In this document: positions 1 through 56,932 of the stretch, one piece after another
Layout of the letters: each line of letters begins with the position of its first letter
Position numbering within the stretch: the first letter of the stretch is position 1
Assembly (NCBI GenBank): GCA_903899015.1
Contig: CAIUHP010000080.1
Coordinates: forward strand, 1-56,932
Reading direction: 5' to 3'
Source: an uncultured Armatimonadota bacterium
Lineage (GTDB): Bacteria; Armatimonadota; Fimbriimonadia; Fimbriimonadales; Fimbriimonadaceae
Length of the DNA: 56,932 nt
The notes under the pieces: model-generated
Database searches by the model: none
What the model saw: the letters and a program-made list of their open reading frames with translations, nothing else
Told to the model about the DNA's origin: nothing
Translations under genes and position numbers: made by a program

Positions 1-49
1 AGAACTCCGGTAATATCACCCACCTGAACCGACCACAATTCCAAGAAAA

Positions 50-137
50 AACGATCACATTCAATTATTGGAGCGATCACTTTCAGTCATCCTAGTGATC
101 ACTTTGGCCCATCTTAGTGATCACTTTCATTAGCCTA
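50..137. repeat. Four 22-bp direct repeats with a GATCACTTT core
   Basis: Four head-to-tail units with an exact 22-bp period start at 50, 72, 94 and 116. Each carries a GATCAC core followed by TTT or ATT: aaCGATCACATT, agCGATCACTTT, agTGATCACTTT, agTGATCACTTT. The last unit runs into the stop codon of the adjacent RHS fragment. Regularly spaced copies of such a motif are typical of transposase-binding sites inside the ends of some insertion sequences, IS21-like ones among them. I infer that an element end lies here with its body to the left of the window. No transposase is visible, so the family call is tentative. Confidence 0.55.
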
Positions 138-835
138 CGCAGCCTAAGTCGAAATACTTGCCCGTGCTGTCTGCGTACTGTGTTGGCACATTCCCACAAT
201 AGACGAACCAGTTGTGTCCCTGGAGCGCCGGATCCTGGCTGACGAACCTTCCGCTTCCAGGCTCGTAATACCTAGCCCGCATGTAAACGAGTCCAGACTC
301 ATCGTCCTGCTTATGCCCTAGATTTGCGCAATATCGCCCTTTCGGATCGCCGGTCGGGGCACCGACTCGAATGTTGCCCCAGGCATCGAAGGTTCTAAGA
401 TTGGCGGGTAGGTAGCCACCTGCACCCTGCTTTGTCAAGGTCGACATCATGTTGCCGTGAGTGTCGTAAATTGGATATACGGCGGTTGTCGTTCCCGACT
501 GCGATACGTACATCGCATCGATGCCACGGGCACCCAGCCCGTAATCGGTGACTTTTTGAACGGCTCCGCCAGAATAGTCGATGTCCTCGATTGACATCTG
601 TCCGTCATAACGATACGACGCGATCGGATTGTGAATCGGATTCGCATTGTCCAATTTCGCGATTCTCATGCCATCGGCACGGTAGGAGTAATTGGTGGTT
701 GAACCACCAACCGTAACGGACGTCATCCGATTGAGGGAATCCCATGTGTAACTGGTGGAACCCATCTACGTTCGATTCCCCAAGATATCACAATTGGTCG
801 CAACACCAGCAACCGATTTTGGGACATCTACAAAA
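130..835 (-). pseudogene. Orphan RHS core fragment (decayed duplicate of the RHS 3' region)
   Basis: The open part (130-765, 211 aa) matches most residues of the RHS-associated core of the large RHS gene at 1138-5364, including YRYDGQM, GYLPANLRTFDAWGNIRVG and VYMRARYYEPGSGRFVS. Homology continues upstream of its first ATG: the codons for SVAGVATNCDILGNRT align with SVSGVVTTSDKLGNRM of the intact gene, but a TAG stop interrupts them just before that ATG. The fragment therefore lacks its own start, signal peptide and repeats. Its variable tip is only about ten residues (KYFDLGCVG) and ends inside the 22-bp repeats. It is best read as a displaced RHS core tip, cut at both ends, that could still serve as a recombination template for the intact gene. 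Confidence 0.75.
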
Positions 836-898
836 CCATAAAAATATTCGCGCAGGAAGAGGACAAAGTAACTTACTGCTATCAGCTCTCATAGAAAA

Positions 899-1138
899 TT
901 AGCGCCACCAACCTCTTCTTCGGCCCCCCCTTAATTTTCGAACTGCCAGATAAATACCGAATGCAGCAAGCGCCTTTAAACCTTCCAGCGCACACACTCT
1001 CGCATTCTGCCCACCCACCCCTTTTACTGTAAACCATGTAAACATTGCTGTTATGGCGATTAAGAGCACCAACATGGCCGTGGCGATGACCGAACCGAAC
1101 CGCATTTGGAACTTTGGGAACAGCACTTTGCGTGTCAT
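899..1138 (-). CDS. Small single-span membrane protein translationally coupled to RHS
   Basis: This 79-aa protein starts at an ATG that overlaps the RHS stop codon (TGATG at 1140-1136). A TTG one codon upstream is an alternative start. It has one long hydrophobic segment (about residues 16-36) and a second weaker one, and ends in a strongly basic tail (RKLRGGRRRGWWR). I recognise no family. Stop/start coupling to the RHS gene and its position right behind the variable RHS tip are where immunity genes of polymorphic toxins normally sit, so a membrane immunity protein is a reasonable guess, but nothing in the sequence proves it. A longer ORF in another frame over the same stretch (882-1163) is taken as a shadow. 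Confidence 0.5.
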   Translation of the reverse strand: MTRKVLFPKFQMRFGSVIATAMLVLLIAITAMFTWFTVKGVGGQNARVCALEGLKALAAFGIYLAVRKLRGGRRRGWWR

Positions 1139-4100
1139 CAATCGCCAGCTCCTTCGGCTTCAAAATTATAAATGCTAAGCAACATATTGTATAGTGACAC
1201 TCCTACCATCGCTGCTGACGCAAGGCCGACTAACCCAACGCAGGCTGCTAACAAGCCAACACCTGGAGCCGCAAACATTGTTATACCGTTGGTAGCAAAA
1301 ACAGCTGATAGGCTCGCCAGAGCGGCTGCGCTATCGAAGCAAAATGCTGCTAGCCCAAGTTCAGCTGACACTTGAAATGTGGCAGTCAATATGAATGAGA
1401 CAAACTCAGCTGACCTAAACCAAGGCGAGCTAACATCGATGCCTTGTTGTTTTAAGAATTTTAGGCAGACTTCTAGTGCTGCGGATGGATCTATCGTTTC
1501 CCTACCAGAGTAGTCGGCGCCTAACACAGGATTGTTTTCACAATAGGCATACCAGTTCTTACTTTTCATGCTCGGATCTTCGCTAACAAACCTCCCGCTT
1601 CCAGGCTCGTAGTATCTGGCTCTCATGTAAACTAGCCCAGACTCATCATCCTCCTTGTGTCCAAGACTAGCACAGTAGCGTCCCTTCGGGTCGGCAGTCT
1701 GGGCACCGACTCGAATATTCCCCCAGGCATCAAAGGTTCTAAGATTCGCCGGCAGATAGCCACCAGTTCCCTGCTTCGTCAAGGTCGAAATCATATTCCC
1801 GTGAGAGTCGTAAAGGGGATACACGGATGTTGTGGCCCCAGATTGGGTCACATACATTATGTCGATTCCACGGGCACCCAACCCGTAATCGGTAACTTTT
1901 TGGACGGTTCCGCCTGAATAATCGATATCCTCGATTCCCATCTGTCCGTCATACCGATACGACGTTGTAGGGTTGTGAACGGGACTAGCATTGTCCAGCT
2001 TAGCGGTCCTCATGCCATCGGCGCGGTAGACGTAATTGGTGGTTACTCCGCTACTGCTTGTGAACGAATTCATGCGGTTTAAAGCATCCCAACTATACGA
2101 CTGGGAACCGTAAGTCATTCGGTTACCCAACTTGTCGGATGTTGTCACCACGCCACTAACCGAAGTCGTTCGGTTTAAATTATCGCAAACCGAATCGGTA
2201 CGATTGCCCGCTGCATCGTAGCTCCAAACCTGATGGGGATTAGCCATGGTATCCCCGTAAGTGGCGGTTGCCAAGTAATCAAGCGATGGTTCGTAAGTAT
2301 AAGTGTCGGTTTGAGCCGGGTTCCAGTTTGGCTGGCCTGGCGTCAGCCTGGTGTAGTAGTGGACATTGGTCTTGAGCCCTCGATTCAAGGTCCCACCGAT
2401 CTCGTAGTCACAAGATTGACCGAGAATGGCTTCTGAGCTATATCCATTGCCCGCTGAGTTCAAAGTGTCCCAATAGTGATACACCGAGAGCATGCGACCA
2501 GCAGGATCGTAAGCGTAATCCGCTCGGGCACGCGTTTGAGCAAGATGTCCATCATAGTAGCCGTTAGCATCCGGTGTGTTGTTGCTCGGCGTTTGGGCAA
2601 ATGCTGCTTCAATTAACTTCCCTGTTGGGTCGTAATGATAGTGGAATTCTTCCGGCGAACGCGTGCCATTTGCGTTCAGCTTGCATAACGTTTGGAATGC
2701 CCAACTTGGCCCTCCTTTCCCAGCAACAAGCTGATAGTCAAAGTAGCCCCACTTTCCAAGCACATTTAGATTGCCATCCTGATATGTCGAAGTAGCGCGG
2801 TTGTTGAAGTCCCCGTATGTGTAGGAAACGACATTATCCTTCAAATTATTTCGATATTCAGTGACGGTTGCCGGCAATCCAACTCCGTTGCCAGATTGCA
2901 CGTAAGCGATTTCCTGTCGCACATTGCAAAGATTATCGATTACCTTCGTGACTTGGCCATTCTCAACACCCGACTGACCGTAGGTGTAGGATGCGATGAC
3001 ACCGACTCCGAGTTGAGTCACACTTTTAACTTTGCCGTCAGGATCGAAGTCAGTCTGAAACTCATGCCCGGCACCATCGACGACGTCATTAGCCTTCCCC
3101 CAACTCGTGTAACCGTTATTCTGGGTGGTTCGGTCAATTCCGCTAGAGTCCTCTTCGACCTTGATTGCCTGACCCCAAGAGTTGTCTGGAGTCGCTGCAT
3201 AGCTTGTCAGAGTTGTGACATACCGATAGGTTGAAGGGACGCCAACCGTTGCGGCTTGAAGTTTTTGAACCGTCGTCGCTCGACCAGCAACGGAATCATA
3301 AGTGAATTGAGCCGAATGTTGACCTGCCGTCGGTTGAATCTGATATCGCCAGGCATCTTGGCTTCTCGTTCCTGCTGGTGGCGCTATTGTCGTGTTAATG
3401 GAAACTCCGCCGTACTTTGCATCCCAGACTTGGTAGGTTTGGCCGCGATTCCCAAGAGAGGCATCGGAAGAATTGTAGTAATCGGTAAACGTTAATCTTC
3501 CGCCTTGATCTTTGGTTGCCTTCTGCTGAAAATACTTGTCGGCTCCCCAGTAGGCATAGGAGTTCGTGGCAGTTCTGGTTGTGTTGAATGAAGTATCAGT
3601 GGAAGCTTCCTGCTGCTCCTGGACCGTAACGTCGAGCGGTTGCCCCCTAAAGTTGTAAGAGTTGAGGGTCACGATTTGCTGTTGGGGCTCTGTTTGGATG
3701 GTGCCGTTGAACCCGAGTAGCCTCTGAACCCAAAGATTGGACGGAAAGGCAGTCCAATAGCCACCATTATTGGCCCAAAGATTTCCGCTGATGGTTTCCG
3801 TGCAGTTTTGTGTGAAAACATCGTAAACCGAGGTTGTAGTGAATGAGTTGTAAGAATCGTATTGGGAACGAAGAGATACGCAGTTTGTACCGACGGTTAA
3901 CGTTGTCCCATTGATCGTAGAGAAACCGGCATAGGCGTATTGAGCAGCCCCGGCATTGTTGAATACTTGTGCGCCTCCGGAAGTTAAGAAATTACTTGGA
4001 TAGGAGACGCCAAAATTGAACTGTGCGTAGGAGCCATCCGGCTGGGTGATTTGGGAGACCGTCACTCCTTCGATGTAAGCGCCATAGGGCAAGACCCCAC

Positions 4101-5364
4101 CAGCGTAGATCTGACTCTGAATGGAGGTTGTCAGGCCACGAGGATCGGTGATTGAACTAAGAATGGGGCCAGAAGCGTCGGTTGAGCCCGGAATATTGTT
4201 AGTTGGGGAGGCGTAGCCATAACTCGTGGTCAACCCGGCAGGTGACTTTACTGAAGCGAGACAGTGTGTGCTCGGATCATACGTGTAGGTGACTACTCTA
4301 TTGTTCCCATTATCTGCAACTGTTGAGACTCGGTTTGCAGGAGCAGTGCCACCCCAAGTTAGGGAGATGGTGTGGCCGTTTGGCATATGGACGCTTGTGA
4401 GCGGATGCTCGCTAGTCTGCCCGTCGATCTTTTGGAACGACACATAACCCGCACCATACGAGTAAATCGTCTGATTCCCGTTGCGATCCGTCGCACTTAC
4501 GATCTTGAGGACGTTAGCGGGCGTGGGAGTCGCGGTTGGATTGCTGTAGGGATAGGTACCGCCGTTTGAGTAGCTGCCTTGGCTTAAATATGTGTAAGTC
4601 GTGCCTTCAGGCGTCGTGACGGTTTGACTGGTCATCACTTGATACACGTTGCCGTTCTGAACGACATTGGTGTAGTTGCTGACGGTTTGGTTCAGGTCCC
4701 AAGCTGGGGGGCTTAGGACACCGTCGGCATCCTTTTGGATCGTCTCTTGCTTGCCGGAAGAATCCTCGGCGGTAACAGCGTCGATCGGTTGGGTCGTGAC
4801 ATTTGGATCGACTTCCTGAGGAGCTCGCTCTTTATACGTCACCGGCACGGACCGGACTGGGGCACCCTTCGACTTCAAAACGCCGCCTGCGGTCGTGCGA
4901 ACGTCCGCGCTGAGGGTCCAGCCAGGACCGAACGGGCCCTCGTTCGCATCGTTGGCGCTGTAGCTACGGGTGATGTTGACCGGAATGCCGTAGCCTCCGT
5001 CAAATGACAAGTCGGTTGCGGAAGTCGAGTAGTTACCGGTAACGAGATCGACCCCCATAAACTGAGGATCCCACTTTGAAGCTCCCGCGAGGTAAGGACA
5101 TTGCGCAGTTCGCCCCTGGAGGCTGCTCAATTCCTTCTCCGTCATGCGACGGGTGTGGCTGACGACCATTCGTCTCGCCAATTCCCTCTCAGCCTTAGCA
5201 CTTTCCTTCATTCTGGTTTCAACCATGTCTCGCAGCGGTTTCCCGACCGCCAGCACAACGCTTTGAGGCATGCATAGATTCACAAGTGCCAAGCAAAGGG
5301 AGATGGAAAGGGATCGGAAAAGTACGGTTCTGGCTTTCATAGCTTTATGCGAAATGGTCCTCAT
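1138..5364 (-). CDS. Secreted RHS/YD-repeat protein with hydrophobic C-terminal tip
   Basis: A 1408-aa protein with an N-terminal signal sequence (from Met1 or Met9; hydrophobic stretch about residues 15-40), a DUF6531-like start region (VDLVTGNYSTSATDLSF), degenerate YD repeats through the middle and an RHS-associated core near residues 1130-1285 (RYDGQM, DAWGNIRVG, DDESGLVYMRARYYEPGSGRF). After the core (NPVLGADYSG) comes a unique tip of about 120 residues that is almost entirely hydrophobic, with several potential membrane helices. RHS proteins build a beta-cocoon shell that carries a variable C-terminal effector; here the effector could be a membrane-active domain. The start overlaps the stop of the C39-peptidase gene (ATGA), and the stop overlaps the next small gene, so it is third in a coupled operon. 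Confidence 0.88.
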   Translation of the reverse strand: MRTISHKAMKARTVLFRSLSISLCLALVNLCMPQSVVLAVGKPLRDMVETRMKESAKAERELARRMVVSHTRRMTEKELSSLQGRTAQCPYLAGASKWDPQFMGVDLVTGNYSTSATDLSFDGGYGIPVNITRSYSANDANEGPFGPGWTLSADVRTTAGGVLKSKGAPVRSVPVTYKERAPQEVDPNVTTQPIDAVTAEDSSGKQETIQKDADGVLSPPAWDLNQTVSNYTNVVQNGNVYQVMTSQTVTTPEGTTYTYLSQGSYSNGGTYPYSNPTATPTPANVLKIVSATDRNGNQTIYSYGAGYVSFQKIDGQTSEHPLTSVHMPNGHTISLTWGGTAPANRVSTVADNGNNRVVTYTYDPSTHCLASVKSPAGLTTSYGYASPTNNIPGSTDASGPILSSITDPRGLTTSIQSQIYAGGVLPYGAYIEGVTVSQITQPDGSYAQFNFGVSYPSNFLTSGGAQVFNNAGAAQYAYAGFSTINGTTLTVGTNCVSLRSQYDSYNSFTTTSVYDVFTQNCTETISGNLWANNGGYWTAFPSNLWVQRLLGFNGTIQTEPQQQIVTLNSYNFRGQPLDVTVQEQQEASTDTSFNTTRTATNSYAYWGADKYFQQKATKDQGGRLTFTDYYNSSDASLGNRGQTYQVWDAKYGGVSINTTIAPPAGTRSQDAWRYQIQPTAGQHSAQFTYDSVAGRATTVQKLQAATVGVPSTYRYVTTLTSYAATPDNSWGQAIKVEEDSSGIDRTTQNNGYTSWGKANDVVDGAGHEFQTDFDPDGKVKSVTQLGVGVIASYTYGQSGVENGQVTKVIDNLCNVRQEIAYVQSGNGVGLPATVTEYRNNLKDNVVSYTYGDFNNRATSTYQDGNLNVLGKWGYFDYQLVAGKGGPSWAFQTLCKLNANGTRSPEEFHYHYDPTGKLIEAAFAQTPSNNTPDANGYYDGHLAQTRARADYAYDPAGRMLSVYHYWDTLNSAGNGYSSEAILGQSCDYEIGGTLNRGLKTNVHYYTRLTPGQPNWNPAQTDTYTYEPSLDYLATATYGDTMANPHQVWSYDAAGNRTDSVCDNLNRTTSVSGVVTTSDKLGNRMTYGSQSYSWDALNRMNSFTSSSGVTTNYVYRADGMRTAKLDNASPVHNPTTSYRYDGQMGIEDIDYSGGTVQKVTDYGLGARGIDIMYVTQSGATTSVYPLYDSHGNMISTLTKQGTGGYLPANLRTFDAWGNIRVGAQTADPKGRYCASLGHKEDDESGLVYMRARYYEPGSGRFVSEDPSMKSKNWYAYCENNPVLGADYSGRETIDPSAALEVCLKFLKQQGIDVSSPWFRSAEFVSFILTATFQVSAELGLAAFCFDSAAALASLSAVFATNGITMFAAPGVGLLAACVGLVGLASAAMVGVSLYNMLLSIYNFEAEGAGD

Positions 5365-6362
5365 AGAGAACCTCGAAGAAGGATGGTGTTGACGAAAAAG
5401 TCGGGGTTGCTGAAATCTGGGATCTTAATGGCTCGCTCGCCACTAACAACCGTGTCGTAAACTCGCATCGAGTCGGACTTCACTTCCAAAAGGGTCACGA
5501 AGTGGTCTCCGATGAGGATGATGGCGGGAGTCTGGATCTTCTCAAGGTCTTGTCGGTTGACCCGGTAGGCAGAGGCATTGACCCCAAGGACTTTGAGGCC
5601 CTTGATCATGCCCTGAACCGTCGTTCCCGAATCGGTGGTGCCGCAGGATTTAGCGATCGATTTGTAATCGCTCGGTGACGATCCAGCTCGGATCGCGCCG
5701 ATTTCGCAAAGATAAGCGAGGGTTTTCGGTCCGCACACTGCGGATTCAAACCGAGTGTTCGCATCCTGTTGCTTCGTGGCCGATTCGATCAAGCGCGTTA
5801 GCTCATCGGTAGTCTTGCCACCGTTGAGCCTGACTAGCCGACGATAACATGCCATACACAGGGCACTGAGTGGCCTCTGCTTGATAAATTGGCGATACTG
5901 CATTTTCGCTTCGTCAACTTTTCCGGAAGCTTCGAGAGTTACGATCGCCTGGTAGGTACCTTGCTCGTTGATGGTGCCGAAAGCGCCTGATTCGCCGGAT
6001 CCTTTGGTTTGGTTAGCGGCTTCCTGAAAGGCTTGGCGTGCCTGACTCCAATTCTTGTCGTGCGCGGCAAGGAACCCGATTTTTAGTCGAGCGGCACCGA
6101 CCTGGTCTTGAATCTTGGGGTTTGGCTTCGTTTCGTACTGATGAATGAAGCTTTGCAACTCTTGCTTTGCTACCTTCGGATGGGCAACGTAATCGTCGTT
6201 TGCTTTTGATGGTTTCGGCGTGTTGTCAATGAGCCTCGGAACAAACGCTCTTGAAACGTGAGCCTCCACATGCTTAGGGCGGGTCGTAAGGAACAAGCCA
6301 CCGATGACTGCAACGACCACAAACCCGCCGCCGATCCAGATCGTTCTTTTGGACAGCTTCAT
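5361..6362 (-). CDS. Membrane-anchored C39-like cysteine peptidase
   Basis: From the ATG at 6362, two bases after the upstream stop, the protein has 333 residues. An N-terminal membrane anchor spans about residues 8-26. A tetratricopeptide-like helical region follows (about 60-180), then a C-terminal papain-like domain resembling peptidase family C39. The probable catalytic residues are Cys210 (AVCGPKTLAYL), His287 (GDHFVTLLEV) and Asp303 (VYDTVVSG). C39 enzymes cut leader peptides of exported proteins, often after double glycine. There is no ABC transporter part here. With the RHS gene overlapping downstream by ATGA and a secreted Gly-rich protein upstream, it may process one of its operon partners. 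A longer reading from 6473 would overlap the upstream gene and is less likely. Confidence 0.72.
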   Translation of the reverse strand: MKLSKRTIWIGGGFVVVAVIGGLFLTTRPKHVEAHVSRAFVPRLIDNTPKPSKANDDYVAHPKVAKQELQSFIHQYETKPNPKIQDQVGAARLKIGFLAAHDKNWSQARQAFQEAANQTKGSGESGAFGTINEQGTYQAIVTLEASGKVDEAKMQYRQFIKQRPLSALCMACYRRLVRLNGGKTTDELTRLIESATKQQDANTRFESAVCGPKTLAYLCEIGAIRAGSSPSDYKSIAKSCGTTDSGTTVQGMIKGLKVLGVNASAYRVNRQDLEKIQTPAIILIGDHFVTLLEVKSDSMRVYDTVVSGERAIKIPDFSNPDFFVNTILLRGSL

Positions 6363-6364
6363 GA

Positions 6365-7894
6365 TTAGTGATCCAACCCGGTGCCGGTGATCACCCACAC
6401 GCGTGGAGCAGCATCGGTATAAGGAAATGCGAGACCCGCTACAGGGAAGCTTGGACCGATGAGCCAATGCCAAAGCGATGTGTTGGAAGAGACGATATTG
6501 GCTTCGCTGTAACCGGCTAGGCAGATCGCAGCACCAGCCGTCGCCGGTATGAATACGATGGTGGAGTAAGACGTTCCACCCTGAGCGTTCGTATATGGGT
6601 AGTCCGTCACGTTTGTAACCACAAAATTGGCATAGCTCCCGATTGCGGTTCCCTGATTGCTACTGCCAGGCGACAAAAGGTTCGTTTGACTTAATGGATC
6701 TTGCGTGTAATCCGGCGGACTTCCAAGCGTCGTTCGCGGATTGATGTTCCATCTGTTTGACCAATTAACCGTACTGGAGGTTGGTGCGCCGGTTGCGCCC
6801 GGCAAATTTGGATCGGTGAGCAATGGACAATAGGCTCCGATAGACAAATCTCCACTTGCATAGCTGGGCACTCCTGCATGAAGAAGGGTGCAAATCATGA
6901 GCGATACCCCGCTCACTTGATTGGCGCCAAGGCCCGGATAAATTTGAATTCGAGAAGTTCCGCTTCGATCACCTTGACTGTTGGTGGCAGCCATGTTGCC
7001 AACGAAAACACCACCTTTGTACACGTTCGTGCTGAAATTCAGATTCCGCCCCGAGGTATTCGCGTCGACGGGAACGGTGTCTGCGTCTGCAAACGCTACT
7101 CGGGAATCGACAGATGAAACCTGAGCGATCTGCTTGACCACTTGGACAGAGATCTTCTGATCGGTCGTCGATCCTGAAATGACGGTCCAATTCACATTGT
7201 CGTTAGAACCCAGGGTCTCTGAGACTTTAAAGAGATGGAGAATGAAGACTCCTGCAGGAAGAGCACCCGTACTGTGCCACTCCAAAGGCAGAGTCGTATT
7301 GGGGTCGAATCGGTAAGCGATGACGTTTGCCCCATCAACGTTAACCACGTCGATGGGGCCGAAGAAGCCGTTGTTACCGCTCGGTCCCTGATTTCCAAAT
7401 CCAATATAGGGACCACCTGAAGTAGTGAGTGGGTCCACACCCACGTAGTAAGCGGATACCGTCTGGGTATAGGTGTATCCGCCGCCGCCTCCACCCGTGC
7501 CACCACCGGTTCCACCCGTTCCACCCGTTCCAGTGCCTGCTCCTCCCGTTGGTGTTGCGATACCTGCCGTTTTGCCGACAACCATGGCTTGGCCACCGCC
7601 CGTTCCGCCGGTACCTCCTGTTCCCCCAGAGCCACCTCCGGAAGTTTGCGGCGTAGTCGTGTATTGCCACAGGAGTTCCAGCGAATGATCGGTAGTTTGG
7701 ACCATGGGGCCAGTAGCTGTGTACTGGCTCCAACTGGTTCGGCTGGCGTACTCCGCACCGGATATTAGCCTGAACTGCATGAAGGGAATTGACGAACTTC
7801 CCTGCTTAGCTGCGCGAGTAGCACCATAGGTACCAGACAATGCGGTACACGTGAGTAGTATCAAGCCCAGTAGGCGGAAGTTAAGGGTGTCCAT
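6365..7894 (-). CDS. Secreted Gly/Thr-rich protein of unknown function
   Basis: A 509-aa reading from the ATG at 7894 begins with a clear signal peptide (FRLLGLILLTCTALSG, then TYGA). An alternative TTG start lies at 7927. Residues about 85-140 form a low-complexity linker of SGGTGGTGG-type repeats, seen in DNA as repeated cca-ccc-gtt triplets. The following part is rich in Thr, Ser, Asn, Gly and aromatic residues and looks like extracellular beta structure. I recognise no enzyme motif. It is the first clear gene of the operon, with only two bases to the C39-peptidase start. The Gly-rich linker contains several Gly-Gly pairs, so it is one candidate substrate for that peptidase, though this is inference. 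Confidence 0.72.
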   Translation of the reverse strand: MDTLNFRLLGLILLTCTALSGTYGATRAAKQGSSSIPFMQFRLISGAEYASRTSWSQYTATGPMVQTTDHSLELLWQYTTTPQTSGGGSGGTGGTGGTGGGQAMVVGKTAGIATPTGGAGTGTGGTGGTGGGTGGGGGGYTYTQTVSAYYVGVDPLTTSGGPYIGFGNQGPSGNNGFFGPIDVVNVDGANVIAYRFDPNTTLPLEWHSTGALPAGVFILHLFKVSETLGSNDNVNWTVISGSTTDQKISVQVVKQIAQVSSVDSRVAFADADTVPVDANTSGRNLNFSTNVYKGGVFVGNMAATNSQGDRSGTSRIQIYPGLGANQVSGVSLMICTLLHAGVPSYASGDLSIGAYCPLLTDPNLPGATGAPTSSTVNWSNRWNINPRTTLGSPPDYTQDPLSQTNLLSPGSSNQGTAIGSYANFVVTNVTDYPYTNAQGGTSYSTIVFIPATAGAAICLAGYSEANIVSSNTSLWHWLIGPSFPVAGLAFPYTDAAPRVWVITGTGLDH

Positions 7895-8064
7895 AATCCT
7901 GCATGAGAATAAGCCACTTCCATACAATACGTACCTGTTAAATATGCTAGATAAGTGTTAACGTTGCATTGGGCTTGGACAGGAAGGATCATATCCGTTA
8001 AACACAAAACCATTTCGAGACTTGCAACCGTAAGGGCTCTTGCTAATGTCTGCTGAACGGGCAT
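7861..8064 (-). CDS. Possible small secreted peptide ahead of the RHS operon
   Basis: An open frame of 95 codons (7861-8148) lies upstream of, and overlaps by 34 nt, the start of the Gly-rich secreted protein. Read from the internal ATG at 8064 it gives 67 residues with a moderately hydrophobic N-terminus ending PVQAQ, followed by a short Tyr-rich stretch with two Cys. The hydrophobic part contains Glu and Asp, which is poor for a signal peptide, and no ribosome-binding site is obvious. It could be a real small exported peptide or chance. Apart from this frame, the 7928-8190 gap holds nothing I can identify. Confidence 0.22.
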   Translation of the reverse strand: MPVQQTLARALTVASLEMVLCLTDMILPVQAQCNVNTYLAYLTGTYCMEVAYSHAGLWTPLTSAYWA

Positions 8065-8192
8065 CCACCAGACCGTGCTCAATCTGCATTCATGGAACGC
8101 CCGGTCTAAGAGATGGTTTCTGGAAAGCTCTCGAATTCTAGCAAGCAATCAGAGGCTCAAAGAGGACAAGTTCTCAAGTTCATTACGCACGA

Positions 8193-8228
8193 AAAAGCGG
8201 CCCGCAGAAAGTTCTGCGGACCGCTTTT
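8193..8228 (-). terminator. Intrinsic terminator of the infC-rpmI-rplT operon
   Basis: The 16-bp arms at 8193-8208 and 8213-8228 enclose a 4-nt loop. The only imperfect position (C opposite A on the plus strand) becomes a U-G pair in the minus-strand transcript, so the RNA stem is continuous only in that direction. It ends in a run of five U (complement of 8192-8196). It lies 13 nt past the rplT stop. Confidence 0.88.
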
Positions 8229-8241
8229 GACAATGGGAAGC

Positions 8242-8598
8242 TCAGGCTAAGCCGGCTTTGGCGAGTGCTACGATTGATTGGAATGCGGGCATATCGGCGA
8301 TGGCCAATTCGCTGAGCATCTTTCGGTTGACTTGAATGCCTTGAGTATTCATGCCGTGAATCAACTGCGAATACTTGATGTCGCAGGAGGTGCAGGCGGC
8401 AGTGATACGAGCAATCCAGAGTCGGCGGAAATCTCGCTTCTTTGCACGGCGGTCTCGGAAGGCATACTGCCCCGACTTCATTACCTGCTCGTGAGCTCTG
8501 CTATAGACGTTCTTCTTACGGCCCCAATAGCCGGACGCCTTTTCGATAATTTTCTTGTGGCGCTTGTGGCGCATTAAGCCACGTTTAACTCGTGCCAT
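8242..8598 (-). CDS. rplT: 50S ribosomal protein L20
   Basis: A 118-aa protein with the full-length L20 pattern: MARVKRG start, RHKKIIEKASGYWGRKKNVY, then FRDRRAKKRDFRRLWIARI and IQVNRKMLSELA. L20 binds 23S rRNA early in large-subunit assembly and in several bacteria represses its own operon by binding a structure in the mRNA. The ATG at 8598 is preceded by GAGGAG at good spacing. It is the last gene of the infC-rpmI-rplT operon, 127 nt after rpmI, and that gap contains a long hairpin that may be a control element. A strong terminator follows. Confidence 0.97.
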   Translation of the reverse strand: MARVKRGLMRHKRHKKIIEKASGYWGRKKNVYSRAHEQVMKSGQYAFRDRRAKKRDFRRLWIARITAACTSCDIKYSQLIHGMNTQGIQVNRKMLSELAIADMPAFQSIVALAKAGLA

Positions 8599-8673
8599 AT
8601 TTCAATACTCCTCGTTTTATAAGTAACCGGGTCCCAGCCATTTGGCGGTAGCGGTAGAGATAGGTCAAGTCAG

Positions 8674-8710
8674 CAACCAACCAGGAGAGTCAAATCATCC
8701 TGATTGATTG
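8674..8710 (-). promoter_or_regulatory. Intercistronic RNA hairpin between rpmI and rplT
   Basis: Arms 8674-8686 and 8698-8710 flank an 11-nt loop. In the minus-strand transcript all 13 positions pair (CAAUCAAUCAGGA with UCCUGGUUGGUUG), two of them as U-G. On the plus strand the same positions are C-A mismatches. The structure therefore forms only in the operon mRNA. It may be an L20 autoregulatory target, an attenuator or an RNase site; there is no U-tract after it. Confidence 0.6.
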
Positions 8711-8725
8711 CCTGCCCGTTTATCT

Positions 8726-8920
8726 TTAGAGAACTAGAAGGCGTCGAACGCGCTTTCTTTCGCCCTTAAAGATTTCGGGCTCCTGCTCAAGCCTCCGCTT
8801 CCGGGAGGCGTTCTTGTGCAGGAACTGGTGGTTGTTGTGCGACTTGCGGCGCGTGATCTTTCCCGTTCCGGTGATCTTGAACCGCTTTGCCGCTGTCTTG
8901 CTTGTTTTGATCTTTGGCAT
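8726..8920 (-). CDS. rpmI: 50S ribosomal protein L35
   Basis: From the ATG at 8920 this is a 64-aa protein starting [14 protein letters not shown], the standard L35 N-terminus, and ending in a basic tail ([13 protein letters not shown]). It belongs to the large ribosomal subunit. The ATG is preceded by GGAAAG at 7-nt spacing. An ATG six codons upstream (8938) is in frame but would give a non-standard start. The first 134 nt of the gene lie inside the 3' end of infC in the +1 frame, so its translation initiation site is within infC coding sequence and should be affected by ribosomes translating infC. Confidence 0.95.
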
Positions 8921-9470
8921 CTTTTTTCTTTCCGGCATTCGGCTTGGGTACGAGCACCATGATCATCATGCGCCCGTCCAATGTCGGTGTTCGCTCAACA
9001 GTAGCGAGTTCCACCACTTGCTCAGCGAAGATTTCTAACTTCTTCTTTCCAAGCTCAGGGTGAGTAATCTCTCTAGCCTTGAACATGCAGGTGACTTTGA
9101 CCTTGTGGCCCTCTTCCAGAAAGCGCGAGGCATTCCGTACGAGGAACTCAAGATCGTGTTCTGCAATCCGTGGACTGATCTTTATACCCTTAACTTCCTG
9201 CTGTTTGCTCTTTTTGTCCTTCCCGAGCTTCCCTTCCAGATACTTGTGCTTACCGTAATCGATAATTCGGCACACTGGCGGTTGCGCGGTAGGAGAGACC
9301 ATGACAAGATCCAGCCCCTCATCTTTTGCCAACGTCAGAGCCTGACGACTCTGCATAATGCCGAGCTGGTCCCCTTCGGGGCCGATCACTCGGATATCTC
9401 TATATTTCAGCACGCGCTGATTAATTTCGGGTCCTGGCTCTGGCCGGGGCGGTCTTCTAAATCCTGCTAT
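8787..9470 (-). CDS. infC: Translation initiation factor IF-3, apparent AUA start, extended C-terminus
   Basis: IF3 homology ([22 protein letters not shown] ... [12 protein letters not shown]-like region ... [13 protein letters not shown]) begins upstream of the first conventional start, a GTG at 9413, which would remove the conserved [10 protein letters not shown] start. Reading back in frame, the only well-placed initiator is ATA at 9470-9468, seven bases after AGAGGTG at 9484-9478. This gives a 227-aa protein starting (M)[13 protein letters not shown]3 genes often use rare start codons (AUU in E. coli) because IF3 rejects them, which makes the gene self-limiting. The C-terminus continues about 45 residues beyond the usual end, rich in Lys, Gln and Pro, through the rpmI start. 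A sigma70-type promoter lies just upstream. Confidence 0.85.
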
Positions 9471-9511
9471 GTTCGTTCACCTCTATTGCCGATATTCTTG
9501 ACAACCTCATA

Positions 9512-9540
9512 AGTATATCGTAGGTTCAAATGCCAGTCAA
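9512..9540 (-). promoter_or_regulatory. Sigma70-type promoter of the infC operon
   Basis: The minus strand reads TTGACT (9540-9535), a 17-bp spacer, then TATACT (9517-9512), which is close to the housekeeping consensus with ideal spacing. The predicted transcript start near 9505 gives a leader of about 35 nt before the ATA start codon of infC, too short for a large leader structure. Confidence 0.7.
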
Positions 9541-9678
9541 ACAGGAAGATGCAACTTATCGCCAAGATTAGGCCTATAAAAAGAAATATCTTGACGCACG
9601 TGGGCTCAATTTGACCTGAATGGGTAACCTCGGAGCCCAGTTGCCTCGGATGAGAAAGAACTGTAAAAAAGGTTTTCT

Positions 9679-11853
9679 ATGTCGGATCTAAGACTAATTA
9701 GGAAGGTTTGTGTGATTGGAGCCGGCACGATGGGCAGTGGAATTGCCGCACACCTGGCCAATCTGGGTTTTGAGGTTACTCTCCTCGATGCAACACAACA
9801 AAGTGTTATCGAAGGCTTTGAACGGGCAAAGGTTGCCAAGCCGCCCCACTTTTATCTTTCTGAAACAGCACTTGATATCCGTCTGGGCAATACCGCCGAG
9901 AATCTGAGTTGGATTGCGGAGGCCGATTGGGTTTGTGAAGCAATCGTAGAGCGGATGAGTGCCAAACGATCCCTTTTCGCTCGAATTGAAAGCGTCATTC
10001 GGCCAGATGCACTAATTAGCACCAATACCAGCGGCCTACAGATTTCTCTGTTATCAGAAGGTATGTCCGAGAGCTTTAGGCGGCGATTTGTAGGGACTCA
10101 CTTTTTTAATCCACCGCGATACCTCAAATTGCTCGAACTCATCCCGACTCCCGACACGGATCCGGTGATGCTTGCAGAATTTAATCAGATTCTGGAGAGC
10201 AGCGTTGCTAGAAGAGTCGTCACCGCAAGAGATACGCCCGGATTCATCACCAATCGATACGGAATGTGGTGCATGTACCAAGCCGTTCATGCGGCGGAAA
10301 AGCTTCACTTAAGTGTCGAGCAGGTGGACGCAATCACGGGGCCTTTCCTTGGTCGCCCAAAGAGCGCAAGTTTCCGCCTCAACGATATTGTTGGCTTGGA
10401 CGTCATGAATGACATCGCCTCCAATTTGATCGAACGGTGCCCGTCCGATCCATTTATTCAAACATTGCGGACGCCCAAGTCTATTAACACCCTTCTCGAA
10501 CGCAATTGGATCGGAGAAAAGAGTGGGCAGGGTTACTACCGGCGTGAAGGTCGCGAATTCCTCGTTTTTGACTTATCAACTCTTGCCTATCGGCAACGGA
10601 TCGAGCCCGATCTTCCTGCAATCAATCAGCTAGGATCTTTGCCCCTTCCAGAGCGAATTGCCAGAGGACTTGAGCTTAAAGATGAGACAGGAGAATTCCT
10701 GCGCCACTACCTTCTTCCTTCTTTGCGATATGCCGATTACCTCAAGGAGGAAGTCAGTCATGGTGTTCAAGACTTTGACAACGTCATGCAGTGGGGCTTC
10801 GGTTGGCAGATGGGACCGTTTGCAACTTTAGACGCAATCGGAGCGGATAAGGCTGGAATTCCGTCAACCCGCTACTATATCAACGACACCGCCCGAAACT
10901 TCGACGGAACTTACTCTCCGATTAAAAAAGCGGCAGAGTATGCCCAGCTAACGGACTATCCAGTCATCGATCAGGCTTCAACTTACAACGTCCGTGACCT
11001 AGGAGATGGAGTCAAAGCCGTTTGTTTGACAACGAAGATGGGTGTGATCTCCCCACAAACAGTTGAGGAGCTGATTGCACTTATCGAAAAGGGGACGCTC
11101 GATCGTTTTGTCTTTACCAGCGAGGCAAGATCCTTCTCTGCAGGATTTGATCTGAAATTCTTTGCCAAAGCCATTCCAGAAGAAAGATGGATCGATATTG
11201 ATCAAGCATTGGCCCGTCTTCAATATCTCGGCGAATTACTCGAAAAATCGCGAGTAGTCGCGGCGATCTTCGGTCACGCATTAGGAGCTGGTCTTGAACT
11301 CTCGCTTTCGTGTCCAAAGATCGTGTCGCTCGTGGAAACTCAGATTGGACTCCCCGAGTCGAGGATTGGCCTGATTCCCGGTGGTCGGGGCGTGACCCTC
11401 ATGCGCCTGTACAACCAATCAAGCGCGAAGCGCTTGTCGGAAGTCGCCTTCACACTTGCACTTGGAACGGTTGCGCCAAATTCAGAGGAAGCGCGCTCGT
11501 TGGGTTACCTTCGATCCACTGATCTAACGGTTTTCCATCCTGATAAATTGATATTTGAAGCCAAGAGAGCGGCTCTGAAAGTTGAGCCGACTGCCCGACC
11601 GGAAGTGAGCACCGCTGTGGGACCTCTCAGTGGAATGATTGACCGTTTGCTCGAATCGTCTTTGTCACGTGGGGACTTCTCCAAATACGACGAACAGTTG
11701 GGACAAAAGATGAAGTTGATATTCTCCAAAGCTCAAACATATGAAGAGTGTTTGACGAAAGAGCGCAATGAATTTTTGGATCTTTGCACCAAGGCGCTCA
11801 CAGTTGCTCGAATCAACCACATGCTTGAGAACGGAAAACCACTTCGGAACTAG
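9679..11853 (+). CDS. 3-hydroxyacyl-CoA dehydrogenase / enoyl-CoA hydratase (FadN type)
   Basis: A 724-aa two-domain enzyme. Residues 1-300 form the NAD-dependent 3-hydroxyacyl-CoA dehydrogenase: dinucleotide site IGAGTMGSG at 13-21 and catalytic His141 in GTHFFNPPRYLKL. A C-terminal dehydrogenase segment follows, then an enoyl-CoA hydratase/isomerase domain from about residue 435. Both glutamates expected for hydratase activity are visible, in GHALGAGLELSL and LPESRIGLIPGG. The order dehydrogenase-then-hydratase matches the FadN type, not E. coli FadB. It catalyses the middle two steps of beta-oxidation in the cytoplasm. etfB and etfA follow 50 nt downstream and would take electrons from the acyl-CoA dehydrogenase step. 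No thiolase or acyl-CoA dehydrogenase is present in the window. Confidence 0.9.
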   Translation: MSDLRLIRKVCVIGAGTMGSGIAAHLANLGFEVTLLDATQQSVIEGFERAKVAKPPHFYLSETALDIRLGNTAENLSWIAEADWVCEAIVERMSAKRSLFARIESVIRPDALISTNTSGLQISLLSEGMSESFRRRFVGTHFFNPPRYLKLLELIPTPDTDPVMLAEFNQILESSVARRVVTARDTPGFITNRYGMWCMYQAVHAAEKLHLSVEQVDAITGPFLGRPKSASFRLNDIVGLDVMNDIASNLIERCPSDPFIQTLRTPKSINTLLERNWIGEKSGQGYYRREGREFLVFDLSTLAYRQRIEPDLPAINQLGSLPLPERIARGLELKDETGEFLRHYLLPSLRYADYLKEEVSHGVQDFDNVMQWGFGWQMGPFATLDAIGADKAGIPSTRYYINDTARNFDGTYSPIKKAAEYAQLTDYPVIDQASTYNVRDLGDGVKAVCLTTKMGVISPQTVEELIALIEKGTLDRFVFTSEARSFSAGFDLKFFAKAIPEERWIDIDQALARLQYLGELLEKSRVVAAIFGHALGAGLELSLSCPKIVSLVETQIGLPESRIGLIPGGRGVTLMRLYNQSSAKRLSEVAFTLALGTVAPNSEEARSLGYLRSTDLTVFHPDKLIFEAKRAALKVEPTARPEVSTAVGPLSGMIDRLLESSLSRGDFSKYDEQLGQKMKLIFSKAQTYEECLTKERNEFLDLCTKALTVARINHMLENGKPLRN

Positions 11854-11911
11854 GCATTAGGTTCGTGGCACGCGAACTTCCCGGTAAAATTCAGGCCACA
11901 ACGAAGTGTCT

Positions 11912-12649
11912 ATGAAGATTTTAGTTCCGATCAAACGCGTCGTCGATCCCTATAGCAAGGTTCGGCCACTTTCGGACGGAAGTGGTATCGATACCACTGG
12001 CCTGAAGTTCGAAATTAATCCATTTGACGAAATCGCCATCGAAGAAGCGGTCCGACTTCGAGAGAAAAGCGGCGATGTCGAAATCATCGTCGTTTCCATT
12101 GGCAAGTCGGAATGTGAAGAGCAACTGCGCAAAGCACTCGCGATAGGAGCCGATAAGGCGATTCTAATCGAGACCGACCAAGAGTACGATTCACTTGGCA
12201 TTGCTAAAGAGCTCGCGTCATTAGTTGCAGAGCAAGCTCCCGACGTTGTCCTCATGGGCAAGCAAGCCACCGATGATGACTGCAATCAAGTGGGTCAAAT
12301 GTTGGCTGCCAAACTGGGCTACCCCCAAGCCACTTTTGCATCCAAAATCGAGCGCTTACAGACGAGTCTGAAGGTGACCCGAGAAACCGATGAAGGGGAT
12401 GAAATTCTTGAATTGCCGCTTCCCTGTCTGGTAACGGCAGACCTTCGATTGAACGAGCCAAGATATGTGGCTCTTCCTGGCATTATCAAGGCCCGTAGCA
12501 AACCTCTGGAGCGTCGAACGCCATCGGTTCCAGTAACTTTGAAGACTCGCCCCGTTTTCTTTGAGTCACCTCCTCCCCGAGCGGCTGGAAAGAAAGTGAG
12601 TAGCGTGGATGAATTGGTAGCGGTGCTCCGAGATCGAGGTGCTTTCTAA
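11912..12649 (+). CDS. etfB: Electron transfer flavoprotein, beta subunit
   Basis: A 245-aa protein with the ETF-beta pattern: MKILVPIKRVVDPYSKVR at the start, INPFDEIAIEEAVRLRE, the adenine-nucleotide region VLMGKQATDDDCNQVGQMLAA and PCLVTADLRLNEPRY. The ATG at 11912 begins the conserved start; a GTG two codons upstream (11906) is also possible. It forms a heterodimer with EtfA that carries electrons from acyl-CoA dehydrogenases to the quinone pool. The stop codon abuts the etfA start directly, so the two are co-translated. The preceding fadN-like gene makes a fatty-acid oxidation role likely. Confidence 0.95.
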   Translation: MKILVPIKRVVDPYSKVRPLSDGSGIDTTGLKFEINPFDEIAIEEAVRLREKSGDVEIIVVSIGKSECEEQLRKALAIGADKAILIETDQEYDSLGIAKELASLVAEQAPDVVLMGKQATDDDCNQVGQMLAAKLGYPQATFASKIERLQTSLKVTRETDEGDEILELPLPCLVTADLRLNEPRYVALPGIIKARSKPLERRTPSVPVTLKTRPVFFESPPPRAAGKKVSSVDELVAVLRDRGAF

Positions 12650-13543
12650 ATGTCGAAACTACTTCTTGTTTTATTTACAGGTAGCGAATCGTCTCTTGGC
12701 TCAGGGTTCGCGGCGGCTCTTGGACTTTCATTCGATGTCTTAACATTGACTGGTCATGCCGAAACGAATACGGGTGCAGAAAAGGAGCTTGTCGCTGGCT
12801 TAACCTCCTTGCCGCCCGCAGATGCTCTAGCATCCACGATCGCTACTCTGTCTCAAGGCTATACCCATATCGCAGCGACGTCGAATATGCGTTCTAAGGA
12901 CGTCATGGCTCGTGTCGCAGGCATTCTTGATGCGGGGATGGTGACTGATGTGACACTGATCGAGTCGCCAACTCGGTTCAAGAGACCGGTCTTGGCTGGC
13001 TCGATAATTTCAATTGTCGAAGTCCTATCGACCCCGGTCGTTCTCACATTTCGGCCCGCTGGATTTGCAAAGGGCGAGGCTGGTGGGGCTCCGGATCAAG
13101 TTTCCGTTTCTGCAGATGCATCTGGAAAAACCGTTCGCATCTCCCAATCCGTAAGGGGTGGAGCACGCCCCGACTTATCCCAGGCCAAGATCGTCATCAG
13201 CGGCGGTCGGCCATTAAGGGATGCTGAAACTTTCGAACGCGTGATCGGTGGATTTGCAGACAAGGTCGGAGGTGCAGTCGGAGCGACTCGTGCGGCAGTT
13301 GACTCTGGAATTGCTCCAAATGAACTTCAGGTGGGTCAAACAGGAAAAATCGTTGCCCCCGATCTGTATATTGCGGCGGGTATCTCTGGAAGCACCCAGC
13401 ACATGGCAGGAATTAAGGACAGCAAAATCATCGTAGCGATTAACAAAGATCCAGATGCTCCAATATTTGAGTCCGCAGACTATGGATTAGTGGCCGATTT
13501 ATTCGATGCCCTTCCCGCAATTGAGCGAGCACTCGGATCGTGA
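12650..13543 (+). CDS. etfA: Electron transfer flavoprotein, alpha subunit
   Basis: A 297-aa ETF-alpha. The C-terminal FAD-binding domain is clear: VISGGRPLRDAETFE, then PDLYIAAGISGSTQHMAG and KIIVAINKDPDAPIFESADYGLV. The N-terminal half has SKDVMARVAGILDAGMVTDV and RPVLAG. It is paired with etfB immediately upstream with no gap, and a perfect 14-bp hairpin starts right after its stop codon, so the fad-etf unit probably ends here. Confidence 0.95.
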   Translation: MSKLLLVLFTGSESSLGSGFAAALGLSFDVLTLTGHAETNTGAEKELVAGLTSLPPADALASTIATLSQGYTHIAATSNMRSKDVMARVAGILDAGMVTDVTLIESPTRFKRPVLAGSIISIVEVLSTPVVLTFRPAGFAKGEAGGAPDQVSVSADASGKTVRISQSVRGGARPDLSQAKIVISGGRPLRDAETFERVIGGFADKVGGAVGATRAAVDSGIAPNELQVGQTGKIVAPDLYIAAGISGSTQHMAGIKDSKIIVAINKDPDAPIFESADYGLVADLFDALPAIERALGS

Positions 13544-13576
13544 AAAGTTTCCAAGGAGCGAATCCTTGGAAACTTT
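13544..13576. terminator. Hairpin terminator after etfA
   Basis: Perfect 14-bp inverted repeat AAAGTTTCCAAGGA / TCCTTGGAAACTTT with a 5-nt loop, directly after the etfA stop codon. The right arm ends in TTT followed by GTT, a weak U-tract. The A-rich left end could allow some activity on the other strand. Confidence 0.75.
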
Positions 13577-13687
13577 GTTAACTATCACGCATTTTGATCG
13601 TCAATAGAGAGAAACGCACGAGCCTACAATTGAACGATCCGCAGTCAACAGTGGATAGTTCCGTGATGAATTCCAGGAGCCCGATTT

Positions 13688-14704
13688 TTGAATAAGTACG
13701 CACTCGCAACAGCCGCATTTGCCATCACACTTTTTGCCTCAATAGGGCATGCAAAAGCGCAAGACGCTAATGGTCAGAACATGGTCGATCCCAACCGTGT
13801 GGTGATGGTGATCAATGGTGAAGAAATTAAAGGCGCAGAATATTACAGGCGCATGGAGTATTTGTCGGGAGTGGGAACCCAAATGGGAGCCGGATTCTCA
13901 GAATTCCCTCCTGGATTTTTGACCATTCAGCAGCTCATCAATGAACGACTGGTCTTCGCTCTCGCAAAAGAAAAAGGTGTCTTCCCGACCGATCAAGAAG
14001 TTCAAGAGGAATTGGATATCCGTCAGAAGGACAATCCTGATCTTTTGAAGAACTGGATTGCAGCGGGTGGCAATTCAGAAGATTTGAAATATCAGCTTCG
14101 GTTCCAAATCGCACAATTCAAGCTTCAAACTTACGGTGTCACTATTACCGACACCGAGGTGGAAAAGGATTATAAGGATCGGCCCGACACTTATAAGATT
14201 CCCAAACAATTCAAGTTGCGCGTCATCGTCGTACCGAGTTCAGATGAAACAAAGACGGTAGACCAGGAACTTGCGGGCGGAAAATCATTTGCAGACGTCG
14301 CCAAAGAAAAGAGCGTTGATATCACGAAGGCACTCGGGGGAGAGTTCGGAACCGTTCCGGTCTACAAGCTCTCGACAGAAACTCAGAATGCATTAGGCGA
14401 GATCAAGATTGGACAAACCACGAAGTGGCTGACGACCAATCCTGGAGGGGGAACGGGTGCATATCTGAAGTTCTTCCTGGAAGACATCATTCCCGAAAAG
14501 AAAATGGAGCTCGATGAGCGACTTCGTCGAATGATTCGGCGAAAGTTAATGGCGGACAGGGGCAAGATTAAGAATGCCAATATCTCGAAGGAACTTGATG
14601 GAGTGAGAACAAAGGCGAAAATCGATATTAAGCAGCCGGAATTTGCAGACGCTTACCAGAAATTCATGAAGGCCTATCTTCAACAGCATGTAGGATCGAA
14701 CTAG
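13688..14704 (+). CDS. Exported SurA/PrsA-like peptidyl-prolyl isomerase
   Basis: A 338-aa protein starting at TTG, with AGGAG eight bases upstream. An N-terminal signal peptide (about residues 1-25, ending KAQ/DAN) is followed by a SurA-N-like helical chaperone region, where INGEEIKGAEYYRRMEYL and LINERLVFALAKEKGV are typical. A parvulin-like domain spans about residues 165-275 (FKLRVIVVPSS, GGKSFADVAKEKSVD, GGEFGTVPV). The C-terminus is basic and helical. Such proteins help fold exported or outer-membrane proteins. The isomerase domain is divergent, so chaperone activity may dominate. The mazG-like gene starts four bases after the stop. Confidence 0.78.
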   Translation: MNKYALATAAFAITLFASIGHAKAQDANGQNMVDPNRVVMVINGEEIKGAEYYRRMEYLSGVGTQMGAGFSEFPPGFLTIQQLINERLVFALAKEKGVFPTDQEVQEELDIRQKDNPDLLKNWIAAGGNSEDLKYQLRFQIAQFKLQTYGVTITDTEVEKDYKDRPDTYKIPKQFKLRVIVVPSSDETKTVDQELAGGKSFADVAKEKSVDITKALGGEFGTVPVYKLSTETQNALGEIKIGQTTKWLTTNPGGGTGAYLKFFLEDIIPEKKMELDERLRRMIRRKLMADRGKIKNANISKELDGVRTKAKIDIKQPEFADAYQKFMKAYLQQHVGSN

Positions 14705-14707
14705 GTC

Positions 14708-15658
14708 TTGAATCGCTTCATTCGGCTTGAACCGGGTCCGATAAGTCAGGAAGTCATTTCTGATTTGCAATCAAAACCGGTCATTTTATTGGAGGCTAAT
14801 CCTCAGTTTGAATCCCGTTTGAGTGCCAGCGGGATTCAATTTCGTCATCTTGGTATGTCTCCCATTCCAGAAGACGCAATCCTCCTCGCTGCCCCTTCTT
14901 CCCTCGACGAATTGGTATCAGTGGTCGATCGGTTGCTTGGCCCCGGTGGCTGTCCATGGGACCAAGCCCAAACCCACGAATCCCTGAAGAAGTACCTTTT
15001 GGAAGAGACGTATGAGGTCCTCGATGCCATTGACTCGGGAGAAGATGCAAAGCTGCTTGAGGAACTGGGCGACCTGATTCTTCAGCCGATTATGCACGGT
15101 CAAATAAAGTTTGCCGCCGGGGGCTTTGATAGCTATGAAGTGGCGGCCGGAATCGTGGACAAGCTCATCCGCAGACATCCTCACGTTTTTGGCGATATCG
15201 ACGTAGCCGATGCAGACGAAGTGCTCCGAAATTGGGACAAGATCAAGCAAACGGAAAAGGGTGAAGGTAAAGCTTCCTTATTAGCGGGAGTTCCTAAAGG
15301 TATGGCTTCCCTATTGCGAGCACACGAAGTTAGCAAGCGAGCCGCTCGGGCGGGATTTGAATGGCCAAATATTGAGGCCGTCTTCGACAAGCTTCACGAA
15401 GAGGAAACCGAACTCAGAGAAGCACTTTCGCAAGGTGTTCCCGAACGGATAGAGTCTGAAATAGGCGATTTGCTGTTTACTGCCGTAAACGTCGCGCGTT
15501 GGTCCGGGGTTGAGCCTGAAGAAGCTCTTCGAAAGATGCTCAACCGATTCACGACACGGTTTACGTACATGGAGCAGTCCACGGACAAAGATCTAAAAGA
15601 CTTAACCGCGGATGAGTGGGATTTACTTTGGAATCAGGCCAAGGTTTCCACTGGCTAG
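14708..15658 (+). CDS. mazG: MazG-type nucleoside triphosphate pyrophosphohydrolase
   Basis: A 316-aa protein from a TTG start. The first MazG domain (about residues 75-185) has GPGGCPWDQAQTHESL and the metal-binding set EETYE ... EELGD. A second domain (about 215-310) repeats it as EEETELREAL ... ESEIGDLLF. An extra N-terminal 65 residues without a recognised fold precede them. MazG hydrolyses non-canonical or excess NTPs to NMP and pyrophosphate. It lies four bases after the parvulin-type gene and ends four bases from a convergent oxidoreductase gene. Confidence 0.92.
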   Translation: MNRFIRLEPGPISQEVISDLQSKPVILLEANPQFESRLSASGIQFRHLGMSPIPEDAILLAAPSSLDELVSVVDRLLGPGGCPWDQAQTHESLKKYLLEETYEVLDAIDSGEDAKLLEELGDLILQPIMHGQIKFAAGGFDSYEVAAGIVDKLIRRHPHVFGDIDVADADEVLRNWDKIKQTEKGEGKASLLAGVPKGMASLLRAHEVSKRAARAGFEWPNIEAVFDKLHEEETELREALSQGVPERIESEIGDLLFTAVNVARWSGVEPEEALRKMLNRFTTRFTYMEQSTDKDLKDLTADEWDLLWNQAKVSTG

Positions 15659-15661
15659 GTG

Positions 15662-16690
15662 TTAACCAAAGGCGTGAATCTCGAGCAAGAGTCGAGTAGC
15701 GTTGATCGCCGCGCTCAACCCGTGAGGCGACGTTGGCTCCGAATCCACATAATCGCGAAACGCCGCTGCCGTTAAATCTAACGGCATGCCGCTTATCTTG
15801 GCCAACGCAGTTTCTTGATTTCCATTGAGGATCAGTTGACTCTCCTCCGCGAACTGCATCGACACGGAACCATGAGTTCCTTTGATCGTAAATGCACGAT
15901 CGTCTCCAGATTCGATGTACTTTCCTGTCCGGAGTCGAAAACGGATTCCGGAAGCCGAAACCATCAATACTTCGCCGTACGTTTCGGCTCCTCCCTCCGG
16001 AGCATCTGGCACTCTTGTTTTGAGCACAGAAAGCACTTCTAACGATTCATTGAAGAGGGTGAACCACATTACAAGGTGGTGATAGCCCATGTCCCAAAGC
16101 ACACCTCCATGAATCGGATCCCAGAGCCACTCCCGTCCCGTGAAGCTACCAGCCGCACCGGTCCCCTCCAGTAGAGTCGCTTCGACTTCTTGCACCCGCC
16201 CAATTTGGTTCTTTCCTGCCGTCCACAACGGGGACTTCTCGTCAATGATCTGAATTGCTCGGTCGACTTGTGGAGCGACGGGCAAGCCCCACCACTTTGT
16301 TAGCGGACTACCCCATACATCAATATAAAAGTCAGAACAATACAGAGTTGGGTGCCGGTCGACAACATGAAGTACTCGCATGAGTGCAGTCGCAGTTGTC
16401 ACAAGCGGCTTCTCGACGAACACCGGGAGCTCTAATTCTGAAATCTCCTCAATGTGGGAGGCATGGAATTCATTGGGTGTGAGGATCATGACCGCATCAG
16501 GGGCAAAGCTTCGCACGTAGTCCCTTAAGCCGCCTGGCTCCTCTGAATAGTCCCCTTTATCTATGGTCGCAATGACGTCAAATGAGATGTGTATTCCGGG
16601 GAAAATCATTCGAAAATAGGCGCCAACGCCTATTACGGCCAATTTGGGATTTCTTATGCCTTTTCGCTCCAAATCTTGGTCCTTCAACAC
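15662..16690 (-). CDS. Gfo/Idh/MocA family oxidoreductase
   Basis: Up to 342 residues from GTG at 16690. A TTG at 16672 with AAGGA seven bases upstream is an equally good start. The N-terminal Rossmann domain has LAVIGVGAYFRMI and the family's EKP motif (LPVFVEKPLVTT). The C-terminal half, with WLWDPIHGGVLWDMGYHHL, fits the family's substrate domain, where the conserved His lies. These enzymes oxidise or reduce sugars or related polyols with NAD(P). The substrate cannot be told from the sequence. The gene stands alone, convergent with mazG and divergent from the nuclease gene. Confidence 0.85.
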   Translation of the reverse strand: MLKDQDLERKGIRNPKLAVIGVGAYFRMIFPGIHISFDVIATIDKGDYSEEPGGLRDYVRSFAPDAVMILTPNEFHASHIEEISELELPVFVEKPLVTTATALMRVLHVVDRHPTLYCSDFYIDVWGSPLTKWWGLPVAPQVDRAIQIIDEKSPLWTAGKNQIGRVQEVEATLLEGTGAAGSFTGREWLWDPIHGGVLWDMGYHHLVMWFTLFNESLEVLSVLKTRVPDAPEGGAETYGEVLMVSASGIRFRLRTGKYIESGDDRAFTIKGTHGSVSMQFAEESQLILNGNQETALAKISGMPLDLTAAAFRDYVDSEPTSPHGLSAAINATRLLLEIHAFG

Positions 16691-16807
16691 GTGCTCATTT
16701 TAGTCGAATAGTGTTCTCATCGGCTCAGCAGACAGCGAAGTTAAGAACTCGCTAATGAATCATTCAGAAATGGCTGTGAGTTTCCGTCAAGGGGGTAACT
16801 TTGACTT

Positions 16808-17674
16808 ATGCGTTCTCTCCACCGAACACTTGCCATCGGCGCTTTCGTGCTCGTATCTGCCTGCAGCCAAGCTTGGATCGATACTGGCCACATGATCATT
16901 GCGGCGATTGCGCAAAAGAACTTGAAGCCGAATGTGCTGGCCGAGTGTGAAAGACTCCTGAAGATCGGTGCTGACGCAAAGAACACAGATTTTGTAACCA
17001 CGGGTCCCTGGGCGGACGACGTTCGCCGAGATCGCCCAGAAACTGGACCTTGGCATTACATCGACTATCATTTCCGTCCCGATGGAAAGCCGACAGAAAA
17101 TAGACCCGATGCTGAAAACGCTGTTTGGGCGATTGAGAAATTCTCCGCGATCCTCAAAGACAAGTCCAAGCCGGACGCGGAACGAGCGGATGCCTTACGA
17201 TTTTTAATTCACTTCGTAGGTGATATTCACCAGCCATTGCATGCCACTGCACGTGACACAGACGAACATCCTAAGGGAGACAAAGGAGGAAATGACTTTC
17301 ATATCGTTGCTCCCGATGACTTCAAAGGAATGAGTCGCCCGCCCCGCAACCTACATTCTTTGTGGGATTTTGGAGGCGGATTGTATCACGGCGAGCCTCG
17401 CCCATTAACTGACGAGGGTCGTGGACGAGTCATGACTCAGGCTGATTCTTTGATGAAGCAGTTACCTCCGAAGTCGTTTTCAGCCGTGGCAGACCTCAAC
17501 CCAGAAGATTGGGCACAAGAGAGTTTTGCCGCCTCAAAGTCAGTTGTCTACAACTTGACTGAGAATACGGTCCCTTCTGCTGAGTACATGGCGAAGGCAC
17601 GAGAAGTTTCCTCACGCCGCATTGTGCTGGCAGGTTATCGTCTAGGACGATTATTAAATCAGCTTCTGAAGTAA
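16808..17674 (+). CDS. Secreted S1/P1-type zinc nuclease
   Basis: A 288-aa protein whose signal peptide ends CSQA, leaving Trp23 as the likely mature N-terminus, as required in this family where the N-terminal Trp binds zinc. The other ligand motifs are in order: WIDTGH, WADDVRRD, WHYIDYH, HFVGDIHQPLH, GGNDFHI and NLHSLWD. The family cleaves single-stranded DNA and RNA and removes 3' phosphates, usually outside the cell for nutrient recovery. AGGGGGTA upstream serves as ribosome-binding site with long spacing. The ASPIC/UnbV gene starts three bases after the stop. Confidence 0.92.
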   Translation: MRSLHRTLAIGAFVLVSACSQAWIDTGHMIIAAIAQKNLKPNVLAECERLLKIGADAKNTDFVTTGPWADDVRRDRPETGPWHYIDYHFRPDGKPTENRPDAENAVWAIEKFSAILKDKSKPDAERADALRFLIHFVGDIHQPLHATARDTDEHPKGDKGGNDFHIVAPDDFKGMSRPPRNLHSLWDFGGGLYHGEPRPLTDEGRGRVMTQADSLMKQLPPKSFSAVADLNPEDWAQESFAASKSVVYNLTENTVPSAEYMAKAREVSSRRIVLAGYRLGRLLNQLLK

Positions 17675-17677
17675 GCC

Positions 17678-19093
17678 GTGAACCTAACCGCCATCTTAGT
17701 CGCAGTCGCTGTTGGTCAAAACGCCCATCTCTCCCAGCCAATCTTTGTTGATCGGACCCAGGAGATGGGGCTCCGACTGAATGCAGATGCGGTGTGCCTA
17801 GTTGATATCGACAACGATGGCTGGACCGATATCTGTTCTTCGACAGGCATTTGGCACAACAACCACGGAACTGGGTTCACCCGAGTTGGCGAAGGAGGAA
17901 CGTTTGTTGCGGCGGACTTTGACAACGACGGCTTTGTCGACCTATTTGACTACTCACGTCAGAGGCTCTATCGGAATAACGGAGGAAAGGCATTCGCTCC
18001 GGTTGACCTGCCCGCATTGCCTCCGACGAACTCCAGAGGTGCATGTTGGGGCGATTTTAACGGAGACGGATATGCTGATCTTTACATCGGTGGTTTTGAG
18101 GACTGGGATCGTGACATCACCTACCCGAGCATGATCTTGGTGAACGAAAGTGGAAAGTCTTTTAAATTAGCCTGGACTTCTGCTACGTATCGAACTCGCG
18201 GTGTCACTGCTTGCGACTTCAATCGCGATGGCAACCTTGATATCTATGTATCCAACTACCGGCTTCAACCCAATCAGCTTTGGTTAAACGCGGGTGGCGC
18301 AAAATTCAGAGATGCGGCGTTTGAATTTGGAGTTGTTGCGACATCCCCTGGGTTCGACGGTGGTCACTCAATTGGTGCCGCATGGGGAGATTTCAACAAC
18401 GATGGTTGGATGGATCTTTTTGCAGGCAACTTCGCTCATCGGGATTCGCGAGGCGATCAGCCTAAATCTCGATTTCTCCTGAACATGGGGCCGAAGCGCG
18501 CCTATCATTTCGACGATGTAGGAACGTGCGGAATCTTCTACCAAGAGTCGTATGCCTCCCCGGCAGTTGCTGACTTTGACAACGACGGCAATCTCGATCT
18601 GTTCTTTACAACCGTCTATCCAGTCGCATCATTCAACAACCCAAACTTCCCTGTGTTATATCGAAACGATGGGAATATGCATTTTTCGGACGTTACGGAA
18701 TTCGCGGGCCTTTCAAAATTACCTCCTAACTACCAAGCAGCTTGGGCTGATTTTAATCATGACGGGCGCATGGATCTTGTTACAGCTGGGCACCTCTACA
18801 TGAACAATGCTCCCCAAAAGCATTGGCTCGAAGTTCGACTCCGAGGCGATGGCAAATCGGTCAATCGATCGGCCATTGGATCTCAAGTTCGAATTCCATT
18901 TCATGGCAAGACTTTAACTCGTCAAGTCGAAGCGGGAACAGGCGAGGGTAATCAAAACGACTTGACGCTTCACTTTGGGCTAGCCGACGAAAAGTCTCCG
19001 GTTGACCTTGAGATTTATTGGCCCAACGGCAAGACCCAACACATTCACCGGGTCCGTTGCGATCAGGTCGTCGATTTCACGTTTCACCGATAA
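17678..19093 (+). CDS. Exported FG-GAP/ASPIC-UnbV (CRTAC1-like) protein
   Basis: A 471-aa protein from GTG. A short hydrophobic N-terminus is followed by seven calcium-binding beta-propeller motifs of the D-x-D/N-x-D-G type (DIDNDGWTDI, DFDNDGFVDL, DFNGDGYADL, DFNRDGNLDI, DFNNDGWMDL, DFDNDGNLDL, DFNHDGRMDL). The last 90 residues are an ASPIC/UnbV domain (SAIGSQVRI, GEGNQNDLTLHFGL, IYWPNGKTQ). Members are extracellular and of mostly unknown function. It is probably co-transcribed with the nuclease gene. The parA start is 31 nt downstream. Confidence 0.9.
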   Translation: MNLTAILVAVAVGQNAHLSQPIFVDRTQEMGLRLNADAVCLVDIDNDGWTDICSSTGIWHNNHGTGFTRVGEGGTFVAADFDNDGFVDLFDYSRQRLYRNNGGKAFAPVDLPALPPTNSRGACWGDFNGDGYADLYIGGFEDWDRDITYPSMILVNESGKSFKLAWTSATYRTRGVTACDFNRDGNLDIYVSNYRLQPNQLWLNAGGAKFRDAAFEFGVVATSPGFDGGHSIGAAWGDFNNDGWMDLFAGNFAHRDSRGDQPKSRFLLNMGPKRAYHFDDVGTCGIFYQESYASPAVADFDNDGNLDLFFTTVYPVASFNNPNFPVLYRNDGNMHFSDVTEFAGLSKLPPNYQAAWADFNHDGRMDLVTAGHLYMNNAPQKHWLEVRLRGDGKSVNRSAIGSQVRIPFHGKTLTRQVEAGTGEGNQNDLTLHFGLADEKSPVDLEIYWPNGKTQHIHRVRCDQVVDFTFHR

Positions 19094-19124
19094 GTCTGAG
19101 GCACTTACCCTTCATAATCTAGCC

Positions 19125-19907
19125 GTGCCAATTTGGGGGGTAGTCAATCAGAAGGGTGGAGTTGGTAAGACAACCACATCCGTAAATTTAGCGGCAAGTC
19201 TTGCCAAGCTTGGCCACCGAACCTTGCTCGTCGATTGCGATCCTCAAGGAAATGCAACAACCGGGCTCGGCTTCGATAAGTCGAAAGCAGAGGCTACGCT
19301 CTACGAAGTCTTTGTCGATGCGGTCGACAATTCCGATAATCCAACCGCGATTCATACGGCCATTGCTCATATTTCCGAAAATCTGGACTTGGTTCCGGCA
19401 ACACTGGACCTTGCAGGAGCAGAACCGATACTACTAAACGCGGTAGGAAAAGAACTTATCCTTCGCGATGCGCTGGGGCCGGTTGCCAAGGATTATGAGT
19501 GGATCATTCTTGACGCACCTCCCAGCCTTGGACTGCTAACGATTAATATTCTCTCCGCTTCAGACGGAGTGCTGGTGCCGATGCAGTGTGAGTTCTACGC
19601 TCTCGAAGGTCTTAGCCAACTGCTTAAAACAATCGACATCGTGAAACGTAGAATCAACCCTAAAGTTCACGTCGCAAAAGTTCTCTTAACTATGTTTGAT
19701 CCTAGAAATCGACTCACCTTCCAAGTCACCCAAGAGGTGAAGGATTATTTCGGAGACAAGGTCGCGAAAACCGTTATCCCTCGAAATGTTCGACTTAGCG
19801 AGGCTCCGAGCTTTGGGGAGGCCGCGGTCACCTGCTTCCCAACTTCCAGAGGCGCGGAGGCTTACACCGAGTTTGTGAAGGAGGTGCTCGCATGCGTCGC
19901 GCCTTAG
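19125..19907 (+). CDS. parA: Chromosome partitioning ATPase ParA/Soj
   Basis: The conserved start IWGVVNQKGGVGKTTTSVNLA is reached from a GTG at 19125, giving 260 residues; longer readings run back into the ASPIC gene. The deviant Walker A motif (KGGVGKTT), Walker A' region (LLVDCDPQGNAT) and Walker B (WIILDAPPSLG) are intact. ParA ATPase cycles with ParB to segregate chromosome origins. The 3' end overlaps parB by 16 nt. No convincing parS site was seen nearby, and no gidA/gidB or dnaA is adjacent. Confidence 0.93.
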   Translation: MPIWGVVNQKGGVGKTTTSVNLAASLAKLGHRTLLVDCDPQGNATTGLGFDKSKAEATLYEVFVDAVDNSDNPTAIHTAIAHISENLDLVPATLDLAGAEPILLNAVGKELILRDALGPVAKDYEWIILDAPPSLGLLTINILSASDGVLVPMQCEFYALEGLSQLLKTIDIVKRRINPKVHVAKVLLTMFDPRNRLTFQVTQEVKDYFGDKVAKTVIPRNVRLSEAPSFGEAAVTCFPTSRGAEAYTEFVKEVLACVAP

Positions 19908-20734
19908 GGAAAGGACTCTCTCAACTCATAGCCGAGCAGTATGAAGGTCCGACCAACGAAGTGGCTTTGGATCAGATCGTGCCCAATAGCCGCCAGCCTC
20001 GAACCCACTTCGACGAGGCTGCTCTGCGAGAATTGGCAACCTCGATTCAGGAATACGGAATCCTGCAGCCTCTCGTGGTGCGTCCGATTTCGGAAGGGCG
20101 TTACGAACTGATTGCTGGAGAGCGCCGGTTGCGCGCTTCCAAGATTGCGGGACTCAAGAATGTTCCGGTTTTGGTTCGATCTGCAGGAAACCAGACCTCG
20201 CTTGAAATCGCTCTGATTGAAAATCTACAGCGCGAAGATATAAACGCTTTGGAATCGGCTCGTGCTTATCGCAAGCTAATGGATGAGTTTGGGCTGACTC
20301 AGGAAGAAGTTGCTGATCGAGTTGGCAAATCCCGAACCGTCATTGCCAACACAGTTCGATTGCTTCGGTTACCGACGAGAATTACCCAAGGAATTGAGTC
20401 GGGAATGATCTCCGAAGGCCACGCTCGAGCGCTTCTCGCCTTTGAGAGCGAAGCTCACCAGCTAGCGGTTTATGATCAAATTCTCGAACGTTCGATGACG
20501 GTTCGAGATGTTGAGAACCTCACCAAAGCCCAAAAAGCTAAGAATCAGACCCCTAAGTCGAAAAAAGCACCTCGAGCGCGCCTACATGATGCAGCAATTG
20601 AAGAAGGACTGAGCACTCACTTCGGAGCCCCGGTGAAAATCGTCCATGGCGATAACGGTGGCAAGCTGACGATCGATTTCTATTCCGAAGACGACCTGGA
20701 CCGAATTCTGGAGAGAATTGGTTTCAGGCTTTGA
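19892..20734 (+). CDS. parB: Chromosome partitioning protein ParB/Spo0J
   Basis: A 280-aa ParB starting MRRALGKGLSQLI. The N-terminal CTP-binding domain has PNSRQPRTHFDEAAL, GERRLRASKIAG and the ENLQREDINALESA box. A central helix-turn-helix follows (LTQEEVADRVGKSRTVIANTVRLL, SEGHARALLAF), and a basic linker leads to a C-terminal dimerisation segment. It binds parS sites and loads onto DNA as a clamp. It is coupled to parA (16-nt overlap), and its stop overlaps the TTG start of the GNAT gene (TTGA). Confidence 0.95.
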   Translation: MRRALGKGLSQLIAEQYEGPTNEVALDQIVPNSRQPRTHFDEAALRELATSIQEYGILQPLVVRPISEGRYELIAGERRLRASKIAGLKNVPVLVRSAGNQTSLEIALIENLQREDINALESARAYRKLMDEFGLTQEEVADRVGKSRTVIANTVRLLRLPTRITQGIESGMISEGHARALLAFESEAHQLAVYDQILERSMTVRDVENLTKAQKAKNQTPKSKKAPRARLHDAAIEEGLSTHFGAPVKIVHGDNGGKLTIDFYSEDDLDRILERIGFRL

Positions 20735-21366
20735 ACGAAACCCAAAATCCCTTCCAGATTCGCTCCATGCAACCTGCTGACGTTCAGCAGGTTGTGTCGC
20801 TTCAGGTTCTTGCCTTTCCCCCTCCTTTCTCAGAAGACTTGCACTGGGATCCCGAACATTTGCATCACCACGTTGAGACCTTCGCAGAGGGGCAATTTGT
20901 TGCCGTCTGTGACGGAAGTATCGTAGGAAGCTGTAGTAACACAATCATTTCGGAAGATCGATGGCTGGCACACTTGAATTGGGCACAAACGGTGGGAGGA
21001 CCCTTTATTAGGTTTCATGATTTAGGCGGCACGACGCTTTACGGTTTGGATATAACCGTCCATCCTGCTTACCGAAGACAAGGGGTAGGAGGCGCATTCT
21101 ATCAGGCGCGATACGAATTGGTGCGGAAGCGAAACTTGGTGCGGTACGGAACCGGATGTCGCTTGCCAGATTATAAAACGTTTGTGGAGGCTCACGGGGA
21201 TATCTCAGTTTCAGACTACGCCTGTCTTGTCGTTGATGGAAAAGCGGTAGATCGAACCCTTACTCCCCTGCTCCGATATGGTTTAACCTACAAAGGAATT
21301 GTCGAGAACTACATGGAAGACCAAGAGTCGGGGAACGCTGGTGCGCTGTTGGAGTGGTTGCGGTGA
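20731..21366 (+). CDS. GNAT-family N-acetyltransferase
   Basis: A 211-aa protein from TTG overlapping the parB stop. The acetyl-CoA binding motif is LDITVHPAYRRQGVGGAFYQARYELV, with the Q/RxxGxG/A signature RRQGVGGA. Its 3' end overlaps the start of a nitrilase-superfamily gene. Many bacteria encode these two activities as one fused protein (GNAT then carbon-nitrogen hydrolase), so here they look like the separate halves of the same functional unit. The acetyl acceptor is unknown. Confidence 0.83.
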   Translation: MNETQNPFQIRSMQPADVQQVVSLQVLAFPPPFSEDLHWDPEHLHHHVETFAEGQFVAVCDGSIVGSCSNTIISEDRWLAHLNWAQTVGGPFIRFHDLGGTTLYGLDITVHPAYRRQGVGGAFYQARYELVRKRNLVRYGTGCRLPDYKTFVEAHGDISVSDYACLVVDGKAVDRTLTPLLRYGLTYKGIVENYMEDQESGNAGALLEWLR

Positions 21367-22268
21367 AAATTCGAGTTGCCGCCGCCGCTTGGGAAATTCG
21401 TCCTGCCCGACGAGATAGTAGCTACTTTGCCCACTTTTATGATCTCGTAAGCGAGGCTCATGACGAAGGGGCAAAGGTATTAGTTGTGCCAGAGCTTCAC
21501 GTGCTCGAGCTATTGCCAATCGTCCCTGATCTCGACGTCCAAAACGCGGCCAAATACCTTGTTCAGTATTCTGAAGCAATTGAAGGGTGGATCAAGCGAA
21601 TTAGTGACTCGAGCGGAATGATCATCGTTGGCGGTTCCCACTTCAAGCAGTCGCCAGATGGAATCAAGAATGTCTGTGCGATCGGGATTCCGAATCAGGA
21701 GCTTGTGTTTGCAGAAAAGAACAAGCTAACAACTTATGAGCGCGACATGTGGGAGATTCAAGAAGGTTCCGGTTTAGCGCACTTGCCTTCGAACCTTGGA
21801 GTCACGATTTGCTACGATAGTGAGTTCCCTGAGTCGGGTCGTGCGCTCGCTGAATCAGGCGTTTTAATTCAATGCGTTCCATCTTGGACGGAGACACAAA
21901 GAGGATTTCAAAGGGTGCGCTGGTCTTGCCAAGCTCGAGCAGTTGAGAATCAGAACTTTGTAATCCATTCGTCTTTGGTTGGAGAGCTTGGATACGAGCC
22001 AGTGCCGCACACATTCGGCTCTACCGCCATTATTGCTCCAAGCGTCGAGCCTTTTCCAGTCAATCCGATATTGCGTGAAACGGTTCCGAATGAAGAGGGC
22101 TTAGTCATTACGGACCTCGATTTGGAAATGCTCAACGAAGCACGTACAGAAGGTGAAGTCACTAACTGGATTGATCGAGGAAACTCTACCTGGACAATGG
22201 TCGGCACCCCTTTCGATCCATGCCCTATTGACGATCCCGGTACCAGCTTTGATCCGTCTTTAAATTAG
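21363..22268 (+). CDS. Nitrilase-superfamily carbon-nitrogen hydrolase
   Basis: A 301-aa reading from the GTG at 21363, which overlaps the GNAT stop (GTGA) and has GGAG eight bases upstream; GTG at 21354 is an alternative. The catalytic triad is visible: Glu in LVVPELHVLEL, Lys in AEKNKLTTYERD and Cys in VTICYDSEFPES. It should hydrolyse an amide or similar C-N bond in the cytoplasm. Its coupling with the upstream GNAT gene mirrors the fused GNAT-nitrilase proteins of other bacteria. The 348-nt gap after it contains no gene I can support. Confidence 0.88.
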   Translation: MKIRVAAAAWEIRPARRDSSYFAHFYDLVSEAHDEGAKVLVVPELHVLELLPIVPDLDVQNAAKYLVQYSEAIEGWIKRISDSSGMIIVGGSHFKQSPDGIKNVCAIGIPNQELVFAEKNKLTTYERDMWEIQEGSGLAHLPSNLGVTICYDSEFPESGRALAESGVLIQCVPSWTETQRGFQRVRWSCQARAVENQNFVIHSSLVGELGYEPVPHTFGSTAIIAPSVEPFPVNPILRETVPNEEGLVITDLDLEMLNEARTEGEVTNWIDRGNSTWTMVGTPFDPCPIDDPGTSFDPSLN

Positions 22269-22616
22269 CTCTTGGTGTTACTATGGGCTCGCTTATAGAG
22301 CGAAGTCATGTATGAAACGCGACTTTCACCTGCGCGTTTAAACGCATGTTCGTGCGAAATGAATGGTCAAGAAAATTCGCTCTCAGAGACGGTCATCGTC
22401 AAGACCATAGTAGTTTCCTGTAACCCGCTTGTGGTCACGACTCGGTCGATGAACGTAATTTCGACGAGGGCTAAGTTGACTATTCAGTTGCGAATCTCGG
22501 AAGCGTTCATTCAAGCCAAATTTCTGTCTAGCCCATCAAATTTCACGCGATGGTCCCCTTGGGAGTCTGAAATCCATTGGCTAGACATATAATCTGTATA
22601 GTCAGTCAAAGTCGGC
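22269..22616. other. Intergenic region without a supported gene
   Basis: A 94-codon plus-strand frame (22308-22592) is open but has no recognisable domain, no ribosome-binding site and a residue mix unlike its neighbours. A TATAAT at 22588-22593 may be the -10 element for the following surface-protein gene, but no matching -35 box stands at the right distance. Confidence 0.5.
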
Positions 22617-25600
22617 GTGTTGCGCTCGATTATAAAAACCCAATTTATGTTGCATTCATCAAAGGCTATCGTCATCGGTCTTGCTGCTCTCTCCATTTTA
22701 GGCTTGGTGGGCGGGACTCAACTTGCGCGGCTAAATCACCCCCATAAAGTTGCTGCATTCGCCTCTCAGAAACGCGAAATGCCGGAAACAGATAGCCCAG
22801 CAGAAGCGATCAAGTGGCGGCACTTGGCGTGGGTGGACGAAAACGGTCAGATTCCTCAGGATGGAATGGTCCGTGCTTTGCGGCAGAAAGAAGCTCTCGC
22901 AAAGCGAAGTCATCCTCTGGTCTCTGGAAGCCAATGGATTGAACAAGGACCGGCAAGTCTTTCCGGAAGAAGTACATGCCTGGTAGTCGATCCGAACCAT
23001 CCGCTGACGATGTGGATGGGGTCTGCGGGAGGCGGTATCTGGAAATCTTTGGATGGCGGTACTACATGGAATCCCGTCGCAGATGCGCTTAAATCCCTCG
23101 CGGTAAATGCGCTGATCATGGATCCGAACGATCAGAAAACACTTTACGCGGGCACGGGAGAAGGCACCTTCAACATTGACGCGGTCAGCGGATTTGGAAT
23201 TTTCAAGAGCGTTGACGGGGGAACCACTTGGACTCAGCTAGCATCAACGAACGGCTGGCAGTACGTCAACCGAATTGCCATTCAACCGGGCAACTCGAAT
23301 AACATCCTTGTGTCTTTGCATGGAGGTATTTATCGCTCGACGGATGGCGGCGGTAGCTGGACCCGCGTGTACGCTTCGCAGAGTGCTCAGTCGATTGCGT
23401 TCTGTGCAACGAATACCCAGAGGGTCATCGGGACGATTCAGGACTATAACAATGGCTGGTTTTCAGCCGCTGTTTACTCAACCGACGGGGGGGCAACGTG
23501 GACGAAAGCAACAGGACCGCTTGCGAGCCTAGGTGGATTTGGACGCATTGAAACCGCTCCCGTAGCGAGCAATCAACTCATCGTTTATGCCTCTGGTAGT
23601 GATGGACTAGTTTATAAATCAACGGACGGGGGAGCGAGTTATGCAGCCGTTACCACAAGTGGAAACTCTGGAGCGGGTTGGTATGGCAATGCCATTTGGG
23701 TTGACCCCACGAATCCAAATCGAGTGGTTGTTGGAGGAACTTACGTCTATGGTTCCACCGATGGCGGCATGACTCTAACACTTATCGGTCAGGGATACAT
23801 CCAAACCAGCGAACCTCACCCGGACATCCATGCTCTGTACTCGGCTCCTGGCTATGATGGACAGAGCAACAAATCAGTGTATGTTTGCACCGACGGCGGA
23901 CTCTACCAAGCGGTGGACATCACGACGGCGAATGCAAGCACAGGATGGTTGAGAAGAGATCAGGGAGCGAGATCGACTCAGTATTACTCGGTTGCTGGTG
24001 ACGGACCGAGTGGTCGGATAGTAGGTGGCCTTCAGGATAACGGTACGCAATCAAACCTAGTTGGAAACAACCAGTCGTTCTATATTTATGGGGGAGACGG
24101 CGGTTACGTGGCCATTGATCCTCAAAACTCGCAATACGTCTATGGCGAGTACATCTACCTTCAAATATTTAGGAATTCCGACGGCGCTTCGGGTTACAAC
24201 GACGCAAATATTTACAACGGAATCGGAGATGCTGGCAGTGGAAATACCGCAAATTTCATAGCGCCGTTCATTCTCGATCCTAATCAGCCGGGGACAATGC
24301 TTGCGGGCGGTCGAAGTTTGTGGAGAAGCACAAACGTTCGCGCAACAAACCCTTCGTGGACGGCAATTCGTCCAGCCGGATCCCAGAATATTTCAGCGAT
24401 TGCGGTTGCCAAGGGCAATAGCGACGTCATCTGGGTCGGCCAAAACGATGGAGTCTTAACAGTTACAACGAATGGAACTTCGTCCAATCCGACTTGGACA
24501 ACTGTGAGTTCAGGAGGGAGCAAAATCCCTCAGCGTTACATCACTCGAATTCTTGTCGATCCCGATAACGCCAGCACCGTCTACCTCACCCTTGGTGGAT
24601 TCTCTTTCGACAACGTTTGGAAAACAACCGATGGCGGAAACACCTGGAATTCCATCTCAGGGTCAGGCTTAACGGCTTTGCCTCAAGTACCCGTTCGAGC
24701 GATTGCCCGGAATCCTGACCAACCCAACACCCTCTACGTAGGAACTGAGATTGGACTCTTCTCTTCTACCGATGGAGGCGCGACTTGGTCGACTTCCAGC
24801 GATCTCGGAGTGAATGTCTCCGTTGACGAACTGGCCTATATGAACAACTCCAAGAATCTGTTGGCCGGTACCCATGGCCGCGGAGTTTGGATGCTTCCTG
24901 GTGCGGTCTATCAAGTGCAATCGCTTTCGGTGAATCCAACTTCAATTCCTGGTGGCTCGACGAGCACGGGAACAGTAACCATTTCTCAGCCGGCACCTGG
25001 ATCAGGCCAGATGGTCAGCCTCAGCACGAGTAGTAATGATGTTTCGGTTCCCGCCACCGTTGTGGTTCCAGCCGGAGCAACAACGACAACTTTCAATATC
25101 ACAAGTGTTGGCGTCAATTCCTCAGAAACAGTCAATATTTACGCTGTGATTGGCTCCAGCCAAAAGGGCGCAACTTTAACGCTGCAGGCTCCAGGACTCA
25201 ACTCAGTGACTGCTTCTCCTTCAACCGTGACGGGAGGCAATACGTCGATCGGAACGGTGACGCTATCAGCACCGGCCGGCGGAACAGGAGTGACGGTAAA
25301 CCTAGCGTCCAATTCGACAAAAGCGGGAGTGCCCAAATCGGTGACGATTCCGATTGGCTCTTCATCGGCAACTTTTACGATCACAACCTTAACGGTCACC
25401 TCAAGTTCATCGGCAGCCATTACCGCGAGTTTGGCAGGAGTCAATCTCACCACGTCGATTACCATTTTGCCTGCTCAAATTCAGTCGATAACGCTGTCCA
25501 ACAGTACGGTAGTCGGTGGGGCTCAAATATCGATATCCGGTACAGCAACGTTAGCGGGTCCAGCTGCAACTGGTGGAACAGTGGTTACGTTGACTAGCTC

Positions 25601-26345
25601 GAATACGAAAGTGGCGACGGTTCTTGCGTCGGTAAAAGTACCAGCCGGTGCTTCTTCGGTGAACTTTGTCGTCACCCACCTTCGCGTCAGCGCGACTCAA
25701 ACCGTTACGATCTCCGGAAAGACAGGAACGGTGAGCAAAGGGACAACTTTGGTCGTTAACCCTTTCCAGCTTGTCTCCATGAGCATCAGCCCAAGTTCGG
25801 TACCAGGGACGAAATCGGCTAGTGGCTCAGTCACTCTTAATGCCGTCCCAGGCACCAAGAGCGGAGCAATTATCGTCAAGCTCTCCAGCCCTTCGAAGGC
25901 AGTTAAGTTACCTGCTTCTGTGTCTGTCGCCATCGGAACTTCCGTTGGTAAATTCACAGTGGGAACGGTTGCAGTCAGTTCAGATACCGTAGCTGTCGTG
26001 ACCGGTACTTACGGTTCTTCCGCTCAAACTGCAAACCTCACCGTTACTGCGCCCACGCTTGTAGGCTTCAAAGTAACTCCGACGACAGTGAAAGGAAGCG
26101 CGACCACGAAGGTTGTCGTCACGGTTACACTTTCGGGCCCAGCTCCAACGGGTGGCATGGCAGTCGCGCTTTCGAGTTCGAACTCATCCGCAGCCACGCT
26201 ACCCGCAAGCGTGGTTATTCCGGCAGGACTAACTTCGGCATCGTTCACGGTTGGTCATAAAGCGGTAACGGCGACGACCTCGGTTACGCTGACGAGCCGG
26301 TTGGGTAACAACTCCCTGAGTACGGTCCTGGCTGTAACCCCCTAA
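22617..26345 (+). CDS. Large secreted Asp-box propeller protein with five Ig-like repeats
   Basis: Up to 1242 residues from GTG; ATG at 22647 is an equally good start and gives the cleaner signal sequence (AIVIGLAALSILGLVGG). Residues about 90-760 contain at least eight Asp-box motifs of the S-x-D-G-G-x-T-W type (WKSLDGGTTW, FKSVDGGTTW, YRSTDGGGSW, WKTTDGGNTW, FSSTDGGATW), as in sialidase, xyloglucanase and sortilin-like propellers. The last 480 residues are five beta-sandwich repeats of about 90-100 residues, each starting near a V/I-S/T-P-S/T-S/T-V-x-G-G pattern. It is probably a cell-surface or secreted carbohydrate-binding protein. Catalytic residues cannot be assigned. It is convergent with an M1 peptidase gene across a long hairpin. 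Confidence 0.82.
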   Translation: MLRSIIKTQFMLHSSKAIVIGLAALSILGLVGGTQLARLNHPHKVAAFASQKREMPETDSPAEAIKWRHLAWVDENGQIPQDGMVRALRQKEALAKRSHPLVSGSQWIEQGPASLSGRSTCLVVDPNHPLTMWMGSAGGGIWKSLDGGTTWNPVADALKSLAVNALIMDPNDQKTLYAGTGEGTFNIDAVSGFGIFKSVDGGTTWTQLASTNGWQYVNRIAIQPGNSNNILVSLHGGIYRSTDGGGSWTRVYASQSAQSIAFCATNTQRVIGTIQDYNNGWFSAAVYSTDGGATWTKATGPLASLGGFGRIETAPVASNQLIVYASGSDGLVYKSTDGGASYAAVTTSGNSGAGWYGNAIWVDPTNPNRVVVGGTYVYGSTDGGMTLTLIGQGYIQTSEPHPDIHALYSAPGYDGQSNKSVYVCTDGGLYQAVDITTANASTGWLRRDQGARSTQYYSVAGDGPSGRIVGGLQDNGTQSNLVGNNQSFYIYGGDGGYVAIDPQNSQYVYGEYIYLQIFRNSDGASGYNDANIYNGIGDAGSGNTANFIAPFILDPNQPGTMLAGGRSLWRSTNVRATNPSWTAIRPAGSQNISAIAVAKGNSDVIWVGQNDGVLTVTTNGTSSNPTWTTVSSGGSKIPQRYITRILVDPDNASTVYLTLGGFSFDNVWKTTDGGNTWNSISGSGLTALPQVPVRAIARNPDQPNTLYVGTEIGLFSSTDGGATWSTSSDLGVNVSVDELAYMNNSKNLLAGTHGRGVWMLPGAVYQVQSLSVNPTSIPGGSTSTGTVTISQPAPGSGQMVSLSTSSNDVSVPATVVVPAGATTTTFNITSVGVNSSETVNIYAVIGSSQKGATLTLQAPGLNSVTASPSTVTGGNTSIGTVTLSAPAGGTGVTVNLASNSTKAGVPKSVTIPIGSSSATFTITTLTVTSSSSAAITASLAGVNLTTSITILPAQIQSITLSNSTVVGGAQISISGTATLAGPAATGGTVVTLTSSNTKVATVLASVKVPAGASSVNFVVTHLRVSATQTVTISGKTGTVSKGTTLVVNPFQLVSMSISPSSVPGTKSASGSVTLNAVPGTKSGAIIVKLSSPSKAVKLPASVSVAIGTSVGKFTVGTVAVSSDTVAVVTGTYGSSAQTANLTVTAPTLVGFKVTPTTVKGSATTKVVVTVTLSGPAPTGGMAVALSSSNSSAATLPASVVIPAGLTSASFTVGHKAVTATTSVTLTSRLGNNSLSTVLAVTP

Positions 26346-26355
26346 ATGGACGGAT

Positions 26356-26393
26356 GGAAATTTAACCTTCTAGAACTTGAAGGTTAAATTTCC
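26356..26393. terminator. Bidirectional hairpin between convergent genes
   Basis: Perfect 15-bp inverted repeat GGAAATTTAACCTTC / GAAGGTTAAATTTCC with an 8-nt loop. It lies 11 bp past the stop of the Asp-box gene. The right arm and loop are also the last codons and stop of the M1 peptidase gene on the other strand (GNLTFKF-stop). No long U-tract follows in either direction, but its position between convergent stops fits shared termination. Confidence 0.68.
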
Positions 26394-28544
26394 ACTGGTC
26401 TTAGGTTCTGTTCTCCCTCGCAAGAAGCGACCCAAGCTATCTGTCAGCGCTGTTCTTGCTCGTCCCACGTTGGGAGCGATGCGAGTCTTCCCGAGACCTA
26501 TTACGCATTGCTTTCCTGAGCCTAGATCAACAACTGCTAGGGCACAACCCTTATTGAGGTCAATGGTGGTGCCGTCATAGGTGAGCTTGTTCCCATTCAC
26601 TTGGAACCCAGCTTTCTCACATAACCCTCTTAACATAGGCATCGAATCAGGGTGGCCCACTAAAAATTTGCCCGCCGGATCTGTAGATGCCGACGAAGGA
26701 CTTTCCTTCCCTTCGAGTGAGGCAAGGTAGTCCTTATGCGCGGGATCGGTGAAGCGAGGATAGCTATGTAACAAACTGTTTAATTCGACGGGTGTCTCAT
26801 TTTCGTCTATGTGACGTAGCAATCGCCGCCATGGGTCGAGGGAGATAATGGATGGTTTTCGATCAAACGGCACCGTCACCAAACCGGACTTTGCAATCGG
26901 AACCATCTTGAATTCACGTGTACCGTCGGCATATTGAGCCATCACCTCGAGAGGAATCGAAAAGCTATCCCCGGCAAAATTCAATTGCATCGATACGATT
27001 CCCTGAGAAAAGGCTAGATCCTCTACTCTGAGTTCTGCATATCCTGGTTTTCGAACCCAATCGTCAAAGAACGGCTTGAGGTCTTTGTTTGGATTTAACT
27101 TCTCGACAACCGCTTCAAAGTCAGCCCAATCACTTAACTTCCCTTGAAACCGTTGAATCCACTCTTGCATGCATCGGAGCATTTGATCCGTTCCGATAAT
27201 TTGCTCGAGCATCTGGAGTACTTGACTTCCCTTTCCGTATCCTAAACTGCTCGCGACCCCACCGATATCGGCACCGCTGACGGCTAAAGAGGCTGCATTA
27301 TAGGAGTCATTACCGTTCCCGTCTCGAATAAATGCGAGTTGTCTTTCTTTCTGGTTCCCAATGGACGTGTTCCGCCGGTACAGTCCCTCTGAAAAGACTG
27401 CGAAACTCTCATTCCAAAAGCTATTGAGATACGAGTTGTTGACTATTCCTCCCCACCAGGTATGGGAAGGTTCGTGGGCATCTTCATCAGGCAGACTGCC
27501 TCTTCCCCAAGTTGTAAACGAATAGGCTTCTAATGCGCCGCCTCCATAGACGTCGCTATCGATCGCTCCATAGCCTCCGAACGGAAACGGTGCGAAGCGC
27601 TCGTAGAACTCGATCACAGGGGCATAGAGCTCGGTTTGTGCCTCCATCTGATCGACGGTCAGATGGGAGCTCCAGCAGCTATACCATTTGCCGTTAATCT
27701 CTTGGCTGTACTTCTTAAATGGCCCGGCAGACACGCTGTAATACACACAAGGCAGATCCATCCGATATTGAAAAACTCTTTCGGACGTAGCAGGTTTGTC
27801 TGACACCAGGTCACCCTGACCGATCGCGATCCAGTTGGCGGGGGTGTGAATTGTTAGATCATAAGGTACGGGCTGGCGAGCGACCATCGGATACCAATAG
27901 TCATTGGTGAGAGTTGCTTCGGTCAGGCTAATGCTTCCCGCATAGTTAGGAAGATCCACTTTCGCGTGATAGTGGATTTCGTAAGTGTCACTTTTAACCG
28001 GCTTCCAACTTGAAACGACTCCGCCTGCCTCTTGAAACGGAACTAGCTTGCCAGATGTGTTTGTGATGGAATCAACAACATACTGGGGAGACATTCTAAA
28101 GATGAAAGGGTCTGCCTGGCCTGAAGAGTTTTCAAGTTTGAGTCGATCGACGATGGAGGCATTCTTTGCCTGAAGGTCGAACTTCAAGTCAAAAGCGTGT
28201 CGAACGAGTTTTACTCCGAAGCCTTCCGACTCGGGAATGAACTTTAGCTTGTCGTGATTGCGCTGAAAGAGTAGTTCACCCGTATCTTCGCTCGTTAATG
28301 GTGTACTGAACACCACAAATTGTTCTCCGCCGACTCCCTTGAGTTCGAATGCGTGCCAGCCAAAACGTCCGACATCGTAGGCTCCGTTAGTCTTGAGAAT
28401 CTTGAAAGGCTGAATTCCGTTCGTGGTCGACGATGCGAGGAACTTTGTTAAGCCTTCAACATCTCTCGCTTGAGCGAGCTTGTCAAGACTCGAAAGCGAC
28501 GGTTCGGAGGTTTGGAACGCAAGAATCATCCAGGCGATCAGCAT
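26370..28544 (-). CDS. Exported M1-family metallopeptidase
   Basis: A 724-aa protein with a hydrophobic N-terminus (MLIAWMILAFQTS). A beta-rich N-terminal domain precedes the catalytic domain, where the zinc site is HEPSHTWWGG near residue 356 with the third ligand Glu in WNESFAVFSEGLY. The substrate loop reads GGGALEAYSF in place of the usual GAMEN, so exopeptidase specificity may differ from classical aminopeptidase N. A helical C-terminal region and an extra tail of about 200 residues follow. It probably digests peptides in the periplasm or outside the cell. The 3' end forms one arm of the shared hairpin terminator. Confidence 0.86.
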   Translation of the reverse strand: MLIAWMILAFQTSEPSLSSLDKLAQARDVEGLTKFLASSTTNGIQPFKILKTNGAYDVGRFGWHAFELKGVGGEQFVVFSTPLTSEDTGELLFQRNHDKLKFIPESEGFGVKLVRHAFDLKFDLQAKNASIVDRLKLENSSGQADPFIFRMSPQYVVDSITNTSGKLVPFQEAGGVVSSWKPVKSDTYEIHYHAKVDLPNYAGSISLTEATLTNDYWYPMVARQPVPYDLTIHTPANWIAIGQGDLVSDKPATSERVFQYRMDLPCVYYSVSAGPFKKYSQEINGKWYSCWSSHLTVDQMEAQTELYAPVIEFYERFAPFPFGGYGAIDSDVYGGGALEAYSFTTWGRGSLPDEDAHEPSHTWWGGIVNNSYLNSFWNESFAVFSEGLYRRNTSIGNQKERQLAFIRDGNGNDSYNAASLAVSGADIGGVASSLGYGKGSQVLQMLEQIIGTDQMLRCMQEWIQRFQGKLSDWADFEAVVEKLNPNKDLKPFFDDWVRKPGYAELRVEDLAFSQGIVSMQLNFAGDSFSIPLEVMAQYADGTREFKMVPIAKSGLVTVPFDRKPSIISLDPWRRLLRHIDENETPVELNSLLHSYPRFTDPAHKDYLASLEGKESPSSASTDPAGKFLVGHPDSMPMLRGLCEKAGFQVNGNKLTYDGTTIDLNKGCALAVVDLGSGKQCVIGLGKTRIAPNVGRARTALTDSLGRFLRGRTEPKTSGNLTFKF

Positions 28545-28651
28545 TCGAACAAGTATGGCGAGAATCGCAGATGAACTGCTTGCTGGGATTTTTGGCCTAC
28601 ATGGGCGAGGTAACTCAACCTAGTTGGCTTTTGGGCCGTAAGAGAAGCGTA

Positions 28652-28885
28652 ATGTTCACTTTGATTGAATTCGGCCTTTATCTGATTTGTGTGGTTTGCA
28701 CCGTCGTCATTTTGGTCGATGCGTTCAAGAAATCACTGATCAGTGGGTTTGTTTGTCTCTTGTGCGGGTTGTACTACATTTACTACGCGATCTTCGAATT
28801 TAAGCATCCGAACAAATTCCTAGTCGTCCTTGGATCACTCCTGAGCGGCGGCGTCGCAGGTGCAATGCACTTTGTGCGAAAGTAA
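28652..28885 (+). CDS. Small membrane protein, unknown
   Basis: Read from the ATG at 28652 this gives 77 residues with three hydrophobic stretches (IEFGLYLICVVCTVVILV, GFVCLLCGLYYIYYAI, LVVLGSLLSGGVAGAM), so two or three membrane spans. The frame is open from 28433, but the upstream part overlaps the start of the divergent peptidase gene and is polar, so the internal start is preferred; AAGAGAAG lies before it. No family recognised. Confidence 0.5.
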   Translation: MFTLIEFGLYLICVVCTVVILVDAFKKSLISGFVCLLCGLYYIYYAIFEFKHPNKFLVVLGSLLSGGVAGAMHFVRK

Positions 28886-29212
28886 ATGATGGAGCTGGGT
28901 TCGCGATTTGAGAAGAAAAATTGAAAGAAGTTATTAAGAATTGCTCACTCAGGAACTCTCCCCAGGATTAGTTGCGTAGGCACTATTCGAGAAACCTAAA
29001 ACGATGAGAACTAAATGAGCTTGAAAACCGTTTAGTATCTTGGAAATCAGCATTACACCCTGAAGGCACTCCTTGGAGATTATCTCACGAGGGGCCGAAA
29101 AACCCCTACCCCGGTAGGAAGTGGCATTGGCTGTCGGTCTTAAGCAACCCGGCAGCCTCTTTCTTTTTAGATGCACCCCACATCGCGGTTATTCGCGGGT
29201 AGCATCCTCACC
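28886..29212 (+). promoter_or_regulatory. Structured leader with terminator-like hairpin before a TMEM14-like gene
   Basis: The only clear content of this 327-nt gap is RNA structure at its 3' end. GGCTGTCGG (starting near 29127) pairs with CCGGCAGCC as a 9-bp stem and is followed by TCTTTCTTTTT, an intrinsic-terminator layout on the plus strand. It sits 40 nt or less before the gene instead of after one. Just upstream, GGGG/CCCC and CCTAC/GTAGG stems share bases and could compete. Attenuation or riboswitch control is possible; I could not match a known aptamer class. Confidence 0.42.
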
Positions 29213-29575
29213 ATGCCGTGGTTAAACGTTGTCCTCTTCCTCTACGGGCTCCTCAATGTCGGAATGGGAGCCATGGGCTATTTTGAAAAAGGTAGTGTCA
29301 TTTCGCTTATTTCCGGAGGCACCGCTGGCTTGCTTGTATTGGGATCGATCCTCTATGCCAGAAAGAATCCTCGTGCCGCACGAATTGCTGCTCTGGTGGT
29401 CACCGTCTTGTTAATGGGGCGTTTTGCGCCCAAGACTTTCTCTGAGAACAAGCTCTACCCAGACGGAATCGAGTTTGTCTCCTCACTCGCTACGTTCGTG
29501 TGCCTTGGTATGGGTCACATGCTCGGCATGCGAGACAAGAAAAAGAGAGAGTCCGACACTCAGCCCGGGGCCTAA
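29213..29575 (+). CDS. TMEM14-like small membrane protein
   Basis: From ATG at 29213 this is a 120-aa protein of four hydrophobic segments (LNVVLFLYGLLNVGMGAMGYF, LISGGTAGLLVLGSILYAR, ARIAALVVTVLLMGRF, SLATFVCLGMGHMLG) with the glycine-rich spacing of the TMEM14 family, whose transport role is poorly known. An ATG at 29171 would add 14 residues but would start one base after the terminator U-tract with no space for a ribosome-binding site. It is preceded by the structured leader and followed by ygfZ on the other strand. Confidence 0.7.
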   Translation: MPWLNVVLFLYGLLNVGMGAMGYFEKGSVISLISGGTAGLLVLGSILYARKNPRAARIAALVVTVLLMGRFAPKTFSENKLYPDGIEFVSSLATFVCLGMGHMLGMRDKKKRESDTQPGA

Positions 29576-29631
29576 CTGGTTTAAAAGGGACGCCCAGCTT
29601 GACTTGGCGGCCCTCTTTAATTCTGGTAGCC

Positions 29632-30627
29632 CTAGCCCAACCTTAGGAAAGGCATCATCTTGACTTCTGCGACCACCGAGTGACCCTCAAGCGTCACTTC
29701 GACCTGTTCCGCCTCAAATGCGGCTTCATTCCTAACCATCGCGGCAGCAATGTGTCCGAAATCGGGCGAGAACCCGGAGCTTGTAACGACGCCTGCATCC
29801 GCTCGATTAAGATGCTTGATCGTCGCGCCGACCTCTATCTTATGCTCTGACACCAGTCCTACCCACGTCTTGTTGGTATGTCCGCGACTGTGAATGCGCA
29901 TAAGAACCTCTTGTCCCATGTAGCATCCCTTCGTGTAGCTGACGTGACGCGATTCGAACTGTGAGCCCATCTCGGGAGGAAAAGTCTTTTCACCCATATC
30001 GGTTCCGAATTCAGGGATTCCTGCCTCGAGTCGAGCAATGTTGTATGCGGGCTCTCCAATTGATGGAAATGAAGCAATCAGGAAATCAATCACTTCCTGG
30101 TGTTCCGTCGGAACCCAAATGTCCCACCCACCGAGTCCGGTCCTATTGGAGCGGAGGCAATAGACCGTCGCATCCTTCAAAGTGGCTTCACCTGCGTCAA
30201 GGCTTGGCAGCGCCACGATCGAAGTGAGTTGCTGAGTAGCGGTGGGCCCTTGAATGCTAAGCAAGCGATATTTTGAGCTAACGTCCTCCGCCACAACGTC
30301 TTCCAAGATCACCATTTGTTCCACTCGGTTCAAGAGGTCGGGAACGGTTGAAGTGGGACAAGTTAGCAGGATGAAATCTTGAACAGCCCAACTTTCGCAC
30401 ACGGTCATTAAATGCCCCGTCACGGTTGTTAAGCAGAACTCAGAAGAAGCTCCGGGTTCAAGCTTACGAAGGTCGTTCGTCGCCTGTCCTTGCAGCCATC
30501 CTTTACGATCTTCCCCTTTGATAGAAATCAAAGAATGATTTGGAAGCGAGACGAGCCCGCAGGCATCGCGCAACACGTCATAGTCGTTCAGCGTTTTATC
30601 ACTGATATCTATCTCTACGTTAACCAT
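29632..30627 (-). CDS. ygfZ: YgfZ/GcvT-like folate-binding iron-sulfur protein
   Basis: A 331-aa member of the YgfZ/IBA57 family, related in fold to aminomethyltransferase. The diagnostic motif is KGCYMGQEVLMRIHSRGH near residue 232, with the conserved Cys. Other family features are GEDRKGWLQGQATNDL near the start and GIPEFGTDMGEKTFPPEM. The family uses tetrahydrofolate to support repair or assembly of iron-sulfur enzymes such as MiaB. The gene is alone on the minus strand, divergent from a glycosyltransferase gene. I saw nothing definite in the 237-nt gap between them. Confidence 0.92.
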   Translation of the reverse strand: MVNVEIDISDKTLNDYDVLRDACGLVSLPNHSLISIKGEDRKGWLQGQATNDLRKLEPGASSEFCLTTVTGHLMTVCESWAVQDFILLTCPTSTVPDLLNRVEQMVILEDVVAEDVSSKYRLLSIQGPTATQQLTSIVALPSLDAGEATLKDATVYCLRSNRTGLGGWDIWVPTEHQEVIDFLIASFPSIGEPAYNIARLEAGIPEFGTDMGEKTFPPEMGSQFESRHVSYTKGCYMGQEVLMRIHSRGHTNKTWVGLVSEHKIEVGATIKHLNRADAGVVTSSGFSPDFGHIAAAMVRNEAAFEAEQVEVTLEGHSVVAEVKMMPFLRLG

Positions 30628-30864
30628 TGAACGATAACTCTCCGTGCCAGTGCAGGCCGAATTCCATTATGGAAGAATGAAGTTCTTAACCGAAAGCTTC
30701 TGAGCAACGGCCTTGAAATTCTTCGACATACACTACCAACTAGTTTCTACAGACTCAATTCATGGGTCGGTAGCGATGAAGTTCCTTCGTCATGTGAATA
30801 GGGAAACTTTCACTCGTTTAAAGATCTTGGGCACAATTTCGCAATCTAAGCTGTTTCCTATCCC

Positions 30865-31614
30865 ATGAGCCTCGCGGAAAGGACTGAGAAGGAGTATCCT
30901 CTGCCAGTCATGCCATCACTTGACGGGCCAGAGGTAACAATTCTTGTGCCCGCGCTCAATGAAGAGCACACGATCGCCGAGGTAATCGAGCGAGTCTTAA
31001 AGCTTCCTCTCAAGGTTGAACTTATCGTGGTGGATGACGGTAGCACCGATCGAACCACCGAAATTCTTGCAAGCTTTGCGGACAAAGTGCGCATTCTTCG
31101 CAATGAAAAGCCAACCGGTAAAGGTTCCGCTATTCGCCAAGCCCTTCCCTTCGCAACCGGTGCCACGATCATTGTACAAGACGCTGATTTGGAATATGCG
31201 CCTGAGCAAATTCCTGATTTAATACGCCCGATCCTCGAAGGAAGAGCGACGGTGGTTTATGGAACGCGCTTTGCAAACGGCTTTCCACAAGGCATGGCTC
31301 TACCAAACAAGGTAGTTAACCGAATGCTCGCTTGGAGTGTACAGTTACTTTTCGGTCGCCGCATGACCGATGAAGCGACATGCTACAAGGCCTTTCGAAC
31401 GGACTTAATGAAGCGTATGGATCTCCAATGTACTCGGTTTGAATTTTGCCCAGAAGTGACTGCAAAGGCGATTCGTTTAGGCGAACAGATTCTAGAACTG
31501 CCCATCAGTTACACCCCAAGATCGAAAGAGGCAGGGAAAAAGATTCGTTGGACAGATGCTCCAGACGCTTTTTGGACCCTCTTCAAATATCGGTTTTGGC
31601 AGAATAAAAGCTAG
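30865..31614 (+). CDS. Family 2 glycosyltransferase
   Basis: A 249-aa GT2 enzyme of the dolichyl-phosphate-mannose synthase/GtrB-like group, without C-terminal membrane spans. The nucleotide-sugar site is clear: TILVPALNEEHTIAEVI, VVDDGSTDRT, NEKPTGKGSAIRQAL and the QDADLEY metal motif. It probably transfers a sugar to a lipid or polysaccharide at the inner face of the membrane; donor and acceptor are unknown. Its neighbours do not indicate a pathway. Confidence 0.88.
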   Translation: MSLAERTEKEYPLPVMPSLDGPEVTILVPALNEEHTIAEVIERVLKLPLKVELIVVDDGSTDRTTEILASFADKVRILRNEKPTGKGSAIRQALPFATGATIIVQDADLEYAPEQIPDLIRPILEGRATVVYGTRFANGFPQGMALPNKVVNRMLAWSVQLLFGRRMTDEATCYKAFRTDLMKRMDLQCTRFEFCPEVTAKAIRLGEQILELPISYTPRSKEAGKKIRWTDAPDAFWTLFKYRFWQNKS

Positions 31615-31679
31615 ATTCGACACTCTGAAAGATTCTTAACATCTTGTAGAATTTCAGCGCACAATGAGGTGTCAAAGAA

Positions 31680-32240
31680 ATGAACCAACAACCCAAGCTC
31701 CAAGAATTGATCCAGTTATTGGATGAAGCAGTCACGATTCAAGAAACTACCGGCTGTTGCCACGCCGTTAAGTCTGCGCTCGAGCATATCGTTCTGTCAG
31801 GAAAGGACTTCATTGACGATTCCTTCTTGGTTCCCGAGACCGATCGATATGCAAGACGACTACTCCACGAAGACCCCCAAGGACGATACGTCGCAATGGT
31901 CATGGTTTGGAATGTCAATCAAGGAACCTTCCTTCACGACCATGCGGGCAAGTGGTGCGTTGAGTGCGTCTATCGAGGAAGCATCAAGGTTGTGAGTTAT
32001 TCCCACGAAGGTAGCGACGGCGATCTGTACCAGTTCAAACAAGAAACAACCATTTACGCCGGCCCTGGCGATGCAGGAGCGCTCATCCCTCCCTTCGAGT
32101 ATCACACGCTAGAAAATGCCAGCACTGCCCCGACTGTCACTCTGCACGTTTATGGTGGAGAGATGGATTGGTGCAACGTTTTCGTTCCCTCCGAAAACGG
32201 CTACCGAATGGAACGTCGTCAACTCGCCTACACCTCTTAG
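31680..32240 (+). CDS. Cysteine dioxygenase
   Basis: A 186-aa cupin with the thiol dioxygenase iron triad His86, His88 (TFLHDHAGKW) and His142 (FEYHTLEN). Arg in YARR fits the substrate-carboxylate Arg of cysteine dioxygenases. Cys93 and Tyr158 (LHVYGG) occupy the positions that form the Cys-Tyr crosslink in the animal enzyme. These features favour cysteine over 3-mercaptopropionate as substrate, yielding cysteine sulfinate. GAGGTG nine bases before the ATG is a good ribosome-binding site. The gene appears monocistronic. Confidence 0.87.
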   Translation: MNQQPKLQELIQLLDEAVTIQETTGCCHAVKSALEHIVLSGKDFIDDSFLVPETDRYARRLLHEDPQGRYVAMVMVWNVNQGTFLHDHAGKWCVECVYRGSIKVVSYSHEGSDGDLYQFKQETTIYAGPGDAGALIPPFEYHTLENASTAPTVTLHVYGGEMDWCNVFVPSENGYRMERRQLAYTS

Positions 32241-32545
32241 CTTTTAAGAATCAGTAACTTGGGGCGGCATTGGCTCTGCCCTAGGTTAATGGACTTCCGA
32301 CGAGGATATTTGGTATTTCGATTGTCAAATTGTCGACTAGCAAGCCCCTGGAGCGTGAATTCATTTCGCACTTTCATCTGGATTTCAGTTCAATCCCAGG
32401 TCGTTAACGACTGACACCTAAGGTTGATGAAGGGCTCTGTAGGCGTTCGATCGTTAGTGATTGGCTAGAAGTTATGAGGGCCGAGCAGGAAGATAAATCG
32501 TGCCGTTCCGTGTCGCTCGATCTGGCAATCCCAACTTCTTACGTC
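32241..32545. other. Intergenic region between convergent genes
   Basis: About 305 nt between the cysteine dioxygenase and GH20 stop codons. A weak GGGC/GCCC hairpin near 32258-32282 may terminate the dioxygenase transcript. Otherwise I see no ORF, repeat or RNA gene here. Confidence 0.4.
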
Positions 32546-35077
32546 TTACTGAACTAACGATACGCCACTAAGAGTTAGCCCGGTTAAGCGATTGATTCTC
32601 GATATCCGACAGAATTGGATCTTGCTGCCGACGGGTAAATCGAATCCAACTGCCGAGATTCCATCCTCACGATCTGCAAGCACACAAACACCTTTCTGGT
32701 TTTCTGCCCTCACCTGCAATCCATATCGGATCGGATAGGTCAGCTTTTTGCCTCCTTCCAGCCCGATCTCGAGCCGTGCGATCTCTTTTGCTTCATCGGT
32801 GACGCGATCTGAGCTAAGCGCTAGGAATAACTTGTGCCCGCTTCCACTTACCTCGACCTTCAACTCAGGAATGACAGGCTGATTGGGCGAGTTCAGAAGG
32901 CTTGGTGACTTAAGAGGAGATGTCAGCAGATTAAAGGTGATCGCGCCAATCCTCTTTTGATGGATGAAACCGTCACTAAATTGGATTCCTGATTGAGGAT
33001 GCAAAAGCGACGGCTGATCAAAGAACATCCGTTTCAACACGTTCATGGAATCATAAGGAAGGTCAGAAACGGAGTCTTCCCTGGGATTCCAAGCGTAATC
33101 GGCAGCGAGAATCATCGCGCTATATTGCTTGAGGGCTAACCGCATTGTTTCTTCGCTACTTTCGTAGCCAGCCCAAGTTGTGATCAAGGCGCCGTCAGAT
33201 CCGGTCGATTTGGCGGCGGAATAGAACGATCTTATGTTTTGGGAATTAAACCAAGAACTCGCGATCGGTCGTTGCCCACTTGATTTCCAGACCTTGAGTG
33301 ATGTTTCAAATTTCGCTGGATTGGGGTTCCCCGCATAGTGCCAATCACCTATAAAGGCTCCCGCGGGAATGGCACTTCGACGTTGTGCTGCCTCCTCTAA
33401 CGTATCGCCAAACCCAGCGTCAACTGCTTCCTCTGGAGCGAGGCACTTATCACCCCACAACATCATGTTGACTTGGTGATCACTCGCAATTTTCCCTAGG
33501 AACGGGACATGTAACTTCCACATCTCCGTAACAAACTTGGGATCCTTCTTCCATCCACGCATATCAACTTCGTCCAAGCCGAAGTGAACGGTTTTAGGTT
33601 TGAGATTTGTGATGATTTCGTCCCAGAGGTTTGTCAGGACTTCGCGAGTGCGAGGTTTACGCGGGTCGAGCGCATAAGGAACATCCGGATTTAGAGCCAA
33701 ATCCAAGTTCCGATTGTGAGCAAACATCCATTCCGCGTGTCCGAAGCTTTGAACGAGCGGGATGGGGTCGACTCCGCGGTCACGGTAATAGCTAAACAAT
33801 CGGACTAGATCTGCTCGCTTCATCGTAATTGGAGTGTTAATACCGGGGAGGTTTTTCCAGGCTGTGCGTTCACACTGAAGAACAACATGATTAAAACCTA
33901 GCGGTCCAAGCACTCGGTCCCACAACTTACGATGGAATTTGTTGGCAGTCGGACCGACAAAAAGGTGAACTCCCCGCCAAGAAATCCCCGGTTCATCGTC
34001 GATGCTTCCAGTCGGTAACCAGAGATGCCCCTGTTTGGCAAAGCTCAGGGACGCTAATCGCTCGAGACCCATGCGGATACCTTCATCATCACCTGCAGAG
34101 ATGGAGGCTTCGTGTGGCTGGATCACCAATTCATAGCGACCTTGTTTCCAATTGGAGGTTCGATGGACTTGAACGTTCAGCTTCCCTGCTCTTCCGAAAT
34201 GCCCCGTGTTGAAACGCCGGTCAACTGCGGCCGAGAGCAGTTTCTCAAGATTTGCTGACGACGGAACAGTAAGACCCGCTGTGACGTCAACCGGATTCGA
34301 AAAATGAAGATCTGCAGACTTCGGCTTTGGGATGAGTACCGGTAACTCTTCATTTGGATGCACTACGTTCATCCCGAGTTGAGGAGTTAAATTGCGCTCG
34401 ATCGATGCCCCTAATTTGGGAGATTTCAAATCAATTCTGTAAGTACAGTGAAGCTTTACTGGATGTCCAGCGTTTACGGTCAACTTCTGAATTCCGAGCC
34501 AGAAGAGATCTTCGTCATCGGCCCACTCGTAGCTGCGGGCATCGAAGAGAGTCATAGGGCTATCCGACGAGGCCTCTAATCTCCCCACCTCAGATGTTAG
34601 GAGAAGGTTTCGACTATCGGCCGTAAATTTGCGTTCGGCAATATCAGTTTTCGACTTAAAAAGTCGCGAACCAATGCTCGTCTTTACCGAGTTTCCCTCC
34701 ACGTTGCCATTCGAAAAAACGGGAGCCCTAAGATTTCCTAGTTTTACTTCAACGCTGACACTGTTCGGGCCCGACCAGTTAAAAACATAGTCCACATCGA
34801 TTGATGCACCTTTCTGTCGTACAACTTCGCTTCCGCTTGCCAGCCCATCGTCCGACGCAAAGGTCATTTGCGTCGAGCCGTCCGCAAGCACTTTCACCTG
34901 TTGCTGTTGATATTGGCTCGAGTAGTAACTCTTGCTCCAGTTCGGCTCGACGTATTCAAATCCTGAGCCTTTGATGATCGGTACGTCGTTAGCGACAACA
35001 GTGAGTCCTCGACCCGATTCAAGCGTTATCTGAGGAAGAATCGAGTCGTGAGGAATATGTGGGTTAAAGAAGATCAT
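32546..35077 (-). CDS. GH20-like beta-N-acetylhexosaminidase
   Basis: An 843-aa protein. The first 240 residues are beta-rich and unassigned. A GH20b-like domain follows (about 240-365), then the catalytic barrel starting DDEPGISWRGVHLF. The catalytic Asp-Glu pair is in HFGLDEVDMRGW near residue 527, the counterpart of the H-x-G-x-D-E motif. A C-terminal beta domain ends the protein. It should release N-acetylhexosamine from glycans or glycoconjugates. No signal peptide or ribosome-binding site is evident at the ATG used (35077), so the start may be wrong. It is the last gene of a unit with a regulator, a pseudopilin and a small lipoprotein, which points to regulated glycan use. Confidence 0.82.
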   Translation of the reverse strand: MIFFNPHIPHDSILPQITLESGRGLTVVANDVPIIKGSGFEYVEPNWSKSYYSSQYQQQQVKVLADGSTQMTFASDDGLASGSEVVRQKGASIDVDYVFNWSGPNSVSVEVKLGNLRAPVFSNGNVEGNSVKTSIGSRLFKSKTDIAERKFTADSRNLLLTSEVGRLEASSDSPMTLFDARSYEWADDEDLFWLGIQKLTVNAGHPVKLHCTYRIDLKSPKLGASIERNLTPQLGMNVVHPNEELPVLIPKPKSADLHFSNPVDVTAGLTVPSSANLEKLLSAAVDRRFNTGHFGRAGKLNVQVHRTSNWKQGRYELVIQPHEASISAGDDEGIRMGLERLASLSFAKQGHLWLPTGSIDDEPGISWRGVHLFVGPTANKFHRKLWDRVLGPLGFNHVVLQCERTAWKNLPGINTPITMKRADLVRLFSYYRDRGVDPIPLVQSFGHAEWMFAHNRNLDLALNPDVPYALDPRKPRTREVLTNLWDEIITNLKPKTVHFGLDEVDMRGWKKDPKFVTEMWKLHVPFLGKIASDHQVNMMLWGDKCLAPEEAVDAGFGDTLEEAAQRRSAIPAGAFIGDWHYAGNPNPAKFETSLKVWKSSGQRPIASSWFNSQNIRSFYSAAKSTGSDGALITTWAGYESSEETMRLALKQYSAMILAADYAWNPREDSVSDLPYDSMNVLKRMFFDQPSLLHPQSGIQFSDGFIHQKRIGAITFNLLTSPLKSPSLLNSPNQPVIPELKVEVSGSGHKLFLALSSDRVTDEAKEIARLEIGLEGGKKLTYPIRYGLQVRAENQKGVCVLADREDGISAVGFDLPVGSKIQFCRISRINRLTGLTLSGVSLVQ

Positions 35078-35130
35078 TGAAGAGGAAGAGCAACCATTCG
35101 AGTCAAGGGGAGATCAGAAACAGACTATGG

Positions 35131-35322
35131 CTAAGGGCCTTTTCGGGCTGCAGCCCGGCGAGCTTGGCCAGGTGCAACGTCTCCACCATTAGGATCAACT
35201 GGCTTTCCATCGATATATCTTTTGTCGGTTTCGTTTGAGCCACCTTGTGGGCCAGAACATCCGCAAACCATGAGCGCTCCAAAAAACACCACGACGACAC
35301 AGAATTTGCTGTTTAATTTCAT
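35131..35322 (-). CDS. Small lipoprotein
   Basis: A 63-aa protein from the ATG at 35322. A hydrophobic signal sequence (FCVVVVFFGALMVCGCSG) ends in a lipobox-like LMVCGC or MVCGC, so lipidation at one of the adjacent cysteines is likely. The short mature part is polar and ends in a basic Ala-rich tail (QARRAAARKGP). Small lipoproteins of this form often sit next to pseudopilin genes in Armatimonadota and Planctomycetota. Function unknown. A hairpin separates it from the pseudopilin gene. Confidence 0.68.
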   Translation of the reverse strand: MKLNSKFCVVVVFFGALMVCGCSGPQGGSNETDKRYIDGKPVDPNGGDVAPGQARRAAARKGP

Positions 35323-35346
35323 AAATTTGAGTTGATTCAAGGCCAA

Positions 35347-35375
35347 AAGAGCGCCGTCGAATAGACAGCGCTCTT
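35347..35375 (-). terminator. Intercistronic hairpin after the pseudopilin gene
   Basis: AAGAGCGC (35347-35354) pairs with GCGCTCTT (35368-35375) over a 13-nt loop. On the minus strand it ends in CTTTTGG, a short U-tract. It lies 13 nt after the pseudopilin stop and 25 nt before the lipoprotein start, so it may be a partial terminator or mRNA 3'-end stabiliser within the operon. Confidence 0.5.
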
Positions 35376-35388
35376 CTGACGAGGTCTC

Positions 35389-36240
35389 TTAGTTACAGCC
35401 TGACCAATCATCAAATAGGATCGATGAGTTGGCCCTGAAGTACTTGTTTGATGCAACGCACTCCGGATCCAGCGGGGCTAAACCGAATTGGTCGGTTGAA
35501 GTATCGAGGGCGTAGATGATTGATTGCTTCATCGTTTTGGCGTGACCATCGGCGAAAACATAGTTCGCCTGCATACCGTTGTGTCGCTGTGGCTTCTCCC
35601 AACGGTCTCCCGCGTAAGTCTTCGGTGCACTCCGAGAAACCCCGTCCCACCATTCTTCAAAATAAGGTGGAGTGAGCTTATTCGCTTCCCTAGACTCGCC
35701 CGCAAAAACAAGTGATCCCGGATCTTCAGCAACGGTGTGGCTGATTGGTGGCGACACCGCGGGATCGTCAGGGCTGTAACCGGCTGGTGGAGAGTAATTA
35801 CGATTGGCTAGGTGGTAATTGATGCCATAGGATGGAAACCGGGAGGTTGCCTTCGATGGATCGGGGTTAGCCGTCGAATTATCATCAGGACATCGCCACA
35901 TGCTTCCAGCCGCATCAAATGTATAGCCGGTGATTGTGGCGGCCACTCCGTTTTTGATATAGGGCTGTAAAATGCCGTACCAGATGTTAGCTTGGTTTTC
36001 ATATAAGCCGTGATTAGGGTGCGAGAAATTTCCTTCGGTAGCGCCGGGCACGTAATAGTCGTCGTTATCGTTGGAATACATCAGCTCGCCAAGACCCAAG
36101 TTCTTCTGGTTGCTGAGGCAGGAAGTCTGCTTTGCAGCCTCCTTGGCCTGAGCAAATACTGGAAAGAGAATCGCGGCTAAGATTGCAATAATGGCAATAA
36201 CCACGAGCAGCTCAATAAGCGTAAACGCCTTTATTTTCAT
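35389..36240 (-). CDS. Pseudopilin-like protein with prepilin N-terminus and H-x-DG C-terminus
   Basis: A 283-aa protein with the prepilin cleavage/methylation signature [21 protein letters not shown] and a hydrophobic helix. The C-terminal end carries [17 protein letters not shown], the H-x9-10-DG motif of DUF1559-type proteins that expand greatly in Planctomycetota and Armatimonadota. Such proteins are presumed surface or type II-like pilins, possibly binding substrate. The start lies two bases after the stop of the GntR/LacI regulator gene, so the two are co-transcribed, and the glycosidase follows downstream. Role in glycan capture is inferred from this context. Confidence 0.88.
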
Positions 36241-36242
36241 GT

Positions 36243-37382
36243 TTATGATTCCGAATGAGAGATAGATTTACTTGCGACAGCAGAGCTGTCGCGGACGACG
36301 AGGGCAGGATCCATAATCACCTGCTGTGATTCAAACTGGCTGAAACTTCGAGTCTGCATAACGACTTCGCATGCTCGCACTGCCATTGCACCCAAAGGCT
36401 GGACAACCGTTGTGAGAGGGGGATAGGTCATCCGGAGGAACGAAGGGTCATCGTAAGAGACAATCGAAAGTTCGTTTGGAACTGAAATTCCTTCTCGTTG
36501 AGCAATCCCCAATATCTGCATTGCCAAATGTGGGCCCGCGGCAAATACCGCCGTAAACCGATCGTCGGAATGAAGGCGGAGATTGAAATGATCCATCGTG
36601 GAGCCTTCAAGTCCACTTGTTGTCTGTCCTAAGATCACGTCATCCTCGTTGAGTTCAAGTTGCCTGCCCTTTAGTGCGACTCGAAATCCTCTCAATCGGT
36701 CAACAGTGTTGGAATCGTCGGGACCACCACCAACGAAGGCAATTCTCTTGTGCCCTAGTTCAACTAAGTGATTGACTGCTAGAGCTGCGCCAAGCAAGTT
36801 GTCACTGTCAATGGTATTCACATGTCCAACTTCCCAAGATGACCCTAGGATCGTGACTGCCATTCCCATCTGACCCAAGGTTGATAGTTCTGCTGCCGAT
36901 GCAGGGTCAGGGTTCATGGCAATCAAGACCGCATCATCCGTCCCAACGAACTGTTGAGTAAATTCCGGATCCATTGGAATGATGTCCACTCGAATGTTAA
37001 GTGCTTGGAAATAGTTCCGGATGCCCCAGTAGAGCGATCCATGGTAGTAATCGTCGACCGCACCGGCTAACGCCATGGGGCGCATCAGGATGACGCACCT
37101 GTCGAGAGCCTTTGCAGGCCGTTCTGCTACGAATGTTCCCCGCCCTTTTTCTCGTAGTAACCATCCTTCTGCAACGAGTCCCAAAATGGCCTTATTCGCG
37201 GTCATCCGACTCACCGCAAGGTGATTGGCAATCTCGACTTCTGAAGGAAGCGCAGAGCCGACCTTTAGGCCATCGCTAAGCAAGGCATCCAAAATGCGTC
37301 TACGCACTTGGATGTGAGCAGGGACATTTGAGCTCTTATCAATTGCTCCACCCAGAAGGCCCGTCTCGTGCGAATGATCCAT
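36243..37382 (-). CDS. GntR/LacI chimeric transcription regulator
   Basis: From the ATG at 37382 the protein has 379 residues: a GntR winged-helix domain ([46 protein letters not shown]) then a LacI-type periplasmic-binding-protein domain ([52 protein letters not shown]). This AraR-like layout senses a sugar and represses sugar-use genes. ATGs at 37388 and 37400 are alternatives, but the latter would place the operator inside the coding sequence. The frame continues to 37547 without homology. A TTGCGA-17-TATACT promoter overlaps the GTATATAC palindrome directly before the start, indicating autorepression. Confidence 0.88.
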
Positions 37383-37388
37383 CGACAT

Positions 37389-37418
37389 TAGTATATACAT
37401 GGTTTTCGCGATTCGCAA
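37389..37418 (-). promoter_or_regulatory. Promoter and operator of the GntR/LacI regulator gene
   Basis: The minus strand reads TTGCGA (37418-37413), 17 bp, TATACT (37395-37390). The -10 element is part of AGTATATACAT around the palindromic core GTATATAC (37391-37398). The same core occurs before the divergent serine hydrolase gene. Predicted transcription would start within a few bases of the ATG at 37382. Confidence 0.6.
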
Positions 37419-37660
37419 GAGGAATGATAAAAACAACCTCTGACTAATTGCTACCCACGTAAGAAATCGGGGTGATTTCTCGGCAGGAGCGAAACAGACC
37501 ATCGGCATCGTTCTCATTTCGAACTCAAACCCGGAAAAAGACACCAACTTCGAACACCCGGTGGAACAAATGGTTTAAAGAGCGTGAAACAAAATCAGGC
37601 AGCTTAGAACTTGATTTTGACACCTGATAGCACCTTCGAGATGCAATTTCGCAAGCCGGT

Positions 37661-37672
37661 CAGTATATACTG
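37661..37672 (+). promoter_or_regulatory. Operator palindrome CAGTATATACTG
   Basis: A perfect 12-bp palindrome containing the GTATATAC core also found at the regulator promoter. It includes a TATACT (37666-37671) suitable as -10 element, nine bases before the ATG at 37681. No good -35 box is seen. Likely bound by the adjacent GntR/LacI regulator; GntR-type regulators of the TreR/AraR kind use similar TGTATATACA-like sites. Confidence 0.6.
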
Positions 37673-37680
37673 CGACGATC

Positions 37681-38613
37681 ATGCTCACTTGGCTACCTCT
37701 GCTGATATTTGCGGTCAAACCTGAATTGTCGATGCAAAAGCTATCACGTGAAATGGATAGGACATGCCATCTGTTTCATGGAAAGATCGGATACTTCGTC
37801 AAGAACTTATCGACCGGAGAAACCATTGGGCTCAATGCCGATACTCAGTTTCCGTCAGCCTCAACAATCAAGACCGTCATCATGATCGAGGTTGCGAACC
37901 AGATAAACGAAGGGAAATTTATGTGGACCGACCAGATTCGGATCCCCGAGAAGAAGCTCAGGAACTTGAGTATGTGGGCGGGCTACTTAGAAGAAGGAAC
38001 GTCCGTCAACATAGATGGTTTGACCAATCTCATGATGAACGTGAGTGACAACACTGCGGCGGTCATGTTGGCTGATCGAGTCGGAGTTGAAAATATTGAA
38101 AACCGAATGATGCGATGGGGACTTAAGGACACAGCTTGCACCATTCATGAACCACCAACCAATACAAGGTTACGGACACTTCAGAAGAAATTTGCCAATA
38201 TGGGAGTAACGACCCCGGCTGAGATGGGCGCGGTGCTAGAGCGCCTTTATCGAGGAACTGCTGTCCAAAACCGAGCCGCTTCAGAACGGATGCTTAGGAT
38301 CATGAGTCACCAGTATTGGGATGATTTCTTCGCAAGTCAGATCCCATACAGCACAATCATTTGTTCAAAAGTCGGTGCATTGGAGCGAAGTCGAAGCGAT
38401 ACCGCGATTGTCTATGGGCCAACTCCCTATTTAATTACCGCCTACACCGACGATTCGTTAGACAGATCATGGGGTATTCATTGTGAGGGCCATGATACGT
38501 TACGCACGTTAAGCCGTCTCGCCTGGCAGTATCTTGAACCTAAGCATCCCTATTCGCCTCCCAAAGGGGCAGATAAGTGGTTTCCTACTGGAGCAGGAGT
38601 CGAGGATTCATAA
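37681..38613 (+). CDS. Exported class A beta-lactamase-fold serine hydrolase
   Basis: A 310-aa protein with a short hydrophobic N-terminus. The active-site motifs of the serine beta-lactamase/DD-peptidase fold are present: Ser61-Thr-Ile-Lys64 (SxxK), Ser122-Asp-Asn124 and Lys230-Val-Gly in place of KTG. The class A omega-loop signature ExxLN is not seen; the region reads HEPPTNTR. I therefore call it a serine hydrolase, not a resistance enzyme. Its target may be peptidoglycan or another peptide. It is divergent from the GntR/LacI regulator and carries the same operator, so it may belong to that regulon. Confidence 0.82.
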   Translation: MLTWLPLLIFAVKPELSMQKLSREMDRTCHLFHGKIGYFVKNLSTGETIGLNADTQFPSASTIKTVIMIEVANQINEGKFMWTDQIRIPEKKLRNLSMWAGYLEEGTSVNIDGLTNLMMNVSDNTAAVMLADRVGVENIENRMMRWGLKDTACTIHEPPTNTRLRTLQKKFANMGVTTPAEMGAVLERLYRGTAVQNRAASERMLRIMSHQYWDDFFASQIPYSTIICSKVGALERSRSDTAIVYGPTPYLITAYTDDSLDRSWGIHCEGHDTLRTLSRLAWQYLEPKHPYSPPKGADKWFPTGAGVEDS

Positions 38614-38733
38614 ATTCCGAATTCGACGTTGAAGCAAATGGAATTTGTTGGCTCCCCTCTTTCGAAAGAGCGGGCACGTTGCGCCATCCATTGCGCTGTT
38701 GGATCAAAAGATCGTCCAACACATGGCACGAGA

Positions 38734-39621
38734 TTAGACCGCTTGAGCGGATTGAGAACTTGACCGATCCTCTCGGAGATTCTCGAGCGTAAAAGTGGTG
38801 ATTTCCATCGCCGTAAACAGAAACGCCGATAACGCGAGATAGCTGATACCCATCGTGATTCTTTGACTTCGAGTGGTTATCTGCCCACCTACGGGGTCAG
38901 CTGTTCCCCGCTTGAGTCCGTTCCAAACGTGAGGAATGGAAAAGAGGACAAGGATCCAAATCATTGGATTCCGTATAAATCCGGTAACCGACATCCCCAC
39001 GACCGCTACGATGCCTAAAATCCAAATATAGGGTGAAACGGCACCCACGATGCGTCCGCCATCCAGCGGAAAGACGGGAACCATATTGAACAGGTTGATC
39101 GCAAAGGTGAAAAAGGCGGCCCCCAGGAACAGGCCATTACCGGTCGCCAGAAAGATTCCCCACATCAACATGCCCGCAAACGTTCCACCAATCGGTCCAC
39201 CAATTCCGATGAGCGCTTCGCCCCATGCCGATTGGGCCCATTTTTTCTGTACGATCAAGGCACCAAAGCCAGGCAGGAAAATTGGCGCAGAAACAGGCAC
39301 ACCTAGGTATGCGGAGGCAGCAACGTGCCCGAGTTCATGAATCAAAATGCCGATCACGAATACAACGGCGAACCACCACCCAAACCTTAAGGAATAGAAC
39401 CACATGCTTCCAAACATCGTGATTCCGGTCACAAGGAACTTTGCCCCTTTTAGAACCTTGAGGACTGGAAGGAGAATCTTTCCCATCCAAGCAATGGCCA
39501 CCCCAATTGCACCAAGCGGGCCTTTTACCTTCTTGGCGATTTTTTGTGATGCCGCTCCTGCTCCGTGTTGACCGTATCTCGGAGGAGGCGTGGGCAGAAT
39601 TGGAGGTGGTTCGATGCTCAT
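38734..39621 (-). CDS. Site-2-type membrane metalloprotease (M50)
   Basis: A 295-aa protein with a Pro-rich cytoplasmic N-terminus and about six membrane segments. The zinc site HELGH is at residues 95-99 and the second family motif is NMVPVFPLDGGRI. Site-2 proteases cut substrates within the membrane, for example anti-sigma factors. It is the last gene of a three-gene run with two secreted LTxxQ-like proteins (10-nt gap). An ECF sigma/anti-sigma pair with a membrane anti-sigma lies 9 kb away; a link is possible but not shown. Confidence 0.9.
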   Translation of the reverse strand: MSIEPPPILPTPPPRYGQHGAGAASQKIAKKVKGPLGAIGVAIAWMGKILLPVLKVLKGAKFLVTGITMFGSMWFYSLRFGWWFAVVFVIGILIHELGHVAASAYLGVPVSAPIFLPGFGALIVQKKWAQSAWGEALIGIGGPIGGTFAGMLMWGIFLATGNGLFLGAAFFTFAINLFNMVPVFPLDGGRIVGAVSPYIWILGIVAVVGMSVTGFIRNPMIWILVLFSIPHVWNGLKRGTADPVGGQITTRSQRITMGISYLALSAFLFTAMEITTFTLENLREDRSSSQSAQAV

Positions 39622-39631
39622 TCTTTACGAT

Positions 39632-40327
39632 CTATTTCTTTTTCTTGGAAACAGGAGGCGTGTACAACTTGTGCCATGTCAAAAGCTGACCCGGGGTTAG
39701 GAGTGCCTCAATTTGTTTATCAACGGCAAGTTTCTCCTTCCTGATGCGTTGTCGTTCCCCTTCGTAACTATTGAAAACGTCCATCTTCTTCTTCTCGTAA
39801 GCGGTTTGATCGGCTTCCGGTTTTGGTGCCGGGATCTTCTCCATAGCCTCACCGACCATCCCCTCAACGTCATCTTCTTGCTTGTGAAATCTCTGAATCA
39901 GAACGTTGATCTTTTTCAGCTGAGTAGGCGTTAGTGCAACTTTGGCTGCGATCGTAGGATCAGAAAGAGCTTCGGTTCCAATTTGACTGACACCCAGTCT
40001 CAAAACCGTTTCCTTCTGTGCTGGCGTCAAAACCGAAAGGTACGCATTTGCAAGCCGCGCATCATTGACCTCAATCGCCTTTTGGGATGGCTCTTTCGCA
40101 CTCTGAATCTTGGTGGATCCGTCCTCATACTGTTTCAACGCTTGACGAGAAGCTTTTAACTGCGTTGCGTTGAGCTTCAGGTCCTTGGCAACATAAGGAT
40201 TGGAAACCAAGAATGCCGAACGTTGGGGCACGGAAAGATAGGGAGCACTCGGTACTTCTTGGGCGAACGCAAGAGAAGTACCGAGCGCAGAAAACGCGAT
40301 GAACGCTAAAAGAGGAGTTTTCATCAT
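39632..40327 (-). CDS. Exported helical protein with LTxxQ-like motifs
   Basis: A 231-aa protein with a signal peptide ending AFA/QEV. The mature part is strongly charged and helical, with LTPAQKE, LTPTQLKK and LTPGQLL motifs reminiscent of the LTxxQ repeats of Spy/CpxP-type periplasmic proteins, and a Lys-rich C-terminus (VSKKKK). It resembles the next gene upstream in design. Such proteins occur widely in Planctomycetota and Armatimonadota; role unknown, envelope stress buffering is a guess. It starts 25 nt after the upstream stop. Confidence 0.65.
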   Translation of the reverse strand: MMKTPLLAFIAFSALGTSLAFAQEVPSAPYLSVPQRSAFLVSNPYVAKDLKLNATQLKASRQALKQYEDGSTKIQSAKEPSQKAIEVNDARLANAYLSVLTPAQKETVLRLGVSQIGTEALSDPTIAAKVALTPTQLKKINVLIQRFHKQEDDVEGMVGEAMEKIPAPKPEADQTAYEKKKMDVFNSYEGERQRIRKEKLAVDKQIEALLTPGQLLTWHKLYTPPVSKKKK

Positions 40328-40351
40328 AACGACCTTTTTTGAGAAAGTGTT

Positions 40352-41065
40352 CTAGCTTCGAACAAACGGCTTACCGCCAAGGGCCTTGTACGCCGCAAGC
40401 TGCTTTGGTGTTACGACGGACTCAAACTCTTTTTTCGTTTGCTTGGCTAGTTGTTCGATCTCAGACTTTCTTTTCGCCAATGCCGCATCATATTGCTTCC
40501 GAACTTGATCATTCAATTTCTGTTCTTCCGCCTGAGTTTTTGGGTGCACGTTTTTGTAAGGCGCAATGACCTGCGCATAGACTGCCTGGGTGATCTTTTG
40601 GTTGGCAAGCGCTCCCTTTTCAAACACCTTTCTCGCTTTGGTAAGTTGAGCATCCGTCATTCCTAACTTCTTGGACACGACGGTGTCGAGCATGCCTCGC
40701 ATGCCCACGCTTTGAAGCGTTAGCTCTCGTAATCGACGCAACTGAGCTTTTGTAAGGTGAGAAAGAACTTGCCCCTGTAATTCCAGAAAGTATTTTAGAA
40801 GCGTTGGATCATTGTCCGAAATTTTTCTAGGATCCTGCCCCGCTCGCGAAATCTGATCTTGATAGGCACGAATCTTCGTGCGGTTTTGATCTGCATATTG
40901 GTTCAACAATACGATTTGTGGCTTCGTGAGACCGATATCGGCCTGTACTTTCTTATTGACCAACAGTCGAAAGTCAGCGACATGCGAGTCAAACGGATCC
41001 ATCGCTTGGGCATAGGCAGTAACAACTGCTAACACCCCTAATAACACAGTAAATACCTTCTTCAT
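40352..41065 (-). CDS. Exported helical protein, distant paralogue of its neighbour
   Basis: A 237-aa protein with a signal peptide (VFTVLLGVLAVVTAYAQA). Like the following gene it carries LT/MT/VTxxQ-type motifs (IGLTKPQ, LTKAQLRRL, LGMTDAQLTKA, VVTPKQLAAY) in a charged helical chain. Both proteins seem to share an ancestor and act outside the cytoplasm. It lies 41 nt after dnaE and may be co-transcribed with it. Confidence 0.65.
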   Translation of the reverse strand: MKKVFTVLLGVLAVVTAYAQAMDPFDSHVADFRLLVNKKVQADIGLTKPQIVLLNQYADQNRTKIRAYQDQISRAGQDPRKISDNDPTLLKYFLELQGQVLSHLTKAQLRRLRELTLQSVGMRGMLDTVVSKKLGMTDAQLTKARKVFEKGALANQKITQAVYAQVIAPYKNVHPKTQAEEQKLNDQVRKQYDAALAKRKSEIEQLAKQTKKEFESVVTPKQLAAYKALGGKPFVRS

Positions 41066-41106
41066 ATTGCCATCCCTGTCTACAATTCCAAATTCGACTT
41101 GGTTCC

Positions 41107-44100
41107 CTACGCAGCTTCTTGATGGTGAATTTCGAGTTCACATCGAGCAATTGATGTCGAAACAGCCTTTTGGAAAACCTCAGTGGGGTTCACGTGATAG
41201 GACAGATAGAACGGAGTCGTATTTTGCCCGTTCATGATTTGGACGAGCACTTCGTAGTCTCCTGGGTGTTCTTCAATCAACTGACGTAGTTTGAACATTT
41301 GACCTTCGGTTGCCCGCCAGATGGAAATAGTCACGATTCCCGCTGCCTGACCACCCTTAGCGTATTCTGGGAACAGTGACGCTTCAAGGGCTTTGATATC
41401 TTCAAGTCGAATCTCAATCGACTTTTCATTTCTCATTTCCCGATGCATCACGTATCCCGTCGCTTGAACGACAGTGTCCTTTGTCAGTTGATCTTTAAGC
41501 TTTTCAAACGTCGCAGGAAACGCAATCAGATTCGCGACGCCACTAAAATCTTCAATCGAAATCGTCGCCATTCGTTTGCCTTCATTTTTTGTAATGATGG
41601 ATTTGAATTTCGAGATAACTCCCGCGATTTTTACGAACGTATTCTCATCTTGCTCCTGGATGCTTGCGCAGGTGTGGGAAGCACTTTGAGCGATGACTCG
41701 TTCGTGACCTCTAAGTGGGTGATCAGAAACATAAATTCCCATCACGTCCTTCTCCATCGCCAAATTCTCACTTCTTGTTGCCATTGGACAATCAGGAAGT
41801 GGCGGATAGGAAGTGTGAGCAGGGCCCGAATCCTCGCCAAACAGTGAATTCTGACCGGCTAAGCGAGACTTGTTTTGGGTGTCGGCATATTGCAGGGCTC
41901 CCTCAACATAGGCCAAAAGCTTCTTTCGGTTTGGATCGATGCTATCCAATGCGCCCGCTCGAATCAAGCCTTCCGCGGAAGTACGGTTAAGTCCCGCCGG
42001 ACGAACTCGATCGCAAAATTCAAAGAGGTGGGTGTAAGGACCATTTTCAGTTCGATCCTGAATAATGCCTTCCACGATTGCTTCGCCCACACCTTTGATC
42101 GCAGCTAAACCGAACCGAATACCGGTTGACGTCGTTTCCTTACCGCTGCGTGAGCGAGACACGATGGTGTCTTCGATCGAGAAATCACGCATCGATTGGT
42201 TAACGTCAGGTTGAAGAACAGGAATCTTCTGTCGTCGACATTCTTCGATCGAAGCGGTAACACGGTCTTCTTTATCGAGGTACACGCTCAGAAGAGCGGC
42301 CATATATTCTTCCGGAAAATTGGCTTTCAGGTATCCCGTCTGGTAAGAAAGAATTCCGTAGCAAACGGCGTGAGCCTTGTTGAAAGCATATCCTGCAAAT
42401 GGAAGGAGAAGTTCCCAGATCTTCTCGGCAGAAGCTTCGAGAACGCCCGCAGCGGCAGCACCTTGAAGGAATTCGACTTTCATTCCTTCCATCGCCTTGA
42501 CGTCCTTCTTACCCATCGCACGGCGAAGGATGTCTGCTTTGCCGAGGCTGAATCCGGCGATGGCTTGAACAAGCTTGAGAACTTGGTCCTGATAGACAAT
42601 GATTCCGTAAGTCTCTTCCAGAATCGGTTTCATGCGCTCATCGAGATATTCGGCCTTGATCTTTCCGAATTTAGTATCAATGAAGCGAGGAATGTGCTCC
42701 ATCGGTCCGGGCCGATAGAGCGCGATCATAGCGGACAGCTCTCGAATATTAGCGGGTTTGAGTTGCTGCACCCATCGGGTCATTCCCCCACCTTCAAGCT
42801 GGAACACACCAGTCGTTTCGCCCCGACCGAGCATTTCGTACGTTTTGGTGTCACCTTCGGGAAGGTTTCTTACATCAATATCGATGCCCTTCCTGCGCTT
42901 GATGTTCTCTACGCAACGCGCGAGAACCGTAAGGTTGCTTAGGCCCAGGAAGTCCATTTTGAGAAGACCGATCTTCTCTAAAATTCCCATTTCATAGGCG
43001 GTAACTGCCTGACCATCATTGCCTCGGTAAAGAGGTACGTAGTCCACGAGAGGGTCTTTGCTAATGACCACACCCGCGGCGTGAACACCCGCATTGCGGG
43101 CGATGCCTTCGACCGACTTAGCGGTATCAAAAAGGCTCCTCATGCGAGGATCGGAGTCCACTATTTGTCGGAATTCGGTGAGTTCTTTATAAGCCCGATC
43201 AAGATTCCAGCCAGGCAATGTCGGAATCGTTTTTGTGAGTCGATCGGTTTCTTGGGGCGTATATCCTTGAACTCGGCCGCAGTCCTTGATCGCCGCTTTC
43301 GCGCCTAAAGTTCCAAATGTTACGATCTGGGCAACATGGTCGGTGCCGTACTTCTCGGTGACCCACTGAATAATTTCTTCGCGTCGGGCGTCCTCAAAGT
43401 CCATGTCGATATCCGGCATGGAGATACGTTCAGGATTCAAGAAGCGCTCGAAAGTTAAGTCGTATTCAACCGGATCAACATCGGTAATGCCGACGCAGTA
43501 TGATACTAGCGAGCCAGCCGCCGAACCACGAACGCCAAAGTAAATGCCTCGGTCTCGCGTTGCTTGAGCAAACTCCTTGACCAGGAGAATGTAGTCGTGG
43601 AAGCCAGTCTTCTTAATGACGTCAAGTTCGTAATTTAGACGGGCTAAAGATTGTTCGGGATCTTTCGTCCGCTCTCTCAGACCTTTCTCGGCGACTTGTC
43701 GAAGGTAATCGAACGAATCCATACCTTCCGGAACTTCCGGCGTTGGCATGGGAGCACGCTGCTTGTCGAGCTCAACATCGCACATATCCGCGATCATGGA
43801 GGTGTTCTCCAAGGCCTCCGGGTGCATTTTGAAGAGTTCGCTCATCTCCTCTTTCGATTTAAGATAGAAGTTATCGTTCGCGAACTTCATCCGCTTTTCG
43901 TCACTAACGTTGGCACCGGTCTGAATGCAAAGCAGTACGTCGTGCGGAGTCGAGTCGGTCCGGCACAAGTAGTGAGCGTCGTTCGTAACAACGGTTGGCA
44001 GCTTCAGTTCTCGTGAGATTCGGAGTAGCGAATCCTTGATCTGGTCTTGCTCTGGGATCCGATGGTCTTGCAGTTCGATAAAGAAATTACCGTGACCGTA

Positions 44101-44598
44101 AATCTCGTCATACATGCCCGCAATGTGCTGAGCCTTGTCATAGTTCCCTTTCAGAAGCTCCTGACAAACTTCTGAACCGAGGCAAGCGCTGGTGGCAATG
44201 ACGCCTTTGCTATGAGCGCGAAGAATATCGTGATCGACTCGTGGATACTTGGAATACCCCTGAAGGGCTGCAATACTACTCAGCTTGCATAGGTTTCGAT
44301 AACCTTCAAGATCTTTGGCAATGAGTAGGAGATGGTAAGCACTCTTCTCTCCGTCTGCCTTTTTGTTGTGAATCCCTTGGGGAGCAACGTATGCTTCGAC
44401 ACCAAGCAGGGGCTTGATACCGGCTTTCTTGGCCTCCATGTAGAACTCCATTACACCAAACATCACTCCATGGTCAGTGATGGCGAGAGCCTCCATTTCC
44501 ATCTCTTTGGCGCGCTTCACCATTTCTGGGATGCGGTTTGCGCCATCGAGAAGCGAGTACTCCGTATGGTTATGGATGTGGCAGAATTTTTTGCACAT
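41107..44598 (-). CDS. dnaE: DNA polymerase III subunit alpha
   Basis: A 1163-aa replicative polymerase of normal length. The N-terminal PHP domain starts FCHIHNHTEYSLLDGANRIPEM and has ITDHGVMFGVMEF. The catalytic palm contains GVRGSAAGSLVSYCVGITDVDP and the acidic FLNPERISMPDIDMDFEDARR with the metal-binding aspartates. Finger motifs such as YRPGPMEHIPRFIDTKFG, the helix-hairpin-helix region, an OB-fold and a short C-terminal tail follow. It synthesises the chromosome with the sliding clamp. The gene sits in a long minus-strand run between a glycogen debranching enzyme and two secreted proteins, an unusual setting but probably only a local arrangement. Confidence 0.97.
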   Translation of the reverse strand: MCKKFCHIHNHTEYSLLDGANRIPEMVKRAKEMEMEALAITDHGVMFGVMEFYMEAKKAGIKPLLGVEAYVAPQGIHNKKADGEKSAYHLLLIAKDLEGYRNLCKLSSIAALQGYSKYPRVDHDILRAHSKGVIATSACLGSEVCQELLKGNYDKAQHIAGMYDEIYGHGNFFIELQDHRIPEQDQIKDSLLRISRELKLPTVVTNDAHYLCRTDSTPHDVLLCIQTGANVSDEKRMKFANDNFYLKSKEEMSELFKMHPEALENTSMIADMCDVELDKQRAPMPTPEVPEGMDSFDYLRQVAEKGLRERTKDPEQSLARLNYELDVIKKTGFHDYILLVKEFAQATRDRGIYFGVRGSAAGSLVSYCVGITDVDPVEYDLTFERFLNPERISMPDIDMDFEDARREEIIQWVTEKYGTDHVAQIVTFGTLGAKAAIKDCGRVQGYTPQETDRLTKTIPTLPGWNLDRAYKELTEFRQIVDSDPRMRSLFDTAKSVEGIARNAGVHAAGVVISKDPLVDYVPLYRGNDGQAVTAYEMGILEKIGLLKMDFLGLSNLTVLARCVENIKRRKGIDIDVRNLPEGDTKTYEMLGRGETTGVFQLEGGGMTRWVQQLKPANIRELSAMIALYRPGPMEHIPRFIDTKFGKIKAEYLDERMKPILEETYGIIVYQDQVLKLVQAIAGFSLGKADILRRAMGKKDVKAMEGMKVEFLQGAAAAGVLEASAEKIWELLLPFAGYAFNKAHAVCYGILSYQTGYLKANFPEEYMAALLSVYLDKEDRVTASIEECRRQKIPVLQPDVNQSMRDFSIEDTIVSRSRSGKETTSTGIRFGLAAIKGVGEAIVEGIIQDRTENGPYTHLFEFCDRVRPAGLNRTSAEGLIRAGALDSIDPNRKKLLAYVEGALQYADTQNKSRLAGQNSLFGEDSGPAHTSYPPLPDCPMATRSENLAMEKDVMGIYVSDHPLRGHERVIAQSASHTCASIQEQDENTFVKIAGVISKFKSIITKNEGKRMATISIEDFSGVANLIAFPATFEKLKDQLTKDTVVQATGYVMHREMRNEKSIEIRLEDIKALEASLFPEYAKGGQAAGIVTISIWRATEGQMFKLRQLIEEHPGDYEVLVQIMNGQNTTPFYLSYHVNPTEVFQKAVSTSIARCELEIHHQEAA

Positions 44599-44689
44599 CA
44601 GTCGTTAGGGATGCCGGCACGACTCAACAACGAGTCAGCTATGGGCACCTCTATTGTGACGGTCTAAAGGGGCTCGGTGCGTCAGAAAT

Positions 44690-46612
44690 TTAGTCGCCTT
44701 GCACGTCTTCTACCCACGCGCGCAAGAATTCTGCAACGCTCCACGCCTGCCAAGGACATCCCCCAGGAGATTGGGGTAAATCGCCGTCATATACCTCAGC
44801 AATTCCACCAAGGCCATATTCCGTCAACATCTCCTTCGCGTGCCGAAGGATCTTTCTTGCTTGCTTTTTATCGCCGGTAAATCGAACGAGCGCGGTGACA
44901 TAGCTTCCCATAAGCCAGGGCCAAGCCGTGCCTTGGTGATAGGCCGCATCGAGCTCCGCAAGTGGCCCCTTGAACTTGCCTCGATAGCCAGGCTCTTCCC
45001 TGCCTAGAGTCCTCAATCCCATTGGAGTCAAAAGTTCCATCGTAACGACATCCAATGCGCGTGCTGCGTGTTTCGGATCAACAGGCGAGAACGGAAGCGC
45101 CATCGCGATCACTTGATTCGGTCGTAGCGTGGGGTCGTCCGGGTCGACGGTATCGAGATAGATTCCTAGATTTTCGTGCCAAAACTTCAGTTCGAAGCTG
45201 CTTGTAGCCAATTCCGCCTCTTGGCGATAGAACTCCGAAGAGTGAGACAGGTCCGATTCCAGATTGAGTTTCTCTAAATTGCTTGCAAGCCATTCGAGAA
45301 CCCGTAGAAGGTTGATCCACAAGCCGTTGATTTCGACCGGCTTTCCATACCGAGGCGTTACGACCCAATCGCCAATTTTCGCATCCATCCATGTGAGCTG
45401 AACCCCTGGTTCGCCTTGCATGAGCAACCCATCTTCCGGGTCTACCTTGATGCCGAAAAGCGTGCCTTTGAGATGCCAATCAAAAACGGACTCAAGCGCA
45501 ATGACCATGTCACGAGCGAAATCTAAGTCCCACTCCGTTTCAAGTGTTTTATAAATTGCGTTGGCGAACCACAAAGTCGCGTCAACTGTGTTGTAATCCG
45601 GATGTTCTCCCTTCTCGACAAACCGATTGGGAATCAGGCCCTGAAACATTTGGCTCGCGTAAGCTCTAAGAATCGCTTTCGCTTCTGACAATCGACCTGA
45701 ATAAAGGCAGAGACCGGGCAGAGAAATCATCGTATCTCGGCCCCAGTCAGTGAACCATGGATAGCCCGCAATGATAGAAGATCGATCGTGAGTCTCCACG
45801 AAGAAGTGGTCGACCGCGTCCTTCAGCATCACCGATAACCGATATTCCGAACCGCCGGTTTTGCTTTTTGGAGTGTAAGCAACCGCATCTTTATCCGTCG
45901 ATGCGACTAAAACGGCTGATTCTCCCGGTTGCAAGGAATAGGTCAGTTCACATGGACAATAGAGGTCGTCACGTGAATTGAGCCCTCGTTCCGCCTCGCG
46001 AACATGTTCAAAACGGTAATACCAACCTTGAATGGGAGATCGTTCAGCCCCAGCGTGTTTCAAGAAGAGAGGAACGTTTTCATGTTCAACCACTGTGCAA
46101 TCCGGTTGGAAATCTAGTGAATTAGGATAAGTCGAACTTTCGCTGAAATTTCCATGGTGGTCCCGATGGCACACAAGCGGGCGCAAAGCAAGTTTGAATA
46201 CGGCCTTTCCTTTGTTTGTATAACGGATGGTCGTGCTGTTCTCTCGCGGGTGGACCGTTACTGACTTTTCAATCTCAAAATCGGAGTGTTTGTACGTGTA
46301 GATAGCCGAACTGTTGACCGAGAACTCCCTCTGATAATGATAACCATCGGGATAGATCGTTCCCGGGTACTGGTTACAAGAAATACCGGTTGGCTGACCG
46401 TCGACTTCTACGATCGCGTCAATCGCGCTGAGAAGTAACATTCGACCGGTTGGCGGAGTGATGGCGGCTATGAGTAATCCATGGTATCGGCGAGCGTTGA
46501 TGCCCACGGCTGTTCCCATAGCATAACCACCGATACCGTTTGTCAACAACCATTCTCGACGTACCGATACGTCAAGGTTTTGACATTGCTGCTCATCTAG
46601 GACGTATCTCAT
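44690..46612 (-). CDS. Glycogen debranching enzyme (amylo-alpha-1,6-glucosidase)
   Basis: A 640-aa protein. The N-terminal GDE domain begins REWLLTNGIGGYAMGTAVGINARRYHGLL. The C-terminal (alpha/alpha)6 GH133 domain has GYPWFTDWGRDTMISLPGL, IPNRFVEKGEHPDYNTVDATLWFANAIY, LTWMDAKIGDWVVTPRYGKPVEINGLW and YHQGTAWPWLMGSY. It hydrolyses the alpha-1,6 branch glucose of glycogen or limit dextrin in the cytoplasm. No other glycogen genes are in the window. It is followed after 91 nt by dnaE in the same direction. Confidence 0.94.
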   Translation of the reverse strand: MRYVLDEQQCQNLDVSVRREWLLTNGIGGYAMGTAVGINARRYHGLLIAAITPPTGRMLLLSAIDAIVEVDGQPTGISCNQYPGTIYPDGYHYQREFSVNSSAIYTYKHSDFEIEKSVTVHPRENSTTIRYTNKGKAVFKLALRPLVCHRDHHGNFSESSTYPNSLDFQPDCTVVEHENVPLFLKHAGAERSPIQGWYYRFEHVREAERGLNSRDDLYCPCELTYSLQPGESAVLVASTDKDAVAYTPKSKTGGSEYRLSVMLKDAVDHFFVETHDRSSIIAGYPWFTDWGRDTMISLPGLCLYSGRLSEAKAILRAYASQMFQGLIPNRFVEKGEHPDYNTVDATLWFANAIYKTLETEWDLDFARDMVIALESVFDWHLKGTLFGIKVDPEDGLLMQGEPGVQLTWMDAKIGDWVVTPRYGKPVEINGLWINLLRVLEWLASNLEKLNLESDLSHSSEFYRQEAELATSSFELKFWHENLGIYLDTVDPDDPTLRPNQVIAMALPFSPVDPKHAARALDVVTMELLTPMGLRTLGREEPGYRGKFKGPLAELDAAYHQGTAWPWLMGSYVTALVRFTGDKKQARKILRHAKEMLTEYGLGGIAEVYDGDLPQSPGGCPWQAWSVAEFLRAWVEDVQGD

Positions 46613-46669
46613 CTCGTTGCTTCCAGATTACACCGGAAACGATGGTTGGCCAAATGCAACTCACCCAGA

Positions 46670-48229
46670 TTAGGGTCTACCGTCTTTGTCTGGACTAATC
46701 ACCTTAGGTACCGTGTTCGGGCGGGAGAAGTTGCGACTGGTGACTAAATTCATTAAATCATCAAGATTCAATCGAAGCCCCAGAGCATATTCATTCGGAT
46801 ATTTCCGATAGAGAAGAAACGGTTCGAAACATCCTACAACTTGCGAGACCGAGTATTCACGATCGAACCAACCTAACCTCGTGTCGTACTTGGTCATGTA
46901 GCTGAACTTAGTAGGTCCAAGATTAAAATCTGCTCGATAGACGAGTCCCGTCTTTGATACAAGAGGGTCAATGATGTAGTCAGGTGTCCCGTAATCAAAT
47001 GAAGAGTAAGCTCCGGCTGAAAACCTCAACTGTTTCATCGGCTCAAAGGCAAGACCTACGATCCCCCGAACCCATCCATATTGTTTTGGACCAAAGAAGT
47101 TTGTGGTGTCTAGCCTGGCGATAGAGCGAATGTTCCGTCCAAATTGAACGGATGGAAAACCCAGAGTATCGCTCTCGATTACCCGAGACTCAAAAGCTTG
47201 GTCGAGTTGCCGGATCGATTGAACTCTCGTTTGGCTGCCAAAACTGAATTTGCCAACGGGTTCGGCAGTCTCGTAAATTACTTCACCGGCTTTCGAATAT
47301 GCCTCGCCCGCTCCGCGACCGGTAGCGCCGATATTCCAAGTTGAATCGAACGCAATTGAACGTTTAAAGTATCGCAAGTTCCGATCTTCTTCTCCGGGAG
47401 AAGTGACATGAATGCTTTCGAGATACCCTTCAGAGAATCGTTCTCCAAAATCTGAACTAGGGGTCAGGAATGTTTGTGGCTTATCCTCGGACACATAAGA
47501 ATGCGTAATGCTAAATCCAAAATTGGGTCGAGTGTTTGGAAAAGCTCCTGCCGCAAAAGCAAAGTCGGTGGATCGGTTGACCAAAATCCCACCGGCCCAA
47601 CTTGGTCCGATCCCTTCCCCCCTACGATAAGTGAATGAAGGGATTCCGAGGCCCTCGCTGCGCGGGTCTAGATTAAAGGATCGGTCTGGAAACGTGAGGA
47701 GTTTTTGACCCAAGATAGATAAACTGGGGCGTTTTAGCTTTCCTGACCTTCCCGGATAGAGCGTCAGTTTTTTTGTACCGACTTCATACCAGGCTGGATT
47801 TGCTCGAGAAGTCGTTCCTCTAGCATCATTGACGACCCAAACACCCGGTCGAATATCAGCGGAAGCCGCCCGAATGTGCGCAGTCCCGACACGGATATCG
47901 GCATGGTTTACAAAGGAGTGGGAATCTTCTTTGCTCCACCAAATCTCGATGTTATCTGCATCTATGGTGCCAACTGGGTCGATTACGTGAACGTGACCCG
48001 AAGCATATCCGTGCTTCTTCGCCTGATCGATCATGACCGAATCCGCGTGTACCGTGGTTTGATCGTATTTCACGGTCACACCTTCTGAAAGGGTGTAGAC
48101 AAGCGTTTTGAGGTCGACCGAACTCTTCGCGTATGAAATTTCTACGCCATCAACCAGCTGGATAGATTGCTTTGCTGGTGCCTGAACCGGCAGAGACTCC
48201 GCTGGTAGGGTGAGCCACGGGATAGGCAT
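46670..48229 (-). CDS. OstA/LptD-like outer-membrane protein
   Basis: A 519-aa protein. Residues about 25-140 form an OstA/LptA-like beta-jellyroll (DGVEISYAKSSV, LSEGVTVKYDQTTVHADSVMID, ASGHVHVIDPVGTIDADNIEIWW). The rest is alternating beta structure, with GWVRGIVGLAFEPMKQLRFSAGAY and YKYPNEYALGLRLN-like strands, consistent with a C-terminal barrel. LptD proteins insert lipopolysaccharide into the outer membrane. This one is shorter than the E. coli protein and has no clear signal peptide at the only available ATG. It is evidence for a diderm envelope with LPS-like transport. It is divergent from the ECF sigma operon. Confidence 0.7.
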   Translation of the reverse strand: MPIPWLTLPAESLPVQAPAKQSIQLVDGVEISYAKSSVDLKTLVYTLSEGVTVKYDQTTVHADSVMIDQAKKHGYASGHVHVIDPVGTIDADNIEIWWSKEDSHSFVNHADIRVGTAHIRAASADIRPGVWVVNDARGTTSRANPAWYEVGTKKLTLYPGRSGKLKRPSLSILGQKLLTFPDRSFNLDPRSEGLGIPSFTYRRGEGIGPSWAGGILVNRSTDFAFAAGAFPNTRPNFGFSITHSYVSEDKPQTFLTPSSDFGERFSEGYLESIHVTSPGEEDRNLRYFKRSIAFDSTWNIGATGRGAGEAYSKAGEVIYETAEPVGKFSFGSQTRVQSIRQLDQAFESRVIESDTLGFPSVQFGRNIRSIARLDTTNFFGPKQYGWVRGIVGLAFEPMKQLRFSAGAYSSFDYGTPDYIIDPLVSKTGLVYRADFNLGPTKFSYMTKYDTRLGWFDREYSVSQVVGCFEPFLLYRKYPNEYALGLRLNLDDLMNLVTSRNFSRPNTVPKVISPDKDGRP

Positions 48230-48320
48230 AGAACACCGAGTGTACCGCTGGAGGCCATTTGAATCTATCTACTGACGATTTCCAAGTAATTCCTCATGTT
48301 TGATGAATCGCGCGTGAACT

Positions 48321-48350
48321 TTGGGCTTAGGACACCACGTCGTGTAAGAT
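48321..48350 (+). promoter_or_regulatory. Possible promoter of the sigma-factor operon
   Basis: TTGGGC (48321-48326), 18 bp, TAAGAT (48345-48350), 40 nt before the ATG of the ECF sigma gene. This is a moderate sigma70 match. A separate self-recognised ECF promoter could also be present, but I cannot identify one. Confidence 0.35.
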
Positions 48351-48390
48351 TAATAGGCCAGTTCGGAATTGGCTTAGATTTGAGGCAAAC

Positions 48391-48933
48391 ATGACATATC
48401 CTATTGGTGCAGAGGCTGCAGCACAAGAACGGCAATGGGTTGGCCGATGCCGTGTCGGAGATGAAAACGCCCTTGGTTGTCTCATCGCCCGCCATCGCAA
48501 TCGATTGATTCGAACGGCGACCAACTTGCTCCGTGACCGCCATGAGGCTGAGGATGTCGCTCAGGAAGCTTTTTTGAAGGCCTTCCGAGAAATCGCCAAG
48601 CTTCGAGACGATCGAGCATTCTCGGGCTATCTGTATCGAATTTGTGTTCGACTTTGCATGGATCGCCTGCGCCTCAAGCGAGCTGAACTGGTTGAGTTTG
48701 ACTCCGCTCAGCCTCATTGCGGCGGCAACGTCGAGAATCGAGTGGTCATTGAAAAGCTTCTCAGCCAACTGCCCGCCGAACTCAGAACAACGCTTGTTCT
48801 CCGCGAAATGGAGCAACTGAGCTATGAAGAGGTCGCTGAGGTGATGCAAGTTCCGATCGGAACAGTTCGGTCTCGCCTTCATACTGCTCGAGAACGTTTC
48901 AGAAAGCTATGGATCGAGGCGGTGGGTGAATGA
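48391..48933 (+). CDS. ECF RNA polymerase sigma factor
   Basis: A 180-aa sigma-70 family member with region 2 (LIARHRNRLIRTATNLLRDRHEAEDVAQEAFLKAFR-type sequence, residues about 30-85) and region 4 (LPAELRTTLVLREMEQLSYEEVAEVMQVPIGTVRSRLHTARERFR, about 125-170). There is no region 1 or 3. GAGG lies eight bases before the ATG. The stop overlaps the start of a zinc-finger membrane protein that should be its anti-sigma factor. Confidence 0.94.
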   Translation: MTYPIGAEAAAQERQWVGRCRVGDENALGCLIARHRNRLIRTATNLLRDRHEAEDVAQEAFLKAFREIAKLRDDRAFSGYLYRICVRLCMDRLRLKRAELVEFDSAQPHCGGNVENRVVIEKLLSQLPAELRTTLVLREMEQLSYEEVAEVMQVPIGTVRSRLHTARERFRKLWIEAVGE

Positions 48934-49370
48934 ACTATCGACTCTTCGGCTGCAAAAAGTTTATTCGACTGTCGAGTGAACAGGCCGATAGAACTCTTAC
49001 AGAACGCGAAGATCGATTTCTCTCGCGCCATCGTGAGGTTTGCGTCGATTGTCGCAAGGCTGAGGTAACTACTTCTTGCGCTCTCAACATGTTGCGTATG
49101 GCAACTCTTGAGCCTGAAGAGGCACCGATGTTCGAGGATCGTGTCATTCGCAAACTTAAGGTTCAGCAGGTTCGTGAGAGTCTGAACTACTGGTCTCCTG
49201 CCCTTGTTGGAGCTGGGATCGCATGTGGAGTGATCTTCGTCACCTTGCACCTTGCCTCAGTTCCCATTCAGACGAAGCGCGCAATCCTGCATGCCGGTCA
49301 AGCCAAACGCGAAGCCCCTTCGCGCATTGAGCCAAAGTTAGAAATTGACCGTGTCCCGGTCCTTAGATGA
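48930..49370 (+). CDS. Putative membrane anti-sigma factor (zinc-finger type)
   Basis: A 146-aa protein overlapping the sigma gene by ATGA. The N-terminal cytoplasmic part has H-x3-C-x2-C (RHREVCVDCRKA, residues about 34-43), the mark of zinc-binding anti-sigma domains. A single membrane span follows at about residues 93-112 (ALVGAGIACGVIFVTLHLAS), then a short exported tail. It probably holds the sigma factor inactive until an envelope signal. Its own stop overlaps the next gene by 4 nt. Confidence 0.78.
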   Translation: MNYRLFGCKKFIRLSSEQADRTLTEREDRFLSRHREVCVDCRKAEVTTSCALNMLRMATLEPEEAPMFEDRVIRKLKVQQVRESLNYWSPALVGAGIACGVIFVTLHLASVPIQTKRAILHAGQAKREAPSRIEPKLEIDRVPVLR

Positions 49371-50914
49371 CCCCAACTGGTCGGGCGTTTCTCGGTGCCG
49401 CACTCGGTGCCGTAATTACACTTTGTCTCCACCCGGCGTCTCGACCCTTCATGATCGGGCTGAGCGTTCGAGTTTCTCCTGAACTCATTCGAGATTGCGT
49501 CGACTCTAACGCGAAGAAAGTTGTCGAACCGACAAACCTCGCCCAAGCCGGACTCTGGATGCAACTCAGTGCGGCCCGTATTCGGCACGTTAACCGCTTA
49601 ACTGAGAAAGAGCGCGACAGCCTTCTGAAAATCGCGACAGTTGCTTCAAGCCAAGATATCAGCAACGCGTTTTGGTACCAAATGGAGGCGATCCTCCTTG
49701 ACGATGCTGGAAGGACCGATAAAGCCGCTTTGGCTTGGATTCAAGCTTCCAAACGCGTCAAATGGGACGACTACCAGCTCCAGAGGCTGCAACAATCACG
49801 AAACGCTATCTCAGACATTACTGGTGGAACTCAAGCATGGCAGTTGGCTTACCTCTATGGCGCACGGTCGGACGATGTTTCCTTCTGTCTTGAAAGAGTC
49901 GTCAAACACCTTTTAGCGAATGCTCCCTTCGAGACTCCCGCGGGATTGGAATTGCGTTTTGCAACCCTAGTAAATGGGGATCTCGTGCGTCAGAACGCGC
50001 GATCTACGAAAACCAATATCGCCGCGACCAACATCACGGAATTGGCTGCTTTCCCGTCGGCTTATGTCGACACGGTAAGCCCAAAGCGGCTCTGGACCGG
50101 ACAAAACACGATCATCGTGAATTTGGACAAGGTTCTTAAGGAGCCGATCTATGCTGAACGAGCACGCAAGATCTTCTCCAATACCGAGTCTTGGCGTGCA
50201 TTAACGGTTCGCGATACGAATGAATCGGATGTGGCTTTTAGTGCCTTCGGCTCGATCATTAGTGCAACGATAGCGAGCGCTTCTCTTGTTATCGGAGCAA
50301 TTGGAACTTTGATTTGGCTCTTAGGACAATTTGTAGAGTGGAGACTGGCGCGGTCTAAAGAGATTCATTGGGGAGTAGCGGCAGGAATCGCGGTAGTCCT
50401 GGGTGGCTTCGTATTCTTCTTAACGAATTACCTTCCTGCTGCCTTTGCAGTAGCACTTTGCGCGACCTTCCTTACGGTGGCGCCCGACAGGAGTAGAAGT
50501 GTGCGCCCTGCTGATTTAGGTCCGTTGTTCTCGTTCATGGGAGCATTGCTGGGCCTAATCTGCTCGATCATGCTGATTACTTATTTTGTGGCGAGCACTC
50601 CAATGGCGATCCTGATCTTGCCTAATTTTGGCGTGCCCAGCGACTACTTGGACACGCCCGTGCTTGCTGGTCTGGCCAGCGTGATGTTTGGACTCGTTTT
50701 GTTGATGGCACCGTTCTGGGCCATTGTTCATCGTGTCGGTACGCCCTATGTTCTCTCGCTCATTCTCAAGAAGTTTGGAAGTTTTATGGCTGTCTTAGGA
50801 TTGACCCTTAGCGTCATACTAGGGCCACTGTGTTTCTATGCTGACCGACGACTAGAGCATACGCTCTACGAGTTCGTCACCAATGAACCGGTCCATTACT
50901 ACTTCTCACAATGA
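49367..50914 (+). CDS. Polytopic membrane protein of unknown function
   Basis: A 515-aa protein with one N-terminal membrane span, a soluble exported or cytoplasmic region of about 260 residues with helical, TPR-like character (SNAFWYQMEAILLDDAGRTDKAALAWIQAS), then about six membrane spans in the C-terminal half. No family recognised. It overlaps the anti-sigma gene and glnD by 4 nt each, so all four are translated from one message. It may sense or transmit the signal that controls the sigma factor; this is inferred from position only. Confidence 0.7.
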   Translation: MTPTGRAFLGAALGAVITLCLHPASRPFMIGLSVRVSPELIRDCVDSNAKKVVEPTNLAQAGLWMQLSAARIRHVNRLTEKERDSLLKIATVASSQDISNAFWYQMEAILLDDAGRTDKAALAWIQASKRVKWDDYQLQRLQQSRNAISDITGGTQAWQLAYLYGARSDDVSFCLERVVKHLLANAPFETPAGLELRFATLVNGDLVRQNARSTKTNIAATNITELAAFPSAYVDTVSPKRLWTGQNTIIVNLDKVLKEPIYAERARKIFSNTESWRALTVRDTNESDVAFSAFGSIISATIASASLVIGAIGTLIWLLGQFVEWRLARSKEIHWGVAAGIAVVLGGFVFFLTNYLPAAFAVALCATFLTVAPDRSRSVRPADLGPLFSFMGALLGLICSIMLITYFVASTPMAILILPNFGVPSDYLDTPVLAGLASVMFGLVLLMAPFWAIVHRVGTPYVLSLILKKFGSFMAVLGLTLSVILGPLCFYADRRLEHTLYEFVTNEPVHYYFSQ

Positions 50915-53295
50915 CTGAAGCCGCGAGAGACCGAATTTTTGCTCTAGCAAACGAGCGCACTGAACACTTGGCCGGGTTAGCCTCTCGTCCAGTAGGGTTG
51001 AGCTGGTGCCTGCGTCACACCGAAATTGCTGATGAAGTTGTGCGCGTTCTCTATGAAGACCTTTTATCTGAAAATCCGGACCTTCCACCATTAGCCCTCA
51101 TTGCTACCGGTGGTTACGGCCGAAGTGAGCTCTCGCCATTTTCGGATATCGATATCACGGTAGTGCCTTCAGACGAAGCTTCACCGATACTCGATCGAGC
51201 CATTCGAGTTCTGTTTCAGGATCTTCACTGGGCTTTCTGCACGGTCATTAAAATCGACGTCGGATACGCCTACCGACTCATTTCTGACGCTCCCGGTCTT
51301 GATGGCAAAACCCGAACGGGGCTCATGGACATGCGATTTATCGCCGGTTCACATGAATTGAGCCGTGAACTAGAAAACGCGCTTCTGGAAAGTTTTGAAA
51401 TTGGCGAGTTTGTGTTGTCCAAGATCTTCGAACGCGAAGAACTCTTTCACAAATATCACGACACTCCGTTGGTTGTGGAACCCAATCTAAAAGATGGGGC
51501 GGGGGGAATTCGTTGTTTTCACTGCGCTAACTGGCTCCGTGAAGCCATCGGCGAGCGTGCCTCTCGTCCGACTCCGGAATACGACCGAATCTTACGGGTT
51601 CGAAACCTTTTGCATCTCAATACGGGCAAGCATCAAGACCTACTCTCTCGCCAACGCCAATCACAAATTGCAGATCAGCTCGGCGTAGATGTCCCTGCAA
51701 TGATGTCAGACGTTGTGCAATGTGGCGTTGCCCTTCACTCTCATTACCGAAGTGCGCGAGAAAAAATAAGCGAAGCTCGATTCCCTCTATCTCGAGGAGT
51801 CGTCGCAATGCACGGAGAAGCCCGAATTGTAGGGGAGACGGATTCGGGAGAAGCAGCTGTCGGTATCGCCCTCGCTACGAAGCTAGGACTTCAGGTTTCC
51901 GACCTTCCCCTCAATCCATCGGTGTCGGTGCGAGGTCCCGCCGCCGTTTACGCACTTTCTTCCGGCGAGGCGGTGTTGAGGAACCTGGACCGATGCGGTC
52001 TACTTGCTCAATTGCTTCCTGAACTTGAGACGTGTCGAACGCTTGTGCCGATGGATCCCGTTCACGAGTACACCATCTTCGAACACACCATGCGCGTGGT
52101 TCGAAATTTGGAAGGTTTGGAGCCCAACACGTTTTTGGGCGATATCAAGGATTCTCTCACGGACGTGGAGCCGCTATTCTTAGCGGCCCTCCTACATGAC
52201 GTTGGCAAGAAAGATCCCGATCAAGACCACAGCATCTATGGGGCAGAACTTGCGCGAAACGTCTGTCAACGTTGGAGTCTGCCTGACGAAGTTCGCGAAG
52301 ATGTCGAGTGGCTGATTCAAGAGCATCTGACGATGGCGAGGTTTATTCGTGTTCGGGACATCATGAACCCGAATACGGTTGAAGAATTCACGAGCATCGT
52401 AGGCAACTTGCATCGCTTAACTCTGTTGACCCTGTTTACGTGGGCTGACGTGAGTGCGGTGGCAGAAGGAACATGGACTCCTGCGCAGGACACATTCTTG
52501 AGAGAGTTGTTTGCAAGAACGGAAGCTAGGTTGCAGGATGACGGTAGTTTCTCACCTGACCCAGCGGTGTATCGACAACGACTGTTACGACAGTTGAAGA
52601 GTCAGCAAGAGGACGAATTTGCGGTTCAAAACTTCGTACAAAGTCTGCCCTCGTACTACCTTATTAGCACGCCTCTTGAAGTTATTCGGCTCCATATGGG
52701 CTTTACGAAAAAGGCGACGGAAGGAACTCCAACCGTTGAACTCTTCCACCGCCCGGACATTAGCGCCACTGAAATTACGGTTTGCACACTCGATCACCCG
52801 GGAATTCTTAGCAAACTTCTGGGGGTTTGCTATGCTTTTGATCTGAGCTTGGCGGGTATTCGAGCTTGCACCACGATGACAAATCCTCCCGTGGCATTAG
52901 ACGTGTTTACGGTAAGTTTCTCGGGGCGACCGGTTCCAAGTGCGACGATGAAGCAAGTCACTGGAGGCATCCTTGACGTGGTTGAAGGCCGGAAAAACAT
53001 CGACGACCTGTTAATTCAGCGTGGCAAAGATCCTTCTCGAACACAAAAAATCCTCAAGCACACCTTCGTGGAAGGTGCCCCTGGAATTCTTGAAATTCGG
53101 TCTCCACGTGGTCGAGGAATGCCCTACCGAATATCTCGACTCATCTCAGCTCAAGGCTGGAATGTTGTTTCAGCTCGTGTTGGACAGTGGGCAGGAACGG
53201 CAACGGCTGCGTTTTACTTGGTGGGTCCCGGGGGCGAAGCTCTATCGAAGGTCGAAGTCGACCGCGTCATGGATGCGATTTGCTCCGGAGAATAG
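50911..53295 (+). CDS. glnD: Bifunctional PII uridylyltransferase / uridylyl-removing enzyme
   Basis: A 794-aa GlnD with all domains in order. The nucleotidyltransferase domain has ATGGYGRSELSPFSDIDITV with the catalytic Asp pair, and EPNLKDGAGGIRCFHCANW follows in the helical region. The HD domain for UMP removal contains LFLAALLHDVGKKDPDQDH. Two C-terminal ACT domains that bind glutamine follow (TEITVCTLDHPGILSKLLGVCYAF and APGILEIRSPRGRGMPYRI). It modifies PII protein according to nitrogen status. It is the last gene of the sigma/anti-sigma operon, an uncommon partner, and no glnB or glnA is in the window. Confidence 0.94.
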   Translation: MTEAARDRIFALANERTEHLAGLASRPVGLSWCLRHTEIADEVVRVLYEDLLSENPDLPPLALIATGGYGRSELSPFSDIDITVVPSDEASPILDRAIRVLFQDLHWAFCTVIKIDVGYAYRLISDAPGLDGKTRTGLMDMRFIAGSHELSRELENALLESFEIGEFVLSKIFEREELFHKYHDTPLVVEPNLKDGAGGIRCFHCANWLREAIGERASRPTPEYDRILRVRNLLHLNTGKHQDLLSRQRQSQIADQLGVDVPAMMSDVVQCGVALHSHYRSAREKISEARFPLSRGVVAMHGEARIVGETDSGEAAVGIALATKLGLQVSDLPLNPSVSVRGPAAVYALSSGEAVLRNLDRCGLLAQLLPELETCRTLVPMDPVHEYTIFEHTMRVVRNLEGLEPNTFLGDIKDSLTDVEPLFLAALLHDVGKKDPDQDHSIYGAELARNVCQRWSLPDEVREDVEWLIQEHLTMARFIRVRDIMNPNTVEEFTSIVGNLHRLTLLTLFTWADVSAVAEGTWTPAQDTFLRELFARTEARLQDDGSFSPDPAVYRQRLLRQLKSQQEDEFAVQNFVQSLPSYYLISTPLEVIRLHMGFTKKATEGTPTVELFHRPDISATEITVCTLDHPGILSKLLGVCYAFDLSLAGIRACTTMTNPPVALDVFTVSFSGRPVPSATMKQVTGGILDVVEGRKNIDDLLIQRGKDPSRTQKILKHTFVEGAPGILEIRSPRGRGMPYRISRLISAQGWNVVSARVGQWAGTATAAFYLVGPGGEALSKVEVDRVMDAICSGE

Positions 53296-53296
53296 G

Positions 53297-54847
53297 TTAC
53301 GACTCGATATGAATCGTTTTCTCGTGGGTGTAAATGGCGGAGCCTTTTGCGGCACTCTTGGGTCGACGAACGTATTTCTTGAGCGTGTAATCCACGGACA
53401 CGTATCCGGCATGCTTCGCTTTTGAATTCTGCACCGCAATTTTTGCAGCGTATCGGAGCGTCTCAGCTTGAACCTTGTCGGGCTGGTTCCGAGTAAGGAT
53501 CACGACATGAGCCGAAGTATCTCCACGAACGTGGAGCCATAAATCGTTGGGTTTCGCAACACGCAGAGTGAGATAGTCGTTGCTCTCGGCGTTCTCACCG
53601 TAAAGAACGGTGTAGCCACCGGGAGCCGTTAATTCCCGTATTCGATGCCCTGCGTACGGTCGATCTTCTTTGTGAGCCGCGGGCACTGCCTGTTGAGTCA
53701 GCCACCGCTTTGATAATGCGACCTGATGAAGGTCAGTCAGTTCATCAAGCCGAGTACATGACCGAACTTGCTCGATCATCGATAAAATCTCTGATCTTTG
53801 AGCCGAAATGCGTTCTAACTGATCGATAACGATCCCAATACGGCCCTTTGCTTTCTTAGCCTTCTCAAAGTAGGCGTTTGCGTTGTCTTTGAAATTAAGA
53901 TCTGGGTCAAGTTTAATTTGGACTTCGGAGGAATCGTAGTCCCAAGCATGCAATTCGTTACTTCCGGGAGCGATTCCACCACCGTAAGCTAAGATGAGTT
54001 CACCATATCGTTGCCAAGTGGAGGCCTTCCCTCCTGCTTCCTTTGCCTGATTGAGATCCCCAATCGCGACTTCTTTGGACAGAAGCGCTCGGTTTAATTG
54101 GTTCAACAATGAAGTCCTGAGTGCCTCAGTGGCTTCATGTGGAATAGCCAGAGCAAAGTGCTGCTCCAATGCAATGCTGATTGTCGGTCGCTTAAATTCG
54201 AGAAGACCTAATGAGGCCATGCTCACTGGATAGGCGCCATGTCCGGGACTTAGGACAGGTTCCCTGTCAGTTGGGACTTCCCCACCGTTGGCAAGTCGGA
54301 GCTTGCGCAGAAATGGACTTTCAGACACCGAACCAGTCGCCAACATGACCGGAGGAAGCTGATAATGGGCATTTGACTGAATAGGGCGAGAACTCTTGGA
54401 TGGGCCTACCCACTTTGAAGCCGCAAGAATGCGCCTCGATTCATCAAGGAGAATGATGTTCGAGTGCTTACCCATCAATTCAGCGATTAAAGTGTGCTCC
54501 GTTCCGTCTGAGTCGAAGTTCAACTCAAGAATTCTATCGCCGTTTATTTGACGCGCCGCTGACAGTCGTCCACCTTCAACCCTGGATCGTAAAGTGGAGC
54601 AAAGTACGGGCGGCTTCGTCTGATTGGAGACTCTCTTTGTGATGAAATGTGCCCGCCCGTAGTTCGGGTGGCAACTGATCAAGAACATTCCCTCAGATCC
54701 GTTGGCGTAGATTGTTAGGACGAGTTCGGTTTCGGATGGCTGACGGATGTCCTGAATCTTGCCACCGACAAAAGGTTGGAGGTCGAGTACGACCGCACCA
54801 AGGGTGAAAGAATCAAATGGGATTTTTATCGGTTTCGCCTCAGACAT
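53297..54847 (-). CDS. rqcH: Ribosome quality-control factor RqcH (NFACT protein)
   Basis: A 516-aa NFACT-family protein: NFACT-N (residues 1-180), helix-hairpin-helix and coiled-coil middle region, and NFACT-R near the C-terminus (DLWLHVRGDTSAHVVI, then DYTLKKYVRRPKSAAKGSAIYTHEKTI-type end). The Asp-Arg pair needed for alanine tailing in Bacillus RqcH is present as INGDRILEL (Asp104-Arg105). It binds stalled 50S subunits and adds C-terminal alanine tails that mark nascent chains for decay. It is convergent with glnD with no spacing. The M3 peptidase gene lies upstream on the same strand. Confidence 0.92.
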   Translation of the reverse strand: MSEAKPIKIPFDSFTLGAVVLDLQPFVGGKIQDIRQPSETELVLTIYANGSEGMFLISCHPNYGRAHFITKRVSNQTKPPVLCSTLRSRVEGGRLSAARQINGDRILELNFDSDGTEHTLIAELMGKHSNIILLDESRRILAASKWVGPSKSSRPIQSNAHYQLPPVMLATGSVSESPFLRKLRLANGGEVPTDREPVLSPGHGAYPVSMASLGLLEFKRPTISIALEQHFALAIPHEATEALRTSLLNQLNRALLSKEVAIGDLNQAKEAGGKASTWQRYGELILAYGGGIAPGSNELHAWDYDSSEVQIKLDPDLNFKDNANAYFEKAKKAKGRIGIVIDQLERISAQRSEILSMIEQVRSCTRLDELTDLHQVALSKRWLTQQAVPAAHKEDRPYAGHRIRELTAPGGYTVLYGENAESNDYLTLRVAKPNDLWLHVRGDTSAHVVILTRNQPDKVQAETLRYAAKIAVQNSKAKHAGYVSVDYTLKKYVRRPKSAAKGSAIYTHEKTIHIES

Positions 54848-54889
54848 TGCTATCGTTGTACCTGCGTGAACCGTTGATCCCGCCCCAGC

Positions 54890-54920
54890 AGCATGAGGGC
54901 CTATAAAGGATCCTCATGCT
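54890..54920 (-). terminator. Hairpin after the M3 oligopeptidase gene
   Basis: Perfect 9-bp arms AGCATGAGG / CCTCATGCT with a 13-nt loop, 14 nt past the peptidase stop and 43 nt before the rqcH start. There is no U-tract, so it may be a weak terminator, a stabiliser or part of the rqcH leader. Confidence 0.4.
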
Positions 54921-54933
54921 ACCCATTAGAAAT

Positions 54934-56724
54934 TCACGCCTTTGTCGTGTTGACTAAGGCTTCGAATCGGTCGATGTCCAATCGGATCTGATCCAGACTC
55001 GCACGCCAGAAGTCGACACTTCTTGTGTCGATTCCAAATCGTTGACCTAACGTTGCCGCATCCGCGAGGCCGGTGGAGGAAAGTAAATCGTCATAAGAAT
55101 CGCGGAACGAATCAGGAGACTTTTGATACTCGGCATAGAGTCCCAGGCCAAAGAGCAGTCCGAACATGTAGGGGTAGTTGTAGTAGCTCGCTCCGTAATA
55201 GTGCCCTTTCGCCGCCCACATGTAAGGATGAAGGCAAGATTCATCCAATCCGTCACCATAAGTTGACATCTGCGCTTCAGTCATGAAGTCACAGAGTTCG
55301 CGAGGAGACACTTCCCTTTGCTTTCTCTTTTCGAACACTTTTTGCTCAAATAGGAAGCGGCTAGAAATATCGACGACAACCTGGCAGCTTCCCTGCAAGG
55401 AGGCTTCCAAAACCGAGAATTGCTCTTCTGGCGTTCCTGACTCTAGAACTGCTTGACGAATAATGGTTTCGCAAAAGATGCTGGCCGTTTCGGCGAGGGT
55501 CATCGGTAAGGCGCGCTGCGTTGCCGTTCGACCGTAGAGACAAAGATTGTGATAGCCATGTCCGAGTTCGTGAGCCAAGGTCGAAACCGCCCCGAATGCT
55601 GGCTTGTAGTTCATCAGAATTCGAGACTCATCCCGGCGCAGCCCCATGCAAAAAGCACCGTCGGTTTTTCCGGGTCGAGGCTCGACATCGACCCAATTTT
55701 CTCGGAAAGCTCGGGCTGCAAAATCTCCTAACTTATCCGAGTAGGTTTGAAACTGTTCGATCACAAAGTTACATGCCTTGCCGTATTCCCAGTGGTCCTG
55801 AGATGCACCTAACGGAGCAAAGATGTCGAAGAATGCTAGCTTCTTGAGTCCAAGCGCTTTGGCCTTGGCGTTGAGGTACCGGCGGAAGTCAACAAATGAT
55901 TCGGTCGCCGCGGTCATCATCGCGGTCAATGTTTCTCGATCAATATTTGAATTGAAAACTGCCTCATCCAGGGGATCTCCCCAGCCGCGATGAGCGCAAA
56001 GTTGAATCGTCGTCCCTTTAATGCTGTTCATCGCGGCCGCAAGTGGGACTTCAACGGTTTTCCACGTTTCTAACTCTGCGCGATAACCCTTTTCTCGAAC
56101 CGCTCGGTCTGGTGAATAGGCCATCGTTCGAACGAGGCTCATCGGCGAATGGGTTTGCTTTCCGGCAGTTTCCAAGCAAACGGTCAACTGGCTAGTTATG
56201 TTGCTGTGGAGCTTCGTCCAAGCTGAGGACGCCGTAACTTCAATATCAGAAGCAAGGGCTTCTTCGGCAGCCGACATGAGATAAGATGCCGAGACCTTTG
56301 CCTTAGTCAAAGCATATTCGTGATCACGGGCAATTTGACTTGAGGCGAGTAGTGCCGGTAAATCGAGAATTCCGATCCAGCCAGCAAAACTCTTTGCGAG
56401 TTTTCTCATGCGTACGAGCTGTCCGTCTAATTCGCTATTCCAAGCGGCCGCTTCCTCATCTCTAGAATCGGTGGTGGTGTGAGCCCTCACATAGGCCGTA
56501 ACGGTTCGAAGGTCTTCCGATGCAGTATTGAGCGAAGTTAAGATCTCGTCAAATGCTGCGAAAGATGTTGAACCCGAGTTCGATACACCATGCAAGTCAA
56601 AAAGCGACTCTAAATCTTTAAGCGAGTCACCAAGTGCTAAGTATGCTTCTTTGAATTCTTTCGATTGAAGGCCTGGGAAAACAACATTCATGTCCCAGCG
56701 CGGAAGACTTTCAGTAACTGACAT
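54934..56724 (-). CDS. M3-family oligoendopeptidase (PepF-like)
   Basis: A 596-aa zinc peptidase of family M3B. The zinc site is HELGHGYHN with the downstream LAETASIFCE motif supplying the third ligand. Helical regions before it (LRTVTAYVRAHTTTDSRDEEA, SPDRAVREKGYRAELETW) and after it (GHYYGASYYNYPYMFGLLFGLGLYAEY) match the family. No signal peptide, so it trims oligopeptides in the cytoplasm. AGAGGAGA directly before the ATG is a strong ribosome-binding site. It borders an IS3-family element at the window edge. Confidence 0.94.
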   Translation of the reverse strand: MSVTESLPRWDMNVVFPGLQSKEFKEAYLALGDSLKDLESLFDLHGVSNSGSTSFAAFDEILTSLNTASEDLRTVTAYVRAHTTTDSRDEEAAAWNSELDGQLVRMRKLAKSFAGWIGILDLPALLASSQIARDHEYALTKAKVSASYLMSAAEEALASDIEVTASSAWTKLHSNITSQLTVCLETAGKQTHSPMSLVRTMAYSPDRAVREKGYRAELETWKTVEVPLAAAMNSIKGTTIQLCAHRGWGDPLDEAVFNSNIDRETLTAMMTAATESFVDFRRYLNAKAKALGLKKLAFFDIFAPLGASQDHWEYGKACNFVIEQFQTYSDKLGDFAARAFRENWVDVEPRPGKTDGAFCMGLRRDESRILMNYKPAFGAVSTLAHELGHGYHNLCLYGRTATQRALPMTLAETASIFCETIIRQAVLESGTPEEQFSVLEASLQGSCQVVVDISSRFLFEQKVFEKRKQREVSPRELCDFMTEAQMSTYGDGLDESCLHPYMWAAKGHYYGASYYNYPYMFGLLFGLGLYAEYQKSPDSFRDSYDDLLSSTGLADAATLGQRFGIDTRSVDFWRASLDQIRLDIDRFEALVNTTKA

Positions 56725-56820
56725 TCATTCTCCTCTTTGAGTACCACTTCTTAGGAAAAGTTAATCTTTCGTCTCATAATAAGTAAGCTGTAATTGACCG
56801 GTCCCCGGATGTTGACCCAC

Positions 56821-56932
56821 CTAGAGTGTTAGTGCCTCTGCCTCCATTTTAACTAGATTTGCTTTGTAAGTCGCGGGAGAGATTCCTCCAAGTGCCGAGT
56901 GAGGACGACGTTTGTTGTAGAACTCTAGGAAG
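56821..56932 (-). mobile_element. 3' end of an IS3-family transposase (partial)
   Basis: Reverse translation of the last bases gives an uninterrupted chain FLEFYNKRRPHSALGGISP followed by ATYKANLVK and ending at TAG (56821-56823). FYNxxRPHSALGGxSPxxY is the typical C-terminus of the DDE integrase-type transposase (OrfB) of IS3-family elements. The rest lies beyond the window. The element end should fall in 56790-56820, where TGACCGGTCCCCGG is a possible terminal repeat, but I cannot fix its border. Confidence 0.85.

What the first reader, a model, noticed from the sequence alone, without database searches (positions are those of the whole stretch)
899..7894. Coupled operon of secreted Gly-rich protein, C39-like peptidase, RHS protein and small membrane protein
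Four genes are tied by 2-nt spacing, an ATGA overlap and a TGATG overlap. C39 peptidases normally belong to ABC exporters of double-glycine peptides; here the domain is membrane-anchored, has no transporter and is followed by an RHS protein. The peptidase could cleave the RHS effector or the Gly-rich secreted protein on the outer side of the membrane. I do not know of a described system with this composition, which makes it the best candidate for an undescribed system in the window.
Basis: partly seen in the sequence, partly recalled or inferred. Interest (0 to 1): 0.7.

Follow-up and report, generated by a model that had tools for sequence, protein, structure and literature searches.

The report
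RHS toxin with its own peptidase
In Armatimonadota bacteria, a giant RHS-type (probably bacteria-killing) secreted protein is made together with its own membrane-bound C39 cutting enzyme and carries the kind of cutting mark that such enzymes normally use on small antibiotic peptides, so two known toxin pathways appear to have been joined in a way I found no description of.

Summary
In detail: minus-strand genes 7894-6365 (secreted), 6362-5361 (membrane-anchored TPR-C39), 5364-1138 (RHS), 1138-899 (small membrane protein), junctions as described. It is a conserved unit: order secreted protein, TPR-C39, RHS, small gene, orphan RHS tips recurs in many Armatimonadota genera, with the Cys-His-Asp triad intact in 32 of 32 C39 proteins with all three columns aligned. 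The best explanation is an RHS polymorphic-toxin locus whose C39 peptidase cuts the RHS protein. Decisive clue: between signal peptide and DUF6531, the RHS proteins carry a double-glycine-leader-type site (L-12, S/T-11, E-8, M/L-7, L/I-4, G-2, mostly R/K-1; window residues 74-85, MTEKELSSLQGR). It was found in 29 of 29 (0.14 expected by shuffling), in 0 of 18 (strict) or 1 of 18 (loose) unlinked RHS of the genus, and as a true GG just behind the C39 domain in four natural C39-RHS fusions. Tips and downstream genes match in membrane character (22/22 and 7/7), as expected for toxin-immunity pairs. The Gly-rich protein's family has a DNRLRE/CBM96-type domain and no such site. Cleavage, R/K specificity and toxicity are inferred, not shown. 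New variant of a known kind.

The parts
6365..7894 (-). Secreted partner protein (509 aa): Sec signal peptide, Gly-rich linker, C-terminal conserved domain (GGxFVGNM ... WxW ... PRxW); family member of a DNRLRE/CBM96-type protein
   Evidence: ORF; homologues in the same position in linked loci; transitive DNRLRE/CBM96 match through L112/L113/L114. The window protein itself has no Pfam or NCBIfam hit.
5361..6362 (-). Membrane-anchored TPR-C39 peptidase (333 aa); TM residues about 7-26, TPR domain about 45-200, C39 domain about 207-331
   Evidence: Pfam C39 E 5e-11; AF2 model pLDDT 79.8; C39 part Z 12.6 to 6mpz (LahT150 with leader peptide), TPR part Z 13.9 to YbgF
5733..5735 (-). Codon of catalytic Cys210
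   Evidence: invariant in 32/32
5502..5504 (-). Codon of catalytic His287
   Evidence: invariant in 32/32
5454..5456 (-). Codon of catalytic Asp303
   Evidence: invariant in 32/32
1138..5364 (-). RHS protein (1408 aa) with N-terminal Sec signal, C39-type site, DUF6531, RHS repeats, RHS core and variable tip
5110..5145 (-). Predicted C39 recognition and cleavage site, RHS residues 74-85 MTEKELSSLQGR; expected cut after Arg85
   Evidence: 29/29 of the clade, 0.14 expected in shuffles; loose 1/18 and strict 0/18 in unlinked RHS; four related sites in further genomes
4894..5052 (-). DUF6531 (start of the RHS body)
   Evidence: Pfam PF20148
1504..1731 (-). Rhs_assc_core, end of the conserved RHS cage
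   Evidence: TIGR03696 E 8e-17
1141..1500 (-). Variable hydrophobic C-terminal tip (120 aa), putative membrane-acting toxin domain
   Evidence: two hydrophobic segments, max Kyte-Doolittle 2.28; no Pfam or NCBIfam family
899..1138 (-). Small membrane protein (79 aa from ATG), putative immunity protein, coupled by TGATG
   Evidence: two hydrophobic segments, max 2.34; membrane character matches the tip in 29 pairs
130..765 (-). Orphan RHS C-terminal fragment (211 aa), first of a probable array of displaced tips, cut by the contig end
   Evidence: Rhs_assc_core E 6e-17; 76% identical to the RHS core end

Best explanation
This is an RHS polymorphic-toxin locus with a dedicated trans-acting processing peptidase. 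Steps and their status: (1) The RHS protein and the secreted partner are exported by Sec; the TPR-C39 protein stays anchored in the inner membrane with TPR and C39 domains outside the cytosol (inferred from signal/TM sequences and the YbgF-like TPR; topology not tested). (2) The C39 domain binds a helix in the RHS leader that imitates the leader of double-glycine bacteriocins (L-12, E-8, M/L-7, L/I-4) and cuts after the G-R/K pair, here after Arg85, removing the signal/linker and freeing the RHS cage (strong comparative evidence; cleavage itself not shown). (3) The freed RHS cage, possibly shown or attached at the cell surface with help of the DNRLRE-type partner, delivers its variable tip to neighbouring cells (inferred from the RHS class). 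(4) The tip is usually a membrane-acting toxin, and the small gene directly behind it is its immunity protein (supported by tip/neighbour co-variation; toxicity not shown). (5) Orphan tip-plus-small-gene units downstream are a reservoir for tip exchange (known for RHS systems; inferred here).
For: Conserved gene order over many genera. Triad in 32/32. Leader-type site in 29/29 RHS of the clade: 9/9 in the genus where it was first seen, then 20/20 in other genera (11 by the strict pattern), against 0.14 expected in shuffles and 1/18 loose, 0/18 strict in unlinked RHS of the same genus. Positions -12, -8, -7 and -4 are those required by characterised C39 peptidases (PMC6363468). Further genomes have GK, GS, GA and AS versions. 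In four natural single-chain C39-RHS proteins a canonical GG site lies just behind the C39 domain: LSQQELASAWGG, ISAQEMKLVWGG, LSMADLENAWGG, LSPEELRNAWGG; in two of these C39 and DUF6531/RHS were confirmed by Pfam. Genome co-occurrence 28/30 against 4/261, Fisher 2e-32. C39 and RHS distances correlate, Mantel r 0.77, 0/5000 permutations. C39 fold closest to LahT150 and PCAT1. Tip/neighbour membrane character: 22/22 and 7/7, Fisher 6e-7 at the best of several cut-offs, Spearman 0.68.
Against: Position -1 is Arg or Lys in 27 of 33 sites, whereas known C39 peptidases need Gly, Ala or Ser there, so either the specificity has shifted or the cut lies elsewhere. The Gln at -6 of the catalytic Cys is R/K or other here. 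None of 34 tips matches a known toxin family. Linked and unlinked RHS proteins are different clades, so the site could be a clade trait not tied to C39. The site pattern was first seen by eye. Fisher and shuffle values do not correct for common descent. One RHS gene (G016:C42) has the site but no C39 next to it, though the genome has one elsewhere.
Confidence: 0.68

Rival explanations
1. The C39 domain binds the RHS leader as a chaperone or docking site, like the C39-like domain of HlyB, and does not cut it; release is by signal peptidase or by the RHS protein itself.
For: The P1 residue is mostly Arg/Lys, unsuited to known C39 peptidases; the -6 Gln is not kept; recognition of the -12/-8/-7/-4 helix is separate from the cutting site (PMC6363468).
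Against: Cys, His and Asp are kept in 32/32, whereas C39-like domains lose the Cys; fused and distant forms have GG, GA and GS sites.
Confidence: 0.15
2. The peptidase matures the Gly-rich secreted partner (or both partners), and the RHS protein is only co-expressed.
For: The partner lies directly upstream in the same operon and is Gly-rich; FapD is a periplasmic C39 enzyme needed for secretion of operon partners (PMC5557850).
Against: No leader-type site shared by 22 partner proteins, while RHS has it throughout; the C39 domain is fused to RHS, not to the partner, in natural fusions.
Confidence: 0.1
3. RHS proteins here are structural cell-surface proteins with hydrophobic C-terminal anchors, not toxins; the small downstream membrane proteins help to insert them.
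For: Most tips are hydrophobic and match no toxin family.
Against: Tips are mutually unrelated (6 of 561 pairs at E<1e-3), some are soluble, and the neighbour then is soluble too; orphan tip arrays as in RHS toxin loci; a relative with DUF6531, RHS, a known toxin tip (Ntox21) and a neighbouring DUF3885 gene exists in Priestia.
Confidence: 0.12
4. Chance or annotation artefact: unrelated genes that happen to be adjacent.
For: None beyond the weak Pfam scores of single genes.
Against: Same order in loci of many genera and several families, co-occurrence 28/30.
Confidence: 0.01

Closest known systems
RHS polymorphic toxins exported by Sec (WapA type; Zhang et al. 2012, PMC3482391)
   Same: Signal peptide, DUF6531, RHS repeats, Rhs core, variable C-terminal tip, small gene behind it, orphan tips; DNRLRE domain occurs in the family (Priestia)
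   Different: Processing peptidase and DNRLRE-type domain are separate genes; a double-glycine-leader-type site lies in front of DUF6531; tips are of no known toxin family and mostly membrane-type
C39 domains of ABC exporters (PCAT1, ComA, LahT)
   Same: C39 fold (Z about 12.5), Cys-His-Asp triad, substrate helix with L-12, E-8, L-7, V/L/I-4 and small residue at -2
   Different: No ABC or permease part; membrane-anchored TPR protein; substrate is a 1400-aa Sec-type protein; P1 mostly Arg/Lys; -6 Gln not kept
FapD of the Pseudomonas functional amyloid system (PMC5557850)
   Same: C39 peptidase without ABC part, exported by Sec, in an operon with secreted proteins; weak NCBIfam FapD match (E 3e-5)
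   Different: No Fap proteins, no FapF-type barrel identified; has a TPR domain; substrate predicted to be RHS with a definite site, whereas the FapD substrate was unknown in that paper
Tox-PL-C39 and other papain-like domains in polymorphic toxins (PMC3482391)
   Same: C39-type domain in an RHS toxin setting; papain-like releasing peptidases are known inside toxin chains
   Different: Tox-PL-C39 was described as a toxin tip; here C39 is a separate gene or lies N-terminal to RHS with a processing site

Membership tests
RHS polymorphic toxin | DUF6531/RHS repeats ending in Rhs-associated core | tested here: met
RHS polymorphic toxin | Variable C-terminal tips after a conserved core | tested here: met
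   34 tips of 93-143 aa, 6 pairs similar at E<1e-3
RHS polymorphic toxin | Small gene directly behind the tip that matches it (immunity) | tested here: met
   29 pairs matched in membrane character; immunity function not testable
RHS polymorphic toxin | Displaced orphan tips downstream | tested here: met
   window 130-765; L004, L098, L101 and others
RHS polymorphic toxin | Tip belongs to a known toxin family | tested here: not met
   0 of 34 tips with a credible match in Pfam or NCBIfam; not a required feature of the class
RHS polymorphic toxin | Toxicity neutralised by the cognate immunity gene | not testable with these tools
   needs expression
Peptidase family C39 | C39 fold and profile match | tested here: met
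   Pfam E 5e-11; 6mpz/PCAT1/ComA Z about 12.5
Peptidase family C39 | Cys-His-Asp triad | tested here: met
   32/32
Peptidase family C39 | Gln six residues before the catalytic Cys | tested here: not met
   R/K/A and others at that position; PMC6363468 places this Gln 4.3 A from the oxyanion oxygen, so its need is uncertain
Peptidase family C39 | Substrate with double-glycine-type leader (L-12, E-8, L-7, V/L/I-4, G-2, G/A/S-1) | tested here: inconclusive
   all positions but -1 met in RHS; -1 is R/K in most, A/S/Q in some, G in fused forms
Double-glycine ABC exporter (T1SS/PCAT) | Transporter and ATPase domains joined to or beside C39 | tested here: not met
   no such domain in the protein and none in the window operon
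FapD / Fap system | NCBIfam FapD equivalog cut-off | tested here: not met
   23 bits against a cut-off of 330
FapD / Fap system | Periplasmic location of the C39 enzyme | not testable with these tools
   N-terminal TM and YbgF-like TPR suggest it
DNRLRE/CBM96 domain protein (secreted partner) | Profile match | tested here: inconclusive
   window protein none; homologue L112 above the NCBIfam and Pfam cut-offs, L113 above Pfam's, L114 below cut-off, same region as the family profile

The most novel reading that the evidence does not exclude
A phylum-wide three-gene toxin delivery module in which the leader-recognition and cutting system of small double-glycine bacteriocins has been moved outside the cytosol, freed from ABC transporters and adapted to release a giant RHS toxin, with a changed P1 preference (Arg/Lys) and a separate DNRLRE-type surface partner.
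Probability: 0.45. Interest if true: 0.75.

Novelty: new variant of a known kind. Interest (0 to 1): 0.63.

Why it matters
How Sec-exported RHS toxins are freed from the producing cell is poorly understood. This locus gives a concrete, conserved enzyme, a conserved site, natural single-chain and split forms, and a one-residue prediction (cut after Arg85) that can be tested directly. It also suggests that C39 peptidases work more widely without ABC transporters, which bears on FapD, whose substrate was open in the paper read here. It points to a family of small, mostly membrane-type tip/neighbour pairs without any known family.

Tried and rejected
The AF2 model of the secreted partner was too poor to use (mean pLDDT 39.6), so no fold search was made with it; its domain came from sequence only. 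A scan of viral contigs for the C39 protein found no relative and plasmids none, so phage or plasmid origin has no support. A plasmid search with the fused C39-RHS segment hit either ABC exporters (C39 part) or RHS proteins (DUF6531 part), no fusion covering 80% of the query. Two further C39 hits in the own genome and genus (G000:C85, G012:C84) were dropped: different context. Fused proteins L132-L136 and L141 carry C39-like and RHS-like parts but no leader-type site by my patterns; the fused evidence rests on four proteins of two genomes. A match MSLDELSRSWGG in L140 lies at the end of the C39 domain itself and was not counted. Literature searches for C39 plus RHS, double-glycine plus RHS, and Armatimonadetes plus RHS repeat gave no description of such a system; the held library lacks most subscription journals.
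Full report
What is there. The four genes lie on the minus strand as described: a secreted Gly-rich protein (7894-6365), 2 nt, a membrane-anchored TPR-C39 protein (6362-5361), ATGA overlap, a 1408-aa RHS protein (5364-1138), TGATG overlap, a small membrane protein (1138-899). Pfam and NCBIfam confirm C39 (E 5e-11), DUF6531 (E 2e-11) and Rhs_assc_core (E 8e-17); the Gly-rich and small proteins match nothing significant. An orphan RHS end follows at 765-130, and the contig stops there. The genome (4.9 Mb, 119 contigs) has a second copy on contig C102 with several orphan tips behind it. The nearest named relatives in genome contigs are uncultured Armatimonadetes.

Conservation. In the genus, 6 of 20 genomes have a match to the C39 protein at E<=1e-3. 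Five of them (including the own genome) carry the arrangement at eight loci, seven with the RHS gene readable next to it and one at a contig end; the sixth hit (G012) is an unrelated context. Across 291 genomes of the phylum the C39 profile finds related proteins in many families, and the fetched neighbourhoods show secreted protein, TPR-C39, RHS in that order in genus after genus. In more distant families the first gene is longer and Ig-like, but most of these still share the conserved end domain of the partner. Of 30 genomes with this RHS clade, 28 have a C39 relative at E<=1e-13; of 261 others only 4 do. The two exceptions: G073 has a weaker C39 hit, and G146 has an RHS gene with a broken N-terminus, no site and no C39. 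C39 and RHS distances correlate (Mantel r 0.77).

The peptidase. C210, H287 and D303 are kept in all 32 C39 proteins whose three columns align. The predicted structure (mean pLDDT 79.8) has an N-terminal helix, a TPR domain closest to periplasmic YbgF (Z 13.9) and a C39 domain that matches LahT150 with bound leader, PCAT1 and ComA (Z about 12.5, 113-115 residues). The Gln six residues before the Cys is not kept; in LahT150 that Gln is 4.3 A from the oxyanion (PMC6363468), so its loss is not decisive.

The site. Reading the RHS N-termini of linked loci showed one short conserved motif in an otherwise variable stretch between signal peptide and DUF6531. In 29 proteins (27 with the C39 gene next door, one at a contig edge, one alone) the residues are L/M at -12 (29/29), S/T at -11 (24), E at -8 (23), M/L at -7 (27), L/I at -4 (23), G at -2 (29), R/K at -1 (26). 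The nine genus members gave the idea; the 20 from other genera all match too. Shuffling the same stretches gives 0.14 expected matches over the 29. In 18 unlinked DUF6531 RHS proteins of the same genus one loose and no strict match occurs. Four more sites in further genomes read LTKKEMDALAGK, LSEKELAHLRAS, LSAKEMQGLVGS and LTNAEMGRLMGA, the last two being classical GS and GA types. Characterised C39 peptidases recognise L-12, E-8, L-7 and V/L/I-4 before GG, GA or GS (PMC6363468). The register is therefore that of a double-glycine leader.

Fused forms. Some Armatimonadota have signal, TPR, C39 and RHS in one chain. In four of them (L124 twice, L125, L137) a canonical leader site with a true GG lies just behind C39 and before DUF6531; Pfam confirms C39, DUF6531 and RHS repeats in the two chains scanned (L124 second copy, L137). 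The split and fused forms thus place the same site at the same point of the RHS chain, which argues that the RHS protein is the substrate.

Tip and neighbour. The ends after the Rhs core are 93-143 aa, mutually unrelated for the most part (6 similar pairs among 34 tips), and without family matches. In 29 pairs, hydrophobic tips have a hydrophobic small neighbour (22/22) and soluble tips a soluble one (7/7) at cut-offs 1.55 and 1.7; the other cut-offs tried give one to four mismatches, all borderline, and P from 1e-3 to 1.5e-5; Spearman 0.68, P 5e-5. For one pair (L109) I took the hydrophobic of two candidate neighbour frames. This is what toxin and immunity protein that act at the same place would show.

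The secreted partner. Its homologues share an end domain; L112 scores above the NCBIfam DNRLRE cut-off, L112 and L113 above the Pfam CBM96 cut-off, and the match covers the conserved region of the family. A Priestia DUF6531-RHS protein with an Ntox21 tip is annotated as DNRLRE protein. So the partner may supply in trans a surface or glycan-binding part that other RHS toxins carry in one chain (inference). No leader-type site is shared by the partners, which speaks against them as C39 substrates.

Mechanism. I commit to: Sec export, cutting of the RHS leader by the membrane-anchored C39 enzyme, release of the RHS cage, delivery of a mostly membrane-acting tip, protection by the small gene. Shown by comparison: conserved unit, intact triad, conserved site, natural fusions, tip/neighbour match. 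Inferred: topology, the actual cut, the R/K tolerance, delivery, toxicity, immunity.

Comparison with known systems. The class is RHS polymorphic toxins (PMC3482391), where papain-like releasing peptidases inside the chain and Tox-PL-C39 as toxin tip are described, but in the passages I read not a separate C39 gene with a leader-type site. The closest functional precedent is FapD, a C39 peptidase active in the periplasm and needed for secretion, substrate open at the time (PMC5557850). I found no paper on C39 with RHS in this sense. I file it as a new variant of a known kind.

Noticed in passing
window 130-765: Orphan RHS C-terminal fragment whose tip after the core is only 8 aa long; the contig (C80) ends just beyond it, probably because of repeated RHS tips.
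   Followed up: partly
L004 (own genome C102) 7553-11645: Array of at least three displaced RHS ends behind a second, 44% identical copy of the RHS gene, at least two with a small gene of their own.
   Followed up: partly
L124, L125, L137: Single-chain TPR-C39-RHS proteins with a true GG leader-type site directly behind the C39 domain, in two genomes of the phylum.
   Followed up: yes
L132, L133, L135, L136, L141: Another group of large C39-like plus RHS-like fusions (several with a CGA motif) without a recognisable leader-type site; how or whether they are processed is unclear.
   Followed up: partly
L142, L143, L145: Exported C39 proteins followed in the same chain by a domain that looks like DUF1573 (by eye); yet another non-ABC setting for C39 in this phylum.
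   Followed up: no
G016:C42 (L069) 9215: RHS gene with the leader-type site but no C39 gene beside it, in a genome that has the full locus elsewhere; suggests action in trans between loci.
   Followed up: partly
L029 8361-10708: An IS21-like transposase pair (by eye) inserted into an orphan RHS region.
   Followed up: no
window 8192-8227: Near-perfect hairpin read by eye between the rplT gene and this operon, likely a terminator that separates the two; not listed by the terminator scan.
   Followed up: no
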